Shown: piece by piece, positions 1 through 64,000 of the stretch
How the letters are laid out: every line of letters starts with the position of its first letter
Numbering within the stretch: the first letter of the stretch is position 1
Assembly: GCA_943787375.1 (NCBI GenBank)
Contig: CALSME010000002.1
Location: forward strand, 62,001-126,000
Source: an uncultured Polaribacter sp.
GTDB taxonomy: Bacteria; Bacteroidota; Bacteroidia; Flavobacteriales; Flavobacteriaceae
Direction: 5' to 3'
Length of the DNA stretch: 64,000 nt
The notes under the pieces: generated by a model
Database searches by the model: none
Told to the model about the DNA's origin: nothing
The model's input: the letters and a program-made list of their open reading frames with translations, nothing else
Position numbers and translations under genes: made by a program

Positions 1-32
1 AGAAAAACATACGTCTACTAAGAAAAATTCCA

Positions 33-2501
33 ATGAAAAAAATAGCGCTACTTATTTTAATTTTAATATCTGTTTCTCTTTCTTCTCAAATCAAAGGAAA
101 AATTACGGATACTAACGGAAAACCACTTTCTTTTGTTAATGTTTATCTAGAAAAAACAATAACGGGAACTACTTCAAACGACAATGGAGACTATGTTTTA
201 AACATTAAAAAACTAGGGAACTACATTGTTTACTTTCAATTTTTGGGATATAAAACAGTGAAAAAAAAGGTAAGTATTAACAGTTTTCCGCTGATCTTAG
301 ATATCACTTTAGTGGATGAAAGTATTGAATTAGAAGAAATTTTAATTTCTACGAAAGACAACCCTGCAAATGCAATTATTAGAAATGTCATTGCCAACAA
401 AGATAAAATTACAGATAAATTTTCAACATATACTGCAAATTTTTACTCGCGAGGGTTGTATAAGATCAAAGATGCTCCTGAGAAATTCATGGGTCAATCC
501 TTGGGCGATTTTGGGGGTGGATTGGACACTACCAGAAGTGGCATAATTTATCTTTCCGAAACCATTTCTGAAATTACCTATCAAAAAAGACCTAAAAAAT
601 TTAAAGAAAAAATTACCGCTTCTAAAGTTTCAGGAACCGACAACGGCCCTAGTTTTAATAGAGCTGAAGATGCAAACATCAACTTTTATAACAATCGTGT
701 TGAGCTTGGAAATGATTTAATTTCACCGCTTTCTACCAACGCATTTAGTTATTATCGTTTTAAACTTATTGGTACTTTTTATACGAAAAGCGGTAAACTC
801 ATCAATAAAATAACGCTCCTTCCAAAACGGAAAAATGACCCTGTTTTTAATGGCAATATTTATGTTGTGGAAGACGATTGGGCCGTCTATGGTGCAGATG
901 TTACGGTTACAGGTGCCCAAGCAAACTTCCCCGCAATAGATCTTTTGTCTTTAAAGCAAGATTACAATTATTCAGAAGAAAATGATTCTTGGGTGCTCAT
1001 TAGTCAAGCTATTGGATTTCAAGTCAACTTTCTTGGATTGAAGTTTGATGGTAAATTTTCGTCCGCCTATTCAAACTATAATTTCACACCAAATATTAAT
1101 GAAAACACATTTTCAAATGAGGTCTTAACCTTTGCCAAAACAGCTACTAAAAAAGACTCTGTTTACTGGAAGAAAATTCGTCCAGTTCCCCTAACACTAG
1201 AAGAGATAAAAGACTACACCTTTAAAGATAGCATTAAAGTAATTCGAAAGTCTAAAAAGTATTTAGACTCTCTGGATACCAAAAGAAATAAACTAGGTTG
1301 GTTCGATCCAATCACAGGGTATACCTTCCGAAACTCTTATAAAGACTGGTCAATTTCCTACAATGGTCCTTTGCTAAAAACAAGTTTTAATCCTGTACAA
1401 GGATTTCACTCTTCTGCTGGAATTCGCTATTTTAAAAGACAAAATGATGCTGGAAAATGGTGGAATGCAGGGATAAATGTAAACTATGGCTTTGCAGATA
1501 AAAGAGCTAGGCCCACCATCTTTTTTACCAAAAAATGGAATAATATATCGCGGCCAAGAGTCTCAATAACTGGTGGAGTTACAACAGCTCAATTTAATGA
1601 TAGAAATTCATTTTTATTAGCGAACAATAGTTTTAGCGCTCTTTTTGATAAGGAAAATTACTTAAAAATATACGAAAAATCATTTGCAAGAATTAGCTAT
1701 TCTAATGAGGTAAAAAATGGTGTTTTTCTAAACACTTCTTTAGAGTATGCGAATCGGAAACCTCTTTTTAATACCACTAATTATTCTTTTAAAAACAAAG
1801 AACTAAACTATACCTCAAACAATCCATTGGATGAAACCGATTATTCGAATGCTGCTTTTTCTGAACACACCATTGCAACTTTAAATATAGGGGCACGTTT
1901 TGTGTTTGGTCAAAAATACCTCTCCTATCCAAATCGGAAATTCAATATTGGAAATGAAAAGTATCCAACATTCAATCTGAATTATAGAAAAACATTTGGT
2001 GCTCAAAATTCTGAATTAAATTCTGACGTACTTATTGGACGCTTAAATCAAGAGATCAACACCGGAAATTACGGACGTCTTTCCTATAATCTTCGAGGAG
2101 GCCTTTTCTTAAAAAAGAAGCAAATTGCCTTTATGGATTATTTTCATCCAAATGGAAATCAATTTACATTCCCCTTGGATATTTCATATACAAATAGTTT
2201 TGGTTTGCTCAATTACTACAAAATTTTTTCTAACGACCAATATGCAGAAATGCACCTGCTACATAATTTCAGAGGTGCTTTGTTATCAAAAATACCGCTG
2301 ATGAATCAACTAAACTTTCATTTAGTAGCAGGTGGAAAAACCTTATTTACAGCAGAAAGAAAACCTTACAGCGAATATTCGGTAGGGTTGAATAATATTG
2401 GTTGGGGGAAGTGGCGTTTTTTACGAATCGATTATGTGCGTTCTAATTTTAATGGAAGCTCAAAAGAGGGATGGCTTTTTGGATTGAGTTTGTTCAATTA
2501 A
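33..2501 (+). CDS. DUF5686/carboxypeptidase-regulatory-like domain outer-membrane protein
   Basis: Signal peptide, N-terminal CarboxypepD_reg-like domain (GKITDTNGKPLSFVNVYLEKTITGTTSNDNGDYVL), long beta-rich C-terminus. Confidence 0.85.
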   Translation: MKKIALLILILISVSLSSQIKGKITDTNGKPLSFVNVYLEKTITGTTSNDNGDYVLNIKKLGNYIVYFQFLGYKTVKKKVSINSFPLILDITLVDESIELEEILISTKDNPANAIIRNVIANKDKITDKFSTYTANFYSRGLYKIKDAPEKFMGQSLGDFGGGLDTTRSGIIYLSETISEITYQKRPKKFKEKITASKVSGTDNGPSFNRAEDANINFYNNRVELGNDLISPLSTNAFSYYRFKLIGTFYTKSGKLINKITLLPKRKNDPVFNGNIYVVEDDWAVYGADVTVTGAQANFPAIDLLSLKQDYNYSEENDSWVLISQAIGFQVNFLGLKFDGKFSSAYSNYNFTPNINENTFSNEVLTFAKTATKKDSVYWKKIRPVPLTLEEIKDYTFKDSIKVIRKSKKYLDSLDTKRNKLGWFDPITGYTFRNSYKDWSISYNGPLLKTSFNPVQGFHSSAGIRYFKRQNDAGKWWNAGINVNYGFADKRARPTIFFTKKWNNISRPRVSITGGVTTAQFNDRNSFLLANNSFSALFDKENYLKIYEKSFARISYSNEVKNGVFLNTSLEYANRKPLFNTTNYSFKNKELNYTSNNPLDETDYSNAAFSEHTIATLNIGARFVFGQKYLSYPNRKFNIGNEKYPTFNLNYRKTFGAQNSELNSDVLIGRLNQEINTGNYGRLSYNLRGGLFLKKKQIAFMDYFHPNGNQFTFPLDISYTNSFGLLNYYKIFSNDQYAEMHLLHNFRGALLSKIPLMNQLNFHLVAGGKTLFTAERKPYSEYSVGLNNIGWGKWRFLRIDYVRSNFNGSSKEGWLFGLSLFN

Positions 2502-2518
2502 TTTTTATCTTTGATACT

Positions 2519-2761
2519 ATGAAAATCAAATTACTCTTTTTTGGAATTACTAGAGATTTATTAAATACAAATGAGATGTCTTTTGAAGTTCTTGAGAACT
2601 CAAGTATTAAAAACCTTAAAAAGGAATTGCACACAAAACACCCTTCGTTAGAAAACATCAATTCCTATGCAATTGCTGTAAACGAAAACTATGCTACGGA
2701 TGATTTGATATTACAAGAAAATGATGTTGTTGCAATTATTCCACCGGTTAGTGGCGGCTAA
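2519..2761 (+). CDS. moaD: MoaD/ThiS family molybdopterin synthase sulfur-carrier subunit
   Basis: ORF trimmed to the ATG at 2519; ubiquitin-like fold sequence ending in ...IPPVSGG (C-terminal GG); next to other Moco genes. Confidence 0.9.
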   Translation: MKIKLLFFGITRDLLNTNEMSFEVLENSSIKNLKKELHTKHPSLENINSYAIAVNENYATDDLILQENDVVAIIPPVSGG

Positions 2762-3034
2762 TTATCTTAGATATTTTTTATCAATATAAAAGGTTCCAAA
2801 AGGTAAAATAGCCGCTGCAAAAACAATTGCCAGCGTTTTATAACTCCACTTCATTGGTTTGAAAAGCATCATTGCTAAAACAAGGTACAACATAAAAAGA
2901 ATTCCATGGGGCATTCCTAATAGTTTCACATAGGAAACATTCCCTTGAAAGTATTTTATTGGAACCGCTACAAAAAGCAATAACAAATAAGAAACTCCTT
3001 CAAAAAAACTTACAATTCTAAAAATATTTTTCAT
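2762..3034 (-). CDS. DUF3817-family small membrane protein
   Basis: 90 aa, three hydrophobic segments, FEGVSYLLLLFVAVPIKY and GMPHGILFMLYL motifs. Confidence 0.8.
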   Translation of the reverse strand: MKNIFRIVSFFEGVSYLLLLFVAVPIKYFQGNVSYVKLLGMPHGILFMLYLVLAMMLFKPMKWSYKTLAIVFAAAILPFGTFYIDKKYLR

Positions 3035-3097
3035 TTTTTCAACTTCTGATATAACACAACAAAGATACGTTTTGATTTCCTATTTTTGTATTTCAAT

Positions 3098-3520
3098 ATG
3101 AGCAAAACATCTATAAAAATTACTTCCAAAAAACTGAATTTAAACGAATGTTATAATTTTGTAACAGCGGCATCATGCGGAGGTATTGCAGCATTTGTAG
3201 GGACTGTTAGAAATGACACCCAAAACAAAAAAGTAACACAATTGGACTTTTCTACCTACAAACCGATGGCGATAAAAGAAATGCAAAAGATTGCAGAATT
3301 GGCTTTAGAAAACTTTAAAATCCATAAAATAGCCATACACCATGCAGAAGGCATGTTACAAATTGGCGATATTCCTGTGATTATTACAGCTTCTGCAAAA
3401 CATAGAAAAGCGGCTTTTGAGGCTTGCAAATTTGCCATTGACACCCTAAAAGAAACGGTTCCTATTTGGAAAAAGGAATATTTTGAAGATGGTGATGTTT
3501 GGGTAAATGCCCACCCTTAA
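3098..3520 (+). CDS. moaE: Molybdopterin synthase catalytic subunit MoaE
   Basis: GGIAAFVGTVRN, YKPMAIKEM, AEGMLQIGD, VPIWKKEYFEDG motifs; start trimmed from TTG 3086 to ATG 3098. Confidence 0.93.
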   Translation: MSKTSIKITSKKLNLNECYNFVTAASCGGIAAFVGTVRNDTQNKKVTQLDFSTYKPMAIKEMQKIAELALENFKIHKIAIHHAEGMLQIGDIPVIITASAKHRKAAFEACKFAIDTLKETVPIWKKEYFEDGDVWVNAHP

Positions 3521-4587
3521 TAGTTTGCGACTCCTCCCGTAAGGCTCAATACAGTAAGTGCTGGGTATCTTTTCTTTAACATTTTTGTGGCTTTGTAACT
3601 ATTCAGTCCGCGTTGACAAACAATCACATAGGTTTTATTAAAATCAATACTTATTTTTTCTACATCAAAGTCAGTTATCGGAATTGTTTGATGCACCTTA
3701 AATGGCGATTCTAAATTGGATAGTACTGCTATAATTTCAATCTTTTTAGATATTATTTTCTCTTTTAAGTCCGTCGGCGAAATTTGCAAATCCGCTCGTT
3801 GAATTGCACAAACAGCATCCAAGTAAGATTGAGTTTCAAACAACTTCAAAATTTCAGTTTTCAAAACACTTGGCAATAAGGTCATTTTTAATTGGGTATT
3901 CTCAAGTGAATTGTAAATCAGCAATGTATTTACTAAAGGACTCCCAATGCCTGTAACCAGTTTCAAAACTTCGTTTACTTGTTGCATAGCAATCATGCCA
4001 ACAATCCCATTCAATGTTCCAGCCGTTTCGCAATTGGGAATGTCGGTTGTCATTTCTGGAAATGCATCTCTTAAATTTGCCGAATGGCTTCCGTCTTTTT
4101 GTAACACATTAAAGGTTGCCACATAACCATCAAACTTGTATAAAGATCCATAAACAAGCGGTTTTCCTTTCACAACACAAGCATCGTTGAGTAGATATTT
4201 TGTGGGCAGAGAATCGGTTCCATCCACTACAATGTCTACGTTTTCCATGAACTCAAAAATAGTTTCTTTGGTGACTTGCTCATTGGTAAAATTCACAACT
4301 GTAAAAGGAGCTCTCTTTTTTATAAACGCAGATAACACCTCCGCTTTTGATTTTCCAACATCATTTAAATCATAAAATACCTGTCTGTGTAAGTTGGTGG
4401 TAGCTACGGTATCAAAATCTACCAAATGAATTTTTCCAATTCCACTAGCAGCTAAGTAGACTGCAATAGGACTCCCTAATCCGCCACAACCGACCACTAA
4501 AACAGAAGCGTCTTGCAGTTTTTGTTGTCCAACCTCTCCTATCTCTGACAGAGTTGTTTGACGTTTGAAAAATTGGTTTTTATCCAT
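3517..4587 (-). CDS. moeB: MoeB/ThiF-type adenylyltransferase with C-terminal rhodanese-like domain (MOCS3-like)
   Basis: VVGCGGLGSPIAVYLAASGIGKIHLVDFDTV; C-terminal IVCQRGLNSYKATKML rhodanese loop; start set at the internal Met (MDKNQFFKRQTTLSEIG). Confidence 0.9.
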   Translation of the reverse strand: MDKNQFFKRQTTLSEIGEVGQQKLQDASVLVVGCGGLGSPIAVYLAASGIGKIHLVDFDTVATTNLHRQVFYDLNDVGKSKAEVLSAFIKKRAPFTVVNFTNEQVTKETIFEFMENVDIVVDGTDSLPTKYLLNDACVVKGKPLVYGSLYKFDGYVATFNVLQKDGSHSANLRDAFPEMTTDIPNCETAGTLNGIVGMIAMQQVNEVLKLVTGIGSPLVNTLLIYNSLENTQLKMTLLPSVLKTEILKLFETQSYLDAVCAIQRADLQISPTDLKEKIISKKIEIIAVLSNLESPFKVHQTIPITDFDVEKISIDFNKTYVIVCQRGLNSYKATKMLKKRYPALTVLSLTGGVANY

Positions 4588-5695
4588 TTTTAGTATTGAT
4601 TTCTTTTTTTGCCACTTCAAACGCTTCAGGAGTATTTATATTCCTAATTAAGGATGCATCTATTTCAACGATTTCAACATCTGAATTAATCAACATTTTT
4701 CGCGGACAGGAATATCCTTGGGCTAAATACTGTAATAGAACAGGATATGCTTTTGGTTCATAAATTGTAATTAACGGCTCTACAAACTCATTGCCTTTTC
4801 CTCTAATTGCCGTTGCCACTTTACTTGGGTTTCTTTTTTGTAATAACAACTGAATTACCTCCTCATTAATAAAAGGCAGATCTGTTGCAATTACTAACCA
4901 AGCTGTATTTGGATCTTTTTGAAACGCAGAACAGATACCTCCAAAAGGGCCCAAATTTAAAAATACATCCGAAATTTCACTTTCATTTTCTGAAGGAACC
5001 TGAACCGAAAAATACGTTTCTAATTTGTGATTCTCTACTATTTTTTGGACATACTTTTTTTGGGGAATTCCGTGGTAATCGAGTTCCGATTTATCGACTC
5101 CCATTCGGGTACTTTTCCCACCAACAAGCACCAATCCTTTTACTGGAGGCAACTTTTCTTGAATCAGACGATCAATGTGATTTGCTATTTTAACTACCTC
5201 ATCAATCGTATAACATTTTACATTATTGATTTGCGGGTATTTTTCTTCTAAAAATGAAAAAAAAGTGTTTTCCTTTTTTAATTTAACAACAAACTCGATA
5301 CGGTCCAATTGTTCCAATCTCTTTAAAACAGAAGCCTCTTTTTCTTCGTCTAAAATTAAGATTTGCTTTACTCCTGGGTAATGATTGCCATTGACAAAAA
5401 CAAAATCATATTGTGCAAATTGCAATCGTTGTTCAAACTTATTTACGATACCGGAAGTTGTGATTTGTAAATTTCCTTCGTGATGAAATGTGTATTCAGC
5501 TATTTTATTTTTAGGAACATTTTTAGCATGTGAGGCATCGAAATACGCCAATTTATATTTGGATAGTTGCTCAGAAACGCTGTGTATCAATTCAGAAATA
5601 ATATCACAATTGGTTCCTAAAATTGAAATTTCATTCGATGCAAAATGATTGTTCTCTCTTCTTACTAAATTTGTATGTTTTTGATGTTTACCCAT
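4580..5695 (-). CDS. mobA: Molybdenum cofactor guanylyltransferase (MobA-like) with N-terminal extension
   Basis: C-terminal half: VKGLVLVGGKSTRMGVDKSELDYHG and GPFGGICSAF nucleotidyltransferase motifs; start set at the internal Met overlapping the moaC stop. Confidence 0.85.
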   Translation of the reverse strand: MGKHQKHTNLVRRENNHFASNEISILGTNCDIISELIHSVSEQLSKYKLAYFDASHAKNVPKNKIAEYTFHHEGNLQITTSGIVNKFEQRLQFAQYDFVFVNGNHYPGVKQILILDEEKEASVLKRLEQLDRIEFVVKLKKENTFFSFLEEKYPQINNVKCYTIDEVVKIANHIDRLIQEKLPPVKGLVLVGGKSTRMGVDKSELDYHGIPQKKYVQKIVENHKLETYFSVQVPSENESEISDVFLNLGPFGGICSAFQKDPNTAWLVIATDLPFINEEVIQLLLQKRNPSKVATAIRGKGNEFVEPLITIYEPKAYPVLLQYLAQGYSCPRKMLINSDVEIVEIDASLIRNINTPEAFEVAKKEINTKNG

Positions 5696-6164
5696 TTTTA
5701 ATATCTGATTTTCCACCTGTTTTCTCCAACAACCTTACTTCCTTAATTACTATTTCTTGGGAGATACTTTTACACATATCATAGATGGTTAAACAAGTAA
5801 TATTTACGCCAGTTAACGCTTCCATTTCTACTCCCGTTTTTCCTTCAATAGTCACTTTACAAAACACTTCTATAGTTTCTGAATCTGCAATTTTAATATC
5901 TACATCAACCCCATTAATCAATAGTGGATGACACATAGGGATCAGTTCAGAAGTTTTTTTTACGCCCTGAATCCCTGCAATAATTGCTGTTTGAAAAACA
6001 GGTCCTTTCTTGGTAATTAGTTCATCATTCGTAAAATGAGAAAGTAGTTCTTTTCCTAAAAAAAGTGTTGCTTTTGCAGTAGCGGTTCTTTTGGTGGTTT
6101 TCTTATCCGAAACATCTACCATTTTAGGATTATTGTCTTTATTAATGTGTGTAAAATTGCTCAT
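5688..6164 (-). CDS. moaC: Cyclic pyranopterin monophosphate synthase MoaC
   Basis: MVDVSDKKTTKRTATA, IPMCHPLLINGVDV, GKTGVEMEALTGVNITCLTIYDMCKS motifs. Confidence 0.97.
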   Translation of the reverse strand: MSNFTHINKDNNPKMVDVSDKKTTKRTATAKATLFLGKELLSHFTNDELITKKGPVFQTAIIAGIQGVKKTSELIPMCHPLLINGVDVDIKIADSETIEVFCKVTIEGKTGVEMEALTGVNITCLTIYDMCKSISQEIVIKEVRLLEKTGGKSDIKNG

Positions 6165-6198
6165 AAATTATCGTTTATTATCTTCCTAAATTTCATTC

Positions 6199-7443
6199 TC
6201 AACGGTATCTAATTACCGGAAAAACTGCCCCTTTTTCAAATACTGTTTGCCCTTGAGGTAATTGAATAAATGCATCTGCATATATCATACTGGCAAGGTC
6301 ACCTGAACCATTTCCTAAAACGGGTGTTGCAACTAAGTGCCCAAAACGAACGCTCAATTTGACTTGCAAAAAGTAGGTTAAATTTGGTTTAAAGGTTACC
6401 TCAGAGGATAAAATTGCCGTTTCTTGTTCAACTTCTAAACCAACCGATTTGTAATACCAAGGGTAAAAATACGCCAAACAATTTACAAAAGTTGAAATCG
6501 GATTTCCTGGAAACCCAAACACTATGGTGTTCTTATTCTTGTTCTCTTTTTCATTTTGATCACCATTTTGTGCACTTATAACAAAAGAAGTTGTGCTTCC
6601 AAACCAAAACGGTTTCCCCGGTCTTTGTGCCACTTTATGAAATAATTTCTTCACGCTTAACTCCTCGAAAACTTCGGGTAAAAAATCGAATTTCCCTTTA
6701 CTAACGGCACCACTAAAAAGCAACACATCATACTCTTGTAAATAGGTTTTAATCTTCGATTTTAGAATCGGTTTGTCATCTGTGATATGGGCAGTGTCTG
6801 AGGAGATCTTTAATCTTTCCAACAAAGATACGAGAGTAAAAACATTGCTTCTTCTAATTTGATAGTCCAGCGGAATTTCTTCAACACCAACCAATTCATC
6901 TCCAGTTGAAACAATCATTATTTTTGGTTGCTTTGCAACGTTTACATACGATTTTCCAACCGTGGCCAATACGCCTATTTCTGCTGCAGCTATTTTGGTA
7001 TTTTGTGTAATTAACAGATCGCCAACTTTTCTATCTTTTCCTTTTTTATGAATATTTTGCCCCTCATGCAGAGTATCAATATTAATAATAGCAATTCCAT
7101 TTTTTAAGGTAATGTCTTCATAGCGAATGACTGTGTTTGTATTGTCTGGCAACACTGACCCCGTCATTACTTCTAGACAGTTTTTCGAATCTTGAAGGGC
7201 TAATTGGGCACTTCCAGCGGCTTGAACTCCCTCTATTTTAAAGCTTCTCTGTCCGTTTTTGAAAGCAGTATAATTAATGGATATTCCATCCATAGAGACC
7301 CTGTTAAATGGTGGAAAATCTCTATCTGCGTATATGGTTTCTTTTAAAATTCTCCCTATAGATTTTATAAAAGGAATTTGTTCAATACCAAAATATTGGG
7401 TTGTATTCAATACGGCTTGCAATGCGTGTGCTACTGAAATCAT
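6199..7443 (-). CDS. moeA: Molybdopterin molybdenumtransferase MoeA
   Basis: FPPFNRVSMDGISI, MTGSVLPDNTNTVIRYED, VSTGDELV, GFPGNPIST motifs. Confidence 0.96.
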   Translation of the reverse strand: MISVAHALQAVLNTTQYFGIEQIPFIKSIGRILKETIYADRDFPPFNRVSMDGISINYTAFKNGQRSFKIEGVQAAGSAQLALQDSKNCLEVMTGSVLPDNTNTVIRYEDITLKNGIAIINIDTLHEGQNIHKKGKDRKVGDLLITQNTKIAAAEIGVLATVGKSYVNVAKQPKIMIVSTGDELVGVEEIPLDYQIRRSNVFTLVSLLERLKISSDTAHITDDKPILKSKIKTYLQEYDVLLFSGAVSKGKFDFLPEVFEELSVKKLFHKVAQRPGKPFWFGSTTSFVISAQNGDQNEKENKNKNTIVFGFPGNPISTFVNCLAYFYPWYYKSVGLEVEQETAILSSEVTFKPNLTYFLQVKLSVRFGHLVATPVLGNGSGDLASMIYADAFIQLPQGQTVFEKGAVFPVIRYR

Positions 7444-7480
7444 GTTAAATGCGTAATTGTTTCATTTTGTAATCGGTTGC

Positions 7481-8473
7481 CTACCCTCCAATAGTACTCA
7501 TACTTTCGGAGACACCTCCTTTTGTACGGTTTGCTTCAGCTATAAATCCATTAGCTGGCTTCTCTTTGACTAAAGATAAAAAGAGCTTTTTTAAATCGTC
7601 ATTGGATGCGCCATTTCTTATGAATTCTCGCAAGTTAAAAACGCCGTCATCAAACAAACAGTTTTTAAAAGTACCTGTTGATGTAATTCTAATTCGATTG
7701 CAATCATTACAAATCGATCTTGTAAAAGCAGGGATAATTCCAAAAGTTCCACGATGATTTTCTATCGTATAATTTCTTGATGTGGACGATTTTTCTGATT
7801 GGACTTCAGTAACTTTAAACTCGGTTTCTATCTCATTTAAAATTTTATTAAAAGTCCAGTTTTCATTCATTTCACGTTGGCCATTTCCATTGAATGGCAT
7901 TTCTTCTATAAACCGAACGGCCAAATTTCTATCTTTCGTCAATCGAACAAAATCTTTAATTTCATCTGTATTAATACCAGACTGAACTACAACGTTTAAC
8001 TTGAGCTTTAATGTACTTTTTTCTAAAAGTTCCATTGTTTTAAAAACGGCATCAAAAGCATTTCTACGGGTAATTTCGTTGAATTTAACGGCTTTTAAAC
8101 TGTCAATACTTAAATTAATATTTTTAACTTTCTCTAGCTTTTCAATGTCAGCAATGTATTTAGAAATCAAGGCACCGTTTGTGGTAATATTAATGGCGTC
8201 TAACAAGTCATTGTAGGATAGCATTTCTAAAAATCCAACAAAATCTTTACGAACAAAAGGCTCCCCTCCTGTTAAACGAACTTTAGTAACTCCCAACTCT
8301 GTTAATACCCGAATTAAGCGATACATTTCTTTAAATGTGAGCAATTCTTGCTTGGGAACAATATCGATTCCATGCGCAGGCATGCAGTACTGGCATCGCA
8401 AATTACAACGATCTGTAACTGCGAGTCGCACATAGGCTATTTGTCGCCCAAAATTATCTATTAATTTGCTCAT
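7481..8473 (-). CDS. moaA: GTP 3',8-cyclase MoaA (radical SAM)
   Basis: CNLRCQYCMP radical-SAM motif, TGGEPFVRKD, second CNDCNRIRITSTGTFKNCLF cluster, C-terminal GG. Confidence 0.97.
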   Translation of the reverse strand: MSKLIDNFGRQIAYVRLAVTDRCNLRCQYCMPAHGIDIVPKQELLTFKEMYRLIRVLTELGVTKVRLTGGEPFVRKDFVGFLEMLSYNDLLDAINITTNGALISKYIADIEKLEKVKNINLSIDSLKAVKFNEITRRNAFDAVFKTMELLEKSTLKLKLNVVVQSGINTDEIKDFVRLTKDRNLAVRFIEEMPFNGNGQREMNENWTFNKILNEIETEFKVTEVQSEKSSTSRNYTIENHRGTFGIIPAFTRSICNDCNRIRITSTGTFKNCLFDDGVFNLREFIRNGASNDDLKKLFLSLVKEKPANGFIAEANRTKGGVSESMSTIGG

Positions 8474-8508
8474 TTAATTTGAAAGTTATTTCCTTGAAAT
8501 CCAGAATT

Positions 8509-9741
8509 TTATATTTTTTGTTGCATCCATTTTAGAATCGATTGCGTTGCTCCCACATTGTTTTGAATATAGTTTTTATTAATTTCTCCGGTTGATTTCC
8601 TGTACAAATCATCATTTTTTAAAGAACATAAAATGGTTGTAAATTCTTCTTGACTCTCAATAGAAACAACTCCTTTAAGAGTTACAAGATCCACTGCTTC
8701 CTTAAATTTACCATATTTATTTCCAATCACTATTGGCACCCCAAAGGTAGCGGGTTCTAAAATATTATGCAGCCCTGTTTTTAAACCTCCTCCCACATAT
8801 GCAGTGTCGGCAGCACTATAAATTTTAGTTAAAACACCAATCGTATCTATAATAAAAACTTGGTATTCTTTTAAATTTTTATTTGATTTCTCTGAAAATA
8901 AAACAGCTTTGTTATGGAGTGCCTTTTGGAGTTCTATAATTGAATCTTGCTTGATATTATGAGGTGCGATTATAAATTTCTCCTCTTCAGAGGCTACATG
9001 ATTAATATAATTCACAAACAAGGCTTCATCTTCTTCCCAAGTACTTCCTGCAACAACAGTATAGGTATTGTCTTTAAATTCTTTGATAAAATCAAGGGAA
9101 TTGTCTTGCTCTAAAATTTCTAATACGCGATCAAAGCGAGTGTCTCCAACCACAGAAATATTCTCAAAATGAATCGTAGTTAATAATTCTTTTGAGTTAT
9201 CATCCTGTACAAAGAAATGATGAAATGCTTTTAGAGAGTTTCGCATAAAACCTCCGTAATACTTAAAGAAAATTTGATTTTCTCGAAAAATTCCTGAGAC
9301 CAAAATAGTTGGAATTTCTTTCTTTTTTAATTCTTTTAAGAGATTAGGCCAAAACTCATATTTTATAAAAATAGCAAGTGTTGGGTTGAGGAGCTCCACA
9401 AACTTTTTAGCGTTTGATTTACTATCTAAAGGCAAATAACAAACGACATCTGCTAAATCATACTTCTTACGAATTTCATACCCCGACGGAGAGAAAAAAG
9501 TGACGAGTATTTTATAATCAGGATATTTCTTTTTTAAAACGACTATAATGGGTCTTGCTTGTTCAAATTCTCCCAATGAGGCTGCATGAAACCAAAGTAT
9601 TTTTTTGTTTTTTAATTCAGAAATTTTCGAGAAAGTTTGTTTTCTTCCAGCAACAAAAAGTTTTATTTTTTTATTAAAAACAGCTGCGATCGGCAAAAAT
9701 AGTGAGGCCAAGAAAACAATAAAATCATACAATAACTTCAT
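8509..9741 (-). CDS. kdtA: 3-deoxy-D-manno-octulosonic acid transferase
   Basis: WFHAASLGEFEQARP, VGGGLKTGLHNILEPATFGVP; start trimmed to MKLLYDF (the ORF-track TTG at 9792 lies inside a terminator palindrome). Confidence 0.93.
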   Translation of the reverse strand: MKLLYDFIVFLASLFLPIAAVFNKKIKLFVAGRKQTFSKISELKNKKILWFHAASLGEFEQARPIIVVLKKKYPDYKILVTFFSPSGYEIRKKYDLADVVCYLPLDSKSNAKKFVELLNPTLAIFIKYEFWPNLLKELKKKEIPTILVSGIFRENQIFFKYYGGFMRNSLKAFHHFFVQDDNSKELLTTIHFENISVVGDTRFDRVLEILEQDNSLDFIKEFKDNTYTVVAGSTWEEDEALFVNYINHVASEEEKFIIAPHNIKQDSIIELQKALHNKAVLFSEKSNKNLKEYQVFIIDTIGVLTKIYSAADTAYVGGGLKTGLHNILEPATFGVPIVIGNKYGKFKEAVDLVTLKGVVSIESQEEFTTILCSLKNDDLYRKSTGEINKNYIQNNVGATQSILKWMQQKI

Positions 9742-9778
9742 AAGGGTAAAAATACAAAACGGAATCTTTTTAAACGGA

Positions 9779-9810
9779 AAATGCTCAAACAATTAATTGT
9801 TTGAGCATTT
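9779..9810 (-). terminator. Perfect 32-nt palindrome downstream of rpmA
   Basis: AAATGCTCAAACAATTAATTGTTTGAGCATTT, self-complementary without a loop, between rpmA stop and kdtA start. Confidence 0.8.
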
Positions 9811-9834
9811 TATAAATTATGAAAGCTTTATTGA

Positions 9835-10095
9835 CTAAGCTTCAAAAGGTGTTATAGAAACATAAGATCTGTTATTTCTTTTCTTTCTAAACTCAACAAC
9901 TCCATCAACCTTTGCATGTAAAGTATGATCTTTACCCATGTAAACGTTTTCTCCTGGATTGTGTGTTGTTCCTCTTTGACGAACAATAATGTTTCCTGCT
10001 ATTGCAGCTTGTCCTCCAAATATTTTTACTCCTAGACGTTTCGATTCTGATTCTCTACCATTTTTCGAACTACCTACTCCTTTTTTATGTGCCAT
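9835..10095 (-). CDS. rpmA: 50S ribosomal protein L27
   Basis: [29 protein letters not shown]. Confidence 0.98.
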
Positions 10096-10122
10096 GATAC
10101 GATGGTTTTAAAATTGAAATTT

Positions 10123-10626
10123 TTATTTAGTTAAAGCTTCAATTAATTCAGCTTTCTTTAAAGAAGTGTATCCTGAAATACCCTGCTCTTTTGCAGCTGC
10201 TTTTAATTGTGCAACAGTCATAGAACTATAATCTGTTGTCGCTTCTTTTACCTCAGCTTTTGGAGCAGCTACCTTTTTTGGAGCAGCTTCTTTTTTTGCT
10301 GGTTTTTTTGCACCAGATGCAGCAATAGATTCGATCTGAATCTCACTAAATGCTTGTCTGTGTCCATTTTTCTTTTTGTAACCTTTTCTACGTTTTTTCT
10401 TAAAAACGATCACTTTATCACCTTGTAAGTGACTTAAGATTTTAGCCGTTACTGTGGCTTCTTCTATAGCTGGGGCGCCAATAGTTACGTTTCCTTTGTC
10501 TTCAACAAGCATTACATTATCAAAAGTAATTTCTGATCCTTCTGCTCCTTGTAAACGGTGTACGTATACTTTTTGGTCTTTTGCAACTTTAAACTGCTGC
10601 CCTGCTATCTCTACGATTGCGTACAT
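10123..10626 (-). CDS. rplU: 50S ribosomal protein L21 with C-terminal SAP/Rho-N-like extension
   Basis: MYAIVEIAGQQFKVAKDQKVYVHRL, KRRKGYKKKNGHRQ core; extra about 60 aa ending SSMTVAQLKAAAKEQGISGYTSLKKAELIEALTK. Confidence 0.97.
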   Translation of the reverse strand: MYAIVEIAGQQFKVAKDQKVYVHRLQGAEGSEITFDNVMLVEDKGNVTIGAPAIEEATVTAKILSHLQGDKVIVFKKKRRKGYKKKNGHRQAFSEIQIESIAASGAKKPAKKEAAPKKVAAPKAEVKEATTDYSSMTVAQLKAAAKEQGISGYTSLKKAELIEALTK

Positions 10627-10673
10627 ACTATTTGTTTTGCGTATTTATACTGATTAATAGCACTTTCTTGCTG

Positions 10674-10714
10674 AAAATGCGGATGCAAATATACATATTT
10701 TTTAGAACTACAAA
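10674..10714 (-). promoter_or_regulatory. Bacteroidota-type promoter of rplU-rpmA: TTTG-N17-TATATTTG followed by CATCCGCATTTT
   Basis: Reverse complement reads TTTGtagttctaaaaaatatgTATATTTGCATCCGCATTTT; fits the -33 TTG / -7 TAnnTTTG consensus. Confidence 0.75.
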
Positions 10715-10883
10715 CTTCTATTGCCTAAATAATTAGAAGAAAATAATTAGAATTAACAAAAAGTTTGTCTTTAAATTTTTATTTTTGATGAAAATTTAAA
10801 CGGTTTTATGGTTTCAATGTAACATTCTGCCCTAAGAATCGTCTTATAAATTCTAAAAGATAAATTAATCAAATTAAGAATCA

Positions 10884-12197
10884 ATGAAAAAAAGTATATT
10901 CACTTTTGCTTCAGCTGTTTTAGTTGCATTTTCTATGAATGCACAAAAAGTTGAATTTGAAGAGTACGATTTAGACAACGGAATGCATGTCATTTTACAC
11001 CAAGACAATTCTGCTCCAGTTGTAACAACTGCGGTCATGTATCATGTAGGCGCTAAAGATGAACAACCAGACAGAACTGGTATGGCGCACTTTTTTGAGC
11101 ACCTGCTCTTTGAAGGAACACAGAACATTGGAAAAGGAGAATGGTTTAAACTTGTTTCTTCTAATGGAGGTAGAAATAATGCAAATACAACCGACGACAG
11201 AACTTACTATTATGAAATTTTCCCTTCAAACAAATTAGAATTGGCATTGTGGATGGAATCTGAACGTTTACTGCACCCAATTATTGGTCAGGACGGTGTA
11301 GATACCCAAAATGAAGTGGTAAAAGAAGAGAAAAGATTGAGAGTTGACAATCAGCCTTATTCTCGTTTTTTAGAAAATGTAAAAAAGAATATTTTTAAAA
11401 AACATCCTTATAAAGGAACCACCATTGGTAAAATGAAACACCTGGATGCGGCTACTTTAGAAGAATTCTTAGCATTTAATAAAAAGTTCTATGTCCCTAA
11501 CAATGCCACCCTTGTGGTTGCTGGTGATATCAGTTTGGAAACTACTAAAAAAATGATTCAAGATTATTTTGGACCCATTCCTAGAGGGGCAGCCATCGAA
11601 AGGACAGTTGCACAAGAAGACCCAATCACAGCTCCTATAAGTGCGAAAGCATACGACCCAAACATTCAGATACCTGCAATCATTACAGCCTACAGAACGC
11701 CTTCAATGAAGACAAGAGACTCCAGAGTATTGGACATGGTTTCTTCGTATTTAAGCTCTGGAAGAAGTTCTATCTTATACAAAAAATTGGTAGACACCAA
11801 GAAAATGACGCTACAAGTGGGTGCTATTAATTTAAGTCAAGAAGACTATGGAACCTATATTGTTTATGGTTTGCCTCAAGGAGAAACCAAATTAAGCGAC
11901 ATTGTAAAAGAAATCGATGAAGAGATTGTAAAAATACAAACAGATTTAATTTCTGAAAAAGCCTATCAAAAACTACAAAATAAGTTCGAAAACAATTTTG
12001 TAAACTCCAATGCGAGTGTAGAAGGAATTGCGAATTCTTTAGCACGTTACAATGTATTATTTGGAGACACCAACTTAATCAACACCGAAATCGACATTTA
12101 CAGATCGATTACAAGGGAAGAAATTAGAGAAGTTGCTAAAAAATACTTGAATCCAAACCAACGTTTAACCCTGGAATATCTTCCAGAGAAAAAATAA
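10884..12197 (+). CDS. M16 family zinc metallopeptidase (catalytic subunit)
   Basis: Signal peptide; HFFEHLLFEGT inverted zinc motif HxxEH. Confidence 0.95.
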   Translation: MKKSIFTFASAVLVAFSMNAQKVEFEEYDLDNGMHVILHQDNSAPVVTTAVMYHVGAKDEQPDRTGMAHFFEHLLFEGTQNIGKGEWFKLVSSNGGRNNANTTDDRTYYYEIFPSNKLELALWMESERLLHPIIGQDGVDTQNEVVKEEKRLRVDNQPYSRFLENVKKNIFKKHPYKGTTIGKMKHLDAATLEEFLAFNKKFYVPNNATLVVAGDISLETTKKMIQDYFGPIPRGAAIERTVAQEDPITAPISAKAYDPNIQIPAIITAYRTPSMKTRDSRVLDMVSSYLSSGRSSILYKKLVDTKKMTLQVGAINLSQEDYGTYIVYGLPQGETKLSDIVKEIDEEIVKIQTDLISEKAYQKLQNKFENNFVNSNASVEGIANSLARYNVLFGDTNLINTEIDIYRSITREEIREVAKKYLNPNQRLTLEYLPEKK

Positions 12198-12216
12198 ACC
12201 AAAAGACAAAACAATT

Positions 12217-14265
12217 ATGAGAACAAAAATTTTATCGTTAATAGCAATTGTAACTATGTCTTTTGCTTTAAACGCGCAAATAGATAGAAGTAAAATGCCC
12301 AAACCTGGCCCAGATCCAGTCGTAAAACTTGGGGACGCAGAAAAGTTTAGCTTAAAGAACGGAATGACCGTAATTATGGTTGAAAACCATAAACTACCAA
12401 GAGTTTCCGCGAACCTTACCATCGACAACAAACCTGTTTTTGAAGGTGAAATTGCAGGAGTTTCTTCAATGATGGGAAGCTTACTTGGACGTGGAACTAC
12501 AACTATTTCTAAAGATGACTTTAATGAAAAAGTAGACTATTTAGGCGCCAATGTTAACTTTTCTAGTAGAGGTGCATTCGCTTCTTCTTTAAAAAGATAT
12601 TTCCCTGAAGTACTCGCATTAATGGCTGACGGTGTTAAAAACTCACAATTCACGCAAGAAGAGTTTGACAAAGAAGTGAAAGTTACTTTAGACGGTATAA
12701 AATCAGGTGAAAAAAGTGTGACCAATATTGCAAGACGTGTAGAAAGTGCACTCACTTACGGTAAAAGCCACCCTTTTGGAGAATTTATAACAAAAGCCTC
12801 TGTAAATAATATTAGGTTAGAAGACGTAAAAACATTTTACAACACCTATTACAAACCGAACAATGGGTATTTGATTATTGAAGGAGATATCAATCCTAAA
12901 GAAATTAAAAAATTAGTTAAAAAATTATTTAACGACTGGACTAAAGGAACCATTCCTTCACAGGACATCCCAAAACCTACCAATGTGAGTACAACAGAAA
13001 TTAACTTTGTAAACATGCCAAATGCAGTTCAGTCTGAAATTGCAATTGTTAATAATATTGATTTAAAGTTAGGAGATAAAGACTACTATGCAGCACTATT
13101 GGCAAACCAAATTTTAGGTGGTGGTGGTACTGCACGTTTGTTTCAAAATCTTCGTGAAGACAAAGCCTATACCTACGGTTCTTACTCAAGTGTAAGACAA
13201 AGTAGAGATGCTGCAATATTTAAAGCAACTGCGAGTGTTCGAAATATGGTTACTGATAGTTCTGTTGTTGAATTGCAAAAAGAGATTACAAGAATTCGAT
13301 ACCAAAAAGTATCCGCTGAGGAATTGAAAAATGTAAAAGAAGAATACATTGGAAGTTTCGTAATGGACGTGCAAAAGCCAAGAACAGCGGCTAATTATGC
13401 ATTGAACATTGCGAGATATAACCTGCCCTCAGATTTTTATGCAAACTACATCGAGAATATTAATGCGGTAACGATAGCGGATGTTCAAGACGCTGCTATC
13501 AAATATTTTAAAGGTGATAAAGCAAGAATTATAATTACAGGAAAAGGAATTGAGGTGCTTAAAAACCTTGAAAAAGGAGATTATATTATCAAATATTTCG
13601 ACAAAGAAGGAAATCCAACTGTAAAGCCAGCGATGACCATGCCAATTCCAGAAGGAATGACCGCTGAAAAAGTAGTCAACAAATACATTGAAGCCATTGG
13701 TGGGAAAGAAAAAGTAATGGCTGTAAAAACGGTTATGACTGTTTCTGGAGCTAAAGTTCAAGGAATTGATGTTACTTTAACCACAAAATCTGCTGCCCCA
13801 AATAAATCTTCTATGGTAATTATGGGTATGGGGCAGGTATTTCAAAAAGCGGTGTTTAACGGTGTAAATGGATATGAAGAGCAACAAGGTCGAAGAAAAG
13901 AGATGGAAGGTGATGCTCTCGAAAAAGCCAAAGGAAAAAATGCACTTTTTGGAGATTTAAACTACACCTCTGGAAAATTGGTAAGAATAGAACCTCTAGA
14001 AGGGAAAAATGCAATTGTATTGAAGTATTTAGACAAAGAAGTTTTTTACGACATGGCTACTGGCTTAAAAGTAAAATCTATTGAAACCATGAAAACTCCA
14101 AATGGAAAAGAAATAAAAATACCTACAACATTCTCTGATTACAAAGCAGTAAATGGCATTCTGTTTCCACATGCTGTTGGTCAAAAAAGTGGTCCAATGG
14201 ACTTGAACTTCACCATCAGTGAAATTAAAATAAACGAAGGTGTTACAGACGAAGATTTTAAATAA
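12217..14265 (+). CDS. M16 family peptidase-like protein (non-catalytic) with C-terminal LolA-like domain
   Basis: M16 fold sequence lacking HxxEH (SSMMGSLLGRGTTT at that position); C-terminal about 200 aa beta-rich domain (MTAEKVVNKYIEAIGGKEKV...). Confidence 0.9.
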   Translation: MRTKILSLIAIVTMSFALNAQIDRSKMPKPGPDPVVKLGDAEKFSLKNGMTVIMVENHKLPRVSANLTIDNKPVFEGEIAGVSSMMGSLLGRGTTTISKDDFNEKVDYLGANVNFSSRGAFASSLKRYFPEVLALMADGVKNSQFTQEEFDKEVKVTLDGIKSGEKSVTNIARRVESALTYGKSHPFGEFITKASVNNIRLEDVKTFYNTYYKPNNGYLIIEGDINPKEIKKLVKKLFNDWTKGTIPSQDIPKPTNVSTTEINFVNMPNAVQSEIAIVNNIDLKLGDKDYYAALLANQILGGGGTARLFQNLREDKAYTYGSYSSVRQSRDAAIFKATASVRNMVTDSSVVELQKEITRIRYQKVSAEELKNVKEEYIGSFVMDVQKPRTAANYALNIARYNLPSDFYANYIENINAVTIADVQDAAIKYFKGDKARIIITGKGIEVLKNLEKGDYIIKYFDKEGNPTVKPAMTMPIPEGMTAEKVVNKYIEAIGGKEKVMAVKTVMTVSGAKVQGIDVTLTTKSAAPNKSSMVIMGMGQVFQKAVFNGVNGYEEQQGRRKEMEGDALEKAKGKNALFGDLNYTSGKLVRIEPLEGKNAIVLKYLDKEVFYDMATGLKVKSIETMKTPNGKEIKIPTTFSDYKAVNGILFPHAVGQKSGPMDLNFTISEIKINEGVTDEDFK

Positions 14266-14292
14266 TCTGCAATCAAATCCTTTTTAAAACAG

Positions 14293-14323
14293 AGAGTCAA
14301 GAATTTATTCTTGACTCTTTTTT
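14293..14323. terminator. Rho-independent terminator of the M16 operon
   Basis: AGAGTCAAGAAT-TT-ATTCTTGACTCT followed by TTTTT. Confidence 0.85.
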
Positions 14324-14348
14324 ATATAATAAATCCCGATCTAAAAAA

Positions 14349-15221
14349 CTACTTCTTCTTATTGACTAAATATACCCCAAAAAGAATCAAAAAACCTGCT
14401 ACAACCTGAATCAAACTTAGTTTTTCGTTATCAAAGACACCCCAAAAAATGGCAACAATTGGGATTAGATAGGTTACTGAGGAAGAAAAAACAGGATTCG
14501 AAATTTGCACCAATTTATTAAACATCGTTTTTGCAATACCAGTTCCAACAATGGAGAGGATCGCAATATACCCTAATGCCTCTAAGCCTGTTTGGGAACC
14601 CTCAAATTCTGTGAAGAAATCGGTACATACCAAAACAATAATCGCAGGTATGAGTAGTAATATAAAATTTCCTGTTGTAATTGCTAAAGCGTCTACATCT
14701 TGCAAATGCTTTTTCACGATGTTTACATTGAAAGCATACCCAACCGATGCAATGATAATGAGCAAGGCAAACCAATAATTTTGATCTGGATTTAAAACCG
14801 CGCCCTCTAATATTAAAATTAGCGTTCCTGCAAGTCCAATTAAAATTCCAATAAATTGTTGCTTTTTAAATGCAAACCCAAAAAAGAGCGCTCCAAAAAC
14901 CAATGTATTAAAAGGAGTAAATGAATTTAAAATCGCTACGATGGCACTATCAATCACTTGAACGGCGTAGGCGAAGAGAAACCCCGGAAGAAAGGTTCCT
15001 AAAAACGCTGTATAAGCGATATAGCGCCATTGCTTCTTTTGGATCATATGAAGTCGCTTAAAACCAATTAACGCTAAGAAAAGAGCCGTAATAATCATTC
15101 TTAATGCCCCCAATTGCATTGGACTAACACCAATCAATGCCTTTTTCATTAAAATAAAAGAACTCCCCCAAACTAAAGAAAGCAATGTGAGGTATAACAC
15201 TTTTTGTTGTTGGTGATTCAT
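14349..15221 (-). CDS. DMT/EamA family transporter
   Basis: 10-TM pattern, LVWGSSFILMKKAL and SSVTYLIPIVAIFWG. Confidence 0.93.
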   Translation of the reverse strand: MNHQQQKVLYLTLLSLVWGSSFILMKKALIGVSPMQLGALRMIITALFLALIGFKRLHMIQKKQWRYIAYTAFLGTFLPGFLFAYAVQVIDSAIVAILNSFTPFNTLVFGALFFGFAFKKQQFIGILIGLAGTLILILEGAVLNPDQNYWFALLIIIASVGYAFNVNIVKKHLQDVDALAITTGNFILLLIPAIIVLVCTDFFTEFEGSQTGLEALGYIAILSIVGTGIAKTMFNKLVQISNPVFSSSVTYLIPIVAIFWGVFDNEKLSLIQVVAGFLILFGVYLVNKKK

Positions 15222-15312
15222 AGCGAGTTAGAATTTGTACAAAAGTCCGATAATTCTTTAGATATCTATAATTTTCTTAATAAGTTTGTACGATAATTAA
15301 ATAATCAAAAAC

Positions 15313-15729
15313 ATGAAAGTTCAAAAATTTATATTCGCATTTCTAATCGCTTGCTTTACCTTAATAAGCTGTCAAAAAGAAATTAAAAAAGAAAACGTAT
15401 CGTTAGCAATTTCTGGAATGACCTGCGAGATTGGTTGTGCAAAAACAATACAATCTAAACTAACTAAAAAAGAAGGTGTTTTAGCCGCGAAAGTGGTTTT
15501 TTCTGACAGCATTGCAACGATCGAATTTGACACCAACACGCTCTCTAAAAAAGACCTAATCGCATTTGTTGATGGGATTGCAGGTGGAGACTTATATACT
15601 GCTTCTGAAATTTCTAATCAAAAACATACATGTTCTGATGCCTGCAAATCAAAATGTGAGATGATGGAGACCCAAAAAACATGTAAAGAAGATTGCAAAA
15701 TGGAATGTTGTAAAGACAAAAAAGCATAA
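15313..15729 (+). CDS. Heavy-metal-associated (HMA) domain lipoprotein with Cys-rich tail
   Basis: Lipobox LISC, GMTCEIGCAKTI HMA variant, tail CSDACKSKC...CKEDCKMECC. Confidence 0.85.
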   Translation: MKVQKFIFAFLIACFTLISCQKEIKKENVSLAISGMTCEIGCAKTIQSKLTKKEGVLAAKVVFSDSIATIEFDTNTLSKKDLIAFVDGIAGGDLYTASEISNQKHTCSDACKSKCEMMETQKTCKEDCKMECCKDKKA

Positions 15730-15749
15730 TTTATACCAATTCTAAAGAG

Positions 15750-15778
15750 AAGGCTTCTAAAATTTAGAAGCCTTTTTT
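15750..15778. terminator. Rho-independent terminator after the HMA gene
   Basis: AAGGCTTCTAAA-ATTTAGAAGCCTT followed by a T run. Confidence 0.85.
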
Positions 15779-15791
15779 ATGCCTTTTAACC

Positions 15792-15799
15792 TATCTTTG
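15792..15799 (+). promoter_or_regulatory. -7 element TAnnTTTG (TATCTTTG) upstream of ctaA
   Basis: Matches the Bacteroidota consensus, 24 nt upstream of the GTG start. Confidence 0.5.
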
Positions 15800-15822
15800 T
15801 ATAAATTTTAGCATTAAATATC

Positions 15823-16845
15823 GTGAAGAAAAACTTTCCTAAAATCGTAAAAATCACAATAATATCAGTGTATTTAATTTTTCTGGCAGGATCCATTGTT
15901 CGAATGACAGGTTCTGGGATGGGATGTCCCGATTGGCCAAAGTGTTTTGGTTATTTGATTCCACCAACTTCTGAAGATCAAATTAGTTGGAAAGAAAATA
16001 CTGTTTTTGAAGAAGGGATGATCATCATAAAAAACAAGGAATTGTTTGTTGCAAAGCAAGACTTAAAGACAAGCGATAGCTTTGATTCTGGGAATTGGGA
16101 AGCCTATAAAAAACACGATTATGCAAAATTTAACAAATACCACACTTGGACAGAATACATAAATCGTTTGGTTTCGGTAGTTGCTGGGTTTGTCTTTTTA
16201 TTTCTAATTGTTGGTGCCTATAGCTTTAGAAAAGAGAACAAAACAATTCCAATACTTGCCTTTACTGCCTTCTTCTTAATGCTATTTGAAGCCTGGCTGG
16301 GGAAAACAGTTGTAGATACTAATTTAACGCCTGAAATCATCACCATTCATATGGTGGTTGGTCTGATCATCATTGCGCTTTTATTAAAATTGCAATTTAT
16401 CATCTCTCCAAAGAACGAAACGTTCAAATACAATGCGCTTTTCAATAAATTATTACTTGTATCCGTAATTTTCTCATTGGTTCAAATCGCTATGGGAACT
16501 CAAGTACGTCAGTTTATTGATGAACAAGTAAAGCAATTTGGGTTTGAAAATAAAAACTACAGTTTACTAAATCCGAGTTTTAAATTCTACTTCCATCGCT
16601 CTTTTACCATTGCCATTGTATTGGTCAATTTCGGGCTTTTTTACCTAAACCAAATAAAAGACTTGGGGTATAAATTAGTAAATTGGATTGTTTTCTTAAT
16701 CTTTTTAGAAGCTCTTACAGGGATACTCATGTACTATGCCGAATTTCCAATTGGAACGCAGGCAATTCATTTGCTTTCTGGCGCTATTTTATTTGGGTTG
16801 CAATTTTACTTGTGGCTACAAAGTAGAAAGCTAAAAAACACCTAA
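15823..16845 (+). CDS. ctaA: Heme A synthase (COX15/CtaA family), GTG start
   Basis: GSIVRMTGSGMGCPDWPKCFG, HTWTEYINRL, FEAWLGKTVV, IHMVVG. Confidence 0.95.
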   Translation: MKKNFPKIVKITIISVYLIFLAGSIVRMTGSGMGCPDWPKCFGYLIPPTSEDQISWKENTVFEEGMIIIKNKELFVAKQDLKTSDSFDSGNWEAYKKHDYAKFNKYHTWTEYINRLVSVVAGFVFLFLIVGAYSFRKENKTIPILAFTAFFLMLFEAWLGKTVVDTNLTPEIITIHMVVGLIIIALLLKLQFIISPKNETFKYNALFNKLLLVSVIFSLVQIAMGTQVRQFIDEQVKQFGFENKNYSLLNPSFKFYFHRSFTIAIVLVNFGLFYLNQIKDLGYKLVNWIVFLIFLEALTGILMYYAEFPIGTQAIHLLSGAILFGLQFYLWLQSRKLKNT

Positions 16846-16852
16846 ACTATTT

Positions 16853-17401
16853 TTATTGCCATTTCAAGGTTTCCATCAATCGTAAAATATCCTTTTTAAT
16901 ATAAGCCACAGCGGGTAAAATTGAATCGTAATTTGGTTTTGTATAAAAATACAACGACCCTTTTATAAAGTTCTTTGTACTGTCTGTTGCGTGAAACTGA
17001 ATCTGTGAAGCCGCATTTCCGGTGATTTCATACATGCTACCAAACACCTTCTTTTTTGTATTCAAAAAATCTTTAGAAGTAATTTCTTCTGCTTTTAAAG
17101 TGTGTTTAAAAACCAGCTTTTCTGCCTCTTTTACCAACTCTAATACATTAGCATCTACTTCTCTGTAAGTAATATCTATAGAGGCTTTTAACGCAGGGTA
17201 TGTGATTTTTAACCAACTTTTCTGCTCGTCTTTTAAGACACTACTTTCTAGGACCTCAAAAGTATAAGGTCTAGAGATGGGTAGTTTTTGATATGTTTTT
17301 TTGGGATATTCTAAACTTAAATAGGCTTTGGGTTTTGGAATTATTTCTTGTTCACAAGAAATAAAAAGCAGGCTGAAGAAAAAGAGAGAGAGATTACGCA
17401 T
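16853..17401 (-). CDS. gldD: Gliding motility lipoprotein GldD
   Basis: Lipobox LFISC; PKAYLSLEYPKKTYQKL; directly downstream of gldE. Confidence 0.93.
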   Translation of the reverse strand: MRNLSLFFFSLLFISCEQEIIPKPKAYLSLEYPKKTYQKLPISRPYTFEVLESSVLKDEQKSWLKITYPALKASIDITYREVDANVLELVKEAEKLVFKHTLKAEEITSKDFLNTKKKVFGSMYEITGNAASQIQFHATDSTKNFIKGSLYFYTKPNYDSILPAVAYIKKDILRLMETLKWQ

Positions 17402-18707
17402 TTCTTGTTGTTTTCACTTGTTTTATGCGCTTATTATCTAACGCCTCTATGGTAAACGTATATTTTTTGAAATTTATTTTCTCACCTCTTTTTGGAAATT
17501 TTCCAGAAATTTCTAAAATAAATCCTGCCAAGGTTTCAGATTCGCCTTTTTCTTCTTCAAAAAGAGCTTCGTCTTCATCTCCTAAAACTTTACAAAAGTC
17601 TTTGATGGTGGTCTTCCCTTCAAAAATATAATTGTCCTCATCAATTTTAGAGTAAGACAAATCATCTTCATCAAACTCATCATTAATATCGCCAACAATT
17701 TCTTCTATGACATCTTCTAAGGTAACCAAACCACTTGTTCCTCCGTACTCATCTACCACAATCGCTAAATGATTTTTCTTTTCTTGAAACTCTGCCAACA
17801 AATCGTCTAGCTTTTTATTTTCTGGAACAAAAAGCGGAGCTCGAAGTAAGCGCTGCCATTTAAAAGTTTCCTTATTTAAATGTGCCAATAGATCTTTGGC
17901 ATACAAAACACCAATAATAGTATCGATATTTTCGTGATAAACAGGGTTTCTAGAATACCCGTTTTTTAAAATTTTATTTAAAACAGCTTCGTACGTTTCA
18001 TCATCTGAAAGCGCAAAAATATCAATTCTTGGCTTCATTATCTGAACGGTTTCAGTGTTTCCGAAACTCACAATTCCTTCTAAAATCTTTTGCTCGTCTT
18101 TTGTGGTTGCTCCTTTCGAGGTAAGTTCTAATGCTTGTGACAATGTTTCTACGGAAAAGATATTGGATTTACTTCCTAAACTTCTTTCAACAATATTTGT
18201 AAGATTGATTAGTGGATAACTTAAAGGGGTTAAAAAAGTGTTTAAGACTTGCACTGGTTTTGACATAAAACTGGCAAAACGCACTGCTTTTCTTGAAGCG
18301 TATACTTTAGGCAAAACTTCTCCAAATAAAAGAATTAGGAATGTAACTAAAACAACTTCTATTAAAAAACGAACTTTAATCCCGAAAATGGAATAGTCAA
18401 AATCTTCCAACAACTGTTCTCCTAAAGAAGCAAAAAGTAATACAATTAAAATATTTATAAAATTGTTGGTAATTAAAATTGTTGCTAATAATTTCTTTGG
18501 TTTCTGCAACAGCTTTACAACAGTGTCCTTTTCGTTTTTTGAAGATAAATCGTCGATATCTACTTGAGAAAGTGAGAAAAAAGCAACTTCGGTTCCTGAG
18601 ATTAATGCGGAACTTATGAGTAAAATAATGAGCGCAATACTATTTATCGATAATGTATAATCAATCGTTAATAGGGAAACAAATAAAAGCTGGGGGTCTG
18701 GGTCCAA
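17394..18707 (-). CDS. gldE: Gliding motility-associated protein GldE (CNNM/CBS/CorC)
   Basis: DUF21 membrane domain, CBS pair, HLAIVVDEYGGTSGLVTLEDVIEEIVGDINDE. Confidence 0.95.
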   Translation of the reverse strand: MDPDPQLLFVSLLTIDYTLSINSIALIILLISSALISGTEVAFFSLSQVDIDDLSSKNEKDTVVKLLQKPKKLLATILITNNFINILIVLLFASLGEQLLEDFDYSIFGIKVRFLIEVVLVTFLILLFGEVLPKVYASRKAVRFASFMSKPVQVLNTFLTPLSYPLINLTNIVERSLGSKSNIFSVETLSQALELTSKGATTKDEQKILEGIVSFGNTETVQIMKPRIDIFALSDDETYEAVLNKILKNGYSRNPVYHENIDTIIGVLYAKDLLAHLNKETFKWQRLLRAPLFVPENKKLDDLLAEFQEKKNHLAIVVDEYGGTSGLVTLEDVIEEIVGDINDEFDEDDLSYSKIDEDNYIFEGKTTIKDFCKVLGDEDEALFEEEKGESETLAGFILEISGKFPKRGEKINFKKYTFTIEALDNKRIKQVKTTRNA

Positions 18708-18726
18708 ATTTTAAAATTTAAAGATG

Positions 18727-19167
18727 TTAAAACGGTAAATCGTCATTTATTTCTGGTGTAACAGTTTTTTTAGTTGCTGGAGTTGTTGTTTTATTTTCTG
18801 GCGATATTTGTGTTACTGACTTCTCTAAACTTTTTTTGGTAGATAAAAAGGTCATTTCTGTAACGTGAACTTCGGTCGCATACCGCTTCACTCCTTCTTG
18901 CTCCCACTGCTTATTTTTCAGTTTTCCTTCGCAATATACTTTATCTCCTTTACTCAAATACTTTTCGCAAATTTCGGCCAACTTGTTTTTTACAACAATA
19001 TTATGCCAATCTGTTGTTGTTACTTTTTCGCCTGTTTGTTTGTTGGTATAACTTTCGTTTGTAGCAATTGGAAATCTTCCAATAGCATTCCCTCCTTCAA
19101 AATAGTGCATTTTAATTTCATCTCCTAAATGTCCAATTAAAATAACTTTGTTTACAGTTCCTGCCAT
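18727..19167 (-). CDS. ssb: Single-stranded DNA-binding protein
   Basis: MAGTVNKVILIGHLGDEIKMHYFEGGNAIGRFPIATNE; acidic C-terminus NDDLPF. Confidence 0.96.
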   Translation of the reverse strand: MAGTVNKVILIGHLGDEIKMHYFEGGNAIGRFPIATNESYTNKQTGEKVTTTDWHNIVVKNKLAEICEKYLSKGDKVYCEGKLKNKQWEQEGVKRYATEVHVTEMTFLSTKKSLEKSVTQISPENKTTTPATKKTVTPEINDDLPF

Positions 19168-19252
19168 ATTTTTAATACAATTTACTTGATTGATCAATTC
19201 TTAAATAACATGAATTGACCCCTTTTAATACAAATCAAATGTACTAAAAATA

Positions 19253-20305
19253 TCAATTAGTTTTCGCTTTAAAGTCTTTCAAAAAATTGGCGATTAAAAC
19301 GGGAACAGGATAATTTTCAACATCCGCCCAGTCAATGTTTGCATCAAAAGCAGTTTTTGGTCTCACAATCCAGAATTGAGTATAGAGGTGTTGGTGAGAT
19401 AACTTATGGACAATCTCTTTTTTATTGAATAATGAAATTGAGACCTTTTCAGGAAATAAACTGATAAATTCCTCTTTGGAAATTAGTGCTTCTCCAGAGA
19501 TGTTTTGAGTGGTTTCTATGAGTGGAAATTGGTACAAACCTTGCCAAATTCCATTTCCTTTTCTTTCTGATAGAATGGTTTTATCATCGACAGTTTGTAT
19601 GACTAAAAAATTAAAATAGCGCTTCTTAACTTTTATTTTTTTGTTTTTTAACGGCAATACTTTGGTTAATTTTTTTTCAAAAGCAACACAACTGTCTGCA
19701 AAGGGACAACTTTCACATAGCGGATTTTGCGGCTTGCAGTGCAATGCGCCAAAATCCATAATTGCTTGATTAAAGTTTCCTGGCTGAGTAACATCTATTA
19801 AGGATTGCGCTAGTGCTTTAAACTCTTTAATTCCTGCAGACGAGTTTGTTGAGGTGTGAATGCCAAAGTATCGGGAAAGCACCCTAAAAACATTCCCATC
19901 TACAACTGCTGTGGGTTCATCAAAACAAATTGAAGCAATGGCCGATGCAGTGTAATCTCCAATTCCTTTTAATTTTATAATTTCAAGATATGAACTAGGA
20001 AATTCGCCGTTTAGCTCGTAAGCAATGTGTTTTGCTGCTGCATGTAAGTTTCTTGCTCGCGAGTAATACCCTAGGCCTTGCCACATTTTTAAGACGGTAC
20101 TTTCGTCTGCCTTTGCAAGGTCGAAAACTGTAGGAAAAGTGGTAGTAAACTTCAAATAATAAGACAAGCCTTGTGCAACTCTTGTTTGTTGCAGCATCAC
20201 TTCTGATAGCCAAATGAAATAAGGATTCCTGCTTTTACGCCATGGCAATTCTCTTTTGTTTTGTAAGTACCAGTATGTTAATATGTTAGAAAAAGCCATT
20301 GTCAA
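19253..20305 (-). CDS. mutY: A/G-specific adenine glycosylase
   Basis: ELPWRKSRNPYFIWLSEVMLQQTRV, LKGIGDYTASAIASICF, Fe-S motif CKPQNPLCESCPFADSC. Confidence 0.97.
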   Translation of the reverse strand: MTMAFSNILTYWYLQNKRELPWRKSRNPYFIWLSEVMLQQTRVAQGLSYYLKFTTTFPTVFDLAKADESTVLKMWQGLGYYSRARNLHAAAKHIAYELNGEFPSSYLEIIKLKGIGDYTASAIASICFDEPTAVVDGNVFRVLSRYFGIHTSTNSSAGIKEFKALAQSLIDVTQPGNFNQAIMDFGALHCKPQNPLCESCPFADSCVAFEKKLTKVLPLKNKKIKVKKRYFNFLVIQTVDDKTILSERKGNGIWQGLYQFPLIETTQNISGEALISKEEFISLFPEKVSISLFNKKEIVHKLSHQHLYTQFWIVRPKTAFDANIDWADVENYPVPVLIANFLKDFKAKTN

Positions 20306-20362
20306 GAAATAGATTTGTAATATTGCATTTTAAAATTCGTACAAATTTAAGCTTTAATTTTC

Positions 20363-20403
20363 TTGGAATTGATTAATTATCATATATTTGCATCCGCATT
20401 TTT
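20363..20403 (+). promoter_or_regulatory. Promoter of HU gene: TTG-N17-TATATTTGCATCCGCATTTTT
   Basis: Same spacing and same 20-bp core as the rplU promoter. Confidence 0.75.
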
Positions 20404-20440
20404 GGAAGTAAATTAATAAAAATCTAGTAAAAATAAAGAC

Positions 20441-20731
20441 ATGACGAAAGCAGATATCGTATCAAAAATTTCAGACAAAACTGGTATTGAAAAAACAGAT
20501 GTATTAGCAACTGTTGAAGCATTTATGACTGAAGTAAAAGATGCATTGGAAAGTGGTAACAACGTTTATTTAAGAGGTTTTGGTAGTTTTATTATCAAAA
20601 CTAGAGCCGAAAAAACTGGTAGAAATATTTCAAAGAATACAACTATTAAGATTCCTGCACACAACATACCAGCCTTTAAACCGGCTAAAACTTTTACTGA
20701 AGGAGTAAAAAACAAAGTAACTGTTAAGTAG
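20441..20731 (+). CDS. HU/IHF-family DNA-binding protein
   Basis: MTKADIVSKISDKTGIEKTDVLATVEAFM, VYLRGFGSFIIKTRAEKTGRN. Confidence 0.97.
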   Translation: MTKADIVSKISDKTGIEKTDVLATVEAFMTEVKDALESGNNVYLRGFGSFIIKTRAEKTGRNISKNTTIKIPAHNIPAFKPAKTFTEGVKNKVTVK

Positions 20732-20784
20732 TAAAAAAAACATTAATCTAAATCTTCATTGATTTAAAAAAAAATCTCGTAATT

Positions 20785-20874
20785 ATGCCAAGTGGTAAAA
20801 AAAGAAAGAGAGCTAAGATCTCTACACACAAAAGAAAGAAAAGAGCTAGAGCAAACAGACACAAGAAAAAGTAA
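20785..20874 (+). CDS. 29-aa highly basic small protein (not in the ORF track)
   Basis: ATG..TAA encodes MPSGKKRKRAKISTHKRKKRARANRHKKK; stop codon lies inside the downstream terminator hairpin. Confidence 0.75.
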   Translation: MPSGKKRKRAKISTHKRKKRARANRHKKK

Positions 20875-20891
20875 GCCTCCGCTTACTTTTT
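20866..20891 (+). terminator. Hairpin terminator AAAAAGTAAGC-CTCC-GCTTACTTTTT
   Basis: Inverted repeat followed by a T run, overlapping the end of the small ORF. Confidence 0.8.
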
Positions 20892-20932
20892 CGTTTATTT
20901 AATAGCGAAAAACAAAAAGTTCATTGACATTA

Positions 20933-21024
20933 GAAGATTTTTTAAAACTGCAAAGGCAGTAAATCTTCGCACGGTATTATAAAATACCTGACAATATTAA
21001 TCCATCTACACAATAATTGTGTAG
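20933..21024 (+). promoter_or_regulatory. Three-stem-loop leader upstream of rng
   Basis: GAAGATTT(tttaaa)ACTGC-aaag-GCAGT-AAATCTTC; GGTATT-ATAA-AATACC; CTACACAAT-A-ATTGTGTAG, all within 92 nt before the ATG at 21044. Confidence 0.6.
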
Positions 21025-21043
21025 TGTTAAAACCAAATTCAGC

Positions 21044-22576
21044 ATGAAAAGAACAGAATTAATAATTCGTACAAATTCATCTGATATTGATTTTGCCTTA
21101 TTAAAAGATGGGAAACTTATTGAATTAAATAATGAAACAACTGATAACAAATTCTCTGTTGGCGATATTTTTTTAGCCAAAATAGGAAAGGTGTTAACAG
21201 GCTTAAACGCAGCATTTGTAAATGTTGGTTATCCTAAAGACGGATTTCTACATTATCATGATTTAGGCGCGCAAGTAAATTCATTAACGACATTCCTTAA
21301 GAAAGTAAGCACAGGTAAGTATAAAGAATTCACTTTAAAGAACTTCCAATTTCAGGGAGACATTCACAAAGACGGTAGTATTAACGAAGTACTAAAGACA
21401 GGTCAAAATCTGTTGGTACAAATTGTAAAAGAACCAATTTCTACAAAAGGCCCAAGATTAAGCTCAGACCTATCTATTGCTGGTAGATTTTTAGTTTTAG
21501 TTCCTTTTTCTAACAGGGTTTCGGTTTCTCAAAAAATAGAAGACCCAAAAGAAAAAGAACGCTTAAAAAGATTAGCAAAAAGCATTAGACCAAAAGGTTT
21601 TGGTGTTATCTTAAGAACTGTTGCCGAAGGCAAAAAAGTAGCAGAACTAGATAAAGATTTGCAGAACTCATTAGAACGTTGGAAAGCGACGTGTAAGCGA
21701 ATTGCGAACACAAACACTCCAACAAAAATATTGAGTGAATTAAACAGAGCATCTTCTATTCTAAGAGATGTTATGAATGAATCTTTTACAAATATTGTAA
21801 CCAATGATGCATCGCTTCAGGAAGAAATAAAGGAGTATTTGCAAGAAATTTATCCTGAAAAGGAAGAAATTGTAAAACTACACACTTCTGAAGTGCCAAT
21901 TTTCGAGAAATACGGAATAGAAAGACAAATAAAAACGTCATTTGGTAAAACAGTTTCTATGAGTAGAGGCGCTTATTTAGTTATTGAACACACAGAAGCT
22001 TTACACGTTATAGACGTAAATAGTGGAAACCGTTCTAACAAAGCTGGCTCGCAAGAAGACACTGCATTAGAAGTAAATTTAATTGCTGCTTCTGAAGTAG
22101 CACGACAGTTACAACTGCGTGATATGGGAGGAATTATAGTGGTTGATTTTATTGATTTGCATTCGGCAGAAAATAGAAACAAACTCTATCAGCATTTAAA
22201 AGAAGAAATGTCTTTTGATAGAACAAAGCATAAGATTCTACCTCCAAGTAAATTTGGTTTGATACAAATTACAAGACAAAGGGTAAGACCCGAGTTGAGT
22301 ATAAAAACTACCGAATCAAACCCAAATAAAAACGGAGAAGTAGAAGCACCAATTGTGCTGTTAGATAAGATAGAAGCAGACTTAGAAAAGTTTGTTTTGA
22401 ATAAGAAAAATAAAAAGACGAGCCTACACGTGCACCCTTTTATTGCTGCTTATTTAACAAAAGGAGTATCATCAATTCGTTTTAAATGGTACTTAAAACA
22501 TAAAAAGTGGATTACAATTATACCTAGAGACGCTTACACCTACTTACATTTTAGATTTAAAGCTATAAAAAGCTAA
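21044..22576 (+). CDS. rng: Ribonuclease G/E family
   Basis: MKRTELIIRTNSSDIDFALLKDGKL, S1-like domain, GGIIVVDFIDL; start trimmed from 21017. Confidence 0.96.
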   Translation: MKRTELIIRTNSSDIDFALLKDGKLIELNNETTDNKFSVGDIFLAKIGKVLTGLNAAFVNVGYPKDGFLHYHDLGAQVNSLTTFLKKVSTGKYKEFTLKNFQFQGDIHKDGSINEVLKTGQNLLVQIVKEPISTKGPRLSSDLSIAGRFLVLVPFSNRVSVSQKIEDPKEKERLKRLAKSIRPKGFGVILRTVAEGKKVAELDKDLQNSLERWKATCKRIANTNTPTKILSELNRASSILRDVMNESFTNIVTNDASLQEEIKEYLQEIYPEKEEIVKLHTSEVPIFEKYGIERQIKTSFGKTVSMSRGAYLVIEHTEALHVIDVNSGNRSNKAGSQEDTALEVNLIAASEVARQLQLRDMGGIIVVDFIDLHSAENRNKLYQHLKEEMSFDRTKHKILPPSKFGLIQITRQRVRPELSIKTTESNPNKNGEVEAPIVLLDKIEADLEKFVLNKKNKKTSLHVHPFIAAYLTKGVSSIRFKWYLKHKKWITIIPRDAYTYLHFRFKAIKS

Positions 22577-22614
22577 AAAACTATCTTTTAAGTAAAGGCA
22601 ATAATTTTTTATCA

Positions 22615-22650
22615 AAAAAAACCCGCAACTTACCTTGTGGGTTTTTTTAT
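22615..22650. terminator. Rho-independent terminator after rng
   Basis: AAAACCCGCAA...TTGTGGGTTTTTTT. Confidence 0.85.
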
Positions 22651-22670
22651 TTTACGAGAATTCGAAATCC

Positions 22671-23702
22671 TTATTTCTTATACTTTAAAACTTCGCTTCG
22701 TCCTTTTTTAAAAATTTGATTGCTATTCCCTTTGCCTTTTCTCAATTCTTTTTGAACCTCAGCGGGAAGCTGAATCGTCTCTTGACAATCTATCGAACAA
22801 GTATTTTCCATTTTCTCTGAACAGGCATCGCATTGAATAAATAATAAATGACAGCCTTCGTTTGCACAGTTGGTATGTGTATTAGAAGCAGCCCCACATT
22901 GATGACAATTTGAAACAACATCCGCTGTAATTTTTTCTGCTCTTCGATGATCGAATACAAAATTCTTACCAATAAACTTATTTTCAATGCCTTCTGCTTG
23001 TACTTGACGGGTGTACTCTATAATTCCACCTTCCAACTGAAAAACATTCTTAAATCCCTTGTGTTTGTAATACGCAGATGCTTTTTCACAACGAATTCCA
23101 CCTGTACAATACATTAACAGGTTTTTATCTTCTTTATGGTCTTTTAAGTCTTCTTCAATAATATCTAATGAATCTCGAAACGTATCTACATCCGGAGTTA
23201 CTGCCCCCTCAAAATAACCAATTTCACTTTCGTAATGATTCCGCATATCCACACAAACCGTATCAGGATTTGCCAACATCTTATTGAATGCTTCTGCATT
23301 TAAATGAACACCAATATCTGTGACATCGAAAGTAGCGTCTTCCAAACCGTCGGCAACAATCTTGTTCCGCACTTTTACTTTCAGTTTTAAAAACGATTTA
23401 TTATGTTGCTCTATGGCAACATTCAAACGAATGTCTTTTAAAAATGAAATGGTATCTAATTGATCTTTAAGCGCGAAAAAATTTTCTGAAGGAACGGATA
23501 ATTGCGCATTGATGCCTTCATACGAAACATAAATTCTACCCAAAACATCCAATGCGTTCCATTCTAAGAATAATTTATCTCGAAGTAATTTTGGGTTTTC
23601 TATCTTATAGTATTGATAGAATGAAATGGTAAGGCGGTCTTTCCCTGCCTCATCTATTAATGCAGCACGTTCTATGGCGCTTAACTTATTGTACAGTTGC
23701 AT
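22671..23702 (-). CDS. trhO: Rhodanese-related tRNA hydroxylation protein TrhO/YceA
   Basis: VDMRNHYESEIGYFEGA, LMYCTGGIRCEKASAYYKHKGFKNVFQLEGGI. Confidence 0.93.
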   Translation of the reverse strand: MQLYNKLSAIERAALIDEAGKDRLTISFYQYYKIENPKLLRDKLFLEWNALDVLGRIYVSYEGINAQLSVPSENFFALKDQLDTISFLKDIRLNVAIEQHNKSFLKLKVKVRNKIVADGLEDATFDVTDIGVHLNAEAFNKMLANPDTVCVDMRNHYESEIGYFEGAVTPDVDTFRDSLDIIEEDLKDHKEDKNLLMYCTGGIRCEKASAYYKHKGFKNVFQLEGGIIEYTRQVQAEGIENKFIGKNFVFDHRRAEKITADVVSNCHQCGAASNTHTNCANEGCHLLFIQCDACSEKMENTCSIDCQETIQLPAEVQKELRKGKGNSNQIFKKGRSEVLKYKK

Positions 23703-23995
23703 GCTATACTTTTTTAGTTATTGATTATTTAATCCCACAAAATTAAGGTTTTTAGACCGAATTCCACAAATCAAATAAACTATTAACTTCGTTTATGAAT
23801 GAAATCGCTACGATTCGTATGTTTTGTTTTTTAAGTTTAATTTTAAACAGCAGAATTCTATGTAGATTAATTTTAAACTTTAGTTGATTTATAACACTTT
23901 AAGGGAATTAAATCGTTCTTTTTTTTAGCATCTTTGCAATATCAAAACATATAAATTATCTTTTCTGTAAAAGCAGAAATCTAAAAGAATTACTT

Positions 23996-24985
23996 ATGAA
24001 AGTAGCTATTGTAGGCGCAACTGGCATGGTTGGCACCGTAATGTTGAAAGTCTTAGAAGAACGTAATCTACCCATAACGGAATTAATTCCTGTGGCCTCT
24101 GCACGTTCTGCCGGAAAGAAATTAACCTATAAAGGATCCGATTATACGGTAGTTACTTTAGCCGATGCACTAAAAATGAGCCCTGATGTAGCATTGTTCT
24201 CTGCAGGCGGAGATACTTCATTAGAATGGGCTCCAAAATTTGCCGAAGTAGGCACCACCGTAATTGACAATTCATCGGCTTGGAGAATGGACCCTACTAA
24301 AAAATTGGTAGTTCCAGAAATCAATGGTGATGTATTAACCACGGAAGATAAAATAATTGCAAATCCAAATTGCTCAACCATTCAATTGGTAATGGCATTA
24401 GGACCTTTGCACAAAAAATACACGATGAAACGGGTGGTCATCTCTACGTATCAATCGGTATCTGGATCGGGTATAAAAGCAGTACAACAATTAGACAATG
24501 AAGAAGCGGGAATTGAAGGTGCAATGGCATACCCACATAAAATTGGAAGAAATGCATTGCCGCATTGTGATGTTTTTTTAGAAAACGGATACACGAAAGA
24601 AGAAATGAAATTGGTTAAAGAGCCTAAGAAAATTTTACGCGACGATTCCTTTTCAGTAACCGCAACTGCCGTAAGAATACCAACATCTGGAGGCCATTCT
24701 GAAGCTGTTAATGTGCAATTTAAAAATGATTTTGATTTGACGGAAGTACGTCAAATATTATCCAATACTCCTGGTGTTATTGTACAAGACGACTTGGCAA
24801 ATAATTTATATCCGATGGCCATAAACGCACATGATAAAGACGAAGTATTTGTTGGACGAATTAGAAGGGATGAATCTCAGGAAAATACCTTAAATTTGTG
24901 GATCGTTGCAGACAACCTAAGAAAAGGTGCTGCGACCAACACAGTTCAAATTGCCGAATATTTAATTGCAAATAATTTGGTTTAA
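23996..24985 (+). CDS. asd: Aspartate-semialdehyde dehydrogenase
   Basis: MKVAIVGATGMVGTVMLKVLEER, IANPNCSTIQLVMALGPL. Confidence 0.97.
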   Translation: MKVAIVGATGMVGTVMLKVLEERNLPITELIPVASARSAGKKLTYKGSDYTVVTLADALKMSPDVALFSAGGDTSLEWAPKFAEVGTTVIDNSSAWRMDPTKKLVVPEINGDVLTTEDKIIANPNCSTIQLVMALGPLHKKYTMKRVVISTYQSVSGSGIKAVQQLDNEEAGIEGAMAYPHKIGRNALPHCDVFLENGYTKEEMKLVKEPKKILRDDSFSVTATAVRIPTSGGHSEAVNVQFKNDFDLTEVRQILSNTPGVIVQDDLANNLYPMAINAHDKDEVFVGRIRRDESQENTLNLWIVADNLRKGAATNTVQIAEYLIANNLV

Positions 24986-24999
24986 TCTATCCTATTTTA

Positions 25000-26046
25000 A
25001 TGGCAACATTTTACAATCTAGACATAAAAGAAGTAAAACAAGAAACCGCATCTGCGGTTTCTGTAGTATTTAACATTCCTGAAAACTTGAAATCTGAGTT
25101 TCATTTTTCTGCTGGACAATACATCACACTTCAAAAAGAAATTGACAACAATATCATTCGACGGGCTTATTCTATTTGCTCTACTCCTGAAAGTGGCGAA
25201 GTTCGGGTCGCTATTAAAGCGGTTGAAAAGGGCGTCTTTTCGACCTATGCAACGACCCTTTTAAAGGCGGGTGATGCGCTTGAAGTTTCTGCACCAGAAG
25301 GACGTTTTTTATTACATCCAGAAACAAATAAAAATTACATCGGGTTTGCCGCAGGTTCTGGGATTACACCAGTATTATCAATGTTAAAAACAGTTCTAGA
25401 AACTGAACCAACAGCAACTTTTACTTTGATTTATGGGAATAAATCGATCGAAGACACCTTGTTCTTCGAGGCGTTAAATAGTTTAAAAGAAATTCATTCG
25501 GAACGATTAAACCTCCACTATATTTTCAGTAGAGAAGACGTAAAAAATGCATTACGTGGTAGAATTAATGAAAATGTAACCGACTTTTTTGTGAAAAGTA
25601 GGTATAAGGAAACTTCTTTTGATGCGGCCTATTTATGCGGTCCAGAAGGAATGATTAAAGAAGTGTCAAAGACACTTGCCAAAAATAATGTTTCGAAAGA
25701 AAACATCCACTTCGAGCTTTTTACCGTTACTGTTGACAAAGAAAGTGCTGAACAAGTAAAAGAAGGAGAAACCGAAGTTACGATCCTTTTAGACGATGAA
25801 ACATCGACTTTTACAATGCAACAAACAGATGATATTCTGGCAGCAAGTTTGCGAAACGACTTAGATGCTCCTTACTCATGTCAAGGAGGTGTATGTAGTT
25901 CTTGTTTATGTAAAGTTACCGAAGGAAAAGCGGTCATGGTTAAAAATGCTATTTTAACCGAAAGTGAAATCGCTGATGGATTTATTTTAGCTTGTCAAGC
26001 CTACCCAACAACAGCAAAAATTACAATTGATTTTGATGATGTATAA
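25000..26046 (+). CDS. Ferredoxin-NADP reductase with C-terminal 2Fe-2S domain (PaaE-like)
   Basis: RRAYSICSTPESGEVRVAIK, AAGSGITPVLSMLKT, C-terminal CQGGVCSSCLCKV. Confidence 0.93.
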   Translation: MATFYNLDIKEVKQETASAVSVVFNIPENLKSEFHFSAGQYITLQKEIDNNIIRRAYSICSTPESGEVRVAIKAVEKGVFSTYATTLLKAGDALEVSAPEGRFLLHPETNKNYIGFAAGSGITPVLSMLKTVLETEPTATFTLIYGNKSIEDTLFFEALNSLKEIHSERLNLHYIFSREDVKNALRGRINENVTDFFVKSRYKETSFDAAYLCGPEGMIKEVSKTLAKNNVSKENIHFELFTVTVDKESAEQVKEGETEVTILLDDETSTFTMQQTDDILAASLRNDLDAPYSCQGGVCSSCLCKVTEGKAVMVKNAILTESEIADGFILACQAYPTTAKITIDFDDV

Positions 26047-26140
26047 TACAATATCATTATTTATATATTGAAATTCGTTGTGTCTTCTGTGGTAAAAATA
26101 ACTCTTCAAGAAACTAAAATATTATTCCTATTTTTAACCA

Positions 26141-26815
26141 ATGGATATTTACGACTTTCAAAACGCTTTTCTAATTGGATTCTTCATGGCTTTCATGATT
26201 GGACCCGTTTTTTTTGTGCTCATCCAAACCAGCATTCTGAAAGGCGCAAGAGCAGCTATTGTTTTCGATTTAGGCGTTCTCTTAGGAGATGTCTCTTTTA
26301 TATTAATTGCCTATTACGGCAGCCGTTCCTTATTAGAAAAAATAAAAGATGACCCAAGACTCTTCTTCATTGGAGGTTTGGCTTTGGTTATTTACGGACT
26401 CATTACGTATTTAGAAAAAGAAGGGAAGAAAGAAGCGCTAGCAACGAACAATACGGTCACGATTCCGCTTAAAAATAACTACCTAAAGGGCTTTTTTAAA
26501 GGCTTCTTTTTAAACTTTATAAATGTTGGTGTTTTGGCATTTTGGCTGGGTATTGTTTTGGTAATTGGACCCACTTTAAAAATGGATCAAACCGCAATTT
26601 TCTGGTACTTTGGAACAATTTTGACGGCGTACTTTCTGACGGATTTAGGAAAGATTTTTTTAGCCAAACAATTAAAGAGTAAAATGACGCCTTCGGTAAT
26701 TTTCCGCACAAAAAAAATTATGGGAATCATCTTAATTGTTTGTGGGGTCTTTTTAATGCTACAAGGTTTCATTCCGAATGAAAAAATGGATGGACTTATA
26801 CAAATTGGAGAATAA
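26141..26815 (+). CDS. LysE family translocator
   Basis: GFFMAFMIGPVFFVLIQTSILKGARAAIVFDLGVLLGDVSFI. Confidence 0.92.
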   Translation: MDIYDFQNAFLIGFFMAFMIGPVFFVLIQTSILKGARAAIVFDLGVLLGDVSFILIAYYGSRSLLEKIKDDPRLFFIGGLALVIYGLITYLEKEGKKEALATNNTVTIPLKNNYLKGFFKGFFLNFINVGVLAFWLGIVLVIGPTLKMDQTAIFWYFGTILTAYFLTDLGKIFLAKQLKSKMTPSVIFRTKKIMGIILIVCGVFLMLQGFIPNEKMDGLIQIGE

Positions 26816-26843
26816 AAAAAGCGAAGTTTTCACCTCGCTTTTT
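26816..26843. terminator. Bidirectional terminator
   Basis: AAAAAGCGAAG...CTCGCTTTTT between convergent genes. Confidence 0.75.
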
Positions 26844-26893
26844 GATTCATTTTCTCTTATAGGTAGGAACTGTTTTTCAGCAGTCATAAAATA

Positions 26894-28777
26894 TTACTCC
26901 ACTTCAAAAATGTTATTGTCGTCATTGACATCTGCCATGAGTTTACTGCTGTCAATCACCACCGATTTTATTTTTTTTGCCGTTTTAAAAGTATAGGTTG
27001 GATGTGCCCAAGCCCAATCTTCTAATACCGTTGCAGAAGTTGGTTTGTTCCCACGCATCACTCTTAATGGAATATTAAAACTTTCTACAGAACCATCAAC
27101 ATAGGTAACGTCAACATCTACTGGCATTGGCATTTGACCAATTCTTTCGAGTGTAACTTCAGTCCCAATTACGGTTTTAACTCCGTAGTCAATGGTGTGC
27201 GTGGTCTGAATCCATTCGTTTAAATACCAGTCTAAATGAATTCCAGAAACTTTTTCCATTGTTCTTTTGATATCGTTTGGAGTTGGGTGTTTAAAACTAA
27301 AGTCTGTAAAGTACTTTTTCAATCCTTTCGCAACATTCTCGGCACCAATTACATATTCTAATTGCGACAAAAACATACTTCCTTTTCCATAACTTCCAAC
27401 ACTATACGCTGCATTGGTATTGTATCGGTCTGCATGGGTTGTCAAAGGTTCTTCTAAACCATTTTTTGTAATATAATTATACCCCCTGTAAGGACCTGAA
27501 TTTGGGTTTTTACCTTCCGAATTCTTCAAGATTTCTGCAGAAGCCTTGTTTGAAATATAGGACGTAAATCCTTCATCCATCCAAGGATGTAAACTTTCGT
27601 TAGACGCCAACAAAAACTGAAACCAAGTATGTGCCAATTCATGCGCAGTTACTCCAAAAAGGCTTCCATATTTTCTTTTCCCAGTAATTAAAGTGGCCAT
27701 CGCATATTCCATTCCGCCGTCTCCACCTTGTATCACAGAGTATTGTTTGTAAGGATACTGCCCAATGTGCTTACTAAAATAAGTCATTAAAGCTGCTGTT
27801 GGTTTTTGTAAGTCTTTCCAGTTTTTTAAATACGCTGGTGCTAAATTTTTCTTGTACAGAAAGTGTAAATCAATTCCATTGTCCATTTTTAACACATCGT
27901 GCTTATATTCTGGATCTGCTGCCCAAACAAAATCATGCACCTTTGGTGCTTTAAAATGCCAGGTCAATTTATCCGTTGATGGTATATTTAACGGTTTTGA
28001 ATCCTCCTCATAACCATGCCCAATTTCTTGGGGGTTTTGTAAATACCCTGTTCCACCAACAACGTAAGTTTTATCGATGGTTAATTTTACATCAAAATTA
28101 CCCCAAACTCCGTGAAACTCTCGTGCAATGTAGGGTGGTGTGTGCCATCCTTGGAAATCATATTCCGCCATTTTTGGATACCATTGCGCCATTGAAAGTG
28201 CAACTCCTTCTTTATTATTTCTTCCAGAACGACGAATTTGTGCAGGAACTTGCGCTTCAAAAACCATATCAAAAGTGACACTTTCACCTGATTTAATTGG
28301 GGTGTCTAAGGTAACTTCTAAAATTGTACCCACCGCTTCGAAAGCTACAGAAATACCATTTTGTTGTAAAGAATTTACTTTAATATATCCAATTTCATTA
28401 GGTTGTAATTTACTAATTCTGTCTCCGACTCTTCGGTCTGGATCTTTAATGTTTAAAGACCGTACGTCCATTTGAGAGCCCGGTTGAAAGGCATTAAAAT
28501 ACAAGTGATAAAAAACTTTGGTCAATTCGTCTGGCGAATTGTTGGTGTACACTGCTTTCTGAGTTCCTTTGTATTGATAGTTGTTTACATCTACATCAAT
28601 ATCCATTGAATAATCAATCTGTTGTTGCCAATAAGAAGCAGTTTCTATTGTGGTTGATTGTTTGTAAACGACTTCTTTTGTTTGCTTACAAGAAAGCATC
28701 CACAAGGTCATAAAAGCAACTAGTAATAATTTTTTCATTTTCTTTATATTTAAATACTCCTTTTTTTTCGATTTCAC
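26894..28777 (-). CDS. M1 family metallopeptidase (lipoprotein)
   Basis: HELAHTWFQ + E zinc motif; GGMEYAMATLI; lipobox LSCKQ after an internal Met (start probably near 28738). Confidence 0.95.
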   Translation of the reverse strand: MKSKKKEYLNIKKMKKLLLVAFMTLWMLSCKQTKEVVYKQSTTIETASYWQQQIDYSMDIDVDVNNYQYKGTQKAVYTNNSPDELTKVFYHLYFNAFQPGSQMDVRSLNIKDPDRRVGDRISKLQPNEIGYIKVNSLQQNGISVAFEAVGTILEVTLDTPIKSGESVTFDMVFEAQVPAQIRRSGRNNKEGVALSMAQWYPKMAEYDFQGWHTPPYIAREFHGVWGNFDVKLTIDKTYVVGGTGYLQNPQEIGHGYEEDSKPLNIPSTDKLTWHFKAPKVHDFVWAADPEYKHDVLKMDNGIDLHFLYKKNLAPAYLKNWKDLQKPTAALMTYFSKHIGQYPYKQYSVIQGGDGGMEYAMATLITGKRKYGSLFGVTAHELAHTWFQFLLASNESLHPWMDEGFTSYISNKASAEILKNSEGKNPNSGPYRGYNYITKNGLEEPLTTHADRYNTNAAYSVGSYGKGSMFLSQLEYVIGAENVAKGLKKYFTDFSFKHPTPNDIKRTMEKVSGIHLDWYLNEWIQTTHTIDYGVKTVIGTEVTLERIGQMPMPVDVDVTYVDGSVESFNIPLRVMRGNKPTSATVLEDWAWAHPTYTFKTAKKIKSVVIDSSKLMADVNDDNNIFEVE

Positions 28778-28803
28778 TTAGACAAACAAAATACTGTTTC
28801 GTG

Positions 28804-30519
28804 TTACTTTTTCCCGTTGACAATTTGATCTGCCATCTTTAAAGCATTGTAGGCATTTACAATACGCCCTGAAACAGATAAATCTGAAAACGACACTTTA
28901 TCTCCTGTTGGATTTTCTCTTGATTGTGATCCTGGCTTGATTACTTCAAAATTAATTTTTATCCCCGAATTCATTAAAATGTGTTTTACTTGACTTGCCG
29001 ATAACTGAGGGTAGTATGAACGAACCAGTGCTGCAACACCTGCTGCTGACGGTGCGGCCATAGACGTTCCACTATTGGGTGCATAGCTGTCTTTTGGCAT
29101 GGTTGCATAGATATCAACCCCTGGTGCAAATACATCTACATTTACCTTTCCATAGTTAGAAAAGTTTGCGGGTAAATTTTCATTGTAATTAAGGCTCATT
29201 GCGCCAACGGTTAAAACATTGTCTGAGATTTCATTGATGAAATCGGGAGCGTCTGTTGGAAAAGTCGCTTCAATATCAATATTTGCACCATCATTCCCAG
29301 CAGCATTTACTAATAAAACATCTTTTTTGGCAGCATATCGAATGGCTTCTAATACCCATTCCATATTGGGTGATTGTCCTTTACCAAAACTCATATTAAT
29401 TACTTTTGCGCCATTATCTACTGCATATCGAATCCCTAAAGCAACATCCTTATCGTGCTCATCTCCATCTGGCACCACTCTTACTGCCATGATCTTTACA
29501 TTTTTGGCAACTCCGTTCACTCCTTTATCGTTGTCTCTTGATGCTGCAACAATTCCAGCAACATGTGTTCCATGGCTTTCTAAATCTTTTGAACCAATCA
29601 CATTATTGTTCCCGTAATCGGTATCGGTGATGTCGTATAAATCATCCCCCATCGTTTGACGTGCGTCAAAATCTAAATCGAAATGCTTTGTTCTTTCGAG
29701 GCCAGCCATGTAGTCTAACAATCCTTTTTGATAATCTAAAAGACTCACTTCGGTCATTCCTCTGTTTAAAATATTGACAACATCTGCAATTTGTTCAGCA
29801 ACTTTAGGATCTCCTGGTTTCACTACTTTTAAATCTTCTAAAGTAAAATCATCTTTCCCCAAGAAGGTTTTCACGGCATTAAAATTCTCAGCAAGTTGAT
29901 TTAATCTTTGCTTGGTATTGTTTAAATTTTCTTTTTCCTTGGTTTTTTTATCCGCAGACTTAGAAAATGCTGCTTTGTCTTTTAAAAATTGTGCAAATGC
30001 AGCTTGATCTGCTTCTGGAATCTCGGAAGCTGTTTTATTGCCAAACTTCTCCATCCCTCTTTTTACAATTCTAGTAATTTCTAATTGATCTGAATTTACA
30101 ATACGACCATCTTTACTTCCAATAAAGTTCCAACCATGAATATCATCTACATAACCGTTCTGATCATCATCGATATTATTGCCTGCAATTTCATTTGGAT
30201 TTACCCAAGCAACTTCTTTTAAATCTTCATGAGATACATCGACGCCAGAATCTGCAATACCCACAATTACTTCTACGCCCTTTTTGTCTTCTAAAAACTG
30301 ATACGCTCTTGCGATACTCATTCCTGGAATGGAATCTTTTTCTAGATCTGCATGACTCCAACGATGGGTTTCATCTTCGGATAAAGCTCCTTTTTTAGCA
30401 GTTACATTGATCGTATTCACCGTTCCACTTGGAACCGGTATAGCGGTAATGGATGTTTTACAGCTTGATAAGATAGAAACAGCAACTGCTGTATATAAAA
30501 TAGATTTTAATGTGCTCAT
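28804..30519 (-). CDS. S8 subtilisin-like serine peptidase
   Basis: Catalytic DSGVDVSHE, SHGTHVAGIVAA, NSGTSMAAPSAAG. Confidence 0.96.
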   Translation of the reverse strand: MSTLKSILYTAVAVSILSSCKTSITAIPVPSGTVNTINVTAKKGALSEDETHRWSHADLEKDSIPGMSIARAYQFLEDKKGVEVIVGIADSGVDVSHEDLKEVAWVNPNEIAGNNIDDDQNGYVDDIHGWNFIGSKDGRIVNSDQLEITRIVKRGMEKFGNKTASEIPEADQAAFAQFLKDKAAFSKSADKKTKEKENLNNTKQRLNQLAENFNAVKTFLGKDDFTLEDLKVVKPGDPKVAEQIADVVNILNRGMTEVSLLDYQKGLLDYMAGLERTKHFDLDFDARQTMGDDLYDITDTDYGNNNVIGSKDLESHGTHVAGIVAASRDNDKGVNGVAKNVKIMAVRVVPDGDEHDKDVALGIRYAVDNGAKVINMSFGKGQSPNMEWVLEAIRYAAKKDVLLVNAAGNDGANIDIEATFPTDAPDFINEISDNVLTVGAMSLNYNENLPANFSNYGKVNVDVFAPGVDIYATMPKDSYAPNSGTSMAAPSAAGVAALVRSYYPQLSASQVKHILMNSGIKINFEVIKPGSQSRENPTGDKVSFSDLSVSGRIVNAYNALKMADQIVNGKK

Positions 30520-30526
30520 AATAGTA

Positions 30527-31381
30527 TTAATTAAATATGTCTGTGAATTTATAAGTTTGGTGAAGTCGTACTCCTTTTTCTGTATGCTTTACGGTACAAA
30601 GCTCGTTGTAAGCATCGTGTTCTAAAAAAAGATAATAATTTTTGTCTGCAGCTTCCTTTAAAAAAGCAGCTTTTTCTGTGATTGTTGTAAGGGGTCTTGT
30701 GTCATAGCCCATTACATATGGCAATGGAATGTGTCCAACGGTAGGCAGTAAATCGGCCATAAAAACGATGGTTTTGTCTTGGTATGTAATTTTTGGCAAC
30801 ATTTGTTTTTCAGTATGCCCATCCATCAATAAAACGTCAAATCCTATTTGGTCTTTGGCATTCTGTTGGATAAAATTTAACTGTCCATTTTGTTGAATTG
30901 GGAGGATGTTTTCGGTTAAAAAAGACGCTTTTTCTCTTGGATTTGGTTCCGTTGCCCAATTCCAATGTGCTTCATTCGACCAAACTTTTGCATTTTTAAA
31001 TGCGGGTTGCAAAATTGTTTTTGCTTGGTTAAACTCGATAACTCCACCACAGTGATCAAAATGTAAATGGGTTAGAAAAACATCGGTAATATCATCTCTA
31101 TGAAAACCATGTTTTGCTAAAGAAGCGTCTAAGGAGAAGTCACCAAATAAATAATAATATCCAAAAAACTTTTGAGATTGTTTGTCACCCAAGCCAGTAT
31201 CAATTAAAGTCAATCGATTGCCATCTTCTATAAGCAGACAACGCATGCTCATGTCTATTAGGTTTTTTGCGTCTGCAGGATTTGTTTTTTGCCAAATCGT
31301 TTTAGGCACAACACCAAACATAGCACCTCCGTCTAACTTAAAATTTCCAGTTTCTATTGGGTACATTTTCATCAACAACAA
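30527..31381 (-). CDS. MBL-fold metallo-hydrolase
   Basis: THLHFDHCGG zinc motif. Confidence 0.93.
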   Translation of the reverse strand: MLLMKMYPIETGNFKLDGGAMFGVVPKTIWQKTNPADAKNLIDMSMRCLLIEDGNRLTLIDTGLGDKQSQKFFGYYYLFGDFSLDASLAKHGFHRDDITDVFLTHLHFDHCGGVIEFNQAKTILQPAFKNAKVWSNEAHWNWATEPNPREKASFLTENILPIQQNGQLNFIQQNAKDQIGFDVLLMDGHTEKQMLPKITYQDKTIVFMADLLPTVGHIPLPYVMGYDTRPLTTITEKAAFLKEAADKNYYLFLEHDAYNELCTVKHTEKGVRLHQTYKFTDIFN

Positions 31382-31443
31382 ATATGCAGAAAAAACGCCA
31401 CTTTTTTGCTAATAAAATCTTAAATTCATGAAGGTAAAATACC

Positions 31444-33828
31444 TTAATCTTTTACAATCAAGTTTTGCTGGATTTCTTTTCCGAAATTATCAGTTATAGA
31501 AATTATATAATCCCCACTCTCTAAAGATACTGCAACTTCATGAATCTTATTTGTAGTTGCTATAAATTTTTTGTTGATATACCAAAACAGGGTTGCATCA
31601 TTGTTAGAATGCGTCGCTTTTAAAATGGTTTCATTTTTTTTACCGTTAAAATCTTTCGGTAAAAAAATAGTTATATTTTCTGATGGATATATAAATTTTA
31701 ACGCATTTTTTATTTCACCCAAACAATCCATCCGAAACTTTGGCAGAGATTTGTAAAAAGGGTTTTTTTTCTTATAATGATAGTCCATTAATGGTGGCAA
31801 AACAAACCAAGACTTTTGTTTGATTTCGCTTAATTTTTGGCAAGAAGTATTTACTTGGTAGTTTTCTGTTTTATTTACATTTATAAAGACATGAAAAGGA
31901 CATGGGGGTGTTTTTAGTCCTGAGTTCTGAACGAATTCAAACCCTTTCTCTTCGCAAATAGCGGTCGCTCTATATCCACTTTTTGTGCAAACTTCTATCT
32001 CTGTCATTTCATCAAAAGGTTTTTCAAACCAATCTGATTTAGGCAATTTATCAAAGACATCAAATAAGATAGGTGCTGCTGTTTGAACCCCAACCAAACC
32101 AGGTCTTCCCTCTCCATCTGCGTTACCAACCCACACACCAACAACATAATCTTTTGTGGTTCCAATTGCCCAAGCATCTCGAAAACCAAAACTAGTTCCT
32201 GTTTTCCATGCAATTTGTTTGGCGGCATCAAAGAATTTCCAATTTTCTTCAGCACCGGGCCTGTTCACTTCTTTTAAACTTTCAAATGTGAGGTAAATTG
32301 ATGCCGCATCAAACACTATTTTCTCTGAAGAATTTTTACCAAAATCATTTTTTTCATCTTTAAAATAAGTAGGTTCAGAAAATTCATTTGTAAAATAGGT
32401 ACTCGAATGTTGACTGAAATGATTTACCGTTGCTGCCATTGAAGCATAACTCTTACACAAATCCCATAAGTTGCTTTCAGCTCCGCCCAGCACCAAAGTT
32501 AAACCATAATAATTTGCATCTTTTTGAAGGTTCTTTAGGTCTAATTTTTTTAAATAATCATGAAACTTTACCAATCCAAATTCCTGTAACATTCTTACCA
32601 TTGGAACATTTAAAGATTTTGATAATGCCAATTTTGCAGAAATTGCTCCCGAATATTTTTTATCGAAATTCTCTGGCTGATAGCTACCAAAATTAGTTGG
32701 AATATCTGCCACTAAAGTGTTCGGGAGCAAATCGCCACTGTCTAACATTGCCGCATATAAAAATGGTTTTAAGATACTTCCTGTACTTCTTGGCTTGTCA
32801 ATAATATCTACCTCTTTTTGATGTTTTTTATCGGTAGGAGAATTTCCAACATAACTCAATACTTGTCTGGTTTTTACATCTAACACCAAAACTGCAACAT
32901 TATAAATTTCATTTTTACTTAATTGATTGTAATGGTTTCTAACAATTGTATTTGTTTGTATTTGTACCTTTTTGTCAATCGTTGTTTTTACAAACGCCCC
33001 TTTTTGCTGCTTATTAATTTTCTGTAATAAATGGGGTGCAATTTGTGGAAGTGGATATGGTTTCTGGGGTAAATTCTCTAAAAGAGACAATCGATATGTT
33101 AAAGAATCTATCACCTTTTTGTGATGTAATTTCTTAAGTAATCGGTTTCTTTTTTCCAATAATTTTTGTTGATTTTTTCCAGGATAAATTAAATTTGGGG
33201 CATTGGGTAAAACCGCTAAAGTGGCCGCTTCTGCCCAAGACAAATCCATAGATTTTCTATTGAAATACCTCCACGATGCAGCATCTAAACCCACTACATT
33301 TCCTCCAAAAGGAGCATTTGAACTCCAAAAGGCAATAATTTCTTCTTTTGAAACCCTCATTTCTAATCTTGTGGCAAGAACGAGTTCTTTTAGTTTTTCA
33401 ATGTAGGTTCTGGAGGTATTGCCTCTACTTAATCGAATGACTTGTTGAGTGAGCGTACTTCCTCCTCTTTTTACTTTTCCTGCCTGAAGGTTTTGCTGGA
33501 GGGCTTTTAAAATTGAAACTGGATTAAACCCTGGGTGTTGATAAAAATGCTCATCTTCAAACTGAATTAAACAGGTTTTAAATTTCTCAGGAACTACTTT
33601 ATTATGTGGAAACCGCCATTGACCATCTGAAGCAATTAACGCTCCTAACAACTCGTTACTACTACTTACAATTACTGTAGATGTTGGTTTGGTAAATATT
33701 TTTTTGGGCAAACAAAACGCATAGAATATGAGTAAAACAACAATCAAAATTGTTTTCTTTTTATGACGCATGAAATAATTATTCCTTTTTTTCATTCTTT
33801 TTTTGCCTACATATTCGTAAAAATTCAA
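31444..33828 (-). CDS. pbpC: Penicillin-binding protein 1C
   Basis: Transglycosylase EDEHFYQHPGFNPVSILKA and GGSTLTQQVIRL; transpeptidase STGSILKPFLYA, KTGTS; C-terminal BiPBP_C-like region. Confidence 0.95.
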   Translation of the reverse strand: MNFYEYVGKKRMKKRNNYFMRHKKKTILIVVLLIFYAFCLPKKIFTKPTSTVIVSSSNELLGALIASDGQWRFPHNKVVPEKFKTCLIQFEDEHFYQHPGFNPVSILKALQQNLQAGKVKRGGSTLTQQVIRLSRGNTSRTYIEKLKELVLATRLEMRVSKEEIIAFWSSNAPFGGNVVGLDAASWRYFNRKSMDLSWAEAATLAVLPNAPNLIYPGKNQQKLLEKRNRLLKKLHHKKVIDSLTYRLSLLENLPQKPYPLPQIAPHLLQKINKQQKGAFVKTTIDKKVQIQTNTIVRNHYNQLSKNEIYNVAVLVLDVKTRQVLSYVGNSPTDKKHQKEVDIIDKPRSTGSILKPFLYAAMLDSGDLLPNTLVADIPTNFGSYQPENFDKKYSGAISAKLALSKSLNVPMVRMLQEFGLVKFHDYLKKLDLKNLQKDANYYGLTLVLGGAESNLWDLCKSYASMAATVNHFSQHSSTYFTNEFSEPTYFKDEKNDFGKNSSEKIVFDAASIYLTFESLKEVNRPGAEENWKFFDAAKQIAWKTGTSFGFRDAWAIGTTKDYVVGVWVGNADGEGRPGLVGVQTAAPILFDVFDKLPKSDWFEKPFDEMTEIEVCTKSGYRATAICEEKGFEFVQNSGLKTPPCPFHVFINVNKTENYQVNTSCQKLSEIKQKSWFVLPPLMDYHYKKKNPFYKSLPKFRMDCLGEIKNALKFIYPSENITIFLPKDFNGKKNETILKATHSNNDATLFWYINKKFIATTNKIHEVAVSLESGDYIISITDNFGKEIQQNLIVKD

Positions 33829-33836
33829 TTTACTTT

Positions 33837-36800
33837 TTATTTTACAACCTCAATCCAACGCCCTTCTGTTCTTACTAAATAATCATTATCATACATGGCT
33901 TCTACTTGGAATCCTGGCAAATAGTAGCGCCCTAAATAGGCTGCATTTAGTAGGACCGTAAAAGTTTTTGTTTGCGCCCTTCTCCCTTCATTCAAATCAA
34001 AATAAAAGTTAACACGATCATCTTTGATATCGGTATAACGTGCTTCACTTTTTATGGTAGTTCCAAAATCTGTAAAACGAGTATTGACAATTTCCCAACC
34101 AGACGGAAATATTTGAGTGAATGCAACGTCTTTAATTGTTTCATTTTTAGGGTTACTTACTTTAATTTCTGCTCTAAAATCTTGTCCTTGTTTCAACTGA
34201 TCGATCGCAATTTCATTTCCTTTTAAGTCTTTATAAATTACTGAAACAGACAATCCCCTACTCTCAGGAAGTTCTTCTCCCAATGGTAATTTACCAGTGT
34301 TGATAATTCTTGCAAAAACAAGATTGTTTTCTTCATTTTTAATTGTAATTTTATTTACCCCTTCTGATACTTTCAAAGCTCTTTGCACCATAGCGCCTTT
34401 AGCATGTATTCGCTCCGTTTTTTTATCATTTGTATAATTTATGTGGATTGCTTTTCCGCCATTATTAATTACCATCTTTCCAATTGCCAGCAAACTATAT
34501 GCAGTAGACTGTGTGTTCATCCAATTTTTGCTCGATAGATTTTTGGCGATCAATTTGGCAATCTCTTTGGTATTTTTATGGTTGATAATTAGCATGGTTT
34601 CTAAAGCCATTGCTCTGTTTCTGTGCGCAGAACCATAAGTATAATAATTATATTTAGTATTAAAATTGCGATTAGCTGTGTTTATGATTTCTTGACTTGC
34701 TTCTTTTTGACCAACCATACCATATGCAGCTGCCAAACGCCATTTCGCTTCATTGGAAATTTGCTTAAACTCCCTTAACCTATTCATTGCAGATAAATCT
34801 GGACTGCCTGCTAAAGCCAATGTATACAGTCTATAGGCTTGGGCTAAATCTGGTTTATTGTCACCATAACCTGAACTCCAGTTTCTGGCAGCCTTTTTTT
34901 GATAGCGAATAAAATTAGACTTGAACGTTAAAGGAAGAACAAAGCCTTTTTTTTCGGCTTCTAACAAAAAGTGTCCGGCATAACTTGTCCCCCAATCATT
35001 GGCATAATTTTCACCAATCCAATAACTCATTCCGCCATTTGCTTGCTGAAAATGACCTAATCGTTCAATTCCCTTTTCGATGTTGTTTTGAATTTGATTT
35101 TTTTTATCAGCAGTTAAATCAAAAAGATCCACTAAAAACAACTGTGGAAAAACACTAGAGGTCGTTTGCTCTAGACAACCGTGTGGATATTGAATTAAAT
35201 AAGCCAATCTCCCTGAAAAATTGATTGGTGGAATTGTAGATAATTCTAAAATTGCCGAGTTAGAACCAATCTCTCCAAACGTATCAAAACTCAATGTTTG
35301 AGTTTGTTTCCCTTCGATATTCAGATCAATAACCTTTGTGGTCATCGGATTTGGATTTAGAACCTCTAAGGTTACTTTATAAGACGATTTCTCTCCATTT
35401 CCTACAGCAATGACCTCTACGGTATTCGTGCCATTTGCTTTTAAAACATCCAATTCAAAATACAGCATTTTTTCATCCGGCTTTTCAAAGTTTACCGTTT
35501 TCATTTTCTTACCAAGCACCGTAATTCCTTCTGATGTTTTTATTATAACGGATACTTTTTTTACCTTTTTATCCATTGCAAAAATAGTAACAGGTAAGGT
35601 TACTTTTTCTTTTGGAGACAACTTTCTAGGCAACGTTGCCAAAACCATTAAAGGTTTTTTTACAGGAACCGTTTTTTGAGCATTTCCATATGCCGCTTCA
35701 TTTACATCACCAGCAATGACCATTGTTCTTACAGAACCAATATAATTTGGCAAGGTAATTTTGTGCGATTTAGTTTGTCCGCTTTCTAAATAAAAGGGGC
35801 CTAAAACCTTTACAACTGGCTGAAATCGGTTTGCTTTTTTATTTTTTCCCTTCGCAGTATTCCCATCACCACCAATCGCGTATACTTGGTCTATACTTCC
35901 AGAAAATGCGCCAATTACATCATCAAAAATATCCCAAGTTTTTATTCCCAAAGCCTCTCTAGCATAAAAGGTATTGAATGCATTTGGTGTTTTAAATCTT
36001 GTTAAATCTAGCAAGCCTTCTTCAACAACAGCCAACGTATATGTCATCGGTTTGTTTTTCTTTTCAGAAACTTTCACAACAAATTCTTTCTTTGGCTGAA
36101 CCTCATCGGGCATTGAAATTTGAGGCTCCAATTTGGTGGATGTATCTTCCACCAAAAGAGGAATGGTACCGTATAAACGTAAAGGAAGATCGTTTTCAGA
36201 CAAATGATGAGGCTGTAATAACGAAATGCTTACAAATACATTTGGCGCCATATTTTTATCGATTGGAATTGCCACAGAAGTACTTCCTCTATTAGTTTTC
36301 ACCCATTTTGTATCTAACACTTTAGTGCCATTTTCAATACTCACTAAGGCATGTCCTTTACTCCCAGATGGAAAGGTAATTTTTGCAGTTTCTCCAACAT
36401 TGTATTTCTCTTTATCGGCAGAAAAAACCAACATTTTTGCAGCTTCCTTATTTCCTGAAGTTGCATTTTGCCACCAATTTTTATAAAAATAAGCCGTTCT
36501 TCCTGATGCATGACCACTGATTGGGTCTATAACTCGTATTAAAAATCGTCCTCGATCTCGCGCTGGAATGTTTAAATTAAAACGCCCTTTTCCATTGGCA
36601 TCCGTATCTACTTTTATTGTCTTATAAGGAGTCTGATAACTACTTGAAGTATATCGAGAGAGATTGTCAGAAGAAGAACTCCACCACCAGCGCCAATGAA
36701 TTTGATACACCTGAACCTCAATATTTTTACGCTGTATTGGAGTTCCCATATCATCGACTGCAACAATAGAAAAATTTTGATTTTCATCTGTATAAAAAGA

Positions 36801-39389
36801 ACCATTTCTCTTTTCTTTTGGGGAGGCTAATCCTACAAATGAAGAAAATGGTGCGTACTTTTTAGAAAAAGCATCCATCGAAAAATCTCCTCCAGTTTCA
36901 AAAGCTCTCACCAAAAACTGAACGTTTAACATCCCAGGTGCATTCTTCCCAATTTCTAATTGATGCTTTATTTTCGCAAATCCATTGGCATCTAGGTTTC
37001 CATTAAAAATGTTTATTTCTTCAGAAGAAAAGGTTCTTGATGGGTCTGAAAAAACATAGTTTTCATACTTCTTGAAACTAAAATTTGTAGCAGAAATCTT
37101 TGCTTTTATTTCTGTTTTTATGTTTTTTGCTGGCGTACCATGCAACCATTTTACTTCTAAATTTCCGTTGATCGGTTTTTTACTCGTTAAGATAGCATCC
37201 TCAAAATCAATTTTAATTTTTAATCGATTTGGTTTTACCGTTTCAACTTTTAACGTTTTATAAAATTTCGCACCCCCAACAGCTACCTTTGCACTATAAT
37301 TTCCTGTTTTTGCCCCGGAGGAAGTAAGTACTTTAAAAGTATAAAACTTGTTGCTATGTTCTGTGGTTACTTTCTTGTAAACCAGTTTACCACTTGGGTC
37401 TGTCACTTCTAATTTTACAGGATGGTTTTTCGGAATCTTATTCTCCGCATCGTTTAATACAAAGGTTAAATGAATAGAGTCTCCAGGTCGCCAAACTCCG
37501 CGCTCACCATAAATATATCCTTTCAAGCCTTTTTGAGTTTTGCTTCCAGCAACGTCAAACTTACTTAAAGACAATGAATTTCCGTCTAATAAACGAAGGT
37601 AGCCCTTATTATTTCCTTTTGAAACTAATGCAAATGCAGCATTTTTGGAGGTTTCGATCGTTGCAAAACCTGTTGCATCTGTTTTTGCGGAAGCGATTTC
37701 TTGTTGTTGAAAATTGAATAACTGAATGGTCGCATCCGAAGTTGGATGTGTCGTTAAGATGTTTGTAATTGCAAAAGAATAAGAATTATTCGTTCCTTTT
37801 TTGGCAATGATTCCAAGGTTGGAAGCCAACAAATTTTGAGTTAAAACTCGATTTTCGTAATAATAATCATGACAAGGATTGTTTCTTTCTCGCCAATTAT
37901 AACTGTTTTTCTTATATCGATACAAGATGTTGTCCCAATACATTTCTTCTCTTTGGTCTTCATTTTTTGCTTCAATCAAATCTTCGTATGCAGCAGCATC
38001 TAATTCTTCTGGGGAAAGAACGTTTGCGGTTTCCTTGCCGCTTTCTGTACAGTTATAAAAAGCTTGCCTTTTGGTATAGGAAATTTCTACTCTATAGATT
38101 GCTCCTGGTTCTGCAGCGATCATCTTCGATAAATCTACGCTATAAGATTGCCATTTTTGCGGATTAACTTCCTTTGAAGGAATCAGTGTAATTGTTTTTT
38201 TGGCTACGCTTCTACCTACTCTTTTTATCGCATACTTATTATTACTATTTAAATTATTTTCTTGTAAAAACTGAAGCACATTGTCTTCAAATATTTTTAT
38301 AATTCGAATATCTACCGCCTTTACATTGATGGCTTCGAAATTAAATGTTAAGGCCTTCGAATTTGGCAAAATAGTACCGTTACTAATGAGGCGAACTTGT
38401 GGTTTTTTCTGTTCGAAAGCCACTGTTTCAATGGTGTTATTTTTGAGTTTGTAATCCTCAGAATTCTTTATTCCATGAAAAACAGTCACCAAAACATTCC
38501 CTACTAATTTTGTGTCAGGAAAAACTTTCAATTCGTTTCCATTGACAATAAATCGTGGTTTTTTTACATGCTGAAGAGTTACCAATCCATCAAAAATTTG
38601 TTGCTTTTTTAACGCATCCGAAAAGTGAACCGAAAGGTATTGTACTGCTTCATTCTTTACTTCAAAACTCAAAACTTTAAAATTGCTTTTCCCAGGGACT
38701 GTAATTGCATTATTTCCTTTAGAATCTACTTTTATTGGACTCCCGTCCCAAGAAACAACTAATTTTGTATCCCCTACGAATCGCTGAACACTATCAATCT
38801 TAAACTCGAAAACCTTCCCATTCTCGAAAGATTCGTTCCATACAATACTCTTTGAAACTCCTTTTTGAGTCGCTTTTATCAATTTTTTTGCATTCGCCAA
38901 AGAAATGAAATCTGCAGATTTTACCGTTCCTAATACATACTGGTAATCTTTATTATACGATTGTACATTCTTAGTTTGAATGGTGAAATTAGGCGTGATT
39001 GTCTTAAATTGAAAGGTGTAATCTTGAAACTCTTTCTCGGTTTTTTTATAAATTTCTTTTAGGCTAACTGTAATTGTATATGCTGTATTTGCCGCTAGAT
39101 GCTCCTCTGGAATAAAAACAAAAGCATGTTTGTTTATGATTTTAATCTTCCCATTTACAAAAGGTTTTACAGAAATTATTTCTGAAGTAATTTCTTTATT
39201 TGCCTCCCATCCAGCCACTTCCTTAGCAAGGTTTACTTCAATGTTTTGGGTAGTAGAAACAACACCTGTAGTGGTATAGTTTATATATTCTTTAAATTTA
39301 TAAAGATTATCTAGTTGTATTGCTTCCTTTTTACAGGAGAAAATTAATAAAAAAATAACGAGAATTGAAAGGGCATTTTTTATTTTCAT
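33837..39389 (-). CDS. Alpha-2-macroglobulin family protein (1850 aa, thioester motif intact)
   Basis: MG domains, YPHGCLEQTTSSVFPQ thioester, adjacent to pbpC. Confidence 0.95.
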   Translation of the reverse strand: MKIKNALSILVIFLLIFSCKKEAIQLDNLYKFKEYINYTTTGVVSTTQNIEVNLAKEVAGWEANKEITSEIISVKPFVNGKIKIINKHAFVFIPEEHLAANTAYTITVSLKEIYKKTEKEFQDYTFQFKTITPNFTIQTKNVQSYNKDYQYVLGTVKSADFISLANAKKLIKATQKGVSKSIVWNESFENGKVFEFKIDSVQRFVGDTKLVVSWDGSPIKVDSKGNNAITVPGKSNFKVLSFEVKNEAVQYLSVHFSDALKKQQIFDGLVTLQHVKKPRFIVNGNELKVFPDTKLVGNVLVTVFHGIKNSEDYKLKNNTIETVAFEQKKPQVRLISNGTILPNSKALTFNFEAINVKAVDIRIIKIFEDNVLQFLQENNLNSNNKYAIKRVGRSVAKKTITLIPSKEVNPQKWQSYSVDLSKMIAAEPGAIYRVEISYTKRQAFYNCTESGKETANVLSPEELDAAAYEDLIEAKNEDQREEMYWDNILYRYKKNSYNWRERNNPCHDYYYENRVLTQNLLASNLGIIAKKGTNNSYSFAITNILTTHPTSDATIQLFNFQQQEIASAKTDATGFATIETSKNAAFALVSKGNNKGYLRLLDGNSLSLSKFDVAGSKTQKGLKGYIYGERGVWRPGDSIHLTFVLNDAENKIPKNHPVKLEVTDPSGKLVYKKVTTEHSNKFYTFKVLTSSGAKTGNYSAKVAVGGAKFYKTLKVETVKPNRLKIKIDFEDAILTSKKPINGNLEVKWLHGTPAKNIKTEIKAKISATNFSFKKYENYVFSDPSRTFSSEEINIFNGNLDANGFAKIKHQLEIGKNAPGMLNVQFLVRAFETGGDFSMDAFSKKYAPFSSFVGLASPKEKRNGSFYTDENQNFSIVAVDDMGTPIQRKNIEVQVYQIHWRWWWSSSSDNLSRYTSSSYQTPYKTIKVDTDANGKGRFNLNIPARDRGRFLIRVIDPISGHASGRTAYFYKNWWQNATSGNKEAAKMLVFSADKEKYNVGETAKITFPSGSKGHALVSIENGTKVLDTKWVKTNRGSTSVAIPIDKNMAPNVFVSISLLQPHHLSENDLPLRLYGTIPLLVEDTSTKLEPQISMPDEVQPKKEFVVKVSEKKNKPMTYTLAVVEEGLLDLTRFKTPNAFNTFYAREALGIKTWDIFDDVIGAFSGSIDQVYAIGGDGNTAKGKNKKANRFQPVVKVLGPFYLESGQTKSHKITLPNYIGSVRTMVIAGDVNEAAYGNAQKTVPVKKPLMVLATLPRKLSPKEKVTLPVTIFAMDKKVKKVSVIIKTSEGITVLGKKMKTVNFEKPDEKMLYFELDVLKANGTNTVEVIAVGNGEKSSYKVTLEVLNPNPMTTKVIDLNIEGKQTQTLSFDTFGEIGSNSAILELSTIPPINFSGRLAYLIQYPHGCLEQTTSSVFPQLFLVDLFDLTADKKNQIQNNIEKGIERLGHFQQANGGMSYWIGENYANDWGTSYAGHFLLEAEKKGFVLPLTFKSNFIRYQKKAARNWSSGYGDNKPDLAQAYRLYTLALAGSPDLSAMNRLREFKQISNEAKWRLAAAYGMVGQKEASQEIINTANRNFNTKYNYYTYGSAHRNRAMALETMLIINHKNTKEIAKLIAKNLSSKNWMNTQSTAYSLLAIGKMVINNGGKAIHINYTNDKKTERIHAKGAMVQRALKVSEGVNKITIKNEENNLVFARIINTGKLPLGEELPESRGLSVSVIYKDLKGNEIAIDQLKQGQDFRAEIKVSNPKNETIKDVAFTQIFPSGWEIVNTRFTDFGTTIKSEARYTDIKDDRVNFYFDLNEGRRAQTKTFTVLLNAAYLGRYYLPGFQVEAMYDNDYLVRTEGRWIEVVK

Positions 39390-39490
39390 AGTTGTAATAT
39401 TTGTAAGTACAACTCAAAAATAACAATTTAAGTATCGAGAAAAGAGGTGAATGAGAATTTGGCACTATTTTTTTAGAATTCGATTAAAAT

Positions 39491-39523
39491 AAAAAAACGC
39501 TTCTATTTCTTGAAGCGTTTTTG
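39491..39523 (-). terminator. Terminator downstream of tRNA-Cys
   Basis: AAAAACGCTTC-tatttctt-GAAGCGTTTTT. Confidence 0.8.
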
Positions 39524-39594
39524 AGGTGTCGAGCGGATTCGAACCGCTGTAGATGGTGTTGCAGACCACTGCCTAGCCACTCGGCCACGACACC
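39524..39594 (-). tRNA. tRNA-Cys(GCA)
   Basis: Reverse strand GGTGTCG...GGTTCGAATCC...CGACACC-T; loop CTGCAAC gives anticodon GCA; CCA not encoded. Confidence 0.95.
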
Positions 39595-39655
39595 CTATTG
39601 TATTAAGGATTGCAAATCTACATAAATTTACATGTATTGCAAGGCTTTTTTTGTG

Positions 39656-40012
39656 TTATCGCTTTTTTTTGAGAATAACCACCACTTCTTCTACATCGCC
39701 TCCGATGGGTGGATTTATTTTTGATACCGAAACGGTCGCTTTTTTTATCATTCTAAGTTCTTTGAAAAAACGATTTAAAATTCGCTGGGCAACCTCTTCT
39801 AAAAGCTTTGAGCGAATGGCCATTTCTTCTTTTACAATATGATTTAAATGTACATAGTCTACCGTATCTTCTAAGGCATCCGTTTTGGCAGATTTCTTTA
39901 AATCGGCTTTTACCGCTACATCTACACGGTATTCTGAACCAATTTTTGCTTCTTCGTCTAAACAACCGTGGTAGGCATACAACTTAATGTTGTTTACTTT
40001 TATAGTTCCCAT
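39656..40012 (-). CDS. folB: Dihydroneopterin aldolase
   Basis: MGTIKVNNIKLYAYHGCLDEEAKIGSEYRVDV, DTVDYVHL. Confidence 0.95.
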   Translation of the reverse strand: MGTIKVNNIKLYAYHGCLDEEAKIGSEYRVDVAVKADLKKSAKTDALEDTVDYVHLNHIVKEEMAIRSKLLEEVAQRILNRFFKELRMIKKATVSVSKINPPIGGDVEEVVVILKKKR

Positions 40013-40044
40013 TGCATCTCTTTTAGCCCCAAAAGGGTTTTGTC

Positions 40045-40461
40045 TTATTTATCTTCTTCAATTTTCTCCCACATTTTATCGGTATTTAAACGGAAAGAAC
40101 CTACATAGTCGAAACTACATTGCTCTGGGGAAATGATCGATAAAAAGGGTTCTTTATTTTTCTTGTTGTACAAATGATAGGTTTCTCCAAAAATAGGCTC
40201 AAAGCTAAAGTTCGCATTGTAGATTAAATCGTTGTACTGAAACTTTTGCATTAAGGATTCATACTCTTTTTTTACCTCATCAAACTTGGACTTCAACTGC
40301 TTGTTGACACGCTGAATTCCGTCATTTTTCCAACTGGCAGTATTTAATGGAGTAATTACTGGAGAACTTGCAGAGGTACCATAGGGTTTTAATGCAGCGT
40401 CATATTGCTGGGTATCTTCGTTAAAAACAACCAAATCTGGTTTTTTTGCTTCATCTTTCAT
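40045..40461 (-). CDS. DUF2452 domain-containing protein
   Basis: KPDLVVFNEDTQQYDAALKPYGTSASSPVITP...; start trimmed to MKDEAKK. Confidence 0.75.
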   Translation of the reverse strand: MKDEAKKPDLVVFNEDTQQYDAALKPYGTSASSPVITPLNTASWKNDGIQRVNKQLKSKFDEVKKEYESLMQKFQYNDLIYNANFSFEPIFGETYHLYNKKNKEPFLSIISPEQCSFDYVGSFRLNTDKMWEKIEEDK

Positions 40462-40710
40462 ACACTGCAAAAATACGACAATAAATAAAGAGTAAATTCT
40501 ATTTTTAAAGAATTTTAATGGAGCATGCTACACCGTTTGCAATTCTAGGAGCATCCTTTTCAATGATCCGTTTGTCGCTAATGTAAGATAGCAACTTGTG
40601 GGTTTTGTTTTTATTAAAAGATATTTTGGGCTGAATAATATTTGTTTTTTAATTGACCATGCGATGTAATTGCGCAACAGTTGAGCTATTTTGTATATTT
40701 ATTTTTTTAT

Positions 40711-41844
40711 TTATGGCTGAAATATTTTAAAATATTCTTTAAACATAAACTTTCTATTCCGTTTATAACCCGTTAACTCTATTAGTATCTTGAGATCAAT
40801 TAAATCTTGTATTAATCGATTTGCAGTTGACGCTGAAATTTGTAAGCGCTCTGAAACTTGTTTTGAATCTGTAATAGGTATTTGAAAAAGTTGGTTCATT
40901 AATAATTGACCATTTCCAATCTTACTCTTTAATTTGGGTAATCTTACTGTTTCAATATTATTTTTTAAAGCGATAATCTCTTTAAATACTTGTATTGATT
41001 CTTTTGATGTTTCAATAACGCCAACTAAGAAAAATTTCACCCATTGTGTTAAATTACTAGTAAGACGCACAGTCATTAAATTATCGTAATAATAGCCTTT
41101 ATTCTTTTCAAAAAAATCAGACAAATAAAGAGATGGTTTTTTTAATACGTCATTACCAACTAAATAAAGTGTAATTAAAAGCCTACCAAGTCGACCATTT
41201 CCATCAAGAAAGGGATGGATTGTTTCAAATTGATAATGTGCAATTGCTATTTTTATTAAATGAGGAATAGGATTTTCTTCATCATTAATGAATTTTTCTA
41301 AGTCACTCATTAATTCAATAACTTCTGAATGATGTGGAGGAATAAAGATTGCATCTTTTAAGGTTGCTCCTATCCAGTTTTGACTTCTTCTAAATTCACC
41401 AGGAATCTTATATTTTCCTCTAACACCAGATAGAATTATTTCATGAGTATTTTTTATGAGACGACTTGAAATAGGTAATTTTTCTAAATCTTTTATTGAT
41501 GAATTAATTGCTTTAATATAATTTTGTACTTCCGCCCAGTCATCTCTTTTTTCAGGATTTATATCTTCTTCTTTTACGAGCGCTTCTTCCATATTTGTTT
41601 TAGTCCCTTCAATTCTACTAGAAGTTGTTGCTTCTTTTAGGATATGCATCGTAATGAAGAAATCTACATCAGGAACAATTTGTGAAAAAGCATTTAATTC
41701 TCCAATGAGCCTGTTTGCTTCAGATAATAATTTATTCACTTCAGGGGTTGACACAATCCATTCGTGATTAATTTTCTCAGGGGAAAATGATTTATATTCT
41801 ATTTGCTTAACATATTTACCAGAAATGAAATCATTTAAATCCAT
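40711..41844 (-). CDS. Fic family protein (class II, N-terminal inhibitory helix, C-terminal winged HTH)
   Basis: HPFLDGNGRLGR Fic motif; TSSRIEG inhibitory motif; SERLQISASTANRLIQDLIDLKIL HTH. Confidence 0.95.
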   Translation of the reverse strand: MDLNDFISGKYVKQIEYKSFSPEKINHEWIVSTPEVNKLLSEANRLIGELNAFSQIVPDVDFFITMHILKEATTSSRIEGTKTNMEEALVKEEDINPEKRDDWAEVQNYIKAINSSIKDLEKLPISSRLIKNTHEIILSGVRGKYKIPGEFRRSQNWIGATLKDAIFIPPHHSEVIELMSDLEKFINDEENPIPHLIKIAIAHYQFETIHPFLDGNGRLGRLLITLYLVGNDVLKKPSLYLSDFFEKNKGYYYDNLMTVRLTSNLTQWVKFFLVGVIETSKESIQVFKEIIALKNNIETVRLPKLKSKIGNGQLLMNQLFQIPITDSKQVSERLQISASTANRLIQDLIDLKILIELTGYKRNRKFMFKEYFKIFQP

Positions 41845-42083
41845 AATTTTATTTTTTACCTAAAGTACAAATATATTGTATTATATTTTCATTTTTAATC
41901 AAAAATGAAAATATAGATATTCTTGTTTTCATCAAATCTGACCTTAATCATAATTATTTGTCGAATTTAGAGGTGTCCTAAAAAGGGGAAGTCTACATAT
42001 TAGAGTTTCAAAAATTAGTTGAATGTTCTAATAATTTAGAAAAAGTAAAAGACAAAGAAACTTTAAATCAAGTTGTAAATCAT

Positions 42084-42377
42084 TTATTTAAGTGTCGAAA
42101 ATTCTAAAATAAATGAATATCTAATTACAGAATTATCTTTTAAATTATTTAATATCTGTTGTTCAATTTTTTCAGAGTTTTCTTTTCCAGCAAATTCAGA
42201 AATAACATTTACAGCTTCATTGATATTTTCAAATAGAATAGTTTTTTCATTTTCTGTATTTGAAATTTTAAAATCAAATGGTTAAGAGAATCTCATAATT
42301 CCGTTACTTTCAGTTACTATATTTTTCCCTTCATTTAGTAGTTCAAAAAGTATATCACTTTTAGTTTCTTTATTCAT
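42084..42377 (-). pseudogene. Short ORF interrupted by one in-frame stop (function unknown)
   Basis: MNKETKSDILFELLNEGKNIVTESNGIMRFS*PFDFKISNTENEKTILFENINEAVNVISEFAGKENSEKIEQQILNNLKDNSVIRYSFILEFSTLK*; single TAA at 42282-42284. Confidence 0.6.
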
Positions 42378-42764
42378 AGTTTCTATTTTTAAATTTTGAA
42401 TGAGTAATAGTTGCCAAAAACCGTAAAACACATTACAGTTATTTCTCTCCCCCATGCAAGCTAGTTCTTTTATCTAAAAAAAACAAAAATTAATTAACAT
42501 AAGTATATTTATTGTGCTTTAAAAAAGGGGTTTTGTTTTTAAACGTTAAAAACGGTTAATAAAAAATATAGCTGTAAAATAGCTCTAAAAGACGAAAATT
42601 AATTTGAAACAGCAATAGAAGATCTCGGCTTCCTACTTCCAGTTTTGAGGAACATAAAGTAAAATAACGGACCACAGAAAGCGCAGCTTGAAAGGGAGTG
42701 CTCAAAATAAAAATATACAAGTTATTTTATGTAATTTTGTTGCTTAATTTTTCCACAAAAGAAT

Positions 42765-44450
42765 ATGTCTGAAGAGCAAAAACCGCTGAATTTTTTAGAG
42801 CAAATCATTGAAGAAGATTTGGCAAACGGAATGCCAAAAGAAAATTTACGTTTTCGGTTTCCACCAGAACCAAATGGGTATTTACACATTGGTCATACCA
42901 AAGCCATTGGAATTAGTTTTGGCTTGGGGCAGAAATACAATGCACCCGTAAACCTTCGTTTCGATGATACAAATCCTGCAAAGGAAGAGCAAGAATATGT
43001 AGACGCCATTAAAAAAGACATTCGCTGGTTGGGATACAACTGGGCAAAGGAATGTTATTCATCCGATTATTTTCAGCAATTATACGACTGGGCAGTGCTA
43101 TTGATAAAAGACGGAAAAGCCTATGTAGATTCGCAGTCTTCTGAAGAAATGCGTGCGCAAAAAGGAACCCCAACACAAGTTGGAAGCGATAGCCCTTTCA
43201 GAACACGTTCTGTAGAAGAAAACTTGCACTTGTTTCAAGAAATGAAAGCAGGAAAACATGAGGAAGGCACCCATACTTTGCGTGCTAAAATTGACATGGA
43301 AAACCCAAATATGTTGTTGCGTGATCCATTAATGTACCGCATCATGTTTAAGTCGCACCATAGGACTGGCGATGACTGGTGTATTTATCCAATGTATGAC
43401 TGGACCCATGGAGAGAGCGATTATATTGAACAAATATCCCATTCTTTATGTTCTTTGGAGTTTAAACCGCACAGAGAATTGTATGATTGGTTCAAAGAAC
43501 ATGTTTTTGAATACAGTAAAACCGAATATCCAAATCCAACAAAACAACGTGAGTTCTCTCGTTTGAACTTAAGTTATACCGTAATGAGCAAGCGTAAAAT
43601 GTTGAAATTGGTAGAAGAAAATATCGTCTCTGGATGGGACGATCCAAGAATGCCTACCATTTCTGGTTTAAGAAGACGTGGTTATACACCCGAATCCATT
43701 AAGAATTTTATTGAAACAGTAGGCGTTTCTAAGCGAGAAAATAGCATTGATGTTGCCTTGTTGGAGTTTAAAATTCGGGAGGATTTAAACAAAACTGCCA
43801 ACAGAGTAATGGGTGTGTTAGATCCTGTGAAAGTAATTATTGACAATTATCCAGAAGGAAAAGAAGAAATCTTAATTGCAGAGAACAATCCAGAAGACGA
43901 AAATTCTGGCACAAGAGAAGTCCCTTTTTCGAGAGAAATTTATATTGAAAAGGAAGACTTTAGAGAAGAAGCAAACAAGAAATTTTTTCGATTGAAACTC
44001 GGAAAAGAAGTGCGTTTAAAAAATGCGTATTTCATAACCGCTACGAGTTGTGAAAAAGATGAAAATGGAGTCGTTACCGTAATTCACTGTACCTATGACC
44101 CATTAACAAAATCTGGAAGCGACACCGAAGAAAGCAAGCGCAAAGTAAAAGGAACCCTGCACTGGGTTTCTATAAAACATGCTGTAAAGGCAGAAGTAAG
44201 AGCCTACGATCGTTTGTTTTTAGACGAAACACCAGATGCCCACAAAGACAAAGATTATATGGAGTTTGTAAATCCAAATTCCTTAGAAATCATCAATGCC
44301 TTTGTAGAGCCAAGTTTACAATCTGCAAAAATTGGTGAACGTTTTCAATTTCAACGTTTGGGCTATTTCAATGTAGATGACGATTCAACTTCAGAGAGTT
44401 TAGTCTTCAATAAAACCGTTGGATTGCGCGATTCTTGGGCGAAAAAATAA
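42765..44450 (+). CDS. glnS: Glutamine--tRNA ligase
   Basis: RFPPEPNGYLHIGHTKAI (HIGH), VMSKRK (KMSK-type). Confidence 0.97.
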   Translation: MSEEQKPLNFLEQIIEEDLANGMPKENLRFRFPPEPNGYLHIGHTKAIGISFGLGQKYNAPVNLRFDDTNPAKEEQEYVDAIKKDIRWLGYNWAKECYSSDYFQQLYDWAVLLIKDGKAYVDSQSSEEMRAQKGTPTQVGSDSPFRTRSVEENLHLFQEMKAGKHEEGTHTLRAKIDMENPNMLLRDPLMYRIMFKSHHRTGDDWCIYPMYDWTHGESDYIEQISHSLCSLEFKPHRELYDWFKEHVFEYSKTEYPNPTKQREFSRLNLSYTVMSKRKMLKLVEENIVSGWDDPRMPTISGLRRRGYTPESIKNFIETVGVSKRENSIDVALLEFKIREDLNKTANRVMGVLDPVKVIIDNYPEGKEEILIAENNPEDENSGTREVPFSREIYIEKEDFREEANKKFFRLKLGKEVRLKNAYFITATSCEKDENGVVTVIHCTYDPLTKSGSDTEESKRKVKGTLHWVSIKHAVKAEVRAYDRLFLDETPDAHKDKDYMEFVNPNSLEIINAFVEPSLQSAKIGERFQFQRLGYFNVDDDSTSESLVFNKTVGLRDSWAKK

Positions 44451-44474
44451 TCACTAAAAATAAAACTACAGATC

Positions 44475-44777
44475 ATGAAAAAAACACTGTTCTTCTGTTT
44501 TTTAATTTTGGCCTCTTGTGAAGCCAAAAAAGAAATACACCAAGTTGCCGAAATTTCTTGCGGACAATGTCAGTTTGAAATAGAAAAACCTATGGGCTGC
44601 GATCTCGCTATTCGTTTAGACGACCAACCCTATTTTATTGATGGGGTACATATTGACGATTTTGGAGATGCTCATGATAAAAATACAGGCTTTTGTAACG
44701 TTATTAGGAAAGCAAACGTTGTTGGTGTTCTTGAAGATGGACGCTTTAAAGCAAGTACTGTAGAACTCATTGAATAA
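44475..44777 (+). CDS. DUF6370-like small lipoprotein
   Basis: Lipobox LASC; EISCGQCQFEIEKPMGCDLAIRLDDQPYFIDG. Confidence 0.7.
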   Translation: MKKTLFFCFLILASCEAKKEIHQVAEISCGQCQFEIEKPMGCDLAIRLDDQPYFIDGVHIDDFGDAHDKNTGFCNVIRKANVVGVLEDGRFKASTVELIE

Positions 44778-44815
44778 GAAACTTTACTTGCTATCGATTT
44801 AGCAAGTGGTAAAAA

Positions 44816-44853
44816 ATAAAAAAACCGAAAGAAATATTCTTTCGGTTTTTTTT
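44816..44853. terminator. Terminator hairpin
   Basis: AAAAAACCGAAAGAAATATTCTTTCGGTTTTTTTT. Confidence 0.88.
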
Positions 44854-44873
44854 ATCCTTTAATTTTCTTTTTA

Positions 44874-45914
44874 TTAAGGTGCTGGATTAGGAATTTCTGC
44901 ATGCACTGCATTAATCGCTGCAATGCTTTCAGCACTCAAATCAATATGAATACTTCCAATATTTTCTTTCAATTGATCCATTCTTGTAGCGCCAATAATA
45001 TTACTGGTTACAAAAGGTAATTGATTGATAAAGGCCAATGACAACTCCGTCAATGTAATTCCATTTTTAGCCGCAATCGCTTCATATCTTCGCACCGCTT
45101 CTAAAGAACCATCGCCCATATAACGTGCTATAAACCTTGGAAATAAGTTCCCTCTTGATCCTTCAGGACGCTTTCCGTCTAAATATTTTCCAGACAATAC
45201 TCCTTGTGCCAACGGTGAATATACCAATAGACCAATATCTTCTCTTAAAGAAACCTCAGACATTCCATATTCGTAAGCTCTATGAATCATAGAATACGAA
45301 TTTTGAATGGTAACGGGTCTTACTAAATTGTTTGCAGCAGCCGTTTGTAAGTATTTCATAGTTCCCCAAGGAGTTTCATTTGAAAGTCCAATGGCTTTTA
45401 TAGTTCCTGCTTTTACAAAAGCATTTAAAACTTCTAAAATCTCCAAATGATTTTCTGCTTCCTTTGTAGATGTCTCGTAAGGATAGTCTCTTACTCCAAA
45501 ACAGTTAACGCCGCGGGATGGCCAATGCAATTGATACAGGTCTAAATAGTCGGTTTGCAATCGTTGTAAACTGCCTTCTACTGCTTCTGTAATGTTTTGT
45601 TTTGTAAAACCACCGGTTCTAATATGTTTTGTATAATCTCCAGCTCCTGCAATTTTACTTGCCAAAACAACCTTTTCTCTATTGCCTGTTTTCTGAAACC
45701 AATTTCCAATAATTCGCTCTGTATCTGCATAGGTTTGAGGAGTTGCTGGTACCGGATACAATTCCGCCGTGTCAAAAAAATTAACGCCTTGAGATAGAGC
45801 ATAATCCATTTGTTCAAAGGCTTCTGCTTCTGTATTTTGGTTTCCCCAAGTCATCGTTCCTAAACAGATCTTAGAAACTTTTAGGGTTGTATTGGGTAGT
45901 GTCGTGTATTTCAT
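44874..45914 (-). CDS. Aldo/keto reductase (Tas-like)
   Basis: GTMTWGNQNTEAEAFEQMDYALSQGVNFFDTAELYP. Confidence 0.95.
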   Translation of the reverse strand: MKYTTLPNTTLKVSKICLGTMTWGNQNTEAEAFEQMDYALSQGVNFFDTAELYPVPATPQTYADTERIIGNWFQKTGNREKVVLASKIAGAGDYTKHIRTGGFTKQNITEAVEGSLQRLQTDYLDLYQLHWPSRGVNCFGVRDYPYETSTKEAENHLEILEVLNAFVKAGTIKAIGLSNETPWGTMKYLQTAAANNLVRPVTIQNSYSMIHRAYEYGMSEVSLREDIGLLVYSPLAQGVLSGKYLDGKRPEGSRGNLFPRFIARYMGDGSLEAVRRYEAIAAKNGITLTELSLAFINQLPFVTSNIIGATRMDQLKENIGSIHIDLSAESIAAINAVHAEIPNPAP

Positions 45915-45996
45915 TTGTTGGGGTAAAATTGGTTTTTTTTAATCTTATAATTGAATACGAAACAACGAATTTAAAAACTTAATTGGATATAAAATA

Positions 45997-46030
45997 ATAA
46001 GCGTGCAATTTTTAAAAATTACACGCTTAT
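45997..46030 (-). terminator. Terminator-like 34-nt near-perfect palindrome after pgk
   Basis: ATAAGCGTGcAATTTTTAAAAATTaCACGCTTAT. Confidence 0.75.
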
Positions 46031-46051
46031 GAATCGGAATGATCTCTATTT

Positions 46052-47239
46052 TTATTTCAAGATTGCTTCAATTCCTGGCAATGTTTTTCCTTCTAACATT
46101 TCTAACATGGCACCTCCTCCTGTTGAAACATAACTTACTTTTTCTGCAAACCCAAATTGTTTCACAGCAGCAACAGAGTCACCCCCACCTACTAAAGAAA
46201 AAGCGCCGTTTTTGGTTGCTTTGTCAATCGAATGTCCTAATGCAATAGTTCCTTCTGCAAAAGCTTCCATTTCAAAAACACCTAAAGGACCGTTCCATAA
46301 GATTGTTTTACATGTATTGACAACGGCATCAAAATTTGCTCTCGATTTTGGACCGGCATCTACACCTTCCCATCCATCAGGAATTTCATTAATATCAAGA
46401 GTTTGGGTATTGGCATCATTTGAAAAATCATCTGCAGCAACTACATCTACTGGAATATGAACTTCCACTCCTTTTGCTTTTGCTTGCTTCAAAATTTCTA
46501 AAGCCAATTCCATTTTGTCATCTTCACAAATAGAATTTCCAATTTTTCCGCCGAGTGCTTTCACAAAAGTAAAACTCATACCACCACCAATAATTAAGTG
46601 GTCTACTTTGTCTAAAATATTTTCAATCACCGTTATTTTTGAAGACACTTTTGCACCTCCTAAAATGGCTAAAACCGGTTTTTCTGAATTGTTTAAAACC
46701 TTATCAATACTTTCAATCTCTCTTGCTAGCAAGTTTCCAAAACATTTATTCTGCTCAAAAAATTGAGCAATAATTGTGGTAGATGCGTGTGCTCTATGTG
46801 CTGTACCAAAAGCATCGTTTACATAAATATCTCCTAATTTGGACAACTTCTCTGCAAAAGCAACATCTCCTTTTTTCTCTTCTTCGTAAAAGCGTAAGTT
46901 TTCTAATAATAAAACTTCACCTGCTGCTAAATTAGCAACCGCTTCTTCTGCTTTTGCTCCAACACAGTCTTCTACAAACTTTACGTTGCAACCCAATACC
47001 TCTTCAACAGACGATACAATGTGTTGTAATGAAAGTGCTTCTTGAAATCCGTTCGGCCTTCCCAAGTGAGACATTAAAACACAGCTTCCTCCTTGCGCTA
47101 AAATTTCTGTAATCGTCGATTTTGCAGCTTGAATTCTTGTGCCGTCCGTTACTTGAAATTCGCTATTTAACGGTACATTAAAATCTACACGAATAATGGC
47201 TTTCTTGTTCTTGAAATTAAAGTCTTTTAAGGTATTCAT
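46052..47239 (-). CDS. pgk: Phosphoglycerate kinase
   Basis: MNTLKDFNFKNKKAIIRVDFNVPLN, LMSHLGRPNG, GGGDSVAAV; start trimmed from 47338. Confidence 0.97.
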   Translation of the reverse strand: MNTLKDFNFKNKKAIIRVDFNVPLNSEFQVTDGTRIQAAKSTITEILAQGGSCVLMSHLGRPNGFQEALSLQHIVSSVEEVLGCNVKFVEDCVGAKAEEAVANLAAGEVLLLENLRFYEEEKKGDVAFAEKLSKLGDIYVNDAFGTAHRAHASTTIIAQFFEQNKCFGNLLAREIESIDKVLNNSEKPVLAILGGAKVSSKITVIENILDKVDHLIIGGGMSFTFVKALGGKIGNSICEDDKMELALEILKQAKAKGVEVHIPVDVVAADDFSNDANTQTLDINEIPDGWEGVDAGPKSRANFDAVVNTCKTILWNGPLGVFEMEAFAEGTIALGHSIDKATKNGAFSLVGGGDSVAAVKQFGFAEKVSYVSTGGGAMLEMLEGKTLPGIEAILK

Positions 47240-47436
47240 TTGGATATTATTTTGCACAAAAATACCGAATTCTTTAGGTTTAAAGAAATCGAAAACTAAA
47301 AAACTAAGATATCGTTTGCGTAGGAAAGAGCAACCCATAGAAAAAGAAAACCGCTTAAAAGGAAACCAAAACCTTGTATTTTAAAAAGAAATCTTTTTTG
47401 ATTTCTAAAATTCGTAGATTAGCGACGAACTAATTT

Positions 47437-47444
47437 TATCTTTG
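47437..47444 (+). promoter_or_regulatory. -7 element TATCTTTG immediately before holB start
   Basis: TAnnTTTG ends only 3 nt before the ATG at 47448. Confidence 0.45.
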
Positions 47445-47447
47445 CGT

Positions 47448-48596
47448 ATGCTTTTCAATCAAGTTATAGGTCAGGAACATATAAAAAATCATTTACGCAT
47501 TGCTGCTGAGAATGGTAGAATTCCGCATGCGCAACTTTTTGTTGGGAACGAAGGAAGTGGTACTTTGCCAATGGCCATTGCATATGCACAGTTTTTATTA
47601 TGTAATTTCTCTGACAACACAGAAGCTTGTAATATCAAATGTGACAAACTACAGCACCCTGATTTTCATTTTGCTTTTCCAGTGACAACAAGCGATCGCG
47701 TAAAAAAACATCCTGTTAGTAATTTATTCCTTCAAGAGTGGCGCCAATTTCTAAATGAACAACCCTATGGAAGTTTATTCAATTGGTTACAACACATTGG
47801 AGTAGAAAATAAGCAAGGAAATATTGGGGTTGATGAAGCGTTAGATGTTGTAAAAAAACTACAATTAAAGTCTTATGAAGGAGGCTATAAAGTAATGATT
47901 ATTTGGATGGCAGAAAAAATGAACATTGCTGCTGCCAACAAACTCTTAAAACTCATTGAAGAACCCCCTCAGAAAACAGTGTTTTTATTAGTTACCGAAA
48001 ATGAAGAACAAATTATAAATACGATCCGTTCTCGATGTCAAGCACTACATTTTCCCGTTTTAGCTGCACAAGACATTGCATCGGCTTTAATGCAGAGAGA
48101 ACAGTGTTCTGAAAGTGAAGCCGCTAAAATTGCCCACCAAGCAGAAGGAAATTATAACAAAGCGGTCCAGTTACTAAAAAATGATGGTGCCGATTTAATT
48201 TTTGAAGAGTGGTTTGTTACTTGGATTAGAACTGCTTTTAAAGCAAAAGGAAATGCTGCTGTGGTGCAGCAATTAGTTTCTTGGTCGGATACCATTGCAA
48301 AAGCAGGTCGAGAAAATCAAAAACGTTTTTTAGGCTACTGCTTACAATTCTTCAGACAGGCTTTGTTGTTGAACTACAAATCAGATGAGTTGGTTTTTAT
48401 GGAAACCAAAACAGGCTTCGATCTTTCTAAATTTGCGCCTTTTGTGCATGCAGGGAATATTTTAGAGATCGAGAAAGAACTCAATGACGCGATTTATCAC
48501 ATTGAAAGAAATGGAAATGCTAAAATTATTTTGCTAGATCTTTCAATGAAATTAACACGCTTTTTACACAAGAAAGAGGACACGCTTTCTTCCTAG
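47448..48596 (+). CDS. holB: DNA polymerase III subunit delta'
   Basis: MLFNQVIGQEHIKNHLRIAAENGRIPHAQLFVG, KLLKLIEEPPQKTVFLLVTEN, RSRCQ. Confidence 0.92.
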   Translation: MLFNQVIGQEHIKNHLRIAAENGRIPHAQLFVGNEGSGTLPMAIAYAQFLLCNFSDNTEACNIKCDKLQHPDFHFAFPVTTSDRVKKHPVSNLFLQEWRQFLNEQPYGSLFNWLQHIGVENKQGNIGVDEALDVVKKLQLKSYEGGYKVMIIWMAEKMNIAAANKLLKLIEEPPQKTVFLLVTENEEQIINTIRSRCQALHFPVLAAQDIASALMQREQCSESEAAKIAHQAEGNYNKAVQLLKNDGADLIFEEWFVTWIRTAFKAKGNAAVVQQLVSWSDTIAKAGRENQKRFLGYCLQFFRQALLLNYKSDELVFMETKTGFDLSKFAPFVHAGNILEIEKELNDAIYHIERNGNAKIILLDLSMKLTRFLHKKEDTLSS

Positions 48597-48630
48597 ATTC
48601 GATCGATTTAACTCGCTTTTGTCGAATGTA

Positions 48631-49188
48631 CTAAACCCCTTTTTCCGTTTTTATAGCAACATATAAATCTGCAATTGTAGGGTTTTGAGGACAGCTTTTC
48701 AACTGTATAAATTCATCTCCAGTTTTTACATAACCTGTTTGCAATACTTTAAAATAAACGCCACACATTGTCGTTTTCCAAAACTGTTTTACAATTTTCA
48801 TGTCGTTAAAACGAACACCTAGTTTATAGCATGGATTTCGTTGGACTGTTACTTCTAAAATAGCACCCCCCACCTCAAAGGTATCTCCTTGATGCAACTT
48901 GGTTTCGTCCAAGTCGTCAACTGTTAAGTTTTCGCCAAACATCCCAGATTGCCATACTAAATTTGGATACAATGGCTTAAAATAATCGTAGTGTTTTAAT
49001 GAATATCCATAAATCGCTTGGAGGATACCGCCATGATGTTTTCTATCGGTAATTTCGTCGCCAGTAACTTCTTCTGTATCTAAAAAAATAGGCTTTGCAA
49101 CAGGATATTTAAAAATACCTGTCGTCACTATTTTTCCCTTCCAATCAATCTCCTTTTTTTCTCCAATATTTGTGGCTACAATTTTCAT
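48631..49188 (-). CDS. MOSC domain-containing protein
   Basis: YiiM-like: DRKHHGGILQAIYGYSLKHYDYF, GMFGENLTVDDLDE. Confidence 0.93.
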   Translation of the reverse strand: MKIVATNIGEKKEIDWKGKIVTTGIFKYPVAKPIFLDTEEVTGDEITDRKHHGGILQAIYGYSLKHYDYFKPLYPNLVWQSGMFGENLTVDDLDETKLHQGDTFEVGGAILEVTVQRNPCYKLGVRFNDMKIVKQFWKTTMCGVYFKVLQTGYVKTGDEFIQLKSCPQNPTIADLYVAIKTEKGV

Positions 49189-49207
49189 AGGGCTTTATTT
49201 ACATCAT

Positions 49208-50704
49208 TTATTCAACTAAAAAATCTTGTAAAACATCGGCTATTTTTCGATTGTCTGCTAATTGCGGAATCTTATTTTGACCTCCAAATTTCCCAATCGA
49301 TTTCATGTATTCGTGAAATCCACCTTTTTTAACTTTTCGAATGACCAACGAACGTAAAATTTTACCCGAAATCAAATCGAAATAATAGCTATTTTGTGCT
49401 TGCATAGAAGCATCTATTTTACGAGCAAAATCTGACATGTTATCAGGCTCATTTTCAAATTCTAAAAACCATTCATGATAGGGCAAACCACTTTCTGGAT
49501 TCACTTGTGGTGCCACTGTAAATTCACTAATATTAATATCGGTATCTAGAATTGCATCCTTCAATGCCTTCTCAACTTCTTTCCCAATAACGTGTTCTCC
49601 AAAGGCAGAAATAAAGTGTTTGATACGTCCAGTCACTTTTATTCTGTAAGGTTTAGTATTTGTAAATTCAACCGTATCTCCAATATTATATCCCCACAAA
49701 CCTGCGGTTGTATTTAAAATGATGACATAATTAACCCCTATTTTGACCTCTTTTAGCGAAATTCTTGTTGGGTTTTCGTCATAAAACTCACAAGCAGGAA
49801 TGAATTCATAAAAAATCCCCGAATCCAATTGTAATAACATTCCCTCTTCGGTTTGCGAATCTTGATAGGCAATAAATCCTTCAGATGCTGGATACAATTC
49901 AATATAATCTATTTTCTTCCCTATTAAACTTTCGAACTTATTTTTATAGGGCTCAAAATTGACGCCTCCATAGATAAAGAAATTAAAATTTGGAAATAAT
50001 TCTGAAATTGGTTTTCCTGTTTTTTCTATCAATTTTTCAAAATACATTTGTACCCAAGACGGAATTCCACTAATGACAGACATGTCTTCATTAACGGTTT
50101 CTTTAACAATAGCATTTACTTTGGTATCCCAATCATCTATACAGTTGGTTTCCCAACTTGGTAGTCTATTTTTTAATAAATATTGAGGAATATAGTGTGC
50201 TACAATACCACTTAAACGTCCTAGTTTAACCCCATTTTTATCTTCTAAAACAGGGCTTCCTTGTAGGAAGATCATTTTCCCATTAACAAAGCTGGCATCG
50301 TTTTTAGCGACAATATAAGCTAGTAAAGCGTTTTTTGCCGCCTTTATATGCGTTGGCATTGAGTCTTTGGTAATTGGAATGTATTTTGCTCCCGAGGTAG
50401 TTCCTGAGGTTTTGGCATAATATAAAGGTTTTCCGGGCCAAAGCACGTCAGAATCACCAGCTACCATTCTATCTATATACTTTCTTAAACCTTCATAATC
50501 TTCTACTTTAACACGCTTTTTAAAATCCGAATAATTATGAATATTCACAAAATCGTGGTCTTTTCCGAAAGCTGTTTTACTTGCTTTAGAAACTAAATTT
50601 TTGAAAACTTTTTCTTGTGTTTTATGTGGATTACTTGCCCACTTATTCACTTTTTTTGTGGCAATTTTAGCAAAAGGGATTGCGAAAAAAGATTTAATAC
50701 TCAT
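49208..50704 (-). CDS. GH3 auxin-responsive-promoter family (acyl-adenylating) protein
   Basis: YYAKTSGTTSGAKYIPIT ATP motif; YPASEGFIAYQD; GYNIGDTVEF. Confidence 0.93.
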   Translation of the reverse strand: MSIKSFFAIPFAKIATKKVNKWASNPHKTQEKVFKNLVSKASKTAFGKDHDFVNIHNYSDFKKRVKVEDYEGLRKYIDRMVAGDSDVLWPGKPLYYAKTSGTTSGAKYIPITKDSMPTHIKAAKNALLAYIVAKNDASFVNGKMIFLQGSPVLEDKNGVKLGRLSGIVAHYIPQYLLKNRLPSWETNCIDDWDTKVNAIVKETVNEDMSVISGIPSWVQMYFEKLIEKTGKPISELFPNFNFFIYGGVNFEPYKNKFESLIGKKIDYIELYPASEGFIAYQDSQTEEGMLLQLDSGIFYEFIPACEFYDENPTRISLKEVKIGVNYVIILNTTAGLWGYNIGDTVEFTNTKPYRIKVTGRIKHFISAFGEHVIGKEVEKALKDAILDTDINISEFTVAPQVNPESGLPYHEWFLEFENEPDNMSDFARKIDASMQAQNSYYFDLISGKILRSLVIRKVKKGGFHEYMKSIGKFGGQNKIPQLADNRKIADVLQDFLVE

Positions 50705-51570
50705 TATTTAAAGTCTATGTATTTAATTGGGTCTACTGCATATCCGTCACTCCAAAGCTCAAAATGTAGGTGAGGCCCTGTTGTTAATTCTCCTGTAGAG
50801 CCAACACTTGCAATGGCTTCGCCAGATTGTACAAAATCGGATTGTTCTTTCAATAAGTTCCCGTTGTGTTTGTATACAGAAATATAATTATTACTGTGTT
50901 TTAAAATAAGCACATACCCTGTTTCTGTAGTCCATCCAGAAAAGATAACCGTACCATCTGCAATTGCTTTTACGGGTGCTCCCGTATTTGCTAGAATATC
51001 TACTGCAAAATGTTTGGTAGTGGGATCGAACGTTTGAGAAATTTGACCGTTTAAAGGAGCAAAAAAAACCAAATCTACATTGGATTGAATGTTGTTGATG
51101 AGCGGAAAACGGTCTCTCCGATCGACACTTTCTCTGAATAAAGAATCTGCTTTGGTGGCATCTAATTCGTTTTCATTGATAATACTTCTTTCTTGTTCTA
51201 ACAATAAAGAATCTATTGTTTCTGTTTTTAATTCTCCCGTCAATACAGGCCTCAATGCTTTTGTATAATTCTCTAGAATTGACAATTGTATTTTCAAAGA
51301 ATCCGCTTTTAATGTAGCGTTTAATGCATTCGTTTTTAATAATGTAGAAGAGTAGCCAGGGATGTATTCTTTAATTGGTGTAAAAGCAATAAGCACAATG
51401 GTCAATACCATTAATAAAATTGAAAAAAAACCTCCCAATACAAAGACATTTAATCGCGATAGTTTTAATGAAAAACGCTCTTCAAAAGTATCTTCATTTA
51501 AAACAACCAAACTATACTTGTCCGTTAATTTCTGTTTAAACTTGCCTTTTTGTTTCTTGTTTTTTGCCAC
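50704..51570 (-). CDS. M23 family peptidase with N-terminal TM segment
   Basis: HFAVDILANTGAPVKAIADGTVIFSGW, GPHLHFELW. Confidence 0.93.
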   Translation of the reverse strand: MAKNKKQKGKFKQKLTDKYSLVVLNEDTFEERFSLKLSRLNVFVLGGFFSILLMVLTIVLIAFTPIKEYIPGYSSTLLKTNALNATLKADSLKIQLSILENYTKALRPVLTGELKTETIDSLLLEQERSIINENELDATKADSLFRESVDRRDRFPLINNIQSNVDLVFFAPLNGQISQTFDPTTKHFAVDILANTGAPVKAIADGTVIFSGWTTETGYVLILKHSNNYISVYKHNGNLLKEQSDFVQSGEAIASVGSTGELTTGPHLHFELWSDGYAVDPIKYIDFK

Positions 51571-51617
51571 ACAATTATATTTTGGTTCTTCAAATATACA
51601 ACGAATAAATAGTGAAA

Positions 51618-52199
51618 TTATTTTCTGTAAAAATTCATTTCATCAATGTATTCCCAAACTTCTTTAGAGAGAAGCGGTTGTATATTTTTGGCTGTTTTTA
51701 TTCCGTTTCGAATCATTGTTGATGAAATTTCTACCACAGGGGCTGCTATTCTATGAATTTTTGGATGGTTGCCAAATTGTGGCTCCTTACTTCCTGTTGA
51801 AATTCTTGGGTATACATAGATTTGATGATGTTCTAAAATGGTTTCAAAATTCTTCCATTTATGAAAGTTTTTTAAATTGTCTTCTCCCATAATCAAGCAA
51901 AACTCTTTGTTTGGGTATACTTCTGATATATGTGCTAAAGTGTGTATGGTGTAATTGGGTTGCGGCAATTTAAACTCAATGTCTGACGGTTTTATTTTTG
52001 GATAGTTTTCTGTCGCTTTGTACACCATTTCAAAACGGTGATGATTGTCAAGCAAAGAACTTTTCTTTTTAAATGGATTGTGAGGGGTAACTACCATCCA
52101 AACCTCATCTAAGTTTGAATGCTCTATTAAATGATTGGCAATGATTAAATGCCCAACATGTATGGGATTGAAGGTGCCAAAGTATAATCCAATTTTCAT
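51618..52199 (-). CDS. nadD: Nicotinate-nucleotide adenylyltransferase
   Basis: GLYFGTFNPIHVGHLIIANHLIE; SSTMIRNGI. Confidence 0.96.
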   Translation of the reverse strand: MKIGLYFGTFNPIHVGHLIIANHLIEHSNLDEVWMVVTPHNPFKKKSSLLDNHHRFEMVYKATENYPKIKPSDIEFKLPQPNYTIHTLAHISEVYPNKEFCLIMGEDNLKNFHKWKNFETILEHHQIYVYPRISTGSKEPQFGNHPKIHRIAAPVVEISSTMIRNGIKTAKNIQPLLSKEVWEYIDEMNFYRK

Positions 52200-52227
52200 T
52201 TTAATCCGTTTCGCTGTTCGACTTTCC

Positions 52228-52812
52228 TTATTTATTTAATTCTAAATAGTCACTCATTAGTGCTTCTGCTTCTTTTAAAGCAACGTCTAAATCATAATTT
52301 TTAATAATCTTATCAAACTGAGGAGCTGTTGCCAATTCTACAGAGGCTTTTGCAATCCGCATATTTATTTTATCCTCACTCTCTGTGCTTCTTTTCTTTA
52401 AGCGAATTTTTAGCTCATCTACACTAGGTGGCTTTACAAAAACAGACAAAGTATTTTCTGGAAATTTCTTTTTTATCCGCAATCCTCCAACAACATCTAT
52501 GTCAAAAATTACATGCTTTTTTTGTGCCCAGATGCGTTCTACTTCTGTTTTCAGTGTCCCATAGAAGTTATCACGATATACTTCTTCCCATTCCAAAAAG
52601 GCATCCTCTTTTATTTTATCTTTAAAGTCTCTTAAAGAGATAAAATAATAATCTTCTCCGTCTTTTTCAAATCCTCTTGGTTCGCGTGATGTTGCAGAAA
52701 TAGAAAATGCTAAATTAAATCGTTCCTGTTTTAACAAATGACGAACAATGGTTGTTTTCCCAGACCCAGAAGGTGCAGAAAACACAAATAATTTCCCTTT
52801 AAAATCTTTCAT
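52228..52812 (-). CDS. gmk: Guanylate kinase
   Basis: GKLFVFSAPSGSGKTTIVRHLL; SATSREPRGFEKDGEDYYF. Confidence 0.97.
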   Translation of the reverse strand: MKDFKGKLFVFSAPSGSGKTTIVRHLLKQERFNLAFSISATSREPRGFEKDGEDYYFISLRDFKDKIKEDAFLEWEEVYRDNFYGTLKTEVERIWAQKKHVIFDIDVVGGLRIKKKFPENTLSVFVKPPSVDELKIRLKKRSTESEDKINMRIAKASVELATAPQFDKIIKNYDLDVALKEAEALMSDYLELNK

Positions 52813-52858
52813 ATTGTATAAATTATGAAATTCCGAATATCATCGAAATTATTTCCGT

Positions 52859-53725
52859 TTATAAAACGTTTAAAATTTGCTCTTTAATCTGCTCTAATTC
52901 ATTTTTCATTTGAATTACCGCTTTTTGCATCGGTGCAAAATTAGCTTTAGAACCTGTGGTATTAATTTCTCTTCCCATTTCTTGGACGATAAATCCTAAT
53001 TTTTTACCATTCGATGCTTCCGATGATAAAGTGAGCAAAAAGTAATCTAGGTGATTTGCTAAACGTACTTTCTCTTCATTAATATCTAATTTTTCAAGAT
53101 AATAAATCAACTCCTGCTCAAAACGATTTTCGTCGATATCTACTTTCAAATCATCGATTGCCTTCTTTAAACGCGTCTTCACATTTTCTACACGATCGCC
53201 ATCCAATGCCTTTACTTCCTCTAAATAGGTCCTAATATTTGTAATTCTTTCTTTAAAATCTATTTCTAATGATGCCGCTTCATCTACTCTGTATTGTATA
53301 ATTTCCTGAATGGCAATGTCTATATTTTGACTGATTGTATTCCATTCATTTTCATCAAACTCTTCACGCTCTGCTTTTAATGCATCTGGCATTCTAATGG
53401 CCATTTTCAACAATTCTACATCCGTTGCGCTACCCATTTCAACAACAGTTCTTAGTTGTTCCATGTATTCCTTTACAAGACTTTGATTGATCTTTGCTGA
53501 AGTTTCATTCCCCGTCATTTCAACAAAGATGGAGAAATCTACTTTTCCACGCACCAAAGCGCTCGCTAATTTCTTACGTACAGACAATTCTTTTTCTTTG
53601 TAATAAGAAGGAATTCGAACGTTTAAATCAAGATTTTTACTGTTTAAGGATTTAATTTCTATGGTTACTTTTTTGGTAGGCAATTGGAGTACAGATTTAC
53701 CATAACCTGTCATCGATTGAATCAT
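52859..53725 (-). CDS. YicC/YloC family endoribonuclease
   Basis: MIQSMTGYGKS; KLGFIVQEMGREINTTGSKAN. Confidence 0.96.
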   Translation of the reverse strand: MIQSMTGYGKSVLQLPTKKVTIEIKSLNSKNLDLNVRIPSYYKEKELSVRKKLASALVRGKVDFSIFVEMTGNETSAKINQSLVKEYMEQLRTVVEMGSATDVELLKMAIRMPDALKAEREEFDENEWNTISQNIDIAIQEIIQYRVDEAASLEIDFKERITNIRTYLEEVKALDGDRVENVKTRLKKAIDDLKVDIDENRFEQELIYYLEKLDINEEKVRLANHLDYFLLTLSSEASNGKKLGFIVQEMGREINTTGSKANFAPMQKAVIQMKNELEQIKEQILNVL

Positions 53726-53759
53726 AAAATAGTCATTTTAAATGAGTTGCAAATATAGT

Positions 53760-54656
53760 TTATTTCGTAGTATTTTTAGGTTGTTTTGAAACTAAATACA
53801 CTCCCGAAAAGATGATCACTGATGCCCCCATTTTTACCAAATTTAGAGAATCGCTTCCCATAGATAATGCGAAAATAGTAGCAATTACAGGTTGTAAATA
53901 AATAAAAACACCTACCGTTGTTGGTTTCAATTTAGACAAACCATAAATATTAAAAAGATAGGTAATACAGGTTGTAAATAGAATGACAAAACCTACTTTT
54001 AAATAAATATCCGTTGGCATAGTCGTCCATGAAATTTCAATGAATTCACTAAATGAGAATGGAATAACAAGAATAAGTCCAAATAAATAGAACCATTTTA
54101 TAAAAGTAATCGGGTTGTATTTTGAAATTAGCTTTTTCACCAAAACCAAATACAATCCATAAGACGCCGCATTTACAAAAACCAGAAAGTTCCCCAGAGT
54201 ACTGTTTGTAGTGTTGTCTTCTGAGTTGTTTCCATAAACAATTAAGAGGATCGTTCCAATCAAACCAACAAAAACACCAATGATTTTTCTTTTAATAATT
54301 TTCTCTTTCAATAAAATACTTGAAAAAATTAAAACCATAATTGGTGAAGTTACCATCATCACCGAAGCACTTATTGGTGTTGTAAGGCTGAGGCCTTTAA
54401 AAAAACACAACATGTTCAATGCGATTCCAAAAAACGAGGCCAAAATTATTTTCTTATAATCTTCTTTCGCTATTTTTTGTGAATTCACAAACAACCCAGC
54501 AATCCAAAAAACAGCAGTTGCTCCAGAAACTCTTAATAAAATAAAGGCATAAGGCTTTACATAAAGCGGCATCACATCTTTTGCAATGGTAAATGTAACG
54601 CCGTAAATTAAGGTTGCAATAGAGACTAAAATGAGTGCAATACTTCTTTGGTTCAT
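53760..54656 (-). CDS. DMT/EamA family transporter
   Basis: 10-TM pattern, two EamA repeats. Confidence 0.93.
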   Translation of the reverse strand: MNQRSIALILVSIATLIYGVTFTIAKDVMPLYVKPYAFILLRVSGATAVFWIAGLFVNSQKIAKEDYKKIILASFFGIALNMLCFFKGLSLTTPISASVMMVTSPIMVLIFSSILLKEKIIKRKIIGVFVGLIGTILLIVYGNNSEDNTTNSTLGNFLVFVNAASYGLYLVLVKKLISKYNPITFIKWFYLFGLILVIPFSFSEFIEISWTTMPTDIYLKVGFVILFTTCITYLFNIYGLSKLKPTTVGVFIYLQPVIATIFALSMGSDSLNLVKMGASVIIFSGVYLVSKQPKNTTK

Positions 54657-54717
54657 GAAAATGAATTGTAAAATGAAGTCGCAAAGTTGAGGATAATATT
54701 AACCAAATCCACAAAAA

Positions 54718-54744
54718 AAGAGTTTCAAATTCATGAAACTCTTT
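54718..54744. terminator. Terminator-like hairpin AAGAGTTTCA-aat-TCATGAAACTCTT
   Basis: Inverted repeat with flanking A/T runs. Confidence 0.7.
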
Positions 54745-54858
54745 GTTTTAGGTTTGTTGATTTTTGGTTATTTGTAAGCTTTCCCAATTGATGATTAAGA
54801 GGCAACAATATACACATTTAAAACTATTCCGATTATATTTGTAAAATAAGCTACAACA

Positions 54859-55512
54859 ATGAACATACACCACCTCTCTACAAAACCCTCTATTTTAAAT
54901 AAATTCATCTCAGAAATTAGAGATCAAAAAATTCAAAAAGATGCTTTACGATTTCGTAGAAATATTGAAAGAATTGGAGAAATATTAGGGTATGAATTGA
55001 GCAAAGAACTCGCGTATGAAACCTTAGAAGTTACCACTCCCTTAGGAAAAAAACAGATAGACCTTCCTAAAAAAGAGATTGTTCTCTGTTCAATATTAAG
55101 AGCAGGACTTCCGCTTCATCGAGGGTTATTAAACTATTTTGATGCTGCTGAAAATGCGTTCATTTCCGCATACCGCCACCATCCAAATAAAGAGGCAGCA
55201 TTTGAAATTGTCGTAGAATATTTTGCCGCACCTGCAATTGAAAATAAAATACTTTTGTTGGCAGACCCAATGTTGGCAACGGGCCAATCTTTAATTGCAG
55301 TCCATGAAGCAATTAAAAGACAAGGGGTTCCCAAAGAAATTCATATTGTTGCAATAATTGCGTCTCAAGAAGGAATCGATTTTATTGAAAATCATTTTCC
55401 TAAAAACACCCATTTATGGATCGCTGCAATTGATCCGAAATTGAATGAAAAAGGGTATATTATACCAGGTCTTGGAGATGCTGGAGACTTGGCTTTTGGA
55501 ACTAAACTATAA
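54859..55512 (+). CDS. upp: Uracil phosphoribosyltransferase
   Basis: LCSILRAGLPLHRGLLNYF, LLADPMLATGQSLI, PGLGDAGDLAFGT. Confidence 0.95.
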   Translation: MNIHHLSTKPSILNKFISEIRDQKIQKDALRFRRNIERIGEILGYELSKELAYETLEVTTPLGKKQIDLPKKEIVLCSILRAGLPLHRGLLNYFDAAENAFISAYRHHPNKEAAFEIVVEYFAAPAIENKILLLADPMLATGQSLIAVHEAIKRQGVPKEIHIVAIIASQEGIDFIENHFPKNTHLWIAAIDPKLNEKGYIIPGLGDAGDLAFGTKL

Positions 55513-56436
55513 AAATAAAGGCCCCAAAAGAGCAATCAGCACAAAAAGAATAAGTCCTATTTCTTTTAAAAATTTTTGCTGTATCGATTCAAAACCATTG
55601 GCAAGAATTACTGCAACAGGAAAAGCGGCGATTAACAATTCAGAACCATCTCGATCAAACGTGATAAAGAGATATGAAATGCTTATGAACAAATGACTTA
55701 AAAGTAAAATCCAGCTTTTCCTAAAGCGATTATTAACAGAAAATGCACTTCCTGTTTTCATAAAAATAGCAAATAACAAAAAGAAGGAAAGCACACCTAA
55801 CGGAGCTAAAAAACTAGCTTCCTGATATCTACTAAAATCATAGGTAGTGTAGAAGATGAATTTATCTGTAAAAAGAGACAGCTCACCGACCCAGAAACTG
55901 TAAGTGAAAAACAGAAAAATGGGGATCAGAAAACCAATTACAGGAATCAGTAAGGTTTGAAATCGAACCCTTTTAAAGACGATTAATGCCGTGAAAAGAA
56001 GCAGTGAAAATACAATTAAAAACGGATTCATAAGACACATTACACCCAACCAAAAACCAGCGTCAAATAGCTTTTTAAACACCTCTTTTAATGTTTGTAA
56101 ACTATACACTTTTCTTAAAAAAAAGAGATGTAAGAAGTACTCGAAAAAAACCTGATAATCATACAAATACGTACTAAAAAAAGAAATTACTAAAAGGTAA
56201 AATAAAAGAGCGTACGAATTGTCTAGGGTTAATTTATTCTTAGAAATAATAAAGTTCACACCGAAAATCAAAAAGGTCAAAACAAGAAAAAATACTGTTT
56301 TTTCAACCATGAAAAACGGCTTCATTTCACTGGTTGAAAACGAATGAAAACTATTTAAAAAAAAGGCACAAAAGAATACGAGTAATAAAACTATAAAATT
56401 GATTGGTTTTGATTTGCCGAAAAAATTGGTTAACAT
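55507..56436 (-). CDS. DUF6427 family polytopic membrane protein
   Basis: MLTNFFGKSKPINFIVLL..., multiple TM segments. Confidence 0.75.
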   Translation of the reverse strand: MLTNFFGKSKPINFIVLLLVFFCAFFLNSFHSFSTSEMKPFFMVEKTVFFLVLTFLIFGVNFIISKNKLTLDNSYALLFYLLVISFFSTYLYDYQVFFEYFLHLFFLRKVYSLQTLKEVFKKLFDAGFWLGVMCLMNPFLIVFSLLLFTALIVFKRVRFQTLLIPVIGFLIPIFLFFTYSFWVGELSLFTDKFIFYTTYDFSRYQEASFLAPLGVLSFFLLFAIFMKTGSAFSVNNRFRKSWILLLSHLFISISYLFITFDRDGSELLIAAFPVAVILANGFESIQQKFLKEIGLILFVLIALLGPLFL

Positions 56437-56448
56437 TATTTCTTTTGT

Positions 56449-56456
56449 TATTTTTG
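56449..56456 (+). promoter_or_regulatory. -7 element TATTTTTG between divergent genes
   Basis: TAnnTTTG consensus upstream of the 56478 ORF. Confidence 0.45.
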
Positions 56457-56477
56457 CAGCGTAAAGATAAATAAGTT

Positions 56478-56699
56478 ATGATAGCAAGCAATATTTTTAA
56501 GTGGATTGGCACTTTATTTACCGAGTATTTATTTACTCCTTTTAATGAAATTCGTTCCGATTTGGCATTAAGAGAGTTTGGATGGTGGATTTCGAATGGT
56601 TTTAATTGGCTTTTTTTGATTGTCTTTTTATTTCTTTTACGTTACTGGATGAAAGAATCTTACAAATTTAAGAGAGAAGGAACAGAAGATCGCGCTTAA
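56478..56699 (+). CDS. DUF6341 family small membrane protein
   Basis: 73 aa, one TM segment, FKWIGTLFTEYLFTPFNEIR. Confidence 0.75.
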   Translation: MIASNIFKWIGTLFTEYLFTPFNEIRSDLALREFGWWISNGFNWLFLIVFLFLLRYWMKESYKFKREGTEDRA

Positions 56700-56710
56700 T
56701 ACTACATTCT

Positions 56711-57382
56711 TTGGGAAGCAAAAACAAATTAAAACGTTTTAACGAAAACGAAACGTTCGAAAATGTCATTCAGCCAACAAGAGAAGAAGTTATCAATAAC
56801 TTCTCTTTAAAAGGCAAATGGCATTCTTTTTTTAAAAACGAAAATCCGATAGTTTTAGAGTTGGGCTGTGGTAAAGGCGAATATACAATTGCCTTAGCAC
56901 GTAAAAACCCAAATAAAAACTTCATTGGCATTGATATTAAAGGGGCGCGTTTTTGGCGAGGAGCAAAAACAGCCATCGAAGAAGACATACAAAACGTTGC
57001 TTTTATCAGAACTCAAATTGAATTGGTTGATTTTATTTTTGCAGAAAATGAAGTGGCCGAAATTTGGATTACATTCCCAGATCCACAAATAAAATACAAA
57101 CGCACAAAACATAGAATGACAAATGCGTCCTTCCTAAAAAAATATCATTATATTTTAAGTGAAAAAGGCATTATGAACTTAAAAACCGACAGCGAATTCA
57201 TGCACGGTTACACACTCGGTTTATTGCATGGTGAAGGGCATGAGATTTTAAACGCAAATCACAATGTGTATAAAAATGAAGGATCGCCAAAAGAAGTAAC
57301 AGAAACGCAAACTTTTTACGAAAACCAATATCTAGAAGTCGGAAAACCCATCACTTATATTCAATTTCGATTAAAGTATTAA
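56711..57382 (+). CDS. trmB: tRNA (guanine-N7-)-methyltransferase, TTG start
   Basis: LELGCGKGEYTIALA, WITFPDPQIKYKRTKHRMT; no ATG near the conserved N-terminus MGSKNKLKRF. Confidence 0.95.
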   Translation: MGSKNKLKRFNENETFENVIQPTREEVINNFSLKGKWHSFFKNENPIVLELGCGKGEYTIALARKNPNKNFIGIDIKGARFWRGAKTAIEEDIQNVAFIRTQIELVDFIFAENEVAEIWITFPDPQIKYKRTKHRMTNASFLKKYHYILSEKGIMNLKTDSEFMHGYTLGLLHGEGHEILNANHNVYKNEGSPKEVTETQTFYENQYLEVGKPITYIQFRLKY

Positions 57383-57483
57383 TTCTTTTCAACCACGAAT
57401 TCACCTCAAGAAAACCTATCAAAGCAATTTCGATATGCGCTCTATGTTCCTATGTGGTCAACTTTTTTCCCTATCTTCACACA

Positions 57484-57837
57484 GTGAAAGAATCAGACAA
57501 CTTCTTTGAAAAAGTATATGCTGTAGCCCGCCTAATTCCATTTGGTCGCGTAACCAGTTATGGCGCCATTGCTACCTATTTAGGCGCAGCGCGTTCCGCC
57601 AGAATGGTAGGTTGGGCAATGAATAATTCTCACAACCAAAAAGAAGAGGTTCCCGCTCACAGAGTTGTAAATCGAAAAGGATTACTTACCGGAAAACACC
57701 ATTTTAATGGTACAAATCTCATGCAACAATTATTGGAAAGTGAAGGAATTGTTGTGATTGAAAATCAAATTCAAAACCTAGAAGACATCTTTTGGAACCC
57801 AAAGGATGCATTCGCCTCTGAGAATAAAGATCTCTAA
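57484..57837 (+). CDS. Alkyltransferase-like (ATL) protein of the MGMT family (Cys replaced by Ala)
   Basis: IPFGRVTSYGAIATYLGAARSARMVGWAM...VPAHRVVNRKGLLTG; GTG start in frame at 57484. Confidence 0.88.
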   Translation: MKESDNFFEKVYAVARLIPFGRVTSYGAIATYLGAARSARMVGWAMNNSHNQKEEVPAHRVVNRKGLLTGKHHFNGTNLMQQLLESEGIVVIENQIQNLEDIFWNPKDAFASENKDL

Positions 57838-57916
57838 AACAGATTTTCATTACTTTTTAAGAATTAACCAATAAATAATCACAATCCATACCCTTTCTTA
57901 TCTAAACAGTAAGCCG

Positions 57917-57924
57917 TATCTTTG
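57917..57924 (+). promoter_or_regulatory. -7 element TATCTTTG upstream of apbC
   Basis: TAnnTTTG consensus. Confidence 0.45.
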
Positions 57925-57963
57925 CAATCAAGATTTAATCTTAATTAAAGTTATACTACCAAC

Positions 57964-58020
57964 TTGAGCACAGTCGAGCGATTATTATAGCATTAAAAAA
58001 CAGGGCTCGACTGCGCTCGA
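57964..58020. repeat. Imperfect inverted repeat TTGAGCACAGTCGAGC ... GCTCGACTGCGCTCGA
   Basis: REP-like GC-rich palindrome in an AT-rich intergenic region. Confidence 0.65.
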
Positions 58021-58036
58021 TCTATTATTAGAAAAA

Positions 58037-59176
58037 ATGAGTTTTAAAAAACAAGACATATACAAAGCATTAGAAACAATTACGGCTCCTGGAGAAGGAA
58101 AAAGCTTAATTGAAAACAACAATGTAACCAATGTTGTCACTTTTGACAACGAAGTTGAAGTAGACGTAACCATCAGTAACCCTACTTTACAAGCAAAGAA
58201 AAAAATTGAAACGGAAATTTCAAAAGCCATCAAAACAAGTGTTGATCCGGCTATTGTTGTCAAAGTAAACGTACAGGTTGTAAAGCCAGCTGCTAAAGAA
58301 AACCCAAATTTAATTCGAGGAAAAGAAATTCCGAACATTAAGAATATTATTGCGATCGCATCTGGAAAAGGTGGTGTTGGTAAATCTACCATCACAGCAA
58401 ACACAGCAATCACTTTATCCAAAATGGGCTTTAATGTTGGTGTTTTAGATGCCGATATTTATGGCCCGTCACAACACATTATGTTTGATGTTGAGAAAGC
58501 AAAACCATTATCTGTAAATGTAGACGGGCGTTCGAAAATGAAACCTGTAGAAAATTACGGAGTCAAACTATTATCCCTTGGCTTTTTTACAGATCCAAAT
58601 CAAGCCGTTATTTGGCGTGGACCCATGGCTTCTAAAGCATTAAATCAATTAATCTTTGATGCAGACTGGGGTGAATTGGACTTCTTATTAATTGATCTAC
58701 CTCCAGGAACCGGAGATGTTCATTTATCCATCGTACAAGCATTGCCAATTAGTGGTGCAGTAATTGTGAGTACACCCCAAAACATTGCCTTAGCAGATGC
58801 AAAGAAAGGAGTTGCCATGTTTCAGCAAGAAAGCATTAAGGTACCTGTTCTGGGGATTATCGAAAATATGGCGTATTTTACACCCAAAGAATTACCAGAA
58901 AACAAATACTATATCTTTGGGCAAGATGGAGCAAAAAACTTAGCCGAAGACATTAAAACTGAGTTTTTAGGTGAAATTCCATTAGTACAAAGTATTCGTG
59001 AATCAGGTGATGTAGGACATCCGGTGGCCTTGCAAAATGGGACTGTTTTAGAAAAATCCTTTTCAGAAATCACTAAAAAAATGGTTTCAGAACTATTAAA
59101 AAGAAATGCAAATTTACCTCCAACAGAAGTTGTAAGAATTACAACAATGAGCGGGTGTAGTTCTGTAAAAAAATAA
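58037..59176 (+). CDS. apbC: Mrp/NBP35 family Fe-S carrier ATPase
   Basis: IASGKGGVGKSTITANTAITL, DADIYGPSQHIMF, DLPPGTGDVHL. Confidence 0.96.
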   Translation: MSFKKQDIYKALETITAPGEGKSLIENNNVTNVVTFDNEVEVDVTISNPTLQAKKKIETEISKAIKTSVDPAIVVKVNVQVVKPAAKENPNLIRGKEIPNIKNIIAIASGKGGVGKSTITANTAITLSKMGFNVGVLDADIYGPSQHIMFDVEKAKPLSVNVDGRSKMKPVENYGVKLLSLGFFTDPNQAVIWRGPMASKALNQLIFDADWGELDFLLIDLPPGTGDVHLSIVQALPISGAVIVSTPQNIALADAKKGVAMFQQESIKVPVLGIIENMAYFTPKELPENKYYIFGQDGAKNLAEDIKTEFLGEIPLVQSIRESGDVGHPVALQNGTVLEKSFSEITKKMVSELLKRNANLPPTEVVRITTMSGCSSVKK

Positions 59177-59181
59177 GGAAT

Positions 59182-59418
59182 ATGGATGCACAAGAAACAT
59201 TACAAAACGTAGAAAAAGCCTTAGAAGAAATTCGCCCATTCTTAATGAGTGATGGTGGAAACATCGCACTTTTATCGATTGAAGATACTGTTGTTAAAGT
59301 ACAGCTACAAGGTGCATGTACGGGGTGTTCTGTAAACCAAATGACATTAAAAAATGGCGTTGAAGCAACTATTAGAAAATATGCTCCACATATTATGGAA
59401 GTAATTAATATAGAATAA
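59182..59418 (+). CDS. NifU C-terminal-like Fe-S scaffold
   Basis: LMSDGGNIALLSIED, GACTGCSVNQMTLKNGVE. Confidence 0.95.
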   Translation: MDAQETLQNVEKALEEIRPFLMSDGGNIALLSIEDTVVKVQLQGACTGCSVNQMTLKNGVEATIRKYAPHIMEVINIE

Positions 59419-59456
59419 CAAACAGCCGTTTGTTTTTACAACAGATTTAAGTAAGA

Positions 59457-60512
59457 ATGATTACCACAGATATTTTAATTATTGGCGCAGGGCCAACAGG
59501 ATTATTTACCGTTTTTGAGGCAGGTTTATTAAAACTTCGATGTCATTTAATTGATGCACTCCCACAATCGGGTGGTCAATGTTCCGAGATTTATCCAAAG
59601 AAACCTATTTATGACATTCCTGCATATCCAGAGATTTTAGCGGGCGATTTAACCGATAAGTTAATGGAACAAATTAAACAATTTGAACCTGGATTTACTT
59701 TAGGAGAAAGAGCAGAAACCATAGAAAAACAAGAAGACGAAACTTTTATTGTTACCACTAACAAAGGGACAAAACACCACGCAAAAATTGTAGCAATTGC
59801 TGGCGGACTCGGTTCTTTTGAACCTAGAAAACCACCGATTGATAACATTAGCGATTTTGAAGACAAAGGGGTCGAATACATCATTCGGGATCCCGAGTTT
59901 TATAGCAATAAAAAAGTAGTGATTTCTGGCGGTGGAGACTCCGCACTAGACTGGGCTATTTTTCTAACAGACGTAGCAGCTTCAGTCACTTTAATTCATC
60001 GACGAAATGAATTTAGAGGCGCATTGGATTCTGTTGACAAAGTACAAGAATTAAAAGATGCAGGTAAAATTACGATGATTACCCCAGCAGAAGTAAAAGG
60101 AATCGTTGGAACCAATAAAGTAGAAGGTGTTGCTATTGTGCAAAATGGTGGCGAAGAATTTATCCTTGAAACCGATCATTTTATTCCGCTTTTTGGATTA
60201 TCACCAAAGTTAGGTCCGATTGCAAATTGGGGATTAGAAATAGAGAAGAATGCCATTAAAGTAAACAATGCATTGGACTACCAAACGAATATTCCTGGAA
60301 TCTATGCTATTGGAGATGTAAACACCTATCCTGGAAAACTAAAATTAATTTTATGTGGTTTTCATGAAGCGACCTTAATGTGTCAAAGTGCCTATAAACG
60401 TATTTTTCCAAATAAAAAATACGTGATGAAATATACCACTGTTGGAGGCGTAGATGGTTTTGACGGAACCAGAAAAGAAGCACCTAAGGCAGTCGTAAAG
60501 AAAATTGAATAA
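59457..60512 (+). CDS. Thioredoxin-reductase-like ferredoxin--NADP(+) reductase
   Basis: DILIIGAGPTGLFTVFEAGL, SGGGDSALDWAIFL, YAIGDVNTYPGKLKLI. Confidence 0.94.
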   Translation: MITTDILIIGAGPTGLFTVFEAGLLKLRCHLIDALPQSGGQCSEIYPKKPIYDIPAYPEILAGDLTDKLMEQIKQFEPGFTLGERAETIEKQEDETFIVTTNKGTKHHAKIVAIAGGLGSFEPRKPPIDNISDFEDKGVEYIIRDPEFYSNKKVVISGGGDSALDWAIFLTDVAASVTLIHRRNEFRGALDSVDKVQELKDAGKITMITPAEVKGIVGTNKVEGVAIVQNGGEEFILETDHFIPLFGLSPKLGPIANWGLEIEKNAIKVNNALDYQTNIPGIYAIGDVNTYPGKLKLILCGFHEATLMCQSAYKRIFPNKKYVMKYTTVGGVDGFDGTRKEAPKAVVKKIE

Positions 60513-60844
60513 TGAATCCAGACATTACATTAAAAATAACAGACAGAGAAGGAATACTTCACGAGATTCAAGCCCCTACAGATATGGCAATGAATTTAAT
60601 GGAAGTAGTTCGCTCTTATGAGTTGGCAGAAGAAGGAACTATTGGAATTTGTGGCGGAATGGCCATGTGTGCCTCCTGTCAGTGTTACGTGAACTCCAAT
60701 CATCAATTACCAGAAATGAGTATTGACGAAGACATGATGTTGGCAGAAGCCTTTCACGTAAAAGACAATAGTCGATTGGGATGTCAAATTCAGATAACTC
60801 CCACAATGGATGGCTTGGAAGTTGTATTGGCTCCCGAAAGCTAG
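60512..60844 (+). CDS. Adrenodoxin-type 2Fe-2S ferredoxin
   Basis: CGGMAMCASCQCYV ... LGCQI. Confidence 0.94.
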   Translation: MNPDITLKITDREGILHEIQAPTDMAMNLMEVVRSYELAEEGTIGICGGMAMCASCQCYVNSNHQLPEMSIDEDMMLAEAFHVKDNSRLGCQIQITPTMDGLEVVLAPES

Positions 60845-61051
60845 AAACAACTAAAATAGTTTTCTGTATATTTGTAGAGAACACTCTTAAAACGTTCCTA
60901 TGTTTCCAGATTTATTAACTTTTTTAAAGTACTTGATAAAGCGCAATCCTGAATGAGGATATAATGTATTATAAATAGATCAATGCAAAATGTATCAATT
61001 CAAGATTAAAATTGGTGCATTGTATTTATTAATTCATTATTACATTAAATC

Positions 61052-62209
61052 ATGCCATTTTATCATAAATTAGGAAAAATTCCATCCAAAAGACACACCC
61101 AGTTTCGCAAAAAAGACGGAAGGTTATATTACGAACAACTCTTTGGTACGATTGGGTTTGACGGTATGTCTACCAACAGTTATCACGAGCATAGACCTAC
61201 AATGGTTAAGAAAATTGGAAAACAATATTCTGTGAAACCAAAAATAGCGAAAGCAAACAATATTCAATCCTATCGTTTTAGAGGTTTTCAAGTAGCTCCA
61301 GAAAACGATTATTTAGAAAGTAGAAAAATTGTTTTAACAAACACAGACTGTAACATCATTTTGTCTGCGCCCAAAAAAGCGACCACAGATTATTTTTACA
61401 AAAACACCGATGCAGATGAAGTCATCTTCATTCACAAAGGAACTGGAAAATTAAGAACACATCTTGGAAATATCGATTTTAAATACGGTGACTATTTAGT
61501 CATTCCACGAGGAATTATTTACAAGTTAGATTTTGACGATGAAAACAATCGTCTTTTTATTGTGGAATCCTACTCGCCAGTTTACACGCCAAAAAGATAC
61601 CGAAATTGGTTTGGTCAATTATTAGAACACGCTCCTTTTTGTGAACGAGACATCAGAAGACCGCATGAATTGGAAACCTATGATGAATTGGGAGACTTCC
61701 TCATTAAAGTAAAAAAACAAGGAGAAATTATAGAAATGACTTATGCCTCTCATCCTTTTGATGTGATTGGCTATGATGGCTATAATTTTCCGTATGCCTT
61801 TTCGATTCACGATTTCGAACCCATTACAGGACGAATTCATCAACCACCTCCGGTACATCAAACCTTTGAAACCAATGCCTTTGTCATTTGTAGTTTTGTA
61901 CCCCGCATGTACGATTACCACCCAGACTCAATTCCTGCACCTTACAATCATAGCAACATCGATTCTGACGAAGTATTGTATTATGTAGATGGCGATTTTA
62001 TGAGCAGAAACGATGTCGATCAAGGACATATTTCTTTGCATCCCGCTGGAATTCCTCACGGCCCCCACCCGGGAGCAACTGAGCGTAGTATTGGACATAC
62101 AAAAACAGAAGAATTGGCGGTAATGGTAGACACATTTAAACCCCTACAAGTAACTGAAGAAGCGATGAAAATTGCCGATGAAGACTACTATAAGTCTTGG
62201 CTGGAGTAA
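61052..62209 (+). CDS. hmgA: Homogentisate 1,2-dioxygenase
   Basis: Cupin fold; PPPVHQTFETNAFVICSFVPRMYDYHPDSIPAPYNHSN; next to hpd. Confidence 0.93.
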   Translation: MPFYHKLGKIPSKRHTQFRKKDGRLYYEQLFGTIGFDGMSTNSYHEHRPTMVKKIGKQYSVKPKIAKANNIQSYRFRGFQVAPENDYLESRKIVLTNTDCNIILSAPKKATTDYFYKNTDADEVIFIHKGTGKLRTHLGNIDFKYGDYLVIPRGIIYKLDFDDENNRLFIVESYSPVYTPKRYRNWFGQLLEHAPFCERDIRRPHELETYDELGDFLIKVKKQGEIIEMTYASHPFDVIGYDGYNFPYAFSIHDFEPITGRIHQPPPVHQTFETNAFVICSFVPRMYDYHPDSIPAPYNHSNIDSDEVLYYVDGDFMSRNDVDQGHISLHPAGIPHGPHPGATERSIGHTKTEELAVMVDTFKPLQVTEEAMKIADEDYYKSWLE

Positions 62210-62334
62210 AAAAATATAAATACAAGTTGAAGAAGGAATAAAAGCGTTTAAAAAAATGACAATGGTTTTTCAAAATAAAGTCCAATCCATTTTTTCACTC
62301 TTCTCTATACTTTCTAAACAAATATAAAATAAAG

Positions 62335-63498
62335 ATGAGTACAAAAGAAATAAAATCAGTCAACTACGGATTAGAAAAAATATTTGCGGGCGCACAAGAT
62401 TTTCTTCCTTTATTAGGAACCGATTATGTAGAGTTTTACGTAGGAAATGCAAAACAAGCAGCACATTTTTACAAAACTGCATTTGGTTTTCAATCCTATG
62501 CGTATCGTGGATTAGAAACAGGATCTAAAAATGCTGTGAGCTACGTGTTGACGCAAGATAAAATAAAACTGGTATTGACAACGCCATTAAATAGCAAATC
62601 ACCCATTAACGATCACATTGTAAAACATGGAGACGGGGTGAAAGTGATTGCACTTTGGGTAGAAGATGCCAGAAAAGCCTATGAAGAAACCACATCTAGG
62701 GGTGCAAAATCCTACATGGAACCAACCGTAGAATCCGATGAACATGGAGCGGTTGTAAGAGCAGGGATCTACACCTATGGGGAAACCGTTCATCTCTTTG
62801 TAGAACGTAAAAATTACAAGGGCGTATTTTTGCCAGGTTTTCAAAAATGGGAATCCGCCTACAATCCGCCAGCAGCAGGTTTAAAATACATTGACCACAT
62901 GGTGGGAAATGTGGGGTGGAACCAAATGGATATATGGGTAAAATGGTATGAAGATGTAATGGGATTTGAGAATTTCTTATCCTTTGATGACAAGCAAATT
63001 CACACAGAATATTCAGCCTTAATGAGTAAGGTAATGTCGAATGGAAATGGGCGAATTAAATTTCCTATTAACGAACCCGCGAAAGCAGCAAAACGCTCTC
63101 AAATTGAAGAATATTTAGATTTTTATGAAGGAGCGGGTGTGCAACATATTGCCGTTGCAACCGATGACATCATAAAAACAGTAAGTCAATTAAAAGCAAA
63201 TGGTGTAGAATTTTTATCAACACCTCCCGAAGAATACTATCGATCTGTTCCTGGAAGATTGGAAGAATTTAGTCATGAATTAAGAGAGGATATCGAAAAA
63301 TTAAAAGGGTTAGGCATTATGATTGATGCCGATGAAGAGGGGTATTTATTACAAATTTTCACAAAACCAATTGAAGACAGGCCAACCTTGTTTTTCGAAG
63401 TCATTCAAAGAATGGGCGCCAGAGGTTTTGGTGCAGGAAATTTTAAAGCCCTTTTTGAATCGATTGAAAGAGAACAAGCAAAAAGAGGCACATTGTAA
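62335..63498 (+). CDS. hpd: 4-hydroxyphenylpyruvate dioxygenase
   Basis: YVEFYVGNAKQAAHFYKTAFGF, GVQHIAVATDDI, LQIFTKPIEDRPTLFFEVIQRMGARGFGAGNFKALFESIE. Confidence 0.97.
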   Translation: MSTKEIKSVNYGLEKIFAGAQDFLPLLGTDYVEFYVGNAKQAAHFYKTAFGFQSYAYRGLETGSKNAVSYVLTQDKIKLVLTTPLNSKSPINDHIVKHGDGVKVIALWVEDARKAYEETTSRGAKSYMEPTVESDEHGAVVRAGIYTYGETVHLFVERKNYKGVFLPGFQKWESAYNPPAAGLKYIDHMVGNVGWNQMDIWVKWYEDVMGFENFLSFDDKQIHTEYSALMSKVMSNGNGRIKFPINEPAKAAKRSQIEEYLDFYEGAGVQHIAVATDDIIKTVSQLKANGVEFLSTPPEEYYRSVPGRLEEFSHELREDIEKLKGLGIMIDADEEGYLLQIFTKPIEDRPTLFFEVIQRMGARGFGAGNFKALFESIEREQAKRGTL

Positions 63499-63505
63499 AA
63501 AACAC

Positions 63506-63537
63506 AATCCCATAAACAACTAGTTGTTTATGGGATT
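63506..63537 (+). terminator. Perfect 32-nt palindrome between hpd and kynA
   Basis: AATCCCATAAACAACTAGTTGTTTATGGGATT. Confidence 0.75.
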
Positions 63538-63642
63538 TTAAAAGAATACGAATGAAGCATCTAAACATTAAATCACCTTTCTCATAAATTCACTTTCAAA
63601 CAAGTAAGTGCATAAATGAAATTTTAACTAAAAAAAAGAAAA

Positions 63643-64000
63643 ATGAGTAAAGATGAAATATTAAAGGCCATCGAGGAAAAATATGACAAACTTGGGGTTC
63701 CGTTAGACGCCATGTTAGAGGGTTTGTTGTGGAGTACTCCAATCACTTATTGGGATTATATCCAGACAGACGCATTGTTGGGCTTGCAAACTCCAAGAAC
63801 AAATCAACCCGATGAAATGGTATTTATTATGTATCATCAAGTCAATGAGTTATTGTTTAAAATGGTTTTATGGGAAATTGATCAAGTTGCAAAAAAGACC
63901 GAAGTTTCCGCAGAAAAATTTGCAATGCATCTCAACAGAATAAGTCGGTATTTTGACATGCTAAGCAGTTCTTTTACCGTTATGGCAGATGGAATGGAGC
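63643..64000 (+). CDS. kynA: Tryptophan 2,3-dioxygenase, truncated by window end
   Basis: MSKDEILKAIEEKYDKLGVPLDAMLEGLLWSTPITYWDYIQTDALLGLQTPRTNQPDEMVFIMYHQVNELLFKMVLWEID. Confidence 0.88.
   Translation, partial: MSKDEILKAIEEKYDKLGVPLDAMLEGLLWSTPITYWDYIQTDALLGLQTPRTNQPDEMVFIMYHQVNELLFKMVLWEIDQVAKKTEVSAEKFAMHLNRISRYFDMLSSSFTVMADGME

Follow-up and report, generated by a model that had tools for sequence, protein, structure and literature searches.

The small reading frame between the HU and rng genes in a 64,000-nucleotide stretch of DNA from an uncultured Polaribacter (that whole stretch being the window below) is, as judged by sequence comparison, an orthologue of the small-subunit ribosomal protein bS22. 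The whole reading, namely a 30S protein seated in the h44/h45 pocket and made from a transcript that is shared with HU and stops at a terminator overlapping the gene, we put at a probability of about 0.97. The protein is already known and has been described in a Flavobacterium ribosome structure, so the observation is correct but ordinary, and the suggestion of something new in an earlier note on this DNA falls away because bS22 is a described protein.

The frame lies where that note had placed it, running from an ATG to a TAA at 20872-20874, and its sequence and conservation mark it as a real gene (Table 1). Its product MPSGKKRKRAKISTHKRKKRARANRHKKK of 29 amino acids contains 10 K, 6 R and 2 H, so that most residues (18/29, 62%) are indeed of these three kinds; K and R alone make up 16/29 (55%), and both this charge and the length lie within what is expected of bS22 (55-65% positive, about 28-33 aa). 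The neighbours are also those named earlier, with HU ending 53 nt before the bS22 start and rng beginning 169 nt after the bS22 end. The closest named contigs are Polaribacter metagenome assemblies whose rng is 98-99% identical. The length cut-off of the ORF track together with the lack of an HMM match would explain any omission of the gene from annotation.

Table 1. Features of the HU-bS22-rng region, in window coordinates.
Feature	Position	Strand	Basis
Bacteroidota-type promoter-like site, TTG-N17-TATATTTG	20363..20390	+	pattern in window, 80/131 loci
HU-family DNA-binding protein, upstream neighbour	20441..20731	+	Pfam PF00216, E 3.7e-29
Small intercistronic hairpin between HU and bS22, TAAATC-TTCATT-GATTTA	20749..20766	+	arms covary in relatives
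bS22 gene (30S ribosomal protein), 29 aa plus stop	20785..20874	+	ORF list and homology
Intrinsic terminator-like hairpin, 5' arm formed by the final bS22 codons and stop	20865..20892	+	stem search and conservation
Structured rng leader	20919..21043		conserved
rng, ribonuclease E/G family, downstream neighbour	21044..22576	+	Pfam PF10150, E 2.8e-96

A single-sequence search of PDB chains gave three matches in all, each to a ribosomal protein or a member of the same family. The best is the 30-aa chain 7jil_5 of the F. johnsoniae ribosome (26/29 identical, E 4.4e-10), followed by 9i5v_10, deposited as "AURKAIP1/COX24 domain-containing protein" and matched over its full length, and by Borrelia bS22 (8fmw_V, E 2e-6, again full length). 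With a profile built from an alignment of 15 members across the phylum the E values become 1.4e-15, 1.2e-13 and 4.2e-11 respectively, and at 23 loci the same-family orthologues read MPSGKKRKRHKVATHKRKKRARANRHKKKK, identical to the 7jil chain sequence. The earlier proposal of an RNA- or ribosome-binding small ribosomal protein thereby gains support from full-length matches to ribosome chains. F. johnsoniae bS22 (7jil chain 5; also 9oz9, 9ozn, 9ozz and 9p0e) belongs to the same family, matches over the full length and shares the N-terminus, but has H, V and A where the Polaribacter protein has A10, I12 and S13, and carries one extra C-terminal Lys. The Borrelia burgdorferi protein (8fmw chain V) shares the pattern MP.G.KRK..KISTHKRKK..NRHKK over its full length but comes from a different phylum and has a reported GUG start.

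Family models see less of this relationship. No usable match was obtained when the single 29-aa protein and the 15 members were searched against Pfam and NCBIfam; for COX24_C (Pfam PF08213) the window protein had no match, the best E value among the 15 Bacteroidota members was 1.3 and did not reach the curated cut-off, and no COX24_C/AURKAIP1 (PF08213) protein was found in the organism's own genome. The actinobacterial bS22 proteins (Mycobacterium, Cutibacterium), mitochondrial mS38/AURKAIP1/Cox24 and eukaryotic eL41 are reported from the same h27/h44/h45 pocket (PMC10085706, PMC10618245, PMC6582356) but were unmatched by sequence here.

The matching PDB sequence itself carries a conflict of names, since its list holds both '30S ribosomal protein S22' and '50S ribosomal protein L38'. 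This sequence, u123360 (7jil chain 5 plus four entries deposited later), is one identical chain under two names, an inconsistency that could mislead annotation transfer, and with both names on the same chain bS22 and bL38 are open to confusion. The second label is what speaks for the frame being bL38, a protein of the large subunit originally identified in the ribosome of F. johnsoniae, which the earlier note had named merely as an example for comparison. We regard that assignment as very improbable, because the Borrelia chain matched is bS22 and the two are described as separate proteins in both F. johnsoniae and Borrelia, the Borrelia bS22 being a basic helix that lies where h2, h27, h44 and h45 form a pocket in the 16S rRNA and that contacts H68, and bL38 a 50S protein of beta-strands beside uL6 and H95/H97 (PMC10618245). 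The F. johnsoniae homologue of actinobacterial bS22 has moreover been placed at the same 30S site (PMC10085706). Like bS22, bL38 is a small additional ribosomal protein, and it was first observed in F. johnsoniae, but it differs in gene, subunit and fold. On sequence the frame is assigned to bS22 of the small subunit.

Structures of relatives, that of F. johnsoniae with bS22 in its 30S pocket included, describe a bent helix within the 16S rRNA pocket of h2, h27, h44 and h45 that touches the 23S helix H67/H68 upon subunit joining; it adds an intersubunit bridge and probably stabilises h44 together with the decoding region (PMC10618245, PMC10085706). The mitochondrial counterpart mS38 takes part in assembling the small subunit and in initiating translation of certain mRNAs (PMC6582356). 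By orthology the Polaribacter protein would occupy the same h2/h27/h44/h45 pocket and touch H67/H68, and so would stiffen the upper part of h44 and the decoding region and add a bridge between the subunits. An idea found in the literature links mycobacterial bS22 and mS38 to loss of Shine-Dalgarno use. A main function as a released antimicrobial peptide could be drawn from the C. acnes bS22 peptide, which in vitro is inhibitory to bacteria and to cell-free translation (PMC10085706), but no export genes adjoin bS22, and both the conservation pattern and the structures are typical of a ribosomal protein, so that we give such a function hardly any weight.

Conservation makes the case for a coding gene. 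The reading frame is kept in 55 of 59 relatives (46/47 among those at least 90% complete), and in a sample of the phylum 378 of 393 genomes, and 176 of 179 genera, have bS22, normally as one copy. Of the 36 genomes from the genus that were searched, the organism's own included, 29 encode exactly the same protein, and it is nearly invariant across 134 related loci, which were gathered with rng as the query and are partly redundant (90 distinct nucleotide sequences). Among 56 distinct 90-nt genes the variable sites fall at 8 first, 2 second and 25 third codon positions, and since the protein stays the same in 29/36 genomes while the DNA changes mostly at third positions, conservation is far beyond chance. 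Sixteen positions are invariant in the phylum-wide alignment, and the gene is retained even in a reduced genome of 345 kb (G050, locus L157). Relatives, phylum sample and codon positions together describe a conserved single-copy gene under purifying selection. A chance or decoy frame, conserved through the terminator hairpin alone, would draw on the constraint that the hairpin places upon the last codons; all 29 codons are conserved, the changes are synonymous, ATG and stop are stable and homologues sit in ribosome structures, and third-position variation alongside an unchanged protein refutes this explanation, leaving it practically no credence. The finding of bS22 phylum-wide here, and its reports from Actinobacteria and Borrelia, also dispose of the idea that the protein is lineage-specific. 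The earlier reading thus stands for the ribosomal protein, its neighbours and the stop codon within a stem, and fails for bL38 and lineage-specificity.

Fifteen of the 393 phylum genomes gave no bS22 match, and a profile recheck gave no convincing match in any of them. Seven belong to one family (f50), five to one genus (g108) and three lie elsewhere, two fragmented assemblies of family f32 among these. The f50 genomes (G202, G250, G254, G365, G379, G391, G424) and the g108 genomes (G282, G330, G342, G394, G445) are nearly complete. Probably some lineages have no bS22, or one diverged beyond recognition; the protein may be dispensable in some lineages, and natural loss in f50 and g108 is possible. 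A tie between absence of bS22 and absence of bS21 was rejected, since each of the 24 genomes tested has bS21 whether or not it has bS22, the f50 and g108 genomes included.

The stop codon of bS22 lies inside a hairpin, as had been noticed earlier. The 12-bp stem, GAAAAAGTAAGC-CTCC-GCTTACTTTTTC, holds the TAA within its 5' arm. Terminator-like sites number 4 in the region, against 0.3 expected from shuffles; this one is the strongest of them, and it is terminator-like in both orientations. Of 134 loci, 130 preserve the hairpin across the stop, and its arms change in a compensating way (TAAGC/GCTTA to TAGTT/AACTA), so that a TAA/TTA pair becomes TAG/CTA. It was asked earlier whether relatives might break the frame while conserving the hairpin; both are kept. 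Such a stem, stable, T-rich on its 3' side and shared by relatives, is what an intrinsic terminator presents, with activity here a prediction, and in more distant members of the phylum a hairpin at the stop is not obvious. The HU-bS22 transcript would thus probably end here, with the last Lys codons and the stop of bS22 making up the 5' arm of the terminator.

Bacteroidota-type promoters follow the consensus TTG-N15-22-TAnnTTTG. A site of this type lies 50 nt ahead of the HU start, the consensus is present in 80 of 131 HU upstream regions, and this site is likely the promoter of the HU-bS22 transcript. Between HU and bS22 is a small A/T-rich hairpin that stops 18 nt short of the bS22 start; its arms vary jointly (AAATC/GATTT, AAACC/GGTTT, ACTC/GAGT) and it lies 15-19 nt ahead of the start in most Polaribacter and Tenacibaculum loci, while it is absent from Flavobacterium-like loci, where the spacer is shorter. 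The HU-bS22-rng order is conserved in the family: HU is upstream in 133 of 134 loci, the remaining one being cut by a contig end, and rng is recognised downstream in 118, one of the rest being cut off and the others having failed the rng motif search. Among 20 more distant phylum members the order is partly kept: bS22 could be re-located in 16 loci, and in 7 of these rng comes directly after it. No promoter of the above consensus was found in 104 distinct HU-rng spacers (20732-21043 in the window), and because of this rng is suggested to rely on read-through or on an atypical promoter.

The 125 nt ahead of rng form a structured leader, beginning at GTTCATTGACAT (20919), with an invariant GTTC(A/T)TTGA motif and three hairpins, GAAGATTT/AAATCTTC, GGTATT/AATACC and CTACACA/TGTGTAG. 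On a hand-anchored alignment of 22 relatives the three helices pair in 97.6% of cells, against 29-48% for slid controls, and double-sided changes occur at 6 pairs and in 18 cells (shuffle means 1.7 and 4.4, values reached in 0/500 shuffles); the covariation comes from two of the helices, the middle one hardly varying. The leader matches nothing in Rfam. A covariance model built from it finds one copy in the organism's own genome, at rng, and matches rng leaders of Tenacibaculum and, weakly, of other Flavobacteriaceae. The E. coli rne leader is regulatory, and the simplest guess would be a comparable role here, the rng leader being a candidate autoregulatory element that transcription might reach by reading through the bS22 terminator.

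The motif GTTCWTTGAMAT was considered as a candidate boxA-like element; it is not enriched genome-wide (5 versus 6 in a reversed control), and its other matches share a repeat-like flank, none with an rRNA gene within the locus. Four other genomic GTTCATTGAAAT sites (L166, L167, L168 and L170, around position 1501) share a longer flank, GGTTTTA...CCCG(C/T)TTT...GTTCATTGAAATA(G/A)TAAAAG, one of them adjoining an Rhs/YD-repeat-like protein fragment, and look like a dispersed repeat unrelated to rng.

Quite how far bS22, besides its ribosomal role, might control rng can be framed as follows: a ribosome at the bS22 stop would cover the 5' arm of the terminator and so allow read-through into the rng leader. 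HU-bS22-rng would then be one unit in which translation of the stop region opens the terminator and couples bS22 to RNase E/G, the leader forming a second layer of control. The stop and final codons forming the 5' arm in nearly all loci, the fixed gene order within the family, the lack of a recognisable promoter in every spacer and the structured leader argue for such coupling; compact genomes commonly have terminators close to stop codons, an atypical rng promoter is possible and distant phylum members have no obvious hairpin, and on balance both the control by bS22 and the coupled unit seem unlikely.

For bS22 as a ribosomal protein the main value of the finding is one of annotation: nearly the whole phylum has a ribosomal protein too short for ORF cut-offs, and pipelines can miss the gene because the Pfam and NCBIfam models tested do not recognise it, even though its fixed placement between HU and rng, with a stop codon inside a terminator, makes it easy to find. 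The natural losses, if true, could show what bS22 is dispensable for. The stop-in-terminator arrangement offers a simple test of translation-coupled termination, and of all parts of the finding only this overlap and the leader of rng could lead further.
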